Source: a virus
Virus record (IMG/VR): IMGVR_UViG_3300034418_002553
Coordinates: 1 to 35,738 of that record
DNA: 35,738 nt
Strand: one strand, 5' to 3'
Shown here: positions 1-35,738 of the stretch, piece after piece
Layout: every line of letters starts with the position of its first letter
Position numbering within the stretch: the stretch's first letter is position 1
Program-made: the position numbers and the translations under genes
Notes under the pieces: generated by a model
The model's input: only the letters and a program-made list of their open reading frames with translations
What the model was told of the DNA's origin: nothing
The model's database searches: none

Positions 1-40
1 GGTGCATATACACCACTCCTCAGGCAAGGGGGGTTGGGGT

Positions 41-65
41 GTTGCATAATTGCAACAGTGTTGCA
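41..65. repeat. overlapping inverted repeats downstream of the island gene
   Basis: GTTGCA at 41-46 pairs with TGCAAC at 51-56 across a 4-nt spacer. The same TGCAA (51-55) also pairs with TTGCA at 61-65. The two palindromes overlap and lie beyond the terminator hairpin of the island gene. They could be a protein-binding site or a second mutually exclusive hairpin. No function is recognised. Confidence 0.4.
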
Positions 66-72
66 AACGTGC

Positions 73-97
73 GGCAGGGTACCTTTGGCACCCTGCC
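73..97 (-). terminator. strong hairpin after the island gene
   Basis: GGCAGGGT (73-80) pairs with ACCCTGCC (90-97). On the minus strand the stem extends to 11 bp with one G-U pair and closes on an AAA loop. It starts 12 nt past the stop codon of the 109-630 gene. There is no long U-tract after it, so it may be a stabilising 3' hairpin rather than a fully efficient intrinsic terminator. The stem is built without GA or TC. Confidence 0.65.
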
Positions 98-108
98 ACC
101 GTTAGCGG

Positions 109-630
109 TTAGCTGGCTATTACCAGCTTACCAAACGCCGTGCCATATGTGTTGGCTGTTTGTGCGCTTAAATTAAACCCGCCGTTTAGTATAGCGGCTA
201 CCGCGTTTTGGTTAGTTGCCACGCTATTTACGTTAGCAAACACGCTGCTACCGCTTGGCAAGTGCGCCGCTTGTATTGTGCTTAACAACACGGGCTGGCC
301 TAGCTTGGCTGGTGTTTTAGTAACCACGCCCGCATAATTTGGCACGGTAACACCGTTAACGGTGTGCATTGGCAACCCGTTAACGCAAGCCCATAAAATG
401 CGCCCGCGTTGCCCAATATGCCCTTGCTTATTGGGTTGCATTGCGCGCCATAACGCGCCGCCGCCAAACATAACGCCATTAGCTAGCGCGTTTGGTGTTA
501 GCTGCAAAGCAACATTACCAAGCCCGCCGTTGGCATTTATAAAGGCTACCATAGCCCCCACGTTAATGTTGCCCTTGGCACCGTTTGCGCCGTTAAAAGC
601 CTGCGCCGCTTGTGTTGTAGTTTTAACCAT
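109..630 (-). CDS. 173-aa basic protein with no Asp or Glu, unknown function
   Basis: Not recognised. The protein is rich in Ala, Asn, Gly, Val and Thr, has six Lys and three Arg, and no Asp or Glu at all, so it is strongly basic. This follows from the DNA: codons containing GA (Asp, Glu, GGA, AGA, CGA) or TC (TCN serine, TTC, ATC, CTC, GTC) are missing, every serine is AGC and every arginine is CGC. Pairs of codons that would create GA or TC across a junction are also avoided. The start is ATG at 630, preceded by AAGGTG (638-643) with a 7-nt spacer, a ribosome site that itself avoids GA. A terminator hairpin follows. There is no signal peptide or membrane segment. It is very likely translated, because an open frame is kept with a ribosome site; the role could be DNA-binding or structural, but this is only a guess from charge. 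Confidence 0.75.
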   Translation of the reverse strand: MVKTTTQAAQAFNGANGAKGNINVGAMVAFINANGGLGNVALQLTPNALANGVMFGGGALWRAMQPNKQGHIGQRGRILWACVNGLPMHTVNGVTVPNYAGVVTKTPAKLGQPVLLSTIQAAHLPSGSSVFANVNSVATNQNAVAAILNGGFNLSAQTANTYGTAFGKLVIAS

Positions 631-681
631 TTTTTAACACCTTTTTTGGTTAACGTGCGGTAGCACCATTGCCCCGCCCCT

Positions 682-820
682 ATTTTATGCCATAGGTTAA
701 ATATGTTTGTAAACCCCTTTTTTATAAAAAAGCGCAAATAATTAATAAAAATATTACGCCACATAATGCGCCAATAAACATTGCAAACCCCTTTTGGTTA
801 GTTACGTTATGTAAACCCCT
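682..820 (-). promoter_or_regulatory. putative promoter region and GTAAACCCCT repeats of the island gene
   Basis: On the minus strand a -35-like TTTACA (708-713) is followed by -10-like sequences (CATAAA at 684-689 with an 18-nt spacer). TTTACA is also the -35 element of other minus promoters here (2245-2250, 18279-18284). The decamer GTAAACCCCT occurs at 709-718 and 811-820, with GCAAACCCCT at 783-792, giving three near-identical copies in 112 bp. They may be repeated promoters or binding sites. All avoid GA and TC. Confidence 0.4.
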
Positions 821-943
821 AAAACTATTTTGCGGCTCCCGCAATAAAAAATTTGTCTGGTGGCGTTGCGCCGCGATGCCCCCGAAACCGCGCGACTAAC
901 CGCGATCAATCTAATAATCAATGGAATGAATAGCGAAGAACGG

Positions 944-1018
944 GCGATCAATCAATCAATCAATCAGTCTGCTGTAGATCAATCAATCAGTCTGCTGTAG
1001 ATCAATCAATCAATCCGC
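944..1018. repeat. ATCA tetranucleotide clusters in 23-bp repeats
   Basis: Blocks of tandem ATCA (five copies at 947-966, three at 978-989, three at 1001-1012) are separated by an identical spacer GTCTGCTGTAG, giving a 23-bp direct repeat with GATC at 977 and 1000. Related GATCAATC is at 904-911, and ATCAATC runs recur at about 1650-1670 and 2465-2475. The array lies just right of the GA/TC-free island and is as rich in TC and GATC as the island is poor. Iterons of a replication origin, a packaging signal or an operator array are possible. The remaining gene-free bases between 838 and 943 hold nothing else I recognise. Confidence 0.7.
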
Positions 1019-1045
1019 TCATGCGCTATCCATCCATCAGGCTAC

Positions 1046-1079
1046 AAAAAGTTGGTAGGGCAACCGAAGTCGCCCTACC
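1046..1079 (-). terminator. intrinsic terminator with UUCG tetraloop
   Basis: On the minus strand an 11-bp stem (GGTAGGGC at 1054-1061 against GCCCTACC at 1072-1079, extended inward with one G-U pair) is capped by a UUCG loop and followed by AACTTTTTG. It lies 8 nt beyond the stop of the 1087-1563 gene. Confidence 0.85.
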
Positions 1080-1086
1080 GCTGGTG

Positions 1087-1563
1087 TTAACTGATGTCGT
1101 GCCAATGCCAACGGTTAGGTTCGTCAAAATTGGGCTCCTGAAGGTTCGGTTTAGCCTCAAGTTTTTTCCAACTTGGTTGGCTACCCTCAATGTACTTAAA
1201 CCAAGCCTCTTGTTTACTGTCAGCCGTAAAGACGTCCTTGCCGTGGTAAAAAATTTCACAGTCCTGATTGCTCCAACTTGGGCAACCGTCAGCGTCAAAA
1301 AGGTCCTCGTCCTTTTCATAGTTTATGTACACGTTTTGGTAAAACCGCAAACCCTGTATAAGTGTTAGGAGGTCAACTGCATTCACATTGTGTATGTGCA
1401 TAGCAGTAGTAAAGCTATTATGATGATCAACTATGTATAACATTTTGTTACTCCGTTTGTAGCCGTTGGCGTTATTGCCAACACCTATATAATAGCAGTT
1501 TACACGGCTAAGTGCGTCTTTTGTGCTCACTGAGCCTTTTTTGTACTCAGTGAAGTCGTGCAA
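1087..1563 (-). CDS. hypothetical protein, 158 aa
   Basis: Not recognised. Soluble, mixed charge, His- and aromatic-rich, with no clear catalytic motif. The longest frame starts at TTG (1563) with GAGG about 10 nt upstream. An in-frame stop lies close upstream, so a longer protein is excluded; GTG at codon 12 is an alternative start. The leader can fold CCTC (1574-1577) against GAGG (1583-1586), and this would hide the ribosome site. A further inverted repeat lies upstream at 1597-1624. It is a single-gene transcription unit between two UUCG terminators. Function unknown; coding status is fairly sure from normal composition and the bounded unit. Confidence 0.7.
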   Translation of the reverse strand: MHDFTEYKKGSVSTKDALSRVNCYYIGVGNNANGYKRSNKMLYIVDHHNSFTTAMHIHNVNAVDLLTLIQGLRFYQNVYINYEKDEDLFDADGCPSWSNQDCEIFYHGKDVFTADSKQEAWFKYIEGSQPSWKKLEAKPNLQEPNFDEPNRWHWHDIS

Positions 1564-1596
1564 GTTCAGGCGACCTCAGACAGAGGGGTTTTGATT

Positions 1597-1624
1597 ATTA
1601 GTATATATGTTCATGTATACTAAT
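1597..1624. promoter_or_regulatory. 9-bp inverted repeat upstream of the 1563 gene
   Basis: ATTAGTATA (1597-1605) and TATACTAAT (1616-1624) are perfect reverse complements around a 10-nt spacer. A consensus -35 TTGACA lies upstream on the minus strand (1649-1654), but the -10 at the right spacing is weak. The repeat would sit at or near the -10/start region, a usual operator position. Confidence 0.5.
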
Positions 1625-1671
1625 AAGAGATTCATCTTCGTCGTTCTTTGTCAATCAATCAATCCATCAAA

Positions 1672-1698
1672 TAAAAAAGGGCGACCCGAAGGTCGCCC
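1672..1698 (-). terminator. intrinsic terminator with UUCG tetraloop
   Basis: On the minus strand GGGCGACC-UUCG-GGTCGCCC (1679-1698) is followed at once by six U. This is a textbook terminator for the 1717-2166 gene. Confidence 0.93.
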
Positions 1699-1716
1699 TC
1701 GTTGGAGTGGAGTGGC

Positions 1717-2166
1717 TTACGCTGGGATAACATAAAGCTCCACGAAGTTTTTGCCCCATGTCGCTTTCGCGCTGGCTGACTGTCCGCCGTTAAGAGCGTC
1801 CAGCAAAGCGTGGAAACGACGCGCCTTAATTGAGCGGTGAGCCATATCGACATCCTGCAAGGTAACAGCTTCCTTGCCGGAGTTGATCAATTGCCAAACC
1901 ACCTTGCCGCGTAGGACAGACTTAGGCGACCCGTCTGCATCATACAGAGTACGCTTGCTTTCAAAGGGGAATGGCTGTTCCGCCTTTGGGTCAACGTCAG
2001 CAACAATGCGGACGCCTACGTTATTAGGATTACCGCCAGCGTGTTCCTGGACAAACTTAAAGATGTCCTCGGCCGTTACGCCTTCGCGCTTGCGCTCCTC
2101 AGGCAAGGCATTGATACCTGCAAAAGTGATTTCCTGAGCGACTTTCTTAGTGACTGCTTTAGCCAT
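1717..2166 (-). CDS. hypothetical protein, 149 aa, single-gene unit
   Basis: Not recognised. The ATG at 2166 is chosen because AAGGAA sits 7 nt upstream. The N-terminus is Lys/Ala-rich, followed by a mixed alpha/beta-looking sequence with no known motif. A promoter (2222-2250) and a strong terminator (1672-1698) flank it, so it is transcribed alone, as expected for a protein needed in its own amount or at its own time. The basic N-terminus (KAVTKKVAQE) would fit a nucleic-acid-binding or virion-associated protein, but nothing proves this. Confidence 0.75.
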   Translation of the reverse strand: MAKAVTKKVAQEITFAGINALPEERKREGVTAEDIFKFVQEHAGGNPNNVGVRIVADVDPKAEQPFPFESKRTLYDADGSPKSVLRGKVVWQLINSGKEAVTLQDVDMAHRSIKARRFHALLDALNGGQSASAKATWGKNFVELYVIPA

Positions 2167-2221
2167 GATAAGTTCCTTTCTACGAACTTGCGAGTCCAGC
2201 ACCATTGCTGGCTACCCATAT

Positions 2222-2250
2222 AGATTAGCAAATAGACCTTCCTATGTAAA
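2222..2250 (-). promoter_or_regulatory. promoter for the 1717-2166 gene
   Basis: Minus strand: -35 TTTACA (2245-2250), 17-nt spacer, -10 TAATCT (2222-2227), then ATATGGGTAGCC. The -10 region and the trailing GGGTAG are shared with sites at 4169-4185 and 4687-4704. Between this promoter and 2369 there are only hairpin-forming sequences (GAAGTC 2301-2306 with GACTTC 2321-2326) and no gene. Confidence 0.6.
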
Positions 2251-2347
2251 CACCTAAATTGTCATAATGAACAAAAATGATAGCCGAAGGTAGAACGGCA
2301 GAAGTCCATGGACCTCTCACGACTTCACATGAATTCAACCGCGATGG

Positions 2348-2383
2348 ACGACGAACGAGGAGCCAGTGATCACTCTTCGTCGT
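2348..2383 (-). terminator. hairpin at the end of the VRR-NUC gene
   Basis: ACGACGAA (2348-2355) pairs with TTCGTCGT (2376-2383). Within the loop AGTGATCACT forms its own palindrome. The stem spans the stop codon of the 2370-2795 gene. There is no U-tract, so it is a probable 3' stabiliser or weak terminator. Confidence 0.45.
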
Positions 2384-2795
2384 TCTTCATCAATCTATCT
2401 ACGACCTCTGCCCATCCATCTTTGTCTCTCGGCCAATCCATCCTGTAATCGTATGCGGGATCATTATCAATCAATCTCTGTGCCAGATGCCTACCATCCA
2501 TAAATAATAGGGTCTGGGAGGAGGGATGATGAACCAAGTTCCAAACGCATCCACCAACATCAGTTCTTGAGGTCTGCCATGCAATCTGGTGAGGACGCCA
2601 CTTTGGGAACTTCTTGTCAGACTTTGTCGTAAGAACCTTTAACTCTACCCAGAAGTCCTTGCCATTCGCGCAACCGTTGACATCAGGCACCCCTGGACTC
2701 GCCCATGACTCCATCCTTACCCAATGGACATCAAGGTGGCGTGTGCCATCCCGTAGGGCTTTCCATAATTTAGACTCAGGCTTCGGTGTTGGCAC
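2370..2795 (-). CDS. VRR-NUC / PD-(D/E)XK nuclease
   Basis: A 141-aa protein with the order of motifs of the VRR-NUC branch of PD-(D/E)XK nucleases: Glu29 in WVRMES, PGVPD with Asp38, then ELK (Glu51, Lys53) and a conserved Gln70 in the PHQ segment. Such phage enzymes are thought to cut branched DNA or act as Holliday-junction-type nucleases, in recombination or to clear the DNA before packaging. The start is GTG at 2795, inside the last codons of the terminase small subunit gene (20-bp overlap), so the two are translationally linked. The pairing with a terminase subunit favours a role at packaging or maturation (inference). The family call is firm; the substrate is not. Confidence 0.88.
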   Translation of the reverse strand: MPTPKPESKLWKALRDGTRHLDVHWVRMESWASPGVPDVNGCANGKDFWVELKVLTTKSDKKFPKWRPHQIAWQTSRTDVGGCVWNLVHHPSSQTLLFMDGRHLAQRLIDNDPAYDYRMDWPRDKDGWAEVVDRLMKNDEE

Positions 2796-3336
2796 TCGGG
2801 TGAACTTCTATTTCTTGGAAGTCCGCATCTATGGTGGGCTGGGTCGCTTCTACCAGTTGGGGGAACTCTTGCTGTATGCGTTTGATTTCTGCCATAACCT
2901 CATTGCGATCCATCTGGTCAATTTTGCCCATTAGGATTTCCTTACGGTCAATGTAAAGTCCGGCGGCTTGGCCTCTTGACTTTTCAGCAGTGACAGCGGC
3001 GGCGTAGTTCCCGTTCTGCAAAGCAGTGTCACGGATCTCAGCCAGCTTCTTAACGTGGCTTTCAAACGTAACCTCAAACTTATGTTGCAGTTCATTCTTG
3101 ATATCGCGTATGCGTTCCAAAACTTGGGGGTAGTCCCGTCCGTTCAACATACGGCTTGCGATGGCGTGTGCATTGGACTCTGCGTAGCCAGCGCGAAGTG
3201 CGGCCTCGGTTTGCGTAACTTCCTCTGTTGCATAAATCATTGCAAACTTTTCTTGCTTGGGTGTCAGCCCTACTTCCACCCGAGGGTTTGCAACAACGTC
3301 CAGAGTATTCTTATGTGTGACTTTCGCTTTCGGCAT
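2776..3336 (-). CDS. terS: terminase small subunit
   Basis: A 186-aa protein whose N-terminal third has the Terminase_2 helix-turn-helix pattern: LTPKQEKFAMIY, then TEAALRAGY, then a helix ending in ASRML. This domain recognises viral DNA and hands it to the large subunit for packaging. The rest is helical and charged, fitting the oligomerisation region. The large subunit is not in the window; in many phages the two are adjacent, so its absence next door is unusual. The downstream partner here is a VRR-NUC nuclease. The start ATG has only a weak ribosome site. A TATTATAGG promoter-like sequence (about 3353-3361) precedes it. Confidence 0.88.
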   Translation of the reverse strand: MPKAKVTHKNTLDVVANPRVEVGLTPKQEKFAMIYATEEVTQTEAALRAGYAESNAHAIASRMLNGRDYPQVLERIRDIKNELQHKFEVTFESHVKKLAEIRDTALQNGNYAAAVTAEKSRGQAAGLYIDRKEILMGKIDQMDRNEVMAEIKRIQQEFPQLVEATQPTIDADFQEIEVHPSANTEA

Positions 3337-3352
3337 AATTACACTCTACTTT

Positions 3353-3403
3353 CCTATAATAGTAACCGCAATAGAAATCGACTCTTTTAAAAAAGTGTAA
3401 TCT
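3353..3403 (-). promoter_or_regulatory. putative promoter and inverted repeat before terS
   Basis: The minus strand has an extended -10-like ACTATTATAGG just upstream of the terS leader. AGTGTAAT next to the terS start is the reverse complement of ATTACACT at about 3393-3400, so an 8-bp inverted repeat brackets the promoter. This suggests control of terS by a regulator or a leader fold. Confidence 0.4.
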
Positions 3404-3480
3404 CCAAGCTCGCGTAGGGGCTCAAAGTTTTAACTTCAATATCTACTTTTGTATGATAAGTTATTGTTTTGATTAGATAG

Positions 3481-3553
3481 CCAGATATCGTATATTGTAA
3501 TATCGGATGTATCACTTCACCTGTTATTTCATTTTAGGTACTATATATAAAAG
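3481..3553 (+). promoter_or_regulatory. regulatory or origin element, copy A
   Basis: CCAGATATC (3481-3489) and AATATCGGAT (3499-3508) form a 28-bp core. After 31 bp comes the box ACTATATATAAAAG (3540-3553). The same arrangement is found on the minus strand at 23227-23305 (copy B). Aligned without B's extra 7-bp unit, 24 of 28 core bases agree. The whole 3337-3607 stretch is AT-rich and has no gene. Copy A points into the 3' end of a minus-strand gene, so it is not an ordinary promoter for a visible plus gene; an origin, operator or antisense promoter are options. Confidence 0.65.
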
Positions 3554-3576
3554 TGACAGAATATCTGAAAGAGAGC

Positions 3577-3594
3577 CATGGTGCGTTGACCATG
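3577..3594 (-). terminator. hairpin downstream of the 3608-4009 gene
   Basis: CATGGT (3577-3582) pairs with ACCATG (3589-3594) around a 6-nt loop, 14 nt beyond the stop of the MGLDxY gene on the minus strand. The run after it (GGCTCTCTTTC) is only partly U-rich, so termination is possible but weak. On the plus strand the same bases carry two three-codon reading frames after a GAAAGAGAG ribosome-like site. Confidence 0.4.
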
Positions 3595-3607
3595 ACCCCC
3601 TGATTTA

Positions 3608-4009
3608 TTACCACCAGCAGTGATAGATGACTTTTTGCCCATCGTCCAGTGCTTGCAGTGCTTCTTCACAGAAGTGAAGGTCGGTGGTTTTTTCTTCCTG
3701 AACAATTTGTTCTTGGAATTGGTGACCGTAGAAAAAGCCGCCTTCACAAAAATCATCGGCGTACCCGTTGTTGACGGCTTTTACCAGAGCGATGATATCT
3801 TCGCGGTTGAGCTCCATATCTTGACAGTTTAGCTCAACTGCGTCTTTGCCGGTTTTTTCTACCCAGCGTTTTTCCATGAAGGTTTGGAGGCGACTGTGTT
3901 TGCGCCAATAGAAATCTTTTTGGGCGAATTTTACAGTGTACTCTTTACCTTCGTCGTCAGTGCGCTTTTCCTCGCGCGGATTAATGAAAGCGTATTGATC
4001 AAGACCCAT
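3608..4009 (-). CDS. MGLDxY-type conserved phage protein
   Basis: A 133-aa acidic protein starting MGLDQYAF, the hallmark of a family common in marine and other phages, some members of which carry unsupported enzyme names. It has a central aromatic/basic stretch (DFYWRKHSRLQTFM), a GGFFYG motif and a C-terminus ending in CWW. No catalytic role can be assigned. It starts at ATG 4009 with AAAAGGAGC upstream and overlaps the preceding small Cys-rich gene by 11 bp, so both are expressed together from the promoter near 4169-4185. Confidence 0.8.
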   Translation of the reverse strand: MGLDQYAFINPREEKRTDDEGKEYTVKFAQKDFYWRKHSRLQTFMEKRWVEKTGKDAVELNCQDMELNREDIIALVKAVNNGYADDFCEGGFFYGHQFQEQIVQEEKTTDLHFCEEALQALDDGQKVIYHCWW

Positions 4010-4133
4010 TGTTTTGCTCCTTTTGTTCTAAAGCACACTCAATGCAACAGGTGGGCGATTCGTAGGCTTCGGTAAGAAACGCACACTCGTCGCAACCTTC
4101 AACTGGTAATATATCTTCTATTTGTACCTTCAT
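3999..4133 (-). CDS. 44-aa zinc-ribbon-like protein
   Basis: A short gene with a very good ribosome site (GGAGG, 5 nt before ATG 4133). The 44-aa acidic product has Cys14-x2-Cys17 and Cys30-x2-Cys33 (plus Cys29), the spacing of a one-zinc ribbon. It overlaps the MGLDxY gene by 11 bp. Longer in-frame starts exist upstream but they run through the promoter, so ATG 4133 is preferred. Likely a small protein-binding or nucleic-acid-binding adaptor; function unknown. Confidence 0.65.
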   Translation of the reverse strand: MKVQIEDILPVEGCDECAFLTEAYESPTCCIECALEQKEQNNGS

Positions 4134-4168
4134 TTGTACCTCCGTTGGTTGACTCTGTAGGCTACTGC

Positions 4169-4185
4169 CTACCCATATATAATAA
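4169..4185 (-). promoter_or_regulatory. TTATTATATATGGGTAG promoter-like motif
   Basis: Minus strand. The motif precedes the 4133 gene and matches 4687-4704. Upstream both also share an ACAAAA...AG...C.ACTT stretch. No good -35 is visible, so a phage-encoded activator or an extended -10 is possible. Confidence 0.55.
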
Positions 4186-4222
4186 GGGGTGAGGGGGCAG
4201 GAAGTAGCCTTTTTTGTTCGTC

Positions 4223-4241
4223 CTGATAATATTGTTATCAG
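4223..4241. repeat. 7-bp inverted repeat
   Basis: CTGATAA (4223-4229) and TTATCAG (4235-4241) are perfect reverse complements around TATTG. It lies at the end of the small hydrophobic reading frame and upstream of the 4169-4185 promoter, so it could be a terminator stem or an operator. Confidence 0.4.
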
Positions 4242-4300
4242 TCCAAAATGAGCAGGATGATGAGTAGCCCTATCACACCTAGAATAGAAAATAGAATCAT
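4238..4300 (-). CDS. candidate 20-aa hydrophobic microprotein
   Basis: ATG at 4300 opens a 20-codon frame starting MILFSILGVIG and ending LILD before TGA. It is almost wholly Ile/Leu/Gly/Val/Phe, enough for one membrane helix. Short holin-like or toxin-like membrane peptides look like this. Against it: the ribosome site (GGGAACC) is poor, and a terminator-like hairpin separates it from the upstream gene. Candidate only. Confidence 0.3.
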   Translation of the reverse strand: MILFSILGVIGLLIILLILD

Positions 4301-4321
4301 GGTTAGTGGTTCCCGGAAAGT

Positions 4322-4345
4322 GGGCGGGGGACAATGCCCCCGCCC
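4322..4345 (-). terminator. GC-rich terminator hairpin
   Basis: GGGCGGGGG (4322-4330) pairs with CCCCCGCCC (4337-4345) around a 6-nt loop, 8 nt beyond the stop of the 4353-4652 gene. It lacks a U-tract but is very stable. Confidence 0.65.
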
Positions 4346-4352
4346 GATTGAG

Positions 4353-4652
4353 TTATGCCGCCCAACGGTCAGCGTGTAAGGCTATAATGTAATCATAGAT
4401 GGACTGTTGCCCTTCCTCATCCTGAGCATAGATTACCTTGCGGCAACTTTCATACCCATACCCGTCAAACTGCACATTGGTTAAAAGATAATGTGTAACC
4501 TGACCAACTTCCTGAGGAATATAAACTGTGGTGATGGCAATAAACTGGTCATCACTGATATCCACGGTGAGGACATTTTCGTTGAGGATAGGGTCGCTGA
4601 AAAACTTGCCATCAGCGAGGACTTTTACGCTTTTAAGAAATTGTGTAGCCAT
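4353..4652 (-). CDS. hypothetical protein, 99 aa
   Basis: Not recognised. Acidic, aromatic-rich, beta-rich-looking sequence with no known motif. ATG 4652 is preceded by AAAGGAGG with ideal spacing. It has its own promoter motif (4687-4704) and hairpin (4322-4345), so it is a one-gene unit. Its leader resembles that of the 4133 gene, suggesting the same expression class. Confidence 0.7.
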   Translation of the reverse strand: MATQFLKSVKVLADGKFFSDPILNENVLTVDISDDQFIAITTVYIPQEVGQVTHYLLTNVQFDGYGYESCRKVIYAQDEEGQQSIYDYIIALHADRWAA

Positions 4653-4686
4653 TGCTACCTCCTTTTGTTGATGTAGCCACCATTGG

Positions 4687-4704
4687 CTACCCTTATATAA
4701 TAAT
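4687..4704 (-). promoter_or_regulatory. TTATTATATAAGGGTAG promoter-like motif
   Basis: Minus-strand twin of 4169-4185, upstream of the 4353-4652 gene. Shared parts: TTATTATATA, one variable base, GGGTAG, then CCA or GCA. Confidence 0.55.
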
Positions 4705-4744
4705 GTATGAGGGTGGTAAGTGGCTCTTTTGTACTCATCGGGAC

Positions 4745-4770
4745 AAAAAAGACGGCCACCGAAGTGGCCG
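4745..4770 (-). terminator. intrinsic terminator with UUCG tetraloop
   Basis: On the minus strand GGCCAC-UUCG-GTGGCC (4754-4769) is followed by GTC and six U. It ends transcription of the 4852-9000 gene run. Confidence 0.9.
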
Positions 4771-4851
4771 CCAGTCTAAGGGAGGAGAAAAAGTGAGTAA
4801 ACTCTCTTCTTGCATTAATATCGTTACTCATCTTATCCAATCCTGCAAGCC

Positions 4852-5073
4852 TCAATTCGGGAGACCGAGATTAGTGGTTGATTCCAACACCTTATCCATG
4901 AGCCGTTGTGCTCGCTCGGCGGTAACTTCATCAATCCACATTTCAATATCATCGGGCTCCATCCCAAGATGTGCTAATTTTGTTGCACAGAGGCGAGCAT
5001 CAATCTCGCCTTCTATGAACTGGAACTGCACTTCTTCTTGCTGTTCCATCATCCATGCTTTGACTTTACCCAT
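4852..5073 (-). CDS. hypothetical acidic protein, 73 aa
   Basis: Not recognised. Starts MGKVKAWMMEQ; mostly helical, Glu-rich, Met-rich. ATG 5073 is chosen because AGGAG lies 7-8 nt upstream; the earlier TTG is too close to it. It is the last gene before the UUCG terminator at 4745-4770 and almost abuts the 5076-5363 gene. Small acidic helical phage proteins of this kind often bind and inhibit host proteins, but nothing here proves that. Confidence 0.7.
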   Translation of the reverse strand: MGKVKAWMMEQQEEVQFQFIEGEIDARLCATKLAHLGMEPDDIEMWIDEVTAERAQRLMDKVLESTTNLGLPN

Positions 5074-5075
5074 AA

Positions 5076-5363
5076 TCAATCTCCTAATCCGTAAAGTATG
5101 TTGTGGATAGAAGCGGGTTTGCTTTTATCCAGTTTCAGCCTGTAGCCATCCCAATCATAATAGCCGTGGATAGTGGGCATTTTGCGAAACGACCCTTTGA
5201 TTACCACCACTTCCTTGATTTGCGTTTCATCGTGATGCTCAAATAATTTTGCATCAAATGCTTTACGCAGATACCGAGCAATGTCGGAGATCCGTGGGTA
5301 TATGGGCGTCAGCCATTGACCGTGACTGCCGTGCATATAGATTTGTGCGCTGTATCGTGCCAT
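5076..5363 (-). CDS. hypothetical protein, 95 aa
   Basis: Not recognised. Basic and Tyr/His-rich, starting MARYSAQIYMHG, with a DWDGYRLKLDKS segment near the C-terminus. The start ATG 5363 has AAGGGAG about 10 nt upstream inside the end of the previous gene. It lies in a tight chain with the DUF6876-like gene (3-bp gap) and the 4852-5073 gene. Confidence 0.7.
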   Translation of the reverse strand: MARYSAQIYMHGSHGQWLTPIYPRISDIARYLRKAFDAKLFEHHDETQIKEVVVIKGSFRKMPTIHGYYDWDGYRLKLDKSKPASIHNILYGLGD

Positions 5364-5366
5364 AAC

Positions 5367-5777
5367 TCAATACTCCCTTGGCAATAGGAAGGTGCTGTAT
5401 GCGCCTCCTGTTGTAATTGGTGAATCCGATTTAATAAGGTAGAACTTCCACTCCCCATCAAACGCATCGGTGTAATCAATTTTGCGTTTCCACAGGATGT
5501 TTCCGTTGCCATCGTCAGCAGTAATAAGTGCCTTACCGTCTTCAACAATAAGGTTAACAACGACGAACTCTTCATTGAGATCATTGATCGATGTTGCAAC
5601 GATATCTAAAAACCAGTAGGCTCCACCGCCGCAGTTATCAATAAAGAACTGTACACCATTCGTGTATGCCATCGGCTTGGTAAGGGGAAGGTCATAACGG
5701 CGAAGATAATCTGTGCCGCTGTAATGAGCGAGTTGTGTTGCAAACTCGGCTGGTGAAAGGGTTGTTTCAGTATTCAT
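5367..5777 (-). CDS. DUF6876 family protein
   Basis: A 136-aa protein matching the pattern I know for DUF6876: a YSGTDYLRRY segment near residues 19-28, YTNGVQFF, a conserved GAYWFLDIVAT, a YTDAF segment and a C-terminus ending LLPREY. The family occurs in phages and mobile elements and has no known biochemical role. The start ATG 5777 has a good AGGAGG site, and the previous gene ends 9 bp away. It sits among small accessory genes, which suggests a host-interaction or housekeeping role (inference). Confidence 0.72.
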   Translation of the reverse strand: MNTETTLSPAEFATQLAHYSGTDYLRRYDLPLTKPMAYTNGVQFFIDNCGGGAYWFLDIVATSINDLNEEFVVVNLIVEDGKALITADDGNGNILWKRKIDYTDAFDGEWKFYLIKSDSPITTGGAYSTFLLPREY

Positions 5778-5786
5778 TGTTACCTC

Positions 5787-5984
5787 CTATTGGAACAGAG
5801 TGTCATACTCATGGGTTGAAAGGAAGTGGGAAAAGTTGCTGTAACCAGCGTCTTGCCACTTTTGCCACTCGTCGAGAAATGTTTGAGCATCGTCGCCTTG
5901 CATAAAGAACGACCACCCAGACTCGTAATGTTTAACAGTAATACTGTCAAACTCACGATTTAGGCTGTAGCCACCGATAACCAT
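5787..5984 (-). CDS. hypothetical protein, 65 aa
   Basis: Not recognised. Small, acidic and aromatic-rich (GWSFFMQG, then DEWQKWQDAG), with no known motif. ATG 5984 follows AGAAAGGAG, the ribosome site type used by many genes here. It is the first gene after the putative structured RNA, and a 12-bp palindrome TTTAATATTAAA (6017-6028) lies in its upstream region, which probably contains its promoter. Confidence 0.68.
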   Translation of the reverse strand: MVIGGYSLNREFDSITVKHYESGWSFFMQGDDAQTFLDEWQKWQDAGYSNFSHFLSTHEYDTLFQ

Positions 5985-6067
5985 AATAGACTCCTTTCTG
6001 CGAGTTAAGGTTATAGTTTAATATTAAAGTGTGAGTGCTTGAAAGCAAACACTAAATGCTCAAAGAT

Positions 6068-6236
6068 AAAAAAGGGTGTTCCGTGGATTTGTAGGCAATG
6101 TGTTTAAGGCAGACCCTACTTATGCTCACCGCATCCTGCTTTACAAACGTACAGCGAGGGACAGGATGGTTAGAGATCCACGGCTTTGTGTTCCGCGTCG
6201 TGCAACGCTAGGACGAGGTCAAACCCTATGCACCCC
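6068..6236 (-). ncRNA. candidate structured RNA, about 170 nt
   Basis: This stretch has no gene but much pairing potential. CCGTGGAT (6081-6088) pairs with ATCCACGG (6176-6183), enclosing two hairpins: GTAGG (6091-6095)/CCTAC (6115-6119) and CATCCTG (6132-6138)/CAGGATG (6162-6168), so a three-way junction. Before it (minus direction) a separate hairpin joins GTGCA (6200-6204) to TGCAC (6229-6233), with an inner TAGG/CCTA stem (6209-6212/6225-6228). On the minus strand the unit ends in CACCC and six U (6068-6073). It matches no RNA class I know. A leader or riboswitch for the 5984 gene, or a free small RNA, are both possible. Confidence 0.45.
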
Positions 6237-6255
6237 GCCCAGAAAGGTTATTTGT

Positions 6256-6501
6256 CTACCCCCTCTTACCTTTGTGGACAGGTGTAAGCATATATTCTTC
6301 TACCTCTCCATCTATTATGATTTTTATAATATTACCGTCAATGATCCATGTTTGTTTGCCACGGTCAAGAAAGGTGATACGACTGGTAAGCCTATCTTTG
6401 ATACCATAAGCCTCACACTCAGGAAGAGTAGGGCTTGCCCAATCATATGAAACAATTAACTCCAGTATTGAAGGAGTCTGCGTAAGAGTTTGTTTATCCA
6501 T
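6256..6501 (-). CDS. hypothetical protein, 81 aa
   Basis: Not recognised. Starts MDKQTLTQTPSIL; Ile- and Thr-rich, with alternating hydrophobic residues suggesting beta strands (ITFLDRGKQTWIIDGNIIKI). ATG 6501 has AAGGAGG upstream. It lies upstream of the putative structured RNA on the same strand. Confidence 0.68.
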   Translation of the reverse strand: MDKQTLTQTPSILELIVSYDWASPTLPECEAYGIKDRLTSRITFLDRGKQTWIIDGNIIKIIIDGEVEEYMLTPVHKGKRG

Positions 6502-6546
6502 TTATTCCTCCTTGGGGTTGCTGTTGCGATATGGAGACCAATAAGA

Positions 6547-6777
6547 CTAACCCCAGTCTTTACGGTCTTCTTCGTTTTCGTAGCCATAACGATACTCCTC
6601 AATCTGAGCTGTTGTCATAAATTCTTCAGTAACACGCTCACTTTGGTAGGTGTGACCTTTGTAATAATGCGGTTCGTAAGGCCGACCGTAATAACGGTCA
6701 GCCCCACCACGATCCTGTGGGCTACCATGACGCGGTCGTCCATCAATTATAATTTCAGGCTTGGAGAGACTGGTCAT
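6547..6777 (-). CDS. hypothetical Tyr/Arg-rich protein, 76 aa
   Basis: Not recognised. Many Tyr, Arg, Gly and Pro residues in the middle (DRYYGRPYEPHYYKG) suggest a disordered region, followed by a short acidic helix. The start ATG 6777 lies inside the upstream gene (23-bp overlap) with GGAGG before it, a typical coupled start. Confidence 0.65.
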   Translation of the reverse strand: MTSLSKPEIIIDGRPRHGSPQDRGGADRYYGRPYEPHYYKGHTYQSERVTEEFMTTAQIEEYRYGYENEEDRKDWG

Positions 6778-6982
6778 TGGTCACCCCTCCGTTTTCCATA
6801 ATGTGTTCTTCAACGAACAGCATAGCTTCCCGATGCACATCAGGATACCGTGCTTTTACATAAGTATGAAATAACGATACCTCGGCATACAAGCGAGCAA
6901 GAGTATACAACTCCCGTGCTATGCCTTCCACTTCTCCGCCAACACGAGAGAAGTGATCCATTGCGTTTGTTTCATCAACCAT
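6755..6982 (-). CDS. hypothetical helical protein, 75 aa
   Basis: Not recognised. Starts MVDETNAMDHFS; predicted mostly alpha-helical and acidic, without known motifs. ATG 6982 follows AGAAAGGAG. The promoter-like TTATTAAATATGG (7011-7023) lies directly upstream, so it probably opens the 6982-6256 set. Confidence 0.68.
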   Translation of the reverse strand: MVDETNAMDHFSRVGGEVEGIARELYTLARLYAEVSLFHTYVKARYPDVHREAMLFVEEHIMENGGVTNDQSLQA

Positions 6983-7010
6983 GGCAAGCTCCTTTCTATA
7001 AACTAAATGC

Positions 7011-7030
7011 CATATTTAATAATAGCGGTT
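7011..7030 (-). promoter_or_regulatory. TTATTAAATATGG promoter-like motif
   Basis: Minus strand, about 35 nt upstream of ATG 6982. The same sequence TTATTAAATAT(A/G)GG occurs at 18251-18264 before another gene. A -35-like TTGCCA lies about 18 nt upstream, inside the end of the HTH gene. Confidence 0.5.
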
Positions 7031-7347
7031 TACACCTCTTTGGCAAGTCTTTTTGCTTCACGCTGAGCAATAGCCAAAACCCTTTGCCGACTTATATTGT
7101 AACAGTCACCGATACTCTGAAGGGTTTCACCAAGGGTGTACCGCCGATACCATATATCATGATTCCGTTCGGCTTTTGCGGGCGAACCAGAGGGGTTGCC
7201 CACCCTACCGTCAGGTATATCAAGGTTGTACTTTATAGACCATGCGCGAGCAGTCAGGTATGAACAACCTAATCGCTCGGCAAAATCTTTCCAGCTAATA
7301 GATTCTGCGGCTGTATTCCTGATCCATTCTTCTTTACTATCCATCAT
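7030..7347 (-). CDS. double helix-turn-helix DNA-binding protein
   Basis: A 105-aa basic protein with two HTH-like parts: SWKDFAERLGCSYLTARAW near the N-terminus and LQSIGDCYNISRQRVLAIAQ near the C-terminus, the latter like sigma-70 region 4. A transcription regulator acting on phage or host promoters is likely. The start is taken as the ATG at 7347, which overlaps the end of the upstream gene by 11 bp; ATG 7359 or 7344 are alternatives. It belongs to a cluster of three DNA-binding-type genes (7030-8263). Confidence 0.7.
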   Translation of the reverse strand: MMDSKEEWIRNTAAESISWKDFAERLGCSYLTARAWSIKYNLDIPDGRVGNPSGSPAKAERNHDIWYRRYTLGETLQSIGDCYNISRQRVLAIAQREAKRLAKEV

Positions 7348-7627
7348 GATTCCACCCATCTAATTTTTCCCAATATGTTTCATCTCTATCATAAGGGTGT
7401 TTTGGTGTACTAGAATCGCCAGAGCGCATCTTAGTAACGGTGCGCTCCTTTGCAGGTTTTTCATGAAAGGACTGCACATAATTAAACAGCCCCTCCAATT
7501 CTTCAAAGACCATCGGTTTAGAGAGCATTGAGCCGTGGAGTATCCACATTGTGTCGGTTTCCGTTAGCGACAATGCTCCCCCGCAATCCGAGGTATTTGC
7601 TTTGTAAATTTCCCACTCAGGTTTCAT
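7337..7627 (-). CDS. hypothetical protein, 96 aa
   Basis: Not recognised. Starts MKPEWEIYKANT, with alternating polar residues and a basic, Pro-containing C-terminal half. ATG 7627 is favoured over the upstream start because it forms an exact ATGA overlap with the stop of the preceding gene and follows GGTGG. It sits between two genes for DNA-binding-type proteins, so a link to regulation is possible. Confidence 0.65.
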   Translation of the reverse strand: MKPEWEIYKANTSDCGGALSLTETDTMWILHGSMLSKPMVFEELEGLFNYVQSFHEKPAKERTVTKMRSGDSSTPKHPYDRDETYWEKLDGWNHDG

Positions 7628-7821
7628 GAGAACCACCGTTTAATACGTTCCCATAAAGTCAAGCTGGGATGTTTTTCTTTAAAGGAATACAGTATGTAAC
7701 TCAGTTGGTTTTGGCTGAGTTTGAACTTTTTCTTAAGTTCTTTATGGGTCAGCTTTTGTTCATTCCGTGCGGTTAGCACCTCAAGAATAAACTGATCGGT
7801 GTATTTTTGCTTACGAGCCAT
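7624..7821 (-). CDS. small HTH protein, 65 aa
   Basis: The N-terminal 45 residues form a likely helix-turn-helix: TDQFILEVLTARN, then LTHKELKKKFKLSQNQLSY. The C-terminus is basic and aromatic (WERIKRWFS), possibly amphipathic. ATG 7821 has AAGGAG upstream; a longer frame exists but lies in the previous gene. It overlaps the RHH-winged-helix gene by 11 bp. Likely a transcription regulator or DNA-recognition subunit (inference). Confidence 0.65.
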   Translation of the reverse strand: MARKQKYTDQFILEVLTARNEQKLTHKELKKKFKLSQNQLSYILYSFKEKHPSLTLWERIKRWFS

Positions 7822-8263
7822 CGTTTTGTCTCCTTGCTTTAAGAATGCGCTCAGCGCGGTCAATACCCTGAGGGGTAATCTGGTAGTAGAACGGTGACAC
7901 ATTGCCAATCCGCACAAGGTCGCCGCGTGTAGCGAGCGAATACAGGATTTTAGATGGGTCATCTACAGGTTGGTCTTGGAAATCTTTACCGCACATACTC
8001 GCCCTGCTCAGGTAGAAAGCCACCAGTATATCGGCTGAAGCTCCTGTAGTGATAATCCTACTGAAAGCTCTTTTAGGTTTCATTTTAATCGGCGTCACCT
8101 CAGGGCTAGGAAGTGCTAATTGAGAGGCAGTTTCCTTTCCGCTATTTTTAATGAGCCATTTGATTTGCATCGGAATACTACGGCACTCTTCCTCAGCCAT
8201 TTGAGACAGAATGTTGTAGGTTTGGATGTCAATCGCTACAGATTTGTGATTGTTTGTGTCCAT
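7811..8263 (-). CDS. ribbon-helix-helix plus winged-helix regulator
   Basis: A 150-aa protein. Residues about 6-45 fit a ribbon-helix-helix fold (a beta strand SVAIDIQTY followed by two helices). Residues about 75-145 look like a winged helix-turn-helix (ILVAFYLSRASM, SKILYSLATRGDLVRIG, YYQITPQGIDRAERIL). The combination would give a two-part DNA-binding regulator. ATG 8263 has AGGAG upstream. It heads a chain of overlapping genes (7811, 7624, 7337, 7030), three of them DNA-binding in type, so this is a regulatory cluster. Targets unknown; the GATATC and TATA-box elements in this genome are candidates. Confidence 0.6.
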   Translation of the reverse strand: MDTNNHKSVAIDIQTYNILSQMAEEECRSIPMQIKWLIKNSGKETASQLALPSPEVTPIKMKPKRAFSRIITTGASADILVAFYLSRASMCGKDFQDQPVDDPSKILYSLATRGDLVRIGNVSPFYYQITPQGIDRAERILKARRQNDGS

Positions 8264-8272
8264 TAATTTCTC

Positions 8273-8746
8273 CTATGCACACAGGTCTGCTACAAATTCA
8301 GGGATAGGCCGACACTCCCAGTCAAAGAGGTGTTGCTTTTCCCCACGGTAATAGTCACGGTATGCTGTGACTACATCATGATGGTGATACTCTACAGGCA
8401 TAGCCTGAGGAAACTTGGTAAACCCTCGGGCTGTCAAGTTTGGTGGAGCACACCGTAAACTAAAGAAAATAGATTCGGAGCCGTGCGGTTTGCCACGGCG
8501 ATAGCGGAACTCTTTGAATAACTCAAAGCCTAAGTTCCATGTCATATTGTAGTTTTCTACAGTCTGCGCCGCCCATATCGTGCATGGGTGGTGCTGATGG
8601 TTAGGCATATACGGACCTTCTGTACCGTTGAGCCAATGAGCAGTAGATAGTATCTGCGTGGTTTCAAGCGGCATTTTGGTAATGTGGTTTTTGCAGTGCA
8701 TTTGAGCACACTGCTCAAGATCCATGGAAAGCCAGAAAATGTTCAT
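8273..8746 (-). CDS. conserved viral protein with HCxxHxxKM motif
   Basis: A 157-aa protein of a family I know from many phages and some large DNA viruses, never given a firm function. Hallmarks: an MNIFWLSMD start, the motif HCKNHITKM (residues about 17-25), LSTAHWL, HHPCTIWA, a GKPHGSE segment and a C-terminal YYRGEKQHLFDW. The conserved His and Cys residues suggest metal binding or catalysis. It overlaps the previous gene by an ATGA junction, so it is co-translated with it. Confidence 0.75.
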   Translation of the reverse strand: MNIFWLSMDLEQCAQMHCKNHITKMPLETTQILSTAHWLNGTEGPYMPNHQHHPCTIWAAQTVENYNMTWNLGFELFKEFRYRRGKPHGSESIFFSLRCAPPNLTARGFTKFPQAMPVEYHHHDVVTAYRDYYRGEKQHLFDWECRPIPEFVADLCA

Positions 8747-8994
8747 GGTAGGCGGTGCTCGGCAATAGGTAGGCTGACAGGCAATGCACGATTAGGTGGA
8801 TGGCACACAGCATAGACAAGCACCCTACGGTTAGGCGACTCATGGCGTATCTGCCTGTAAGTATCGGCACATAAGTCAAGGTCGTCAAAAGGTGTAGTCT
8901 TGTATTTGGCACAACCGAGGAACTCGGTAATGGTATACGACTGGGCATAGAGAAACATTTCTGCTTCGTAATCTTCCCAACTATAATGTGACAT
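8743..8994 (-). CDS. hypothetical protein, 83 aa
   Basis: Not recognised. Starts MSHYSWEDYEAEMF; acidic first half, Pro-rich C-terminus. ATG 8994 follows AGAAAGGAT. It is the first gene after the 8995-9075 spacer, where a TATAGT (-10) and TAACAT (-35) with 17-nt spacing are visible on the minus strand. It overlaps the next gene by four bases. Confidence 0.65.
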   Translation of the reverse strand: MSHYSWEDYEAEMFLYAQSYTITEFLGCAKYKTTPFDDLDLCADTYRQIRHESPNRRVLVYAVCHPPNRALPVSLPIAEHRLP

Positions 8995-9075
8995 AGGCTA
9001 TCCTTTCTACAATTAACCTATGTAAACTATAGTATGTTAGTTAACAGAATGTTACCCCTTAATTTATCTTTTTTA

Positions 9076-9603
9076 TCACACACTAAGGTTATGGTGGATT
9101 AACACTTCATTTACAGGTGCAAAGTCAGGCAAGTCTGAAAATTTCTTGTAAAGATAATTGATGCCAGTGTGCATTATTACTTTCATCTGCTCGCTTCCTC
9201 CAGAATGGCGATGGGAATAGAGCACGAGTTCAAGCATATCTGCCATTTTAAGTCTGTTCTTTTCTTCTGGCGTTAGGACAAAAGTCAATCCAAGGTCGTC
9301 CATCACTTTCTTTTCAGCTTTTTCAAAGGCTTGCAGGACTTCGGGGAACGACCATTTCGCCGTTGCTGGGATATCACCCAACACCATTTCAGGCACATCG
9401 TGATATAACGCCGCCATGATTAGCTGTTTACTACTGTCCGGCCATAACTGGTCAATCAATATACTGACTGCGTATGAATGTGCTCCCACTGTTTGCCTCT
9501 CAGCTTGTATTGCAACTGTATGAAACCTCAGTAAAAACTGTGCGTCCCATGCTGTCATCAAAGTTTTAATGTTGGTTGTTGTCTTGCATCGGCGTCCCGC
9601 CAT
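9076..9603 (-). CDS. HD-domain nucleotidase (YfbR/DatZ-like)
   Basis: A 175-aa HD-domain phosphohydrolase. Metal and catalytic residues of the YfbR type are in place: RFHT near residue 26, His42 (VGAHS), His68-Asp69 (YHD), Glu72, Asp77 (GDIP) and Asp122 (KMADML). YfbR enzymes hydrolyse deoxynucleoside monophosphates. The related phage enzyme DatZ removes dATP in phages that use 2-aminoadenine. No PurZ-like gene is in the window, so the 2-aminoadenine link is unproven. It starts 38 bp inside the end of the polymerase gene (good AGAGGAAT ribosome site), so polymerase and nucleotidase are made together, which fits control of the dNTP pool. Confidence 0.85.
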   Translation of the reverse strand: MAGRRCKTTTNIKTLMTAWDAQFLLRFHTVAIQAERQTVGAHSYAVSILIDQLWPDSSKQLIMAALYHDVPEMVLGDIPATAKWSFPEVLQAFEKAEKKVMDDLGLTFVLTPEEKNRLKMADMLELVLYSHRHSGGSEQMKVIMHTGINYLYKKFSDLPDFAPVNEVLIHHNLSV

Positions 9604-11485
9604 CTTTTATTCCTCTCGCCCACGGTTTGTCGCTAAATGTCTTTTTAGCTTCACCCCAGCTCGGACCGAACTCAGCATCTACAACGCTGGGGATTTGCAT
9701 ATTCACACAGGTTTCCATTATTTCTTGTATTTTTGTACCAGTATCAGGGTCAGCAACGGATATGTCAAGTTCATCGTGAACCTGAATCATAGGCGTGATG
9801 CCTTCTTCATACAGGGCAACCATCGCCGCTTTGGTTTGGTCAGCGGCACTGCCTTGTATCAATCTATTTAAGGCTTTGTATGTGAACGCCCTTTTGATTG
9901 CCGGACCATGCTCAGCGTAAGCATCTTGATAGGTCATGGGTTTATATGTCCCATAAGCATTTGGCTCCCATTTATCAAAACGACACTTGCGTCCTAACAA
10001 GGTGCGTATCAATCCTTTGTTAGATGCACGGTGAATCACATAATCAGCTAACTGTTGCACGAACGGCACTTTGCCGTGGTACTCGGCAAACAGTTCTTTA
10101 GCGTCATCAAACTCCAAACCCAACTGCTCAGCCAGTTTATTCTTACCCATCCCGTAGAATAGGCCGAGGTTAATGTCTTTTGCTTGCTTGCGCGGCACTC
10201 CCACGATATCTGCCGCCATTTGGTGGAAATCGGTATTAGCATCAATGTTATACTGGTCGGCAAAGTCCTGTGCGCCTTGCAGTTTCAGTAGGCTGGCATA
10301 GTGAACAACGAGGCGTGGTTCTTGGCTACTGTAATCAAATGCCCCCCACAACTCACCTTCCTCTGGTAGGAACAGGCCACGAATCATCGGACCAATTTCA
10401 GCGTTCCGTGCTGGCACTTGTTGTAGATTAGGATTGCTGTAACTGAAACGGCCTGTAACTGTGCCGCCATCATCACTGCGGAGGCTATGTGCTTCAGCAT
10501 GAATGCGACCGTTATGTTGGTGCTTCAGTATGGTGTCTATAAATGTGGTTCTAGCTTTATTCAGCTCTCGAGCTCGAACTACGGCCTTTGGCAAGTCATG
10601 GGCATGGTTAGCTAGAAAGTTTTTAGTAAAGCTAGGCTGTCCTGATTTGGGCGTTTTAGGGTATTTCAGCCCATTAGCGTCGAAGGCTTTAGCAATACTC
10701 GCCGCCGCCCATATATCAATATCTTGCCCACCCGCATCAGCTAGAACCTTTTGTTCTTCGCGTTCCAAATATTCTTTTAACTGCTCTGCTTTTTCAAGGT
10801 CTACCCGCACACCCTTCTTACGCATGGCAAAGACGACCTTTAACACTTTAAGTTCTAAGTCAAAAATATCAGCAATGTCTTCTTTTAGTATAAGCCCTTT
10901 GAAATGTTGCCACAGTTTCAGGGTAAGCGCGGCATCCTGTTCTGCGTATTGCCCGACAAAGTGGGCTGGCAGTTTCCACATTTCACTCTTAGCATTTACA
11001 CCAAAAGAGTTAGCGGCTTCATACAGGTCTTTTTCGCTTTTGCGTTCGTTTAGGTAATCCCTGCCAAGTGCGTTCAATGCGTAACTAAACCTGTTTTCAT
11101 CAAGCAGGGCGGCTACGATCATCGTATCAATCACACGGCCTCTAACCTCAATACCTTCTGCCCACAGCCAACCAAGGTCATACATAGCGTTGTGCATAAT
11201 GTAATCACGCTCAACAGAAACAATGTCGGAGAGCCATCGCAGGGTTTGCTTTGCATCAAAGTTACCACCATTTTCATGACGGATAGGGAAATACCAAGCC
11301 TTGCCCTCTACCGCCACAGCAACTCCAATGACATAGCCATCTTTACGAGGCCATCCACTACCCATCGTAGTTAGGTTAGGGTCGCGTGTTTCAAGGTCAA
11401 TCGCTATTTCTCTAGCGTCCGACAGGTCGGGGTAGCCATCAGGCATAACCCACTCAGTCGGAGGTGTGAACAAGGGGAACTGCAT
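9566..11485 (-). CDS. polA: DNA polymerase I (family A) with 3'-5' exonuclease
   Basis: The replicative polymerase, 639 aa. The exonuclease domain has Asp30/Glu32 (AIDLE), Asn99 and Asp103 (HNAMYD) and Tyr180/Asp184 (YAEQD). The polymerase domain has TGRFSYSNPNLQQVP, motif A with Asp384 (FDYSSQEPR), motif B Arg432, Lys436 and Tyr444 (RKQAKDINLGLFYG) and motif C HDELD (570-574). The residue matching E. coli Phe762 is Leu440; this Leu type has been linked to slower, more accurate copying and is common in marine viruses. There is no 5'-3' exonuclease domain, as usual in phages. The ATG at 11485 lies within the preceding small gene and has a poor ribosome site; ATG at codon 14 is an alternative. 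Confidence 0.96.
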   Translation of the reverse strand: MQFPLFTPPTEWVMPDGYPDLSDAREIAIDLETRDPNLTTMGSGWPRKDGYVIGVAVAVEGKAWYFPIRHENGGNFDAKQTLRWLSDIVSVERDYIMHNAMYDLGWLWAEGIEVRGRVIDTMIVAALLDENRFSYALNALGRDYLNERKSEKDLYEAANSFGVNAKSEMWKLPAHFVGQYAEQDAALTLKLWQHFKGLILKEDIADIFDLELKVLKVVFAMRKKGVRVDLEKAEQLKEYLEREEQKVLADAGGQDIDIWAAASIAKAFDANGLKYPKTPKSGQPSFTKNFLANHAHDLPKAVVRARELNKARTTFIDTILKHQHNGRIHAEAHSLRSDDGGTVTGRFSYSNPNLQQVPARNAEIGPMIRGLFLPEEGELWGAFDYSSQEPRLVVHYASLLKLQGAQDFADQYNIDANTDFHQMAADIVGVPRKQAKDINLGLFYGMGKNKLAEQLGLEFDDAKELFAEYHGKVPFVQQLADYVIHRASNKGLIRTLLGRKCRFDKWEPNAYGTYKPMTYQDAYAEHGPAIKRAFTYKALNRLIQGSAADQTKAAMVALYEEGITPMIQVHDELDISVADPDTGTKIQEIMETCVNMQIPSVVDAEFGPSWGEAKKTFSDKPWARGIKDGGTPMQDNNQH

Positions 11486-11639
11486 CCGCTTTTACTTTCA
11501 TAGGTTGGTTACATGAACAATGAGGCCATTTGTTTTTGAGGTTGCGAAAGGTGAGGTGTTTAACCTCACCCTTGCACTCACACTCAGCAACTACAGGCTC
11601 ATCCAACTTCGAGTTCGAGTTGTCGGTCATCTTTGTCAC
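11454..11639 (-). CDS. small zinc-finger-like protein, 61 aa
   Basis: The product has Cys20-x-Cys22 and Cys41-x-Cys43 flanking a basic stretch, which fits a small zinc ribbon. The start is GTG at 11639 with AAGGA 9 nt upstream (ATG at codon 4 is possible). It overlaps both neighbours: the Nmad1/MazG-like gene by 41 bp and the polymerase by 32 bp, so translational coupling to the polymerase is likely. The conserved frame between two sure genes supports coding. Role unknown; an accessory factor of the polymerase is one option. Confidence 0.6.
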   Translation of the reverse strand: MTKMTDNSNSKLDEPVVAECECKGEVKHLTFRNLKNKWPHCSCNQPMKVKADAVPLVHTSD

Positions 11640-12045
11640 CGATTCGCATCCTTACTTCAGCCTCAACAAGAAACAAATAACGCCGTAGGTCGCGTATATC
11701 ATCTAGGATACCTTCTTCACGGCTGTCTTCAAACGCCGCTTGGAACACATCATAATTGCACTCGCCCACTTGCTTTTCAAGCCTGTCCCATTTGCGAGCT
11801 AACATCATAAACGCGCCGACACCGCCGCGCTGTTTCCAACTATTGCCATAGGACTGCTCAGATATGTGCAAGCCCTCCACATCTTCATTAGCCAGACCTA
11901 GCACCTTATTGATAATGGCACTGTAGTCATCGGCATCTATTTCACCGTTCCTAGCCAATTTAAGATACTCCTCTTCCTCTAACTCACGCATACGCCTTGT
12001 CATATAAGCCTCGTGACTTTCGTGTTTTACAAAGTTTCCATCCAT
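11599..12045 (-). CDS. Nmad1/MazG-like nucleotide-metabolism protein
   Basis: A 148-aa helical protein with the phage motif YGNSWKQRGG, then FMMLARKWDRLE, then DDIRDLRRYLFLVEAE. This pattern is common in phage proteins next to thymidylate synthase-like genes, and I relate it to the Nmad1 (DUF1599)/MazG-like group; this assignment is tentative. Such proteins could hydrolyse or bind nucleotides. ATG 12045 is chosen for the GGAG site about 9 nt upstream; longer starts lie inside the thymidylate synthase gene, which it overlaps by 19 bp, so the two are coupled. Confidence 0.55.
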   Translation of the reverse strand: MDGNFVKHESHEAYMTRRMRELEEEEYLKLARNGEIDADDYSAIINKVLGLANEDVEGLHISEQSYGNSWKQRGGVGAFMMLARKWDRLEKQVGECNYDVFQAAFEDSREEGILDDIRDLRRYLFLVEAEVRMRIGDKDDRQLELEVG

Positions 12046-13043
12046 TTGTCTTTTCTCCGTTCTAGCCATTCGTAACACGCCAAATGCCAATCATCTGACT
12101 TTATGTCTTTAGAATGTTCCATGGCTTGGAAAATTTCTTTTGCTTTCCATGCCACCCACATTCTGTGCATAGGCTGTGCCACTTCGCTAAAAACAGAGTT
12201 AGTATATGGTCTGGGTTTCTCGGGGTCTTCCATAAACCACTCAAGCTCTTCATCAAAGGTAACTATGTCATCTACTAGCGGGGAGGGTTTAATCATACGA
12301 CTAGCATATGAATCATAGTCAGGGGTCATTCCATCAAGCCCCTCCAACACTTCGGTATACGCATGGAGGTTATTGCTGAACTGTGTATAAATCCCAACCT
12401 GTGCGCCAATCCGTGCCGCAATGTATTCCTGCAGAATGGACATATGGACAGCGTTAGCTCCCAGCGCACCCCAGATCATATCATTACTGCGGTTACATAC
12501 CGTCATGTCCAGCTTATTATCGCGAACGCTGAAATATATATGCGTATTACAGGGGTGATCTTTGCATTCATTATCCTTGCGTAAATCACCTTCAGGATCC
12601 CACATAGCCAAAACAGTTCGTCTATCGTTTTCATAGGTCATAAGTCTATGAACAGCTATATCTAATTGGTCTTTATAGAAATAGTTACGCCATCTATAAC
12701 CATATGCACCTTGGAGGGTCTTACCATTATCACTATAAGTACCCATCCGTTTATTATAACGCTGGATCCACTCAAGGTCTTCACGACCCGCTAACATCCA
12801 GAGGCTTTCCATAAAATGGAATACAGGGTTAGCGTCGCGTTGCGGATAGAACAATACCCGCTCACGGGGGTTATTGTAAGTAATCGCACAAGGCTCACGG
12901 AACTCAAGTGCTTTACCGTTTCGGGTGTTTACTTCAACACCGCTAGTTTCAAGGGATTGTTTCACCAGCCATAACGCATCACTGACATTAACAGCGGTGA
13001 AAGTGTGCATACCCCTCATTGGGGCTTTGCCAAATAGTGCCAT
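12027..13043 (-). CDS. thymidylate synthase family enzyme (TS or dUMP hydroxymethylase)
   Basis: A 338-aa ThyA-fold protein: Glu79 in HFMESLW, the YGYRWRNY segment, catalytic Cys165 (HPCN), Arg185 and Asp188 (NRSND), Asn198 in WGALGAN, and His227/Tyr229 (NNLHAY). Asn at position 198 matches the residue that selects dUMP over dCMP. The enzyme thus acts on dUMP and makes either dTMP or 5-hydroxymethyl-dUMP; sequence alone does not separate these. The neighbours (HMUDK_hel-like, TAGT-like, radical SAM) favour the hydroxymethylase. The start ATG 13043 has AAAGGTGG upstream. A palindromic hairpin separates it from the radical SAM gene, so it may have its own transcript. Confidence 0.85.
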   Translation of the reverse strand: MALFGKAPMRGMHTFTAVNVSDALWLVKQSLETSGVEVNTRNGKALEFREPCAITYNNPRERVLFYPQRDANPVFHFMESLWMLAGREDLEWIQRYNKRMGTYSDNGKTLQGAYGYRWRNYFYKDQLDIAVHRLMTYENDRRTVLAMWDPEGDLRKDNECKDHPCNTHIYFSVRDNKLDMTVCNRSNDMIWGALGANAVHMSILQEYIAARIGAQVGIYTQFSNNLHAYTEVLEGLDGMTPDYDSYASRMIKPSPLVDDIVTFDEELEWFMEDPEKPRPYTNSVFSEVAQPMHRMWVAWKAKEIFQAMEHSKDIKSDDWHLACYEWLERRKDKWMETL

Positions 13044-13069
13044 ATTGAACCACCTTTCTATGGGGCTAT

Positions 13070-13090
13070 AAAGCCGCTCGAGCGGCTGAT
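13070..13090 (-). terminator. palindromic hairpin before the thymidylate synthase gene
   Basis: AGCCGCTCGAGCGGCT (13072-13087) is a perfect 16-bp palindrome, followed on the minus strand by TTTAT. It lies between the stop of the radical SAM gene and the start of the thymidylate synthase gene. A terminator or attenuator is likely. Confidence 0.55.
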
Positions 13091-13144
13091 ATTAGTTTGC
13101 CCTACCCAACTACCAAAAGCAACCTTCTGGCGGCTGTATGGGGC

Positions 13145-14146
13145 TTAAATAAAGTCAAAATGTTTCTTAACACGCTTAGTATATGTTCCTCCATTCAATG
13201 CTTCTTTAATTGCAGTTTCTGTTTCCTCTGTAGGCTCGGGTAACGTCTTGCGTCCCATGCGGTCAGGTAACAATCCATTACGAAGAGTGGTATTGTCGCA
13301 ACCGTTACAAGGACCGAAATCGCGTTGCCCATGATACAGTTTGGTTCTCGCCGCATGGAAAGCCTCCCCCTGCCAAATATCTTCAATATGTGTATCCATT
13401 ATATTGCCGCACTTATACCATCCCACCCAATCATTACAGCATACAGCTACATTGCCATCCCAACGGATAGACATTTCGCGGAAGGGTTTAGCACAGCGTT
13501 TACCATCTTGGTCGTGGTTCAATGGAAAAGCATTTCCAGCATGGTTGCTAACTTGGGCATGAGTTCCACTTGTAGCCAATGTAAGATCCATGCCAACAAC
13601 GATATCATGCTCTGTAACTTTTCGTCTACGGTGGGGGTTTGCGGCACGGTCGGCGGGATATTCATAAACGGGATGTGGACCATTGTAACGCTCCTTGATT
13701 TTATCTACGATTTTAATACGGTCGTAGTTATCAAGGAATAGAACGTTTAGCCCTGCATCCATAAGTTTGTTGACCGTTTCCTCTGTATCTTTCAACAACC
13801 CACCACCATTGCTAGTCATCATAAGTGGTGTTCTGGGTAACTCTTTACGGAACAGCCCCACCATTTCAATAAAGAAAGGGTGCATAGTGGGCTCGCCGTG
13901 CATAGCAAACTCAATGCGTGGATTCCACCCTGCCCTTTTAATTTCCTCACAAATGCGGGTAGCAGTTTGGATATGCAGATTTTTGTAAGGGGCAGATGCT
14001 TTGCCGTGCAAATTACTCGGACCATCAGCTTCGTTTTCACGGATAGATTGTATGCCGCAAAATGAGCAAGCAAGGTTGCACCCTTCCACAAACTCTATCT
14101 GAATAGAGTTTGGTGGGTCTTGATAAAAGTTAGATTGCTCCGCCAT
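13145..14146 (-). CDS. radical SAM enzyme with SPASM domain
   Basis: A 333-aa protein with the Cys23-x3-Cys27-x2-Cys30 cluster motif (CNLACSFC) that binds the 4Fe-4S cluster cleaving S-adenosylmethionine, then HGEP at about residue 84. A C-terminal SPASM-type set of Cys (218, 236, 237, 246, 280, 283) would hold an extra cluster. Start ATG 14146 is preferred (AAAGG 10 nt upstream) over ATG 14179. It overlaps the glycosyltransferase gene by 17 bp. In phages with hypermodified thymidine, radical SAM enzymes rearrange groups attached to 5-hydroxymethyl-dU. Here the SPASM part is more typical of peptide-modifying enzymes, so the substrate could be DNA or a peptide. Confidence 0.88.
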   Translation of the reverse strand: MAEQSNFYQDPPNSIQIEFVEGCNLACSFCGIQSIRENEADGPSNLHGKASAPYKNLHIQTATRICEEIKRAGWNPRIEFAMHGEPTMHPFFIEMVGLFRKELPRTPLMMTSNGGGLLKDTEETVNKLMDAGLNVLFLDNYDRIKIVDKIKERYNGPHPVYEYPADRAANPHRRRKVTEHDIVVGMDLTLATSGTHAQVSNHAGNAFPLNHDQDGKRCAKPFREMSIRWDGNVAVCCNDWVGWYKCGNIMDTHIEDIWQGEAFHAARTKLYHGQRDFGPCNGCDNTTLRNGLLPDRMGRKTLPEPTEETETAIKEALNGGTYTKRVKKHFDFI

Positions 14147-14915
14147 CTTTAGCCGCCTTTCGCCATTGAACACGGACATCCCACCGTGTTTTCATACCTT
14201 CCCAACCTGTTTTGGTTTCTTTCTGCAATGCTTTCACATACAGCGGAAAGGCTTGTTCCAAAGCACGGCTGGCTCGTTCTTGCATTTCAGCGTTGCGATA
14301 TGTGCTACAGCCTCCAGCCGCGCCACTCGCACCACGCTGATCCCATGTCCAATCTACAATAACCGCATTACCATGCCCTTTTTGGAATAGGCTGAGGGTT
14401 ACATAGTAATCCTCCATTAACTCCATAGCATCGTAGCGTATGCCTAATTGTTGGAGAACATGGGGGCGTATGGCATGGACAGCGTTTTGCCGCATCCCAT
14501 ACTTCACCCTGTCAGGGTAATGTTTATCATTCATTTGGCGTGGGCTGAGGCCAACATGGGTGAAATTATTTAACAGCCATTCCATGCGCTCCCACAGTTC
14601 GTGCATCTCACCCTGCTCAGTTTTCCTTAAGTTAGGTGCGTCATCATGTGCGCGGCGACCAAATATAAGATCGTCATCCAAAATAACAATTTTATCATAC
14701 TCCTGCTCCACTGCGTGATCTACAATAAATTGCCGGACATTGTTTATGCCCTTGATTTCACCACGGTTCAAGCAGTAACGACCATTGTTAATATGTGCTT
14801 GCACTTCTTCTTGTGGGCAAACCAGAACCGCACTTTCTCTTGCTTCCGGACCAATACTTTCCCAAGTAGTTTGCTTATTGAGCCTACCCCTTGTGGGGAT
14901 AAAAATAGGTATCAT
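14130..14915 (-). CDS. GT-A glycosyltransferase, TAGT-like
   Basis: A 261-aa protein starting IPIFIPTRGR and carrying a metal/sugar-nucleotide binding DDD (residues 80-82, ILDDDL), hallmarks of GT-A fold transferases. The N-terminal PTRGR pattern and size recall the TET-associated glycosyltransferases (TAGT) that glycosylate hydroxymethylated bases in phage DNA. A surface-polysaccharide or protein target is an alternative. The start forms an ATGA overlap with the zinc ribbon gene and has GAGG upstream; its end overlaps the radical SAM gene. The tight chain suggests all three act in one pathway. Confidence 0.8.
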   Translation of the reverse strand: MIPIFIPTRGRLNKQTTWESIGPEARESAVLVCPQEEVQAHINNGRYCLNRGEIKGINNVRQFIVDHAVEQEYDKIVILDDDLIFGRRAHDDAPNLRKTEQGEMHELWERMEWLLNNFTHVGLSPRQMNDKHYPDRVKYGMRQNAVHAIRPHVLQQLGIRYDAMELMEDYYVTLSLFQKGHGNAVIVDWTWDQRGASGAAGGCSTYRNAEMQERASRALEQAFPLYVKALQKETKTGWEGMKTRWDVRVQWRKAAKDGGAI

Positions 14916-15232
14916 AACTCATCCTCATCAAATCTTATTGAACCAGAGGCCATTGCTTCTTCTAACTCTTCATCGGTTAGGTTGTCAATGTCTGCTTCAG
15001 TATATCTAAAAACCTTTTGTGGCTTCGTCCTCGACCGTAACCGTTTCTTTTTGTTTGGCTTCGGTTGCTCGGGCTTCGGTTTCGGCACGGTGGGCTTGGA
15101 TGTCTCTAATACTTCCAATGTCCGATAGATGTGCTTGCATTTCTGACATACTCGCTTCCTCCGGACTGATTTGTCCGCTGTAAGTCTGCTGTCTGCGACG
15201 GTTGATTTGCCACTGCATTTTGGACACAACAT
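14912..15232 (-). CDS. NrdR-type zinc ribbon protein without ATP-cone
   Basis: The first 40 residues match the NrdR zinc ribbon: Cys3-x2-Cys6, the VADSRL segment, RRKRVC with Cys29-x2-Cys32. NrdR represses ribonucleotide reductase genes by binding NrdR boxes. Here the ATP-cone that senses nucleotides is missing; instead there is a Pro/Lys-rich linker (about 47-72) and an acidic C-terminus. It could be a DNA-binding adaptor, a competitor of host NrdR, or a part of the modification complex. It sits between the glycosyltransferase and HMUDK_hel-like genes with a 4-bp overlap and a 2-bp gap. Confidence 0.75.
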   Translation of the reverse strand: MLCPKCSGKSTVADSRLTADKSVRRKRVCQKCKHIYRTLEVLETSKPTVPKPKPEQPKPNKKKRLRSRTKPQKVFRYTEADIDNLTDEELEEAMASGSIRFDEDEL

Positions 15233-15234
15233 TT

Positions 15235-16140
15235 CTACACCACCCCACCATTAGGAGCCTCCAACCACATTCCAACATTAGCCCGATACTTACTGCGCGG
15301 CTTACCTTGTCCAAGGCGCACACGCTCATACTTATCCCACTCGCACAGGCTATGCTCAATAGTTCGCATATCTACTGCATCAAGGGGGACATGAGATTGA
15401 ATGTAATTTGGTGCTTGAGCCAGTAACTCCTGCATTTCGGTATTGGCTTGGGTCTGGTTCATAGACTTAGTGAGCACCCTATCATGGATACGGTTCAGTC
15501 CTCGCTTTGCTCCTGGACCTGCGTTTGCCCAACTAAAACGGTCTTGTGCCTTGTCCAATACAGGTGTGTAGTTGAGGTCGGTAACCACTTCGTATGACAT
15601 AAAACCTCCCCCTCCCCATCCCCGATGGGAAGCCATCGCTTTGTGGGTCGCTTGCAACGATTGCGTTTCCTCGGCGACCCCCGATAAATGCACCCTGTCT
15701 TTCCAGATAGGTTTGAGGAAATGGTCAACGACGACCTCCGATTTACGAGCTTTGAGACCTTGATTAGTGATTATATAAGCTCCAGTGAATGTCCGCAAAC
15801 CAGAGGACAACCTAGCCTCAATAAGTTCTTTTGTATGGTCGGGATTCCATCCTTTATCTTCGTCAACCCACCCATGTTCTTCGGCAAACTCGCTTGTGCC
15901 AATCATGCGAAACAAACAACAATTAAACACGATTTCACTGTGCGAACGGTTCGCATTTGGGTTAGTCCAGTTTTGGCGCATCCAAACAGTAACACGGTCG
16001 TTTTCACGGAAGGGGTTTGTGAACTTGTAGTCCTGCAAAATGTGGTCGTCAGTCCAAGGGGGGTTGACCCCCTTGGCTCGCTTTTGGTAAATAGCGTGAC
16101 GCTCATTTATCCAGTAAAAGAACCTTTCTATGTTCTCCAT
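15235..16140 (-). CDS. HMUDK_hel / aGPT-Pplase-like thymidine hypermodification protein
   Basis: A 301-aa protein whose N-terminus shows the family pattern: ERFFYWINERHAIYQKR (5-21), PPWTDDHILQDYKFTN (27-42), FRENDRVTVW (44-53), then DLNYTPVL, GPGAKRGLNRI and EHSLCEWDKYERV toward the C-terminus. This is the alpha-glutamyl/putrescinyl-thymine pyrophosphorylase type, also called the 5-hmdU DNA kinase helical domain. Family members activate 5-hydroxymethyl-dU in DNA by (pyro)phosphorylation so that an amino acid, amine or sugar can be joined. It is the strongest marker that this phage hypermodifies thymidine. ATG 16140 has AGGGGA upstream; it follows the 16145 gene by 4 bp. Confidence 0.82.
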   Translation of the reverse strand: MENIERFFYWINERHAIYQKRAKGVNPPWTDDHILQDYKFTNPFRENDRVTVWMRQNWTNPNANRSHSEIVFNCCLFRMIGTSEFAEEHGWVDEDKGWNPDHTKELIEARLSSGLRTFTGAYIITNQGLKARKSEVVVDHFLKPIWKDRVHLSGVAEETQSLQATHKAMASHRGWGGGGFMSYEVVTDLNYTPVLDKAQDRFSWANAGPGAKRGLNRIHDRVLTKSMNQTQANTEMQELLAQAPNYIQSHVPLDAVDMRTIEHSLCEWDKYERVRLGQGKPRSKYRANVGMWLEAPNGGVV

Positions 16141-16144
16141 AGGT

Positions 16145-16750
16145 TTAGTCCCCTAGCTTAATGACGCCTTTTGCCAACGCCAATTTAATATCAACACTGT
16201 TGCCTCCAGGAGTCAACGCTTTCATAGCGGACAAGGCATCAGCAACGGTAGCAGACTTAGCAAGGGCTTCAAAGTTATGCCAGCGATTGCTACCTTCACG
16301 GTATGGGTTAGAACCTGTAATAACAATCGTTGCCTGTGGATCATACTTAACCCGAGCGGTGCGCTCTTGCTTGGGTACATCAACAGTAACGGTTGGTGTA
16401 GGCATGACAGCCGACGGAGTGTTCACCTGCATTTTAGTCTCCTTTTCAACAGGTTTATATTTTTTCGCGCGAGTCGCTACAATTTTGTGAAACTCTTTGT
16501 AAACGCCCTGCGAATTAAAATAGCCAGTAGTCTCGCGTTGGATATTACTGGCTTCCAAAACACTGAGTAACTCTTGCTCAGTGAATGTGTTTTGTAATTG
16601 TTCCACATTTGAAAACACAATGCTATGCTCATTGAGCTCTTTACAATTACGAAGGTCTCGCAATGAGGGGAACACAAAGTAGGAATATGGCTCGTTCCTG
16701 TTAGATTCATTGTGGTTTTCCAATACTGCAAAAGTCTTGATTGCCGCCAT
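16145..16750 (-). CDS. hypothetical protein, 201 aa, two-part
   Basis: Not recognised. The N-terminal half (about 1-95) is mixed alpha/beta; a Thr/Pro/Val-rich linker (about 106-130) leads to a C-terminal domain beginning IVITGSNPYREGSNRW and ending in helices. ATG 16750 follows AGAAAGGAG. It opens the modification gene run. The linker resembles those joining a regulator domain to a DNA- or protein-binding domain. Confidence 0.7.
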   Translation of the reverse strand: MAAIKTFAVLENHNESNRNEPYSYFVFPSLRDLRNCKELNEHSIVFSNVEQLQNTFTEQELLSVLEASNIQRETTGYFNSQGVYKEFHKIVATRAKKYKPVEKETKMQVNTPSAVMPTPTVTVDVPKQERTARVKYDPQATIVITGSNPYREGSNRWHNFEALAKSATVADALSAMKALTPGGNSVDIKLALAKGVIKLGD

Positions 16751-16896
16751 GTCAAAGCTCCTTTCTGTAAGCCTTATACTGTTATTCTACTATATATAGG
16801 GAATCAAGCAAGCCCTAAATACTCCAATGCCCCACTAAAAGTTCTCTCCTAGCAGGGCATCGGGCGAGAGGTGAGCTTCTGCCCACCCCCACATTC
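16751..16896 (-). promoter_or_regulatory. spacer with promoter for the 16750-11454 gene run
   Basis: Minus strand: -35-like TTGCTT, 16 nt, -10-like TAGAAT (near 16784-16811), then AGAAAGGAG before ATG 16750. Upstream, the sequence can fold imperfectly after the DUF932 gene (GGGCA with TGCCC), a weak terminator candidate. CTATATATAG is also present. Confidence 0.4.
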
Positions 16897-17928
16897 TTAG
16901 GCGGCTTTGGCGTATTCAAGAGCCTTTGCCATAGCCTTCCGCTTGACTTGGGCGTTATTGCCAAACCATGCAGAGTTAAGGGCGTGGTCACGGGTCTTAG
17001 CTCGCTTCTGGTGATCCATAACATAGGTCACACCGTTTAGCGCACCCCACCAAGTCCCCTTGGCTGAAGACATATCGTGTCCTGGAGAAGTTTCAATAGC
17101 TTCCAGTATAGACTGGGAAGTTTTGGTAAACTCCTCATGAAGCGGTGGTAAGTCGGCCTCATTAGACTTAGCGCGTTCAATAAGAAGTTTAGGCTGGAAC
17201 AACTCAGCAATGAAATTATCAACCTGTTCCTTAGTAGCTCGTTGCTTAGCAAGGAACTCGGACTGCTGTTGGAACTGTGTCATTTGCTCACCACTAATAC
17301 CAAGTGCTGTTTCAGCGGCTTGCATAATTTCCTCGTCAAACATTTGTAAATGCAACACGCGGAACTTACCCGTCATACCCTCTTGGCTGAGCGCAAGGGT
17401 AATCGTATTATTACACACCACGCGGATAGGGGTGAACATAACGGTCATAGCAGTGCCAACCTTGTGACTGTTAGCCATGAGCAAGTAACCCTCGATCTCA
17501 TCGCCACCCGCTAACTTGAAGCCCTTCTTGATTTTAGCCAAGCCCCAAATGCGCTCGCCATCACTAAGGCTACCCGCAGTATCCATTTCCATATGTCCTG
17601 CTTCGGTAAACTTTTTAAAGAAGGACATTGTTTCGTGGTTCTGGAATGGAACAAACCCTTCGCCGCAGTGCGACAGCACACGGTTATCGGTATCGCGCAC
17701 CACTACATAATGGTCGTTAGCCCGAAGCATCTCGGCTTCACCGCGTGGGTCATTGAGGTTCCAAGTGTTAGGCTTGTCAGCGTAATAGACAGGCCGCTTG
17801 CTAACTGTCCAGTCAAGGCCAGCCGCTTTAAGCATTTCCTCAGGAGTAAGGTTATGCTCAACTTTTTCACCAAGCCCATGCCACGGAACTTGTCCTGCAT
17901 AAGCCATCGTTTCTACCATATGTGCCAT
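16897..17928 (-). CDS. DUF932 phage/plasmid-like protein
   Basis: A 343-aa protein of the DUF932 (TIGR03299-like) family: MAHMVETMAYAGQVPWHGLG start, a central GERIWGLAKIKKGF segment, ANSHKVGTAMTVMFTPIRVVCNNT and the helical C-terminal part with ALNGVTYVMDH. The family is widespread on phages and plasmids; its role is unsettled, with a link to DNA replication or recombination often assumed. ATG 17928 follows AGAAAGGAAAC. It is 21 bp after the 17950 gene, so both share the 18251-18284 promoter. Confidence 0.9.
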   Translation of the reverse strand: MAHMVETMAYAGQVPWHGLGEKVEHNLTPEEMLKAAGLDWTVSKRPVYYADKPNTWNLNDPRGEAEMLRANDHYVVVRDTDNRVLSHCGEGFVPFQNHETMSFFKKFTEAGHMEMDTAGSLSDGERIWGLAKIKKGFKLAGGDEIEGYLLMANSHKVGTAMTVMFTPIRVVCNNTITLALSQEGMTGKFRVLHLQMFDEEIMQAAETALGISGEQMTQFQQQSEFLAKQRATKEQVDNFIAELFQPKLLIERAKSNEADLPPLHEEFTKTSQSILEAIETSPGHDMSSAKGTWWGALNGVTYVMDHQKRAKTRDHALNSAWFGNNAQVKRKAMAKALEYAKAA

Positions 17929-17949
17929 GATTGTTTCCTTTCTACAAAA

Positions 17950-18216
17950 CTAGGCGTCATAACCAGCTTCCACAGTTGGAAGCACATCAAAGTCGGCAAG
18001 CGAAATGTCAAGCCAACAAGTTTCCCCCATTGCATTAAACGCAATCTGACAACGCATCTCAACGTCGTTGTGTAGCGTTGTGTGTATAATGGGGTATTTG
18101 AACGTATCATCAAGTGCGTTAAGAAACTTGCTCTTGAGGGTACGGTTTGCCTTACGGCGGATAGCACGGTCATTAAGTGTAACGAAGTGCTCTTTGGTTA
18201 GGTATGGAACATCCAT
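17950..18216 (-). CDS. hypothetical protein, 88 aa
   Basis: Not recognised. Starts MDVPYLTKEHFVTL, a basic helical first half and a hydrophobic/acidic end (LDISLADFDVLP). ATG 18216 with AAGGGG is preferred; the longer frame would start within the promoter. It precedes the DUF932 gene in the same transcript and may be its partner. Confidence 0.65.
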   Translation of the reverse strand: MDVPYLTKEHFVTLNDRAIRRKANRTLKSKFLNALDDTFKYPIIHTTLHNDVEMRCQIAFNAMGETCWLDISLADFDVLPTVEAGYDA

Positions 18217-18250
18217 GTAATTAGCCCCTTCTATGGCTGGTTGGTTTGTA

Positions 18251-18284
18251 CCTATATTTAATAAGTGTAGCAGTTGGATGTAAA
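18251..18284 (-). promoter_or_regulatory. promoter for the 17950 and DUF932 genes
   Basis: Minus strand: -35 TTTACA (18279-18284), spacer of 17-18 nt, -10 within TTATTAAATATAGG (18251-18264). The -35 matches the 2245-2250 site and the -10 matches 7011-7023. Confidence 0.6.
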
Positions 18285-18315
18285 CCAATAACAGGTCAAC
18301 CTGACAATTTAATAA

Positions 18316-19833
18316 TCACGCAGGTATTTGATAGCCACGGCTGAACATGGGATGCACCAAATGTAAATGTTGTAGAGCGCGAGTAAGACCCACATAAAAC
18401 ACGCGAGCTTCATCAAAATGTTCGTTTTCAAACTTACGCCACATAGAATAGGAACGACGCATAGTATCAGTGAGAACCATAACATTATCTGCTTGAGCCC
18501 CCTTTGCTGAATGAATCGTTGAGATTCGGATGCGTGGTTCTTGCGTCAGGGACTCACCTTTGCGTAGACAGGCTTTAATGTAACGCTTATCTTTATCCGA
18601 TATTTTGCCCAACCCTTCATCCCAAGGAAGGCTGTGCAGTAATCCATGGAAGTCCAATAGATCTTGTAACCCATAACGCTGGTCTGGCTGTCCTTTACTA
18701 AAGGTTTTATGTCCATACTCTACCTGTGTGCCTAACAACATTTGACTGTAGACAGTTCGTACTTGTTCAGCAGTTAGCATACCACCGTCGCGTAGGCTTT
18801 CCCAAAGCCGAACCGATTCAAGAACTTTACCGTCAATAGATTTACTGCCATTGTAAATGTATAAATGTCCACGGCGACGCACCTCTTCCTCAATCTGCTT
18901 TGCACCTCGTGTAGTGCGGCTGAGTAACAGCCATTCACCTTCGGACATATTAACTTCTTCGGAGTGTCGATGCCAATGGACAAACCCATCCTCATCCCGT
19001 GGGTTGAATTGTTTGGGTCTACGATCAACGACGCGCTGAATTACTTTTTGGCTAAGTGCGTGATGCAGGGCGGGTATCCTGTAACTTTGATCCAACACAG
19101 TGACATCACCTTCCAAACCTATGAAATAGTCTACATCTGCACCCGCATAACGGAATATGGCTTGGTCGTCATCGCCAGCTATAAATATCTCTTTGCAGTT
19201 AGCCTGTAACAAATGCACCATTTTCCATTGCAGTGGCGACAGGTCTTGCGCTTCATCAATAAACACTACCTCTAGCTTCGGTGCTAACTGACGGTAGCAA
19301 AACTGCTCTAGCATATCTGTGTAGTCGAACAGTTGGTATCTATCTTTCCACGCCTTTAACCCCCTGTCTACATAATCAACCCTAGCCCAGTCGGTTTTTA
19401 GCGGCACTGTAGAGGCATTGTAAACGCCGCGCAGAGGCTGTTGCTGTATGCGAGCTATGTTAATCAGCTCAAGGAACTTATCCCCATACCCAAAGTCTTT
19501 ATACGGACCTTGATCAGTAAGCCCTGAATTAAAGAAACCACCGATTTTTAACCAATCACCGATTTCAGTAAACTTATCTGAGGTAAGAATTTGGTTATGG
19601 TTAATACCCATCTGCATAAAAGCAAGGCTGTGAAGAGTACGGAAAAACGGTAGATCGCGCCTATGCAGTCTAAACTTTTCACAAGCACGGTCTATAGCTT
19701 CACTAGCGGCACGTCGAGTAAACCCAAAATAACCTATACGATCTGGTGCGACACCTTTACTAAGATACTCTTCGACCTTGTTCAGTAGGTATGTTGTTTT
19801 CCCTGTTCCTGGAGGTCCGAGTATAATTTTCAT
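18316..19833 (-). CDS. UvrD/PcrA-like superfamily 1 helicase
   Basis: A 505-aa SF1A helicase. Walker A GPPGTGKT (6-13), motif Ia region FGFTRRAA, Walker B FIDEAQD (191-197), motif III GDDDQAIFRYAGAD (220-233), then DQSYRIP, STIHSAKGAQADNV (V) and FYVGLTRAL (VI). It uses ATP to unwind or translocate 3'-5' on DNA. It joins the primase gene by a TAATG stop-start overlap, so the two are made together. No DnaB-type or T7 gp4-type helicase is in the window, so this may be the replicative helicase (inference). Confidence 0.93.
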   Translation of the reverse strand: MKIILGPPGTGKTTYLLNKVEEYLSKGVAPDRIGYFGFTRRAASEAIDRACEKFRLHRRDLPFFRTLHSLAFMQMGINHNQILTSDKFTEIGDWLKIGGFFNSGLTDQGPYKDFGYGDKFLELINIARIQQQPLRGVYNASTVPLKTDWARVDYVDRGLKAWKDRYQLFDYTDMLEQFCYRQLAPKLEVVFIDEAQDLSPLQWKMVHLLQANCKEIFIAGDDDQAIFRYAGADVDYFIGLEGDVTVLDQSYRIPALHHALSQKVIQRVVDRRPKQFNPRDEDGFVHWHRHSEEVNMSEGEWLLLSRTTRGAKQIEEEVRRRGHLYIYNGSKSIDGKVLESVRLWESLRDGGMLTAEQVRTVYSQMLLGTQVEYGHKTFSKGQPDQRYGLQDLLDFHGLLHSLPWDEGLGKISDKDKRYIKACLRKGESLTQEPRIRISTIHSAKGAQADNVMVLTDTMRRSYSMWRKFENEHFDEARVFYVGLTRALQHLHLVHPMFSRGYQIPA

Positions 19834-21347
19834 TATAATATGTCGTTCTGTTGGGGCAGTTCAGGCAGTTCCAATATTTCGTCGCTAGATGCAAAAAACT
19901 CTTGTGGTAATGACCATACATGAATCCCTTTGCCTTTTACACGCCAAAACATTTTTTCTGCTTCCATTCCCTGGAGTCGTAAAGTTATCTTGTTTGAAGT
20001 GTAATGGTTAAAGTCGTTAACGGTCAGATGCTTTTTAATATCCTTGACTTGGAAGAATACTTTGCCCTCATCCCATACGGCTACGCCCTGCAATATGTCT
20101 TCACGGTCTGTACCTTTAGCTCTATCAGTACAGAACTGTGACAACAAGTCTTCAAACTCACCTTTAATTGTAGCATCAGGTGGCACTTCTACAATGGTTA
20201 AATTATCCAGCAATAACTGTATTCTGGTCTGCCATGCTCTTTGGCTTACTGCGATAGGCAGTTTATTGATCTGCGCTACACAATCTTTTTGGAATCGTGT
20301 CTGGCTAATCAAACCATCTGTGCTTAATTCAACACGCTGACCGTCTACATCTAGTATCCAAATAGGTGGATCACCATCAATCTTTGTAAGGCTGGACATC
20401 TGGTTTTGCACACCAGCCGGACCAACGCCAAACTTGCGAGTAACGCATATATCCTTATTACAAAAAGGTTTGATAGGCTGGTCGTCACATTTGTAATAAT
20501 AATCCTTGCGCTGTAACTGTTTGATAACCGCGCCAACCTCAGTATGACTAAGCGGTGGGTGCAAATACTCAACATTATAACGCTGTATCAAGGCTTCCCA
20601 ATTATCAGCGTCAAACATTCGGGCATACACACCCAAGTTAAAGAGAGCATTGTTTCGTGAGCCTTCGCCAAAGCCCTGTTGACAAAGCTCATTCAAACAT
20701 GGGGGACCATCTTTTAACTTAGGTTCTGGCTCGGATATACGGTAGCCAGTAAAGTCTTCAGGCTTGATCAAGTAGCGTGTGGCTTTGGTCACAAACTCTT
20801 CAGGGGTCATAAGCTCGCCCTTAAAGTCGTATACCGACCGCGTACTCAGGTCGCCCTTGAAATATGGCATATTCAAGCCATTACCTGTGTCACCACGATC
20901 TACAAGAATGGTTGATTGTTTAGGGAATATCTCACCTTCGGCATGACCTAACGAAGCCGCCAACTCGGTAAGTTTGGATTGCACAGACTCAGCTTTGAGT
21001 GCATCCGTAAAGAAAAAATAAATATGTGCGCCGCCAGATTTACTACGCCCTACCCATCCGACTATCTTAGCATCTTTAAGTTTCTTGACGAGTGCCTTAT
21101 GGTCTACATCGTATGTGTCAATATCAATGGCACCCCACTTACAAAGGTTGTCATCCCTGATGGGAATAATGCCTAGCCCTTGCTTACCATCTAAGTGCTG
21201 TTGCCAAAGTTCTTCAGTTGGTGGCTGTTTTATGATTTTATAAACGCCAAGCCGCTTGCCATCCCCACGTTGTTCGTCAGGGTTGAACACACCATGCGCT
21301 CGTTTATTACCATCAAATAGCTTTAGAAATTTCTCTGCTAAAGACAT
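19833..21347 (-). CDS. AEP-type primase (TOTE/PrimPol-like)
   Basis: A 504-aa protein with the archaeo-eukaryotic primase signature in its N-terminal 200 residues: DxD in GAIDIDTYD (Asp75, Asp77), the SGGAH motif (His108) in RSKSGGAHIYFFF, and a later Asp in ILVDRGD. A middle region (GFGEGSRNNALFNLGVYARMF) resembles the PriCT-type domain that helps replication primases. The C-terminal 200 residues look like a helical/winged-helix module without a helicase motor. It would make primers for PolA. ATG 21347 has GGAG upstream. Most PolA phages instead use a DnaG/TOPRIM primase. Confidence 0.85.
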   Translation of the reverse strand: MSLAEKFLKLFDGNKRAHGVFNPDEQRGDGKRLGVYKIIKQPPTEELWQQHLDGKQGLGIIPIRDDNLCKWGAIDIDTYDVDHKALVKKLKDAKIVGWVGRSKSGGAHIYFFFTDALKAESVQSKLTELAASLGHAEGEIFPKQSTILVDRGDTGNGLNMPYFKGDLSTRSVYDFKGELMTPEEFVTKATRYLIKPEDFTGYRISEPEPKLKDGPPCLNELCQQGFGEGSRNNALFNLGVYARMFDADNWEALIQRYNVEYLHPPLSHTEVGAVIKQLQRKDYYYKCDDQPIKPFCNKDICVTRKFGVGPAGVQNQMSSLTKIDGDPPIWILDVDGQRVELSTDGLISQTRFQKDCVAQINKLPIAVSQRAWQTRIQLLLDNLTIVEVPPDATIKGEFEDLLSQFCTDRAKGTDREDILQGVAVWDEGKVFFQVKDIKKHLTVNDFNHYTSNKITLRLQGMEAEKMFWRVKGKGIHVWSLPQEFFASSDEILELPELPQQNDIL

Positions 21348-21360
21348 ATATTACTCCAGT

Positions 21361-21476
21361 ATAAAATAAAGAGGGTGGGAGAGTAGTGTTAGTTAATACC
21401 TAGACGCTACCCTCCCGAGTAATGGGTCAGACTGCCCATTACCCCTCCACGCAACCGCAGGGCGATCAACCCCCGC
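21361..21476 (-). terminator. tandem hairpins after the SSB-like gene
   Basis: Three stems in the 137-bp spacer: GGGAGAGTAG with CTACCCTCCC (about 21377-21416, one mismatch), TAATGGG (21420-21426) with CCCATTA (21435-21441), and CAAC...GTTG around the GGG/CCC pair near 21452-21481. No U-tract. The cluster probably lowers read-through from the strongly expressed SSB-like gene into primase and helicase. Confidence 0.55.
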
Positions 21477-21484
21477 AGTTGAAC

Positions 21485-22294
21485 TTAGAATGGCACATCA
21501 TCATCGTCTTGTTGTGACTGTGGTGCAGGGGCTTGAGTTTGCTCTGGGGCTTGCTCTTTAACCTCTACCTCACCAGACTTTACAGACTTGGCGAACGCGA
21601 CTGCCATTTCAAACACGGCTTTGTCACCAACATTAGACAGGTCAATCGGACCGACTTTGTTAATGTCCCAGCCAAACCAATTACCTTTATCATTGCTTTC
21701 AGCAACGGTAGACAGTTGATATTTGTGGGACATCATTGGCAAAGTGTACGGACCGTTTTTGCCTTCTGCTGTAAGTGACTGCATTTGTGTAACCCACTTG
21801 CGAGCTTTTTTCAGCTGTGTGCTAGACATGGTAATTAAGCAACGCTGTGGACCATCTTCATCAAGTAGGATTACAAAAAACTGAGCTGTATTAGTAAGGA
21901 TATTGCCATTAGGCAAAATCTCTTCACCGCGCTCATTTTTAGTGGTGGTGTTAACGATAGCATCGTCTGGCTGGTAAGAACCATAATACCCACCACCCTT
22001 TTCACGCGGAGCCCACTCAACATAACGGCGATTGTAATAGCACGGCACAACCGTGATACCCTGTTCACCATCGTATGCTTTATTGGCTACAGTATTAAAG
22101 ATCATGCCAGCTTCAGCACCATCAACATACGCACCATCACGCTTATTAACCTGTGGGCTAAGTTGTGCAAGGATACGCAGGAAGGGGATAGCCATATCCT
22201 CTGAACTGGTTTCCTCAAAACCCAGACCACCAAGGTCTTCAAACTGTGCTACTGCAAGAGCAGTGGCTTCCTTTTTTGCTACTTCAGTTGCCAT
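21485..22294 (-). CDS. ssDNA-binding-like protein with acidic tip
   Basis: A 269-aa protein ending in a Gln/Pro-rich linker and DDDDVPF, the acidic C-terminal tip with terminal Phe found in single-strand-binding proteins (E. coli SSB ends DDDIPF) and used to recruit helicases, primases and polymerases. The main domain (about 30-225) contains DMAIPFLRILAQLSPQV and WAPREKGGGYYGSY, as in conserved podovirus-type proteins near replication genes; its exact fold is not certain. It stands upstream of primase and helicase. Start ATG 22294 has AGGAGGT. Confidence 0.78.
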   Translation of the reverse strand: MATEVAKKEATALAVAQFEDLGGLGFEETSSEDMAIPFLRILAQLSPQVNKRDGAYVDGAEAGMIFNTVANKAYDGEQGITVVPCYYNRRYVEWAPREKGGGYYGSYQPDDAIVNTTTKNERGEEILPNGNILTNTAQFFVILLDEDGPQRCLITMSSTQLKKARKWVTQMQSLTAEGKNGPYTLPMMSHKYQLSTVAESNDKGNWFGWDINKVGPIDLSNVGDKAVFEMAVAFAKSVKSGEVEVKEQAPEQTQAPAPQSQQDDDDVPF

Positions 22295-22296
22295 AT

Positions 22297-22842
22297 TTAC
22301 CTCCTAGTAATCTTGGCTCTTTGCCCCACGAATATACCCAACAGGTCATACGGCAAATTTTCACCTTTTTCTACCTGTTCCTTTACAAAAGACTTGAGTG
22401 TCATGGGTTCTACCCAAGTTTTTGTTTGAGTTGCCATACCGCGCTGTTCTAGCTCGGCAAGCAAATCTTTTGCGAGGTTATCCTCACCACGACCAAAGGC
22501 CGCAGTAACGTGGTTCTTTATTAGAGAACCATGCCCCGCTTCAGTAAGCCAATGAAAGGCTTCGTCAGCACGGTCTTTAGCAATGCTGGCACTGTAATAA
22601 GGTGCGACCTTAATTTCACTGCCATCATCCATTTTAAGCTCAGACATACCATGCTCATCCATTGCCGCTGGGAGCAAATCCTCAGCAATTTTGCGATGGT
22701 CGCGCTTGGCATCTTTGAGCTCTTGCTCAAGATCAGCGATCCGTTGTTCCAACATAACTTGTTGTTTACATAGGTTGCTTATAGTGCTGATACCTGATTG
22801 ATTAATGCTGGTTAGGTCTCCAGCCACACTTTCAAAGTCCAT
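22297..22842 (-). CDS. conserved phage coiled-coil protein
   Basis: A 181-aa protein with a coiled coil at about residues 25-55 (MLEQRIADLEQELKDAKRD), a beta-rich middle (DGSEIKVAPYYSASI), and a C-terminal segment LPYDLLGIFVGQRAKI. I know this pattern from phage replication regions next to SSB-like genes, without an assigned function. It is 2 bp upstream of the SSB-like gene and overlaps the 22842-23165 gene by one base (TAATG), so all three are co-translated. Confidence 0.7.
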   Translation of the reverse strand: MDFESVAGDLTSINQSGISTISNLCKQQVMLEQRIADLEQELKDAKRDHRKIAEDLLPAAMDEHGMSELKMDDGSEIKVAPYYSASIAKDRADEAFHWLTEAGHGSLIKNHVTAAFGRGEDNLAKDLLAELEQRGMATQTKTWVEPMTLKSFVKEQVEKGENLPYDLLGIFVGQRAKITRR

Positions 22843-23165
22843 TAGGCAGACTCCTTCCTATGGTATAGATCTACTTCCAACGGATAGTAGCGTTCCTCTA
22901 GCCTGTCCCACTTCAATGCTTTGAACTTGCCACTGTTACGCCGCGCCGCTTCAGCACAGGCAATGCCTATACATAAGGGGTCGCCAGAGAGCAGTAGGTA
23001 GTCGTCATCATTGAAGTTACGCAAGCCACGATGAATGCGCCTAACTGTTGGCTGAGTGCTAAAAGAAACCTGTTCCTTGGCCGGAACAAGTATTTGCAGG
23101 TCACCAAAAGCAACTGCATCTGTGATATCTCTACCACGCACTTCTTGTGTAATGTAGACTGTCAC
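22842..23165 (-). CDS. conserved hypothetical phage protein, 107 aa
   Basis: A 107-aa protein with a conserved-looking C-terminal half: DDDYLLLSGDPLCIGIACAE, then KALKWDRLEERYYPLEVDL. Such short proteins sit at the head of marine phage replication runs; no function is known. The start is GTG at 23165 with GGAG 10 nt upstream. It is the first gene left of the divergent control region, so it likely marks the start of the replication transcript. Confidence 0.7.
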   Translation of the reverse strand: MTVYITQEVRGRDITDAVAFGDLQILVPAKEQVSFSTQPTVRRIHRGLRNFNDDDYLLLSGDPLCIGIACAEAARRNSGKFKALKWDRLEERYYPLEVDLYHRKESA

Positions 23166-23226
23166 GGCTTTCTACTCCGCTTTGCTTTCTACGCTGGGCG
23201 GGATTGCCCAACACAATTACCATACG

Positions 23227-23305
23227 CTTTTATATATAGTAGTTAAATAAAAAAGTTATCATACTGGTCTATCCGATATTTTAATATCTGATATCTGATA
23301 TCTGG
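23227..23305 (-). promoter_or_regulatory. regulatory or origin element, copy B, with GATATCT repeats
   Basis: Minus strand: CCAGATATC, two further AGATAT units and AATATCGGAT make a 35-bp core (23271-23305). ACTATATATAAAAG (23227-23240) follows after 30 bp. It is the inverted counterpart of 3481-3553 with one extra 7-bp unit. Here it lies between divergent genes, 62 bp before the GTG of the 22842-23165 gene, so the TATA-like box could be its promoter and the GATATC repeats an operator or iterons. Confidence 0.7.
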
Positions 23306-23427
23306 GAATTGTTAATTTACAAACGCTTACTTTGACTGGTCGCGCGGATAAAAACAAGATACAAAAAGTGTAGTCAAGATTTTGGTTTGGGTGCTATTAT
23401 ACAAAGTACCCATTAGAAAGCGGTGTT
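23306..23427 (+). promoter_or_regulatory. divergent spacer and putative promoter of the SNF2 gene
   Basis: AT-rich spacer without a gene. A TATTAT (-10-like) at 23395-23400 lies about 30 nt before the SNF2 ATG, but no convincing -35 is seen. TTGACT occurs at 23332-23337. Together with copy B it makes a two-way control region. Confidence 0.4.
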
Positions 23428-24864
23428 ATGCGTTATAAATTTAAGTTTCAACCCTACCAGCATCAGCTGGAAGCACTGAAAAAGTCTTGGAACAAAACCG
23501 AGTTTGCCTATTTCATGGATATGGGAACAGGCAAATCCAAAGTGCTTATTGATAATATGTGCGTCCTGTATGACCGTGGCGAAGTTACCGCCGCTCTTAT
23601 TGTCGCACCCAAAGGTGTGTATAGAAACTGGGAGCAAGGCGAACTGCCCACGCACATTCCTGACCATGTTATGTATGACACGGTATTGTGGAACCCTAGC
23701 CAAACAAAAACACAGCTTGAAAAGCAAAAGACATTGTTTTTCCCAGATGATAATCTCAAGATTTTTGTTATGAATGTTGAGGCGTTCAGCACTAAAAAGG
23801 GCTGTGAAATAGCCGAGCGGTTTTTGCAAGCGCACAGCGCACTCATGGCTGTAGATGAAAGCACTACCATAAAAAGCAAGGATGCCAAGCGCACCAAAAA
23901 CATCGTGAAAATTGGTAAGTCGGCCAGATACAGGCGTATCCTAACAGGCTCACCAGTAACCAAAAGCCCTATGGATTTATACACACAATGTGAGTTCCTT
24001 GATTCGTGGTTGTTAGGCCATAGTAGCTACTTTAGCTTCCAATACGAGTATGCTGTTGTGCAACGCCGTAGCATGGGAGCGCACAGTTTTAATCAGGTTG
24101 TGGGCTACCGTAACCTTGATAAACTCAATGGCATACTGGAAAACTTCAGCTTCCGCGTAAAGAAAGAAGACTGTTTAGACTTGCCCGATAAAGTATATAT
24201 CAAACGAGCAGTCGAGCTTACAGATGAACAGAAATCAGTCTACAGTAGCCTTAAAACATTTGCCCTAGCAATGCTAGAAGAAGGCTCTGTAACTACAGAT
24301 ACTATCCTCACACAGCTACTACGTTTACAACAGGTTTGTTCAGGCCATGTAAGATTAGATGATGGCGAAATGAAAACCTTTAACTCAGCCAAACTGCCAG
24401 AACTTATGTCGGTGCTGGAAGAAGTTGATGGCAAGGTTATTATATGGGCTAACTTCACACACGACATTAAGAATATTGAGCAAGCTATTGCAAAAGAATA
24501 CGGCGAGCAAAGTGTAGCTACATACTATGGGGAAACAGAGAGTGATGAGCGGCAGAACATTGTCAACCGTTTCCAAGACCCTAACGACCCACTTATGTAT
24601 TTTGTAGGGCAACCACGAACAGGAGGTTACGGTTTAACACTGACAGAAGCTAAGACTGTGGTGTATTACAGCAATAACTTTGACCTTGAAATACGGTTAC
24701 AAAGTGAGGATAGAGCGCATCGTATCGGGCAAACTAGCAAAGTGACATACATCGATATTGTGGCGGAAAACACAGTCGACGAGCGTATCTTGAAAGCCCT
24801 GCGGAATAAAATCAATATAGCAAGTCAAGTCCTTGCAGAAGACTTCAGGGATTGGATTGTTTAA
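23428..24864 (+). CDS. SWI2/SNF2-type helicase
   Basis: A 478-aa SF2 ATPase: Q-motif-like YQHQLEAL (10-17), Walker A DMGTGKSK (31-38), Walker B as VDEST (142-146) rather than the usual DEAH/DExH, LTGSPVTKSP (III), GYGLTLTEAKTVVYY (V) and RAHRIGQ (VI). It has the two RecA-like lobes without extra domains, typical of phage SNF2 proteins that translocate on double-stranded DNA, remodel protein-DNA complexes or assist recombination and replication. It is the only clear plus-strand gene and faces the lysis genes tail to tail (14-bp gap). ATG 23428 has a poor ribosome site. Confidence 0.93.
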   Translation: MRYKFKFQPYQHQLEALKKSWNKTEFAYFMDMGTGKSKVLIDNMCVLYDRGEVTAALIVAPKGVYRNWEQGELPTHIPDHVMYDTVLWNPSQTKTQLEKQKTLFFPDDNLKIFVMNVEAFSTKKGCEIAERFLQAHSALMAVDESTTIKSKDAKRTKNIVKIGKSARYRRILTGSPVTKSPMDLYTQCEFLDSWLLGHSSYFSFQYEYAVVQRRSMGAHSFNQVVGYRNLDKLNGILENFSFRVKKEDCLDLPDKVYIKRAVELTDEQKSVYSSLKTFALAMLEEGSVTTDTILTQLLRLQQVCSGHVRLDDGEMKTFNSAKLPELMSVLEEVDGKVIIWANFTHDIKNIEQAIAKEYGEQSVATYYGETESDERQNIVNRFQDPNDPLMYFVGQPRTGGYGLTLTEAKTVVYYSNNFDLEIRLQSEDRAHRIGQTSKVTYIDIVAENTVDERILKALRNKINIASQVLAEDFRDWIV

Positions 24865-24878
24865 GTAAGGTTCTATTC

Positions 24879-25376
24879 TCAAACAAAACCAACAGCATTG
24901 GCGACTGATATCATCGTGCCTACGATAATCACAACGGCTACTAATAGGATACCGCCAACAATTAAAATTGTTTTTACATTTTCCATCATTTCATCATGCT
25001 CTTTTTGCCGTTTTCGTTTTGCGGCTAATGCCGCTTCTTTAGCCTCTTGTATTCTTTTTTGACGTTCAGCTAGTATACTTTGCCAAGTTCCAGGACCAAA
25101 GCGCATATCCACCATAACAGCTACTTCGTGCATTTTTTCTGCGGCAAGTTTGGCATCAATGATTTCTTTAGCTACTGTATTGACACCAAATTGATCACTT
25201 AAACCCGTTTTAGATTTTTTATTTCGTTCTTGTTGGACTTGCTTTTCACCTGTAAACAAATCATCAATCTGGCTTGCAATATCGCCAATATCTTTAACGG
25301 TGCTGATATTATCTTTGATAAATTTGACGGATTGTTGCACTAACGCAATTCCGGTTAGTACCTCTGCAACAACCAT
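24879..25376 (-). CDS. membrane-anchored coiled-coil protein, possible lysis factor
   Basis: A 165-aa protein with a charged coiled-coil region at about 95-130 (AERQKRIQEAKEAALAAKRKR) and a C-terminal membrane helix at about 136-161 (ILIVGGILLVAVVIIVGTM). The N-terminal 20 residues are also hydrophobic. It directly follows the lysozyme gene (TAAATG), so a holin, spanin or endolysin-control role is suggested by position. Known families could not be matched, and a structural role in the virion channel is also possible. Confidence 0.6.
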   Translation of the reverse strand: MVVAEVLTGIALVQQSVKFIKDNISTVKDIGDIASQIDDLFTGEKQVQQERNKKSKTGLSDQFGVNTVAKEIIDAKLAAEKMHEVAVMVDMRFGPGTWQSILAERQKRIQEAKEAALAAKRKRQKEHDEMMENVKTILIVGGILLVAVVIIVGTMISVANAVGFV

Positions 25377-25823
25377 TTACATCTCCACGGCTCTCATGCG
25401 AGACACCAACCGTTCAGCACGATTAGTTACTTGTCTGTACCACTTTGAATCTACCATTTCATCTGCGGCGCGATTCCAATCACGGGCATCAATACCTGCC
25501 TTCATGCCTTTGAATTTTGATAAACGAGGTCTGCCCATATTGAACATCATGTTTGCAATAATTCTTTGCACTTCTTCAGGGAGGGTGGAAAAGTCTTCAT
25601 ACAATTTTTCACAATCGGAAAGCACTGAGTGTACGTCTTTATCAAAACATTCTGACACCCTATCTTTTGAGACAGGTGTGCCAACCGCCGCTCCGTGTTC
25701 AGGATCAGTATCCAAAACAAGATGGCCGATACCAAAAGTAGGCAGACCCAAATGATCCAAGTATATTTCATACTCACATCCTTCATCTGCTTCTATTTCT
25801 TTTCTTAACTGATCTATATCCAT
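25377..25823 (-). CDS. T4-type lysozyme (endolysin, GH24)
   Basis: A 148-aa muramidase that cuts peptidoglycan at lysis. The T4 lysozyme catalytic triad spacing is exact: Glu14, Asp23, Thr29, within ADEGCEYEIYLD and LPTFGIGHLV. The C-terminal NMMFNMGRPRLSKFKGM and VTNRAERLVSRM are the usual lysozyme helices. There is no signal peptide, so it depends on a holin. It overlaps the upstream virion gene by one base (TAATG). Confidence 0.95.
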   Translation of the reverse strand: MDIDQLRKEIEADEGCEYEIYLDHLGLPTFGIGHLVLDTDPEHGAAVGTPVSKDRVSECFDKDVHSVLSDCEKLYEDFSTLPEEVQRIIANMMFNMGRPRLSKFKGMKAGIDARDWNRAADEMVDSKWYRQVTNRAERLVSRMRAVEM

Positions 25824-28800
25824 TACGCTAAACTCATAATCCCTTGACCACGACGTTGTGCTATAGCACCACCTAACTCATCGCGTGGGAATAAACTAGC
25901 GAAGTCTGCACCGCTAGACCCAGAAGGAGACTGAGCAGGGGGAGGGGCTTGAATGTTGAGAGCAGTGGGTGGAGGGGTAGGTATAGAAGGCGCACTAACT
26001 GTCGTTGTTGTAGGCGGTGTTGTAGGCGTTGGAGCCACCGATGATACATCACCTAAAGCTGGAGCTTGGCGAGTCCGCAATGTTTCTTCCTCCAGGGACT
26101 CACTTTGGTCTACAAAGCCTCTGCGAAGATCATCAAGGACAATACCGTAAACTGAGTCTTTACCTATTTTGAAAGACTTACTACTATGGACATCTTTCAT
26201 TTGGTTAACAGAAGGTGGAGAAGCCAAAAACTTAGCGAAGAATTTTGCTTGGAAAAGAGCTTTCAAAGCGCGAATATCTAGTGCCTGTAATTGAGCAACA
26301 ACAGAAGCTGATTGCAAACTTGAACCCAAATCTTCAAGTTGATTAGAATACATTACATAAGTGCGGATGTCAGCTAGCTCTTTCATATACTCTGGATAAT
26401 CCGGATTTTTAAATAAAGGCTCTAGACCTTCATATTTTCCTTCAAATTTTATAAGACTTTGTATTTCTCTTGCCAATGCACTAGGGTCAACGGTTTCAGC
26501 ACCAATATCGGTATTGAACACCGTTACTTTTTTGAGGATATCATCAAAAACAGAAGCTCGCATATTTAATGCTTTATTGCTCATAAAGCCACCGTTTGCT
26601 TCTATAAACTTGTGTGCTTCAGCTTGTGTCATTTTCGCTAAAAGAGTTTTGATTCTTTCACCGTTAAACATATCTCTTTCTAAAGCCGCATTAACGGCAT
26701 CAGACTTTAACCATGCAGAGCGTTGTGCAATATCTTCTAGAGCTTTTCGATCAGCCTCATTAGGCACAAGTTTCTTAAACAACGCGTCATCGTTTTTTAT
26801 CATGTCACGAATGCGTTGGTCAATTAACTCAGGCTTTGAAGCAAGGTCTTGTAAAAAACCATTTTGCACATCGCGAATAAGTTGGTTAGCGGCATCCCGC
26901 CCTGCTGGGGTTTTGGAAGAACTAATCAGCCAGTTATACATTACATTCCAATCGGAAGAGTTAAACTCACCCGACCAAAATTTTTGCCCAAGCTCAGCCG
27001 GATTTACCTGTGTGTTTCTTGCAAAAAAAGTATGGAGCTTACTGGCGTTCTTAACATCAGAAGCAAGTTTAGAGAGCGCAGTAGCTTCTTCCCATGCTTC
27101 TTTCCATGCAGTATTACCACCTCTAGGGTTTTGCATAACTTCATCTATGGCTTTTAACAGTTCGACTGCTTTTTGATTAGTTTGCCCCCCACCAAACGCA
27201 ATATCAGAAACTTCGTTACGCATAGCTTGAAGTTGTTTGAGAGAATTGAAACTATAATCTTTGCCCTTATCTTTAACTGAAAGTGTGGTAACTTCCTGAT
27301 TCCAAACATTTTCAAACTTATCAGCGATGTTTAGTAGCCGTTGGTCTACTGACTCAATCGTTTCAGTTATTTCTTTAGCTGGTGTAGTGACAGTGCGGGT
27401 AATAGGTTTACCATCCGGACCTAACACGCTTGTTTCCACAACCTCTGTTTTAGCTTCGGTTGTGCCAGCACGAGTTTGTGTGCCTACCCGAATATTTTGG
27501 GCTACCTCTTTAACAGGAGCTAAATCAAAAACAACAGGAGGCATATCTCTGCCGCCTCCTGCAATTTCAAAAGCTCGAAGGTATGCGTCGTCAGTTACTT
27601 CCCGCAGACTTTTATCCAACTGGCCTGTAAGCATACGGATATCTTCTTGCGTTTTCTGTAGCGTTTTGGTGTCGACATTCGCACCTTCTGCACGGAGTTT
27701 ATACATATTGTCAAGCTCTGTGCTGAGCCTACGAGCAGACAAATCTAAATACTGGCGTAGTTCTGCCGCAGTAAACCCTTCTAAACCATCTGGTGATTTG
27801 GCCTTTTGGTCTAACAACTGCCACAATTTAGATTGCTGGTTATTGAACACTTGTTGCGGCGTTTTAGACAACCCTGCGACCTGACCTTGAATCCTTTTAA
27901 TAACAGGATTATCGGTGAGCTGAGAAACCGTGAGTAGTGGTAAGCCTAACCGTTCTGCGGCTTCCTGCCCTACAATGGATTCTGGTGTGGTTTTACCAGC
28001 TAATAGGGCTGTCCTACCAGTATCACCAAACAATGCCCTAAATCTGGTAGCGGCTATTGGTGAAACCTTAAAAATAGCGGCTTCTAAAGCCCCTACCAAA
28101 GCGGCATCTTTCCAAACACTTGTATCATTGATAACGTCGCCAAATGAACGGCCTGTTTCATTTACCGCCCATTGTTCAAATACATTAGCTCCCGTTGTTG
28201 TGCCAGCAACCGCCGCTGTTCCGCCCACGGAAGGTGGGAAAATGATTGCCGCTGTGACCGCCGCCGCATTTGTAGGTGTTAATATGTTAGCTTCTATATC
28301 AAGTAGGTCAGCAAAAAACTCTCTACCTGCTCCAGGAGCTTCTGGGTTAAAAGTAGGGTCAGCACGGTATAACGCACCATTTGGCACAAGACTATACAGT
28401 TCTACTGTTTTACCGCCACCTACATCCATCCGCAAATAACGGCCTTCAGGGTAATGCTTTTTGAAATAACCCCTGCGGTCTTCAAACTTGCCACGGCGAG
28501 CTAAACCTTCGCGTACACCTAATTTTATCGGACCAACTACATCCCCACCTTGATAATCTCTGTATTGATCAATGAGCAAATTTTCAACACGGTTGCGCTC
28601 TAATGCTTGAAGCTCAATATCACTTTTGAAAGGTTGGTCGGTGAGCAGTTGGCCTTTACCAATATCAGGTTCAACAGTAAGCGGTGTAAAATCATCAGGG
28701 CGACCAGTGCCAACATCCACAGCACCAGCAACATCCCGAGCAAATTGTGACTCAATAGCCGCACGGTTTACTACATCAATAGTTTCTTGGTCTACTTGAC

Positions 28801-28972
28801 GAGTTGGAACTTCTTCTAAACTGTAAGGTGTAATCCTAGCACCGCTTGGGGTGAAAAACGCCTCAGGAACAGTATCTACAACAAGAGCATCATCATCTAA
28901 TGTAAAAATATTTGGTTCGAGTTTATTGGGGCTACTATCTACGGTATCAACTACCAGATCATCATCGGCCAT
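25823..28972 (-). CDS. large virion protein, probable internal/ejection protein
   Basis: A 1049-aa protein. It starts with two copies of a DD(D/A)LVVDTV-like repeat (about 3-10 and 25-33), has a hydrophobic stretch around residues 225-265 (TAAIIFPPSVGGTAAVAG), long helical regions, and a Pro/Thr-rich disordered tail (about 975-1030). Size, helical character and place before lysozyme match podovirus internal core/ejection proteins that form a channel through the cell envelope. No peptidoglycan-cutting motif is visible. It is joined to its neighbours without gaps (TAAATG, TAATG). Confidence 0.65.
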   Translation of the reverse strand: MADDDLVVDTVDSSPNKLEPNIFTLDDDALVVDTVPEAFFTPSGARITPYSLEEVPTRQVDQETIDVVNRAAIESQFARDVAGAVDVGTGRPDDFTPLTVEPDIGKGQLLTDQPFKSDIELQALERNRVENLLIDQYRDYQGGDVVGPIKLGVREGLARRGKFEDRRGYFKKHYPEGRYLRMDVGGGKTVELYSLVPNGALYRADPTFNPEAPGAGREFFADLLDIEANILTPTNAAAVTAAIIFPPSVGGTAAVAGTTTGANVFEQWAVNETGRSFGDVINDTSVWKDAALVGALEAAIFKVSPIAATRFRALFGDTGRTALLAGKTTPESIVGQEAAERLGLPLLTVSQLTDNPVIKRIQGQVAGLSKTPQQVFNNQQSKLWQLLDQKAKSPDGLEGFTAAELRQYLDLSARRLSTELDNMYKLRAEGANVDTKTLQKTQEDIRMLTGQLDKSLREVTDDAYLRAFEIAGGGRDMPPVVFDLAPVKEVAQNIRVGTQTRAGTTEAKTEVVETSVLGPDGKPITRTVTTPAKEITETIESVDQRLLNIADKFENVWNQEVTTLSVKDKGKDYSFNSLKQLQAMRNEVSDIAFGGGQTNQKAVELLKAIDEVMQNPRGGNTAWKEAWEEATALSKLASDVKNASKLHTFFARNTQVNPAELGQKFWSGEFNSSDWNVMYNWLISSSKTPAGRDAANQLIRDVQNGFLQDLASKPELIDQRIRDMIKNDDALFKKLVPNEADRKALEDIAQRSAWLKSDAVNAALERDMFNGERIKTLLAKMTQAEAHKFIEANGGFMSNKALNMRASVFDDILKKVTVFNTDIGAETVDPSALAREIQSLIKFEGKYEGLEPLFKNPDYPEYMKELADIRTYVMYSNQLEDLGSSLQSASVVAQLQALDIRALKALFQAKFFAKFLASPPSVNQMKDVHSSKSFKIGKDSVYGIVLDDLRRGFVDQSESLEEETLRTRQAPALGDVSSVAPTPTTPPTTTTVSAPSIPTPPPTALNIQAPPPAQSPSGSSGADFASLFPRDELGGAIAQRRGQGIMSLA

Positions 28973-31486
28973 TTACTGCCCCCCAACGAAAGTCATGCCT
29001 GAATAAGTACCCCACAGTTTTTTCAAACTATCTTCACTCGGCACATTTGTAATCACTTTGCCGCTACGATCTCTTAGCACACCGAGTGAAACTAACTGCC
29101 CTGCGTTTGCTTTGAACTTATCAAAAGAATCAAACCCCGAGATAAATTTAGCCATCGTCGATTGACGATCGGTAAGGTTGAAAGTATCTGTGCCACCTTC
29201 AGGATTAACCCTTTGAGCTTTAATATCGCCAGACAGACTTGCGGAAGGCAGATTTGCAATTTCATCTGCATCCACAACTTTGTTTTCTGGTTTAGCTCTC
29301 CACTCCGCGCGAGCCTTGCTAAGAGCAAGGTATTTACCCTCTGCATCAGCAATTTCAGCACCGTCTTTTTGCATCCAATTTGTAACGAAGGCTTGCTCGT
29401 TCCTAGCGCGGTTAGCGGCCTTGGTGTAGATTTTAGACAGCAGTTTAAGACCTTCAGGTGTGGTGTAAAGACTCGGACCAGCACCTTGAACCATGTCCAG
29501 TTCTTCTTTGTTGAGGTTTCCAGGAATAAACTGTGACATCCTCAATGCAAACTGGTTAGACGCAAACTGAGCCGCTTCACCCGATACAGGGTCGCCACCC
29601 ATAATCGTATTGTAAACATCACCTGAAACACCTTCTTTAAGAAAAGTATCAAGACCAGGAATAGCTTTGATAAATTTCTGTAGATTCAAACGAGTTCCTG
29701 CGAGTGCGCCTGTTTCAAAGTTTTCAGAAGCCGTTGCCGCTTGCTTTGCATAGTTTTCAAGATCTGCAGACAACGCAACATTTTCGTTAAGTTTAGTAAT
29801 ATCGTCGCCCAACATTTTTGCAAATACATCGTTAATAGATTTGCGTGGGTCGTAATTAGTTGTCAGCGTAGTCTTAGCATTCAGGTAGTTGTTAATACCG
29901 TTTGCTCTAAACTTCGTCTTAGCGGCTTCTGCCTCAGTAGGAGACTTGCCTGTTTCAATAGCGGCGGTATAAGCAAGGTTAGCACCGTCTTCAAGGAGTC
30001 GCTCAAACTCAGTATCTTTAGGCATAAGTTGTTTTTGCAATATTTCTATTTTTTGAGCCGCCGATTCAAACGCCGCACTATCTGTATCTGGATCCAGAGT
30101 AGCAAGAGCCTTTTGAGCAGATTCAAGCTCTTTAATATTGCGTATGAGATCAGTTGGCATTGGACCCATTTCCACGCCATCTGCTGTAATTTGCACAGCA
30201 TCTTTACCATCGTATTTAAAGAACTGACCTTGTGGGGTTTGGAATACTTTGTATGGGCGAACAACGCCCTCAGGAGCTTCTAATGTTATAACCCCAGTAT
30301 CTTTGTTGAATTTAAGAATATCACCTGTATTAGTAATTTTTAGATCAAAATTACCTTTAGCTGTCCCTATAAGTTTATACCCTTTTCCCTCTACACCAAT
30401 CTCTTCAGCGGTGGCACGAGGGTTATACAACATTACCTGATTATTGTCAAGTTTCTGTGATTGCCAGTTAATAGAACCTTCTTGTAGAGGGGTAACTGCA
30501 CCTGTCCGTACATTTACACCAATAACCGACCCATCATCTAGCTTTTGAATATTTAAGTCAGGTACTTTTGCCGCTTCTGTGGCAAAAGTTTTTAGCAAGT
30601 CTGATTTAGATTCTTGGGCGGCTGTTTTACTCGCACTCGCCGCTTCAGCCGCTTTAAGTTTAATAGCTTGATCTTGTTTAGCTTTAGCTTGAGCCGCTTG
30701 CAAAATAGGATCAGAAACCGCAGAAATAGTTTTTGGATCAAGAACCCTGCTCAACAACTCACCTTTAGGTGCGTTTGCGATTGCCGCCGCTAACTGCAGA
30801 CCAGAAAGATATGGAGCAGTTTCATACCCTGTTGCATCACTTCCTAATAAATCTTGATATTGTTTTAAATATTCATCATATCCTGTCGCTTGAGGAACTA
30901 AGTCCATTAAAGTTTGGTAATTTTGTAAATTAAAACTGGCTGGGAGAGCCTCCTTATTAAACCCCTTTGGAAGTGCAGATTCACCTTGCTCAGCATCCTC
31001 AGGATCACCACCATTCTTTAACATAACAGGTTGTTCGCCCATAGCCATACGAGCCATAGCTTCTTCCTGTCCAGGAGCTTGAACAGGCTCATCTACCAGC
31101 CCTGCGGTAATGCCAACCCCCATAGTAGGGTCTTGTTGCATTTGTGAGCCTTTTTCGAAAGTTTCTAACAATCCCAAAAAAGGTTGCATAAAAGCTAATA
31201 CTGATTCAGGTGTTTTCTTAGCATCTGCCTCGCCCACTACTTCAGCTAACTCATCGACCCGATCTTCCATAGAAGCGGGCTCTTCACGAAGAGCATTCAT
31301 CAACTGTTCGTAATCAGAAGCTTCGTCCACAGAATCCATTATTCGTTGAGCTTCATCAGCCATTTCTACAAGACCTGAGGTAATACCTTGACCTTCAGCT
31401 ACGCTTGCAACAGCCTCTGTGCCTTGATCGATCATTTCCTCCTGTTTTGGAGAAAACATTTTTCTTTGTAAAACTGGATCAATCAT
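28973..31486 (-). CDS. large virion protein, 837 aa
   Basis: Not assigned to a known family. Acidic N-terminus rich in Glu/Met/Ala, a short MLKNGGDPED segment of a kind I have seen in marine phage structural proteins, a helical Ala/Gln/Lys-rich middle (about 255-295), and a beta-rich part (about 310-440) followed by helices. No signal or membrane helix. It lies between the 31491 and 25823 virion genes, so an internal virion or tail-associated role is inferred from place and size. Confidence 0.6.
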   Translation of the reverse strand: MIDPVLQRKMFSPKQEEMIDQGTEAVASVAEGQGITSGLVEMADEAQRIMDSVDEASDYEQLMNALREEPASMEDRVDELAEVVGEADAKKTPESVLAFMQPFLGLLETFEKGSQMQQDPTMGVGITAGLVDEPVQAPGQEEAMARMAMGEQPVMLKNGGDPEDAEQGESALPKGFNKEALPASFNLQNYQTLMDLVPQATGYDEYLKQYQDLLGSDATGYETAPYLSGLQLAAAIANAPKGELLSRVLDPKTISAVSDPILQAAQAKAKQDQAIKLKAAEAASASKTAAQESKSDLLKTFATEAAKVPDLNIQKLDDGSVIGVNVRTGAVTPLQEGSINWQSQKLDNNQVMLYNPRATAEEIGVEGKGYKLIGTAKGNFDLKITNTGDILKFNKDTGVITLEAPEGVVRPYKVFQTPQGQFFKYDGKDAVQITADGVEMGPMPTDLIRNIKELESAQKALATLDPDTDSAAFESAAQKIEILQKQLMPKDTEFERLLEDGANLAYTAAIETGKSPTEAEAAKTKFRANGINNYLNAKTTLTTNYDPRKSINDVFAKMLGDDITKLNENVALSADLENYAKQAATASENFETGALAGTRLNLQKFIKAIPGLDTFLKEGVSGDVYNTIMGGDPVSGEAAQFASNQFALRMSQFIPGNLNKEELDMVQGAGPSLYTTPEGLKLLSKIYTKAANRARNEQAFVTNWMQKDGAEIADAEGKYLALSKARAEWRAKPENKVVDADEIANLPSASLSGDIKAQRVNPEGGTDTFNLTDRQSTMAKFISGFDSFDKFKANAGQLVSLGVLRDRSGKVITNVPSEDSLKKLWGTYSGMTFVGGQ

Positions 31487-31490
31487 GTGC

Positions 31491-32342
31491 TTACACTATG
31501 CCCATTTTATTCAAGCCACCGTAGATACTTAACCCGCCAATACCCGCACCTAAAATCTGGTTCATGAGGCTTGGGTCAGCCGTTTGTGTTGTTTCTGACG
31601 TAGCTGTAGATTGAGAAGTCGGGACACCCCTGATAATATCACTTAAGAATCCGTATGATTCTAGTGGGCGTTTTTGTTCTTCGAGTGTGTTTAACCGCCC
31701 TGCTTCTAATTCAGCTTGCATAAGCTGACGTTCTTTTTCACCCATACCATACAAGGCTTCAATATCACGACCACCTAACATTTGGGCTAGTTCGCCTATA
31801 CCAGCACCTTTGAGAGCTTGCTCAAGCCCTAACGCCTCTGATTTAGCGGCGGCGTCAATAGCTTGGGCGTATGTATCTGCGGCGGCTTTAGCATACGCAT
31901 CCATACGCTCACCTTCTAACGCGGCTTGACCTAAAGCGGCTCTAGAACCACCGTACGACCCCTGTCCTTGTTGACGTGCGGCTTGTTCTTGCTGTGCTTT
32001 TGCAAAAGACGTATCTATTTCTTTTTGTATAGCCGCTTGATAAGGGTTCATAAATTGGCTAATATCGGACTCTTGGATACCAAACTCAGTTCCGCCTAAA
32101 TATTGACCAGCTTGATCCATAAACTGTTTGTAACCGCCAACGCCACCGCCTAATTGAGAAGCTAAAAGGTCTTGAGCGGCTTTTTGCGCTTCTGTCAACC
32201 CAGCTACTTCGCGTTCAGGTACATCTGCCCTACGATAATCTTTGGTTACGTCTTTTACATTTTCTAAAAGTTTATAGACTTCTTTAGCAATTTTAGGATC
32301 TAATTGCTGAATATTGGTAACAGTTGATGTATTTTTTGCCAT
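31491..32342 (-). CDS. virion-associated protein with GSRAALGQAAL motif
   Basis: A 283-aa, Ala/Gln-rich helical protein. The segment QGQGSYGGSRAALGQAALE (about 125-143), preceded by a QQEQAARQQG run, is typical of a conserved podovirus protein in the tail/ejection region. The C-terminus is Gly-rich (GAGIGGLSIYGGL). It starts at ATG 32342 in a TAATG overlap with the previous gene. Function inferred: part of the ejection or tail apparatus. Confidence 0.6.
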   Translation of the reverse strand: MAKNTSTVTNIQQLDPKIAKEVYKLLENVKDVTKDYRRADVPEREVAGLTEAQKAAQDLLASQLGGGVGGYKQFMDQAGQYLGGTEFGIQESDISQFMNPYQAAIQKEIDTSFAKAQQEQAARQQGQGSYGGSRAALGQAALEGERMDAYAKAAADTYAQAIDAAAKSEALGLEQALKGAGIGELAQMLGGRDIEALYGMGEKERQLMQAELEAGRLNTLEEQKRPLESYGFLSDIIRGVPTSQSTATSETTQTADPSLMNQILGAGIGGLSIYGGLNKMGIV

Positions 32343-33922
32343 TACCCACGACCCTCAAGCTGACGCATCATTTGGTACATACGTTTAGCACCCGCTGTCC
32401 TATCGCCATTACCAGCACCGCGTACTGCTCTAGCGTTCATTACAAACTCACCGTCACTGAGCATAGCAGGGATAGAATCACTGGTTGGTGTTCCAGGACC
32501 GACGATTTCACCACCTCCGGCCGCTCTTATAGGCCGACCATAAAGACGGTCAAATACAGATACTTCATCTTCTTCGCCACCGCCTATGCCATAGTATTGA
32601 GCTAACAGTTTATCAAGATTAGAGCCTGATGTTTGGAAACCTGAAGTTGGACCAGTTTCTCGGCCTACATAACGGTCGCCTTCTGAATCCAGCTCTGCCA
32701 TAGCTTCTTCATAAAGTTTGTTTTGCTGTTCTTCAAAACTCGGACCTTCTGGCTCATCCTCTGGATCAGGTGCGGTAAGCGCATCGTAAGCTAAATATGA
32801 ACCACCCGCTACTGCTCCTGCAGGACCGTATTTTGCCAAAAATCCAGGAGCCTCTGCTTTCGCGCCTTCCAACAGCGTTTCTTGTACTGCCTTTTGTCTT
32901 GCCGCATCAGAAACACCTGCTAGAGCATTTTGTTTAGCGGCTTGTTGTAGAGCCTGATATTCTGGATTAATAGATGTCCTGTTTGTGGAAAGTAAACCTT
33001 CTAATGTGGCTTCACCTTTTGTAATGTAATTCCCTGAAGCATCTAATCCAGCTACATTTTCTCCTGGATTCCAGATGTATTTTTCAAAGAAGTTTAAGTC
33101 TGTATCTGGAGTAATCTTAGGCTGATTAGCTAAGTAATCGGTCGGTTTTGGTGTGGTCTGCACTGCGGCAGTATCTGCTACATTTTGTTTTAATATTTCA
33201 TCAGTAGACAAAACATTAGAGTCTGGAACAGAAGTGGTTCCTGCGTCAGCCATAAAAGATAACTCATCTGGTGTTGATTGAATAGCTTGTGACACAGTAC
33301 TTGGAGAGCTACTAAAAGGATTTGAAAACTTAAAAGCCTCGCCAGAACTAATAGATTTACCGGCATCTGAGAAACTTGCATTTGGATTAGTTCTGCTACC
33401 CGCAAAACTACCACCAGCAAGTTTATTTAAAGCTCCAGCCGTAACTCCGGCCATAATACCTGATTTAAGTGCCGATTTAAGATCCGCGCCACCAATAAGA
33501 GCACCACCAAAGCTACCTATACCAGACGCCAAAAAAGCTGGCATCGTAGGAAGAAGAAAAGGAGCCGCTAAAGGTAATAATACCGGAGCAACTTTTTTAG
33601 CAACATTTTTTACTTTTTTCCAAGTCTTAGTAAGAGCCTTTCCTATAGCCTTAAAGAAAAACTCGGGCTGACCAGTAACAGGATTTAAACTGTTTAATTC
33701 ATTACCAACTATATAACGTTCTGGTTCTAGACCCATTTCTTCCATTTGTTGGAAGATCATTTTCTTCATTTTGGGATTAGCATCAAGAACTTCTACGGGG
33801 ATAACAGTTTCACCCTGTGCCGCGTGAACGACATAGGTATCACCTTCCCTACCAAATTTTGCTAATATGTTCGCGGCTTGCCTAAAATTGTCAAATCCGG
33901 GATCTATAATACCTTCTTGCAT
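32342..33922 (-). CDS. structural protein with SDSIPAMLSDGEFVMNA motif
   Basis: A 526-aa protein. Two segments fit the phage motif that links a Ser-Asp-Ser or Gly-Glu turn to (V/I)x(V/A)xxL: GETVIPVEVLDANPKM near the N-terminus, and GPGTPTSDSIPAMLSDGEF near residue 490. The latter is common in tail and tape-measure-like proteins. The middle has a hydrophobic helix pair (about 110-145) and Ser/Thr-rich disordered parts. It is the first gene after the promoter at 33987-34015. Confidence 0.65.
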   Translation of the reverse strand: MQEGIIDPGFDNFRQAANILAKFGREGDTYVVHAAQGETVIPVEVLDANPKMKKMIFQQMEEMGLEPERYIVGNELNSLNPVTGQPEFFFKAIGKALTKTWKKVKNVAKKVAPVLLPLAAPFLLPTMPAFLASGIGSFGGALIGGADLKSALKSGIMAGVTAGALNKLAGGSFAGSRTNPNASFSDAGKSISSGEAFKFSNPFSSSPSTVSQAIQSTPDELSFMADAGTTSVPDSNVLSTDEILKQNVADTAAVQTTPKPTDYLANQPKITPDTDLNFFEKYIWNPGENVAGLDASGNYITKGEATLEGLLSTNRTSINPEYQALQQAAKQNALAGVSDAARQKAVQETLLEGAKAEAPGFLAKYGPAGAVAGGSYLAYDALTAPDPEDEPEGPSFEEQQNKLYEEAMAELDSEGDRYVGRETGPTSGFQTSGSNLDKLLAQYYGIGGGEEDEVSVFDRLYGRPIRAAGGGEIVGPGTPTSDSIPAMLSDGEFVMNARAVRGAGNGDRTAGAKRMYQMMRQLEGRG

Positions 33923-33951
33923 GATCTCTTCCTATATCGTTTACCATGTAC

Positions 33952-34015
33952 GGTGCAGGAAGCGAGCCTGAGAATACGCTCCTTGCATCATACAAAACAA
34001 AATTAAATTCCGCAA
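33952..34015 (-). promoter_or_regulatory. promoter and leader hairpin of the structural genes
   Basis: Minus strand: -35 TTGCGG (34010-34015), exactly 17 nt, -10 TATGAT (33987-33992). The leader can fold GCAAGGAGCG against CGCTTCCTGC with internal mismatches (about 33956-33986) before the ribosome site AGGAAGAG of the 33922 start. Confidence 0.65.
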
Positions 34016-34026
34016 GCCTTTGGATC

Positions 34027-35154
34027 CTATACTGTGTACCGTACGACAACTATACCAGAACCACCTGCTCCAGGAGCATATGTAGCTGTTGAGCCACCGC
34101 CCCCACCACCACCTGTATTTGCTGTTCCAGCTACTGCTGAAATCACAGGCGAAACACTTTGAGCTCCTCGACCGCCGCCGCCTTGTCCCCCAAGACCACC
34201 CGAACCAGCTATATTTGTTCCACCACCACCGCCACCGCCATAATAGACATTACTGCCTGTACGGAACGCATTTTGAATACCATCACCACCATTCCCTGCC
34301 GGACCAGAGTCTACAGTAGCTGAACCCCCTACAGCTCCCGCACCGCCACCGCCCGAGGCTATATCGCCAGATGTTGTAGTAGTCGTGCCTCCATCATTAC
34401 CTTGAGATAAATTTTCATAATTTGTAGGAGCCACATAACCTTCTTGTGACCTAAACACATAAGGCCAACTATATGGTACTGCATCGGCTCCTGCTGATGT
34501 ACCCCCAGAATCACGGCCACCAGAGCCACCACCAGAGCCACCATCAACAGCATTTATACTTTCTTGAGCACCACCGCCCCCACCACCTTTTGCAACGAAC
34601 CCTATAAAAGAGCTATCTGTACCATTGTTACCTACTCCGTTAGAAACAGGAACTGCTCCACCATCACCTACTGTAGCTGTATATGTTCCAGGAGGCAGCC
34701 TCAAGCCTGTAGCGGATATGAAACCACCCGCACCACCGCCGCCACCACCTTCAGCAGATTTACCGCCTGACCCACCGCCGCCGACAACTAAAATATCTAC
34801 AAGAGCATATGTGGTAAGAACAAAATCATCAGTAGAAAGAAAAGTATGAACTTTATAATCAATGCCGCCAGAACTGTATGTCGTAATTGTTCCGCCTGTT
34901 GCAGAAACAGCTACCCCTTCTATGTTTAATGTTAAATACCCTGTAGCATCATCAATAATAATAGTATTGCCTTCTACCGTTGTGCCATCAGTAGTAGCAT
35001 TAGTTAAGACTATTTGAGTATGCCTAGCATCACCAGGAGTCTGCATATTCCGTAAATAAGTGGTTAAAGAACGGATAGATTGTTGAGTATAAATTTGATC
35101 ATACTCAACAGGGGGGTTAGGTATAAAAGGTAAGATTAACTTCCGCGTAGTCAT
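34027..35154 (-). CDS. glycine-rich tail fibre / adhesin
   Basis: A 375-aa protein. The N-terminal 110 residues look like a tail-attachment region. From DILVVGGGGSGGKSAEGG onward it carries runs of 5-7 Gly between short loops and ends GGSGIVVVRYTV, the known closing strand of glycine-rich receptor-binding domains. Such domains can pack as polyglycine II helices and expose variable loops for host recognition. DNA for the Gly runs is rich in CCACCG/CCGCC repeats on the plus strand, which could support slippage or recombination and receptor switching. It starts in a TAATG overlap. Confidence 0.8.
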   Translation of the reverse strand: MTTRKLILPFIPNPPVEYDQIYTQQSIRSLTTYLRNMQTPGDARHTQIVLTNATTDGTTVEGNTIIIDDATGYLTLNIEGVAVSATGGTITTYSSGGIDYKVHTFLSTDDFVLTTYALVDILVVGGGGSGGKSAEGGGGGGAGGFISATGLRLPPGTYTATVGDGGAVPVSNGVGNNGTDSSFIGFVAKGGGGGGAQESINAVDGGSGGGSGGRDSGGTSAGADAVPYSWPYVFRSQEGYVAPTNYENLSQGNDGGTTTTTSGDIASGGGGAGAVGGSATVDSGPAGNGGDGIQNAFRTGSNVYYGGGGGGGTNIAGSGGLGGQGGGGRGAQSVSPVISAVAGTANTGGGGGGGSTATYAPGAGGSGIVVVRYTV

Positions 35155-35738
35155 TAGCGTCTACCATCTGGCCGGATATCTAAACGTGGCGTACCCAATC
35201 GCCATGGATTACTTTGCGTATTATCGGATACTTTTACTTTTACAGAACGTCCCCGTAACCGCACATTCACCTCATCTGTAAACTGCTCCACAGGGGTTGT
35301 TGCTGTTCTATTAGTAGCCGAAGTATTTGTTTGCCCAAGAGCTGATCCAGGATAATCATCCATAGTTAAAGTAAAAGAAATAGTAGCATCTGGCGTAGTT
35401 GAACCTCTAAAAGTGACATCAGGTATCAATTTAGAAACAAGCATAAAATTATTTCCATCACTAATGTCTATAGGGCTAGACTCTACATATGATTCATAAG
35501 CAACAGGTGTGTCTGTAGAAGCATCTTGGTATCCGATTTCATGGTACAACAAATAATTGTTTAAATCTGTTGCTATTGGATAACCAATGTAACCTTTATC
35601 TAACCAAAACGTTCTTGACATAGTCCCATAGTACCAAATTTTTTGAGCGTAGTTATAAACCACATATTTGTTATTGGTTTCACTAGAAGCTGAAGGATAA
35701 AACCACCATATTTCGTCGTACCTTGAATTTAATCCTGC
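35154..35738 (-). CDS. tail protein, C-terminal part (gene cut by window edge)
   Basis: The frame is open through base 35738, so at least 194 C-terminal residues are present and the true start lies outside; the ATG at 35663 is internal. The visible part begins with YDEIWWFYPSASSE and VVYNYAQKIWYYGT, a pattern found in podovirus tail/stabilisation proteins, followed by a beta-rich region and a C-terminus ending LDIRPDGRR. A role as tail hub or DNA-stabilisation protein is likely but not proven. It overlaps the adhesin gene by one base. Confidence 0.7.
   Translation of the reverse strand, partial: AGLNSRYDEIWWFYPSASSETNNKYVVYNYAQKIWYYGTMSRTFWLDKGYIGYPIATDLNNYLLYHEIGYQDASTDTPVAYESYVESSPIDISDGNNFMLVSKLIPDVTFRGSTTPDATISFTLTMDDYPGSALGQTNTSATNRTATTPVEQFTDEVNVRLRGRSVKVKVSDNTQSNPWRLGTPRLDIRPDGRR

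Follow-up and report, generated by a model that had tools for sequence, protein, structure and literature searches.

A gene-sized island free of GA and TC is conserved in viral records that carry DNA-hypermodification genes

Introduction

The thymidine-hypermodifying phages M6, ViI and phiW-14 encode a thymidylate-synthase-like (TS-like) enzyme together with a kinase of the same Pfam family as one found in the window analysed here, a complete virus record of 35,738 bases classed as linear. In these three phages TG or TC is found in many restriction-resistant sites, from which a preference of the 5-hydroxymethyl-deoxyuridine (5hmdU) DNA kinase for the T of either word has been inferred; activity of the M6 kinase at TG is quoted there as an unpublished result (PMC6449724). 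Seven described phages with the kinase (M6, Sonora, RHph_TM26, FP1, Ab19, Vi01 and VPALA) gave no dinucleotide-free island, including islands of the TG/CA or TS type, and a tblastn search of the same seven (E ≤ 1e-4) returned no match to the sister gene, the TET-associated-type glycosyltransferase (TAGT) or the radical SAM protein of the window. M6, Vi01 and the five others thus differ from the window, which holds an island without a single GA or TC, and the kinase alone is therefore no predictor of such an island.

By the large terminase subunit (TerL), the nearest named relatives are HTVC027P, 023Pt_psg01, DSL-LC04 and HTVC023P. Because the window stops before TerL, the TerL and portal queries were taken from a relative, G005. 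Identity with these four phages is 58-64% for TerL, 47-49% for the portal protein and 51-56% for PolA, and terminase, portal and polymerase are shared with the HTVC023P-type podoviruses. At 0.448, the G+C content of the window is higher than that of the stretches examined from HTVC023P, HTVC027P and 023Pt_psg01 (0.35-0.37). The whole records of the four TerL relatives and of the more distant MinM2 gave no match to the kinase, in a search whose controls likewise went unmatched; a separate search did detect the family. Neither an island nor the sister-gene family was present in 34-41 kb of each of the four relatives or in 13.9 kb of MinM2. Among uncultivated HTVC023P-type pelagiphages, TS and aG/PT-PPlase1 genes are described in clades V, VIII and IX (PMC9599517), and the word "dinucleotide" is absent from the main text of that article. 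No dinucleotide-free island was found in the literature searched, which took in few subscription journals.

Results and Discussion

A GA/TC-free Island around a Single Gene

Direct counting gave no GA and no TC at positions 21..837 of the window (817 bp, 816 dinucleotide steps), which reproduces exactly the coordinates of a preliminary description of this DNA. The base composition of the segment itself predicts 102.6 occurrences (log10 P about -44.6), and with the GA/TC rate outside the island log10 P is about -40. The comparison along the genome that the preliminary description had proposed sets the island well apart, since the second- to fourth-longest GA/TC-free runs in the window measure only 65, 57 and 53 bp, and no other reverse-complement dinucleotide class is missing over more than 225 bp, the length of the longest CG-free run. 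Every 3-mer without GA and TC is present within the island. TG occurs 32 times against 42 expected (z -2.3), CT 19 times against 31 (z -2.9) and CA 43 times against 39, while GC is high (z +7.3) and the G+C content is 48% compared with 44.8% overall. The purge is specific to GA/TC, with TG and CA still common.

The island contains one open reading frame of 173 amino acids (109..630, minus strand), without Asp or Glu, which profile comparison identifies as a diverged sister of the gene at 1717..2166. A promoter-like pair is predicted upstream on the same strand (684..713), consisting of TTTACA (708..713) and CATAAA (684..689) separated by an 18 nt spacer; TTTACA was the top-scoring first hexamer in 17 of 28 records, and a stricter promoter scan did not recover the pair at 684..713. 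Directly after the stop codon lies a GC-rich, terminator-like hairpin of 11 pairs, one of them G-T (73..97, minus strand), followed by a T run in several relatives and by none in the window. GA resumes at the downstream edge (1..20), where the record ends. The island protein had no match in Pfam or PHROGs, the phage collection held no relative of the island DNA or protein, and Rfam gave no match anywhere in the window. Two predicted folds of the island-family protein (pLDDT 68 for the first model and 87 for the second) found no PDB match at E ≤ 0.001 and none among viral models, and the best hit of a PDB sequence search had E = 0.17.

As previously described, the rule extends beyond the gene and its codon junctions to the sequence upstream and to the 3' hairpin. 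When the window gene was recoded with its protein fixed and the codon usage of the genome, 12.4 ± 3.1 GA and 20.7 ± 3.6 TC were expected where none of either is seen. The purge therefore targets DNA letters and not the protein. A protein selected against acidic residues, with GA lost as a by-product, would explain why island copies other than that of G060 contain only 0-3 Asp plus Glu, and we consider this scarcely credible: across 16 island copies, 10-17 GA and 16-28 TC would still be expected with the proteins fixed, the 15 copies besides that of the window have 0-3 GA, and noncoding parts are purged too. As a sole cause it is refuted by the recoding control and the noncoding purge.

Conservation of the Island across Viral Records

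Homologous islands occur in dozens of viral records, with proteins 35-100% identical. Searching with a profile located 55 loci that encode the island protein, 48 of which were tabulated, the remaining seven being repeats of loci from an earlier search; the 48 are not independent, since some of them recur almost unchanged in other datasets. In 31 of the 48, GA and TC are absent over 600 bp or more without interruption, the longest such run reaching 973 bp, and such runs persist down to 35% protein identity. The 17 loci with shorter runs include two in which the contig stops within the gene (the strand-asymmetric L085, and L078, in which the part of the gene present is clean). At 80-84% DNA identity, records differ by substitutions of all kinds, and TC in the gene may be zero in one partner and frequent in the other. 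Over large protein divergence the absence of GA and TC has been kept while other bases vary, as the preliminary description had asked of homologous islands. The converse case that it had envisaged, homologues with ordinary counts, exists in full once (G060) and in part among strand-asymmetric genes, most homologues being purged; these exceptions point to the template strand.

A search of viral contigs with the kinase yielded 125 relatives, of which 80 were kept, and the island-protein profile matched six of 50 of these. We read 17 kinase-bearing records of 52-69 kb, plus part of G055. Four of the 17 already matched the profile; the selection of the remaining 13 considered only the kinase gene and length, and none of them matched. 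Even so, GA and TC were absent over more than double the expected maximum run length in 16 of the 17, including 12 of the 13 without a profile match, G060 being the exception. The gene inside these islands belongs to the same family, from which it has diverged strongly.

The window record stops 20 bp from the island, as an assembly artefact or low-complexity sequence might. Re-examination of this possibility, already raised in the preliminary description, leaves it a negligible probability, given that the island recurs within many records of separate IMG/VR datasets, with all kinds of substitution elsewhere. Import from a genome that obeys the rule throughout, also suggested there, is unnecessary, as the rule is confined to a single unit and has persisted despite large protein divergence.

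Deaminases that prefer TC are known, and a host nuclease or a TC-specific deaminase could have struck TC here until the phage lost its sites. The enrichment of AA and TT in the island speaks for such an attack; nothing in it explains why a single unit should be hit, the G+C content of the island is not low, and we judge it very unlikely. Deamination of TC to TT, which the preliminary description had listed among possible causes, fits poorly, because between two 84%-identical homologues TC in one stands opposite TT, TA, GC and AC in the other, and not mainly TT.

The long contigs G049 and G088 have island-gene sequence at both ends, and the two copies in G088 are slightly different; a break of the assembly within the island is possible, either between strain variants or at a redundant end.

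An Ordinary Sister Copy of the Island Gene

The sister gene (1717..2166, minus strand) has ordinary counts of 23 GA and 25 TC and encodes 18 Asp plus Glu; its reading frame is open to 2205, with a likely start at 2166. An iterated profile from the frame 1717..2205 retrieved 61 family members in 30 records, with E-values that are not independent because the profile was built from both copies. Each of the 30 records has one ordinary and one island copy, and G088 has a second island copy. The ordinary copies contain 12-29 GA and 13-44 TC, and the island copies, G060 excepted, 0-4 GA and 0-30 TC. In G084 the two copies are 57% identical, with 2 GA and 0 TC in the island copy versus 24 and 26 in the ordinary one. 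Within the subclade of the window, direct profile comparison of the copies is weaker (probability 62, P = 7.7e-5), and their kinship there therefore rests on intermediates. A search of genome_contigs for the ordinary copy, in a host or a prophage, found no relative.

Association with a DNA-Hypermodification Gene Set

The island is real, strong, conserved and linked to a set of DNA-hypermodification genes. In the window these lie on the minus strand and comprise a TS-like protein that is a candidate dUMP hydroxymethylase (12027..13043; PF00303, E = 1.8e-20; phrog_5131, E = 4e-106), a radical SAM/SPASM protein (13145..14179), a TAGT (14130..14915; PF20691, phrog_842) and a member of the 5hmdU DNA kinase family, matched in its helical domain, which we propose as the writer of a mark at TC (15235..16140; PF18723, E = 1.7e-51). 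The same strand encodes an HD-domain 5'-deoxynucleotidase-like protein (9076..9603) and the small terminase subunit (2776..3336).

TS-like and kinase-family genes were present in all 25 island records that reach this region. By tblastn, both were found in 26 of the 30 records compared, counting G060, and the other four (G030, G014, G033 and G055) are fragments or partial reads that also miss neighbouring genes. TAGT and the radical SAM protein occur in only 13 of the 26 kinase-bearing records, which leaves the kinase-family and TS-like genes as the common factor. A glycosyltransferase was rejected as the universal factor, as TAGT is confined to these 13 and a second glycosyltransferase to part of the rest: the latter, named in G084 only, has matches in seven of the 12 other records without TAGT and none in G072, G065, G070, G080 and G074, in which no glycosyltransferase was identified. 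Among the causes offered in the preliminary description, a TC-specific DNA-modifying enzyme is the best fit, given the presence of the kinase-family and TS-like genes and the activity at TG/TC inferred for the family. Of the 26 kinase-bearing records, 25 have a DUF932-domain protein conserved at 60-100% (16897..17928 in the window); none was found in G086.

G060 is counter-evidence. It has a kinase-family gene (74% identical), a TS-like gene and a glycosyltransferase-like gene, yet its copy is unpurged (GA 11, TC 23). A check of G060 for a missing gene gave nothing convincing, and no alternative dinucleotide is purged in it. A search of 22 records for a phage-encoded T7-type RNA polymerase gave no match, its control being likewise unmatched.

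The Template Strand Is Kept Clean

In a set of 53 island genes chosen to exclude repeats, purging is complete or almost complete in 43 (GA 0-3, TC 0-3), nine are asymmetric, with 4-30 TC and 0-3 GA on the coding strand, and only the G060 gene is ordinary. The asymmetric state requires seven changes on the protein tree, at least six of them forced by well-supported branches, with the direction ambiguous for some. Coding-strand TC is near normal in G008 (17 seen, 18.1 expected), G014 (30 and 28.0) and G038 (15 and 17.9), and intermediate in the remaining asymmetric genes. As GA on the coding strand is TC on the template, the strand that is kept clean is the template. The coding sequences of the asymmetric genes contain 9 GA against 298 expected and 114 TC against 258, and their upstream regions (-120 to -45 from the ATG) 3 GA against 32 and 8 TC against 31; these expectations come from segment composition and are cruder than the recoding control. 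Two features of the asymmetric records sit poorly with the reading proposed below: the purge of the template strand continues upstream beyond the promoter-like pair, and the spacer of the pair contains TC in a few of them. The same upstream region of the fully purged genes has 12 GA against 167 expected by composition and 14 TC against 107.

Selection on the messenger would produce a similar pattern if an RNase cut GA (and UC) in RNA and the island mRNA were spared such sites. The clean strand in the asymmetric genes is indeed the one whose RNA copy lacks GA, and in the flanks printed the islands stop soon after the hairpin. However, the purged region from -120 to -45 lies mostly upstream of the likely predicted start point, and cleavage of RNA leaves the association with a DNA base kinase unexplained, which together make this explanation improbable.

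Other strand biases were seen. Several small genes of G074 (46442..51501) and G076 (58077..59887) have 1-6 coding-strand TC against 9-21 expected with GA mostly normal, a depletion of opposite sign to the island asymmetry that counts against the reading proposed below. The TerL and portal genes of many records have coding-strand TC well under the recoding expectation (TerL of G084, 16520..17983: 23 against 62.5), several TerL genes with GA in excess alongside, which may be a codon bias of late genes.

A Proposed Unmarked Gene in a Marked Genome

We propose that the kinase marks T in 5'-TC-3' and that the island unit is kept free of this target in order to remain readable by RNA polymerase when the DNA is marked, and we put the probability of this reading at a little under 0.6. 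The TS-like enzyme would supply 5-hydroxymethyl-dU and, after replication, the 5hmdU DNA kinase would act on the T of 5'-TC-3', opening the way to larger groups, added in the window phage perhaps via the glycosyltransferase and the radical SAM protein. Wherever both strands lack TC, which amounts to lacking TC and GA, the kinase would have no target and the DNA would stay unmarked in an otherwise fully marked genome. Selection would then keep the promoter-like region, the small gene and the hairpin unmarked, so that RNA polymerase can start and read through, with the template strand mattering most. The marked template would most likely be the genome that has just entered the cell, and since the need for a gene readable from marked DNA would be greatest at that point, an early role is proposed. 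The ordinary sister copy would be used later in infection, when the template is unmarked, newly made DNA. The sequences themselves establish the purge, its conservation, the sister copy, the link with the kinase-family gene and the strand asymmetry, whereas the kinase activity, its TC specificity, the mark, the block to transcription and the early timing are inferred. The best-supported part of this reading is that the phage's own mark is missing from the island; that this benefits transcription of marked DNA is likely but not proven. More tentatively, in a phage that marks every TC of its genome, the unit could be a self-exempt duplicate of an ordinary gene, recoded to lack the target dinucleotide, that host RNA polymerase reads from the incoming marked DNA and whose product opens, or otherwise copes with, the marked genome.

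In T7 or T5, restriction sites are avoided in the DNA that enters first, and a short leading region is target-free so that early genes can act. Here, by contrast, the phage would be avoiding the target of its own DNA-marking enzyme, and the word that is missing is a dinucleotide.

Full purging of TC with TG common agrees with a mark at TC alone. A kinase that took TC and not TG would find no target in the island, which would then be the only long target-free part of the genome. The sole direct datum for a relative, the M6 kinase quoted at TG, is counter-evidence, TG being common in the island. Assays with T7 RNA polymerase show inhibition by bulky or charged uracil modifications placed in the promoter's template strand, better tolerance of them in the other strand and little effect of modifications outside the promoter, while 5hmU itself is said to stimulate the E. 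coli enzyme (PMC11550810). These data agree with a template-strand rule and do not fit a strong effect within the gene body; larger groups and bacterial polymerases may behave differently. The intergenic regions and other genes of these phages show no comparable purge, so marked DNA would have to be readable somehow, or those regions would be read from unmarked DNA. A general purge of promoters was rejected, as GA/TC in other intergenic regions is at 0.85-0.98 of expectation, near the genic level, with a few depleted gaps.

If the reading of an unmarked gene in a marked genome is true, the sequence context of a modifying enzyme and the transcriptional cost of its mark could be read from genome sequence. 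It predicts that the kinase is specific for TC and not TG, that unmarked DNA has a physiological role within a marked genome, and that a protein family without recognised relative has a role of its own. Stretches free of one strand-symmetric word would also provide a cheap genomic test for other modified phages.

Position of the Island and Ends of the Records

Wherever both were read, the island is one gene-sized unit immediately upstream of TerL, and the island gene points toward TerL in every record read. Because this orientation never varies, sequence alone cannot separate transcription from another strand-specific process. The island could belong to replication, packaging or entry, as a stretch beside the terminase gene that has to lack primase starts or that must be unmarked for the terminase or for entry, the gene being incidental. 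Its position just upstream of TerL suits this, and replication or strand-wise entry would also fit the strand asymmetry. The end of the window record nearly coincides with those of several relatives, and six contigs, including the window, terminate 107-126 nt past the stop codon of the island gene, which would suit a physical genome end. However, the gene that the purge follows has a promoter-like pair and a hairpin to itself, the purge has ended by +110 nt beyond the gene, and kinase-less relatives with a related terminase show no island in the parts read. We regard this alternative as unlikely, though slightly more probable than the RNase explanation. The primase desert of the preliminary description is a possible version of it, and one that leaves the gene-sized unit and the ordinary sister copy unexplained.

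Just upstream of the island, at 947..1019 of the window, are tandem ATCA and 23-bp repeats dense in GA/TC. In eight of 27 records some 50-nt bin within 600 nt upstream of the island contains at least 12 GA/TC, a density found in 0-0.5% of bins in five genomes checked, and the maximum in the window itself is 11. Such a stretch is possibly a heavily marked border. On the other side, about 90-130 nt past the island stop codon, a number of records have a dyad-like GTACAAGC...GTACACGG block (e.g., G008, about 28070..28110), which lies near the spot where several contigs end and is a candidate packaging or operator site.
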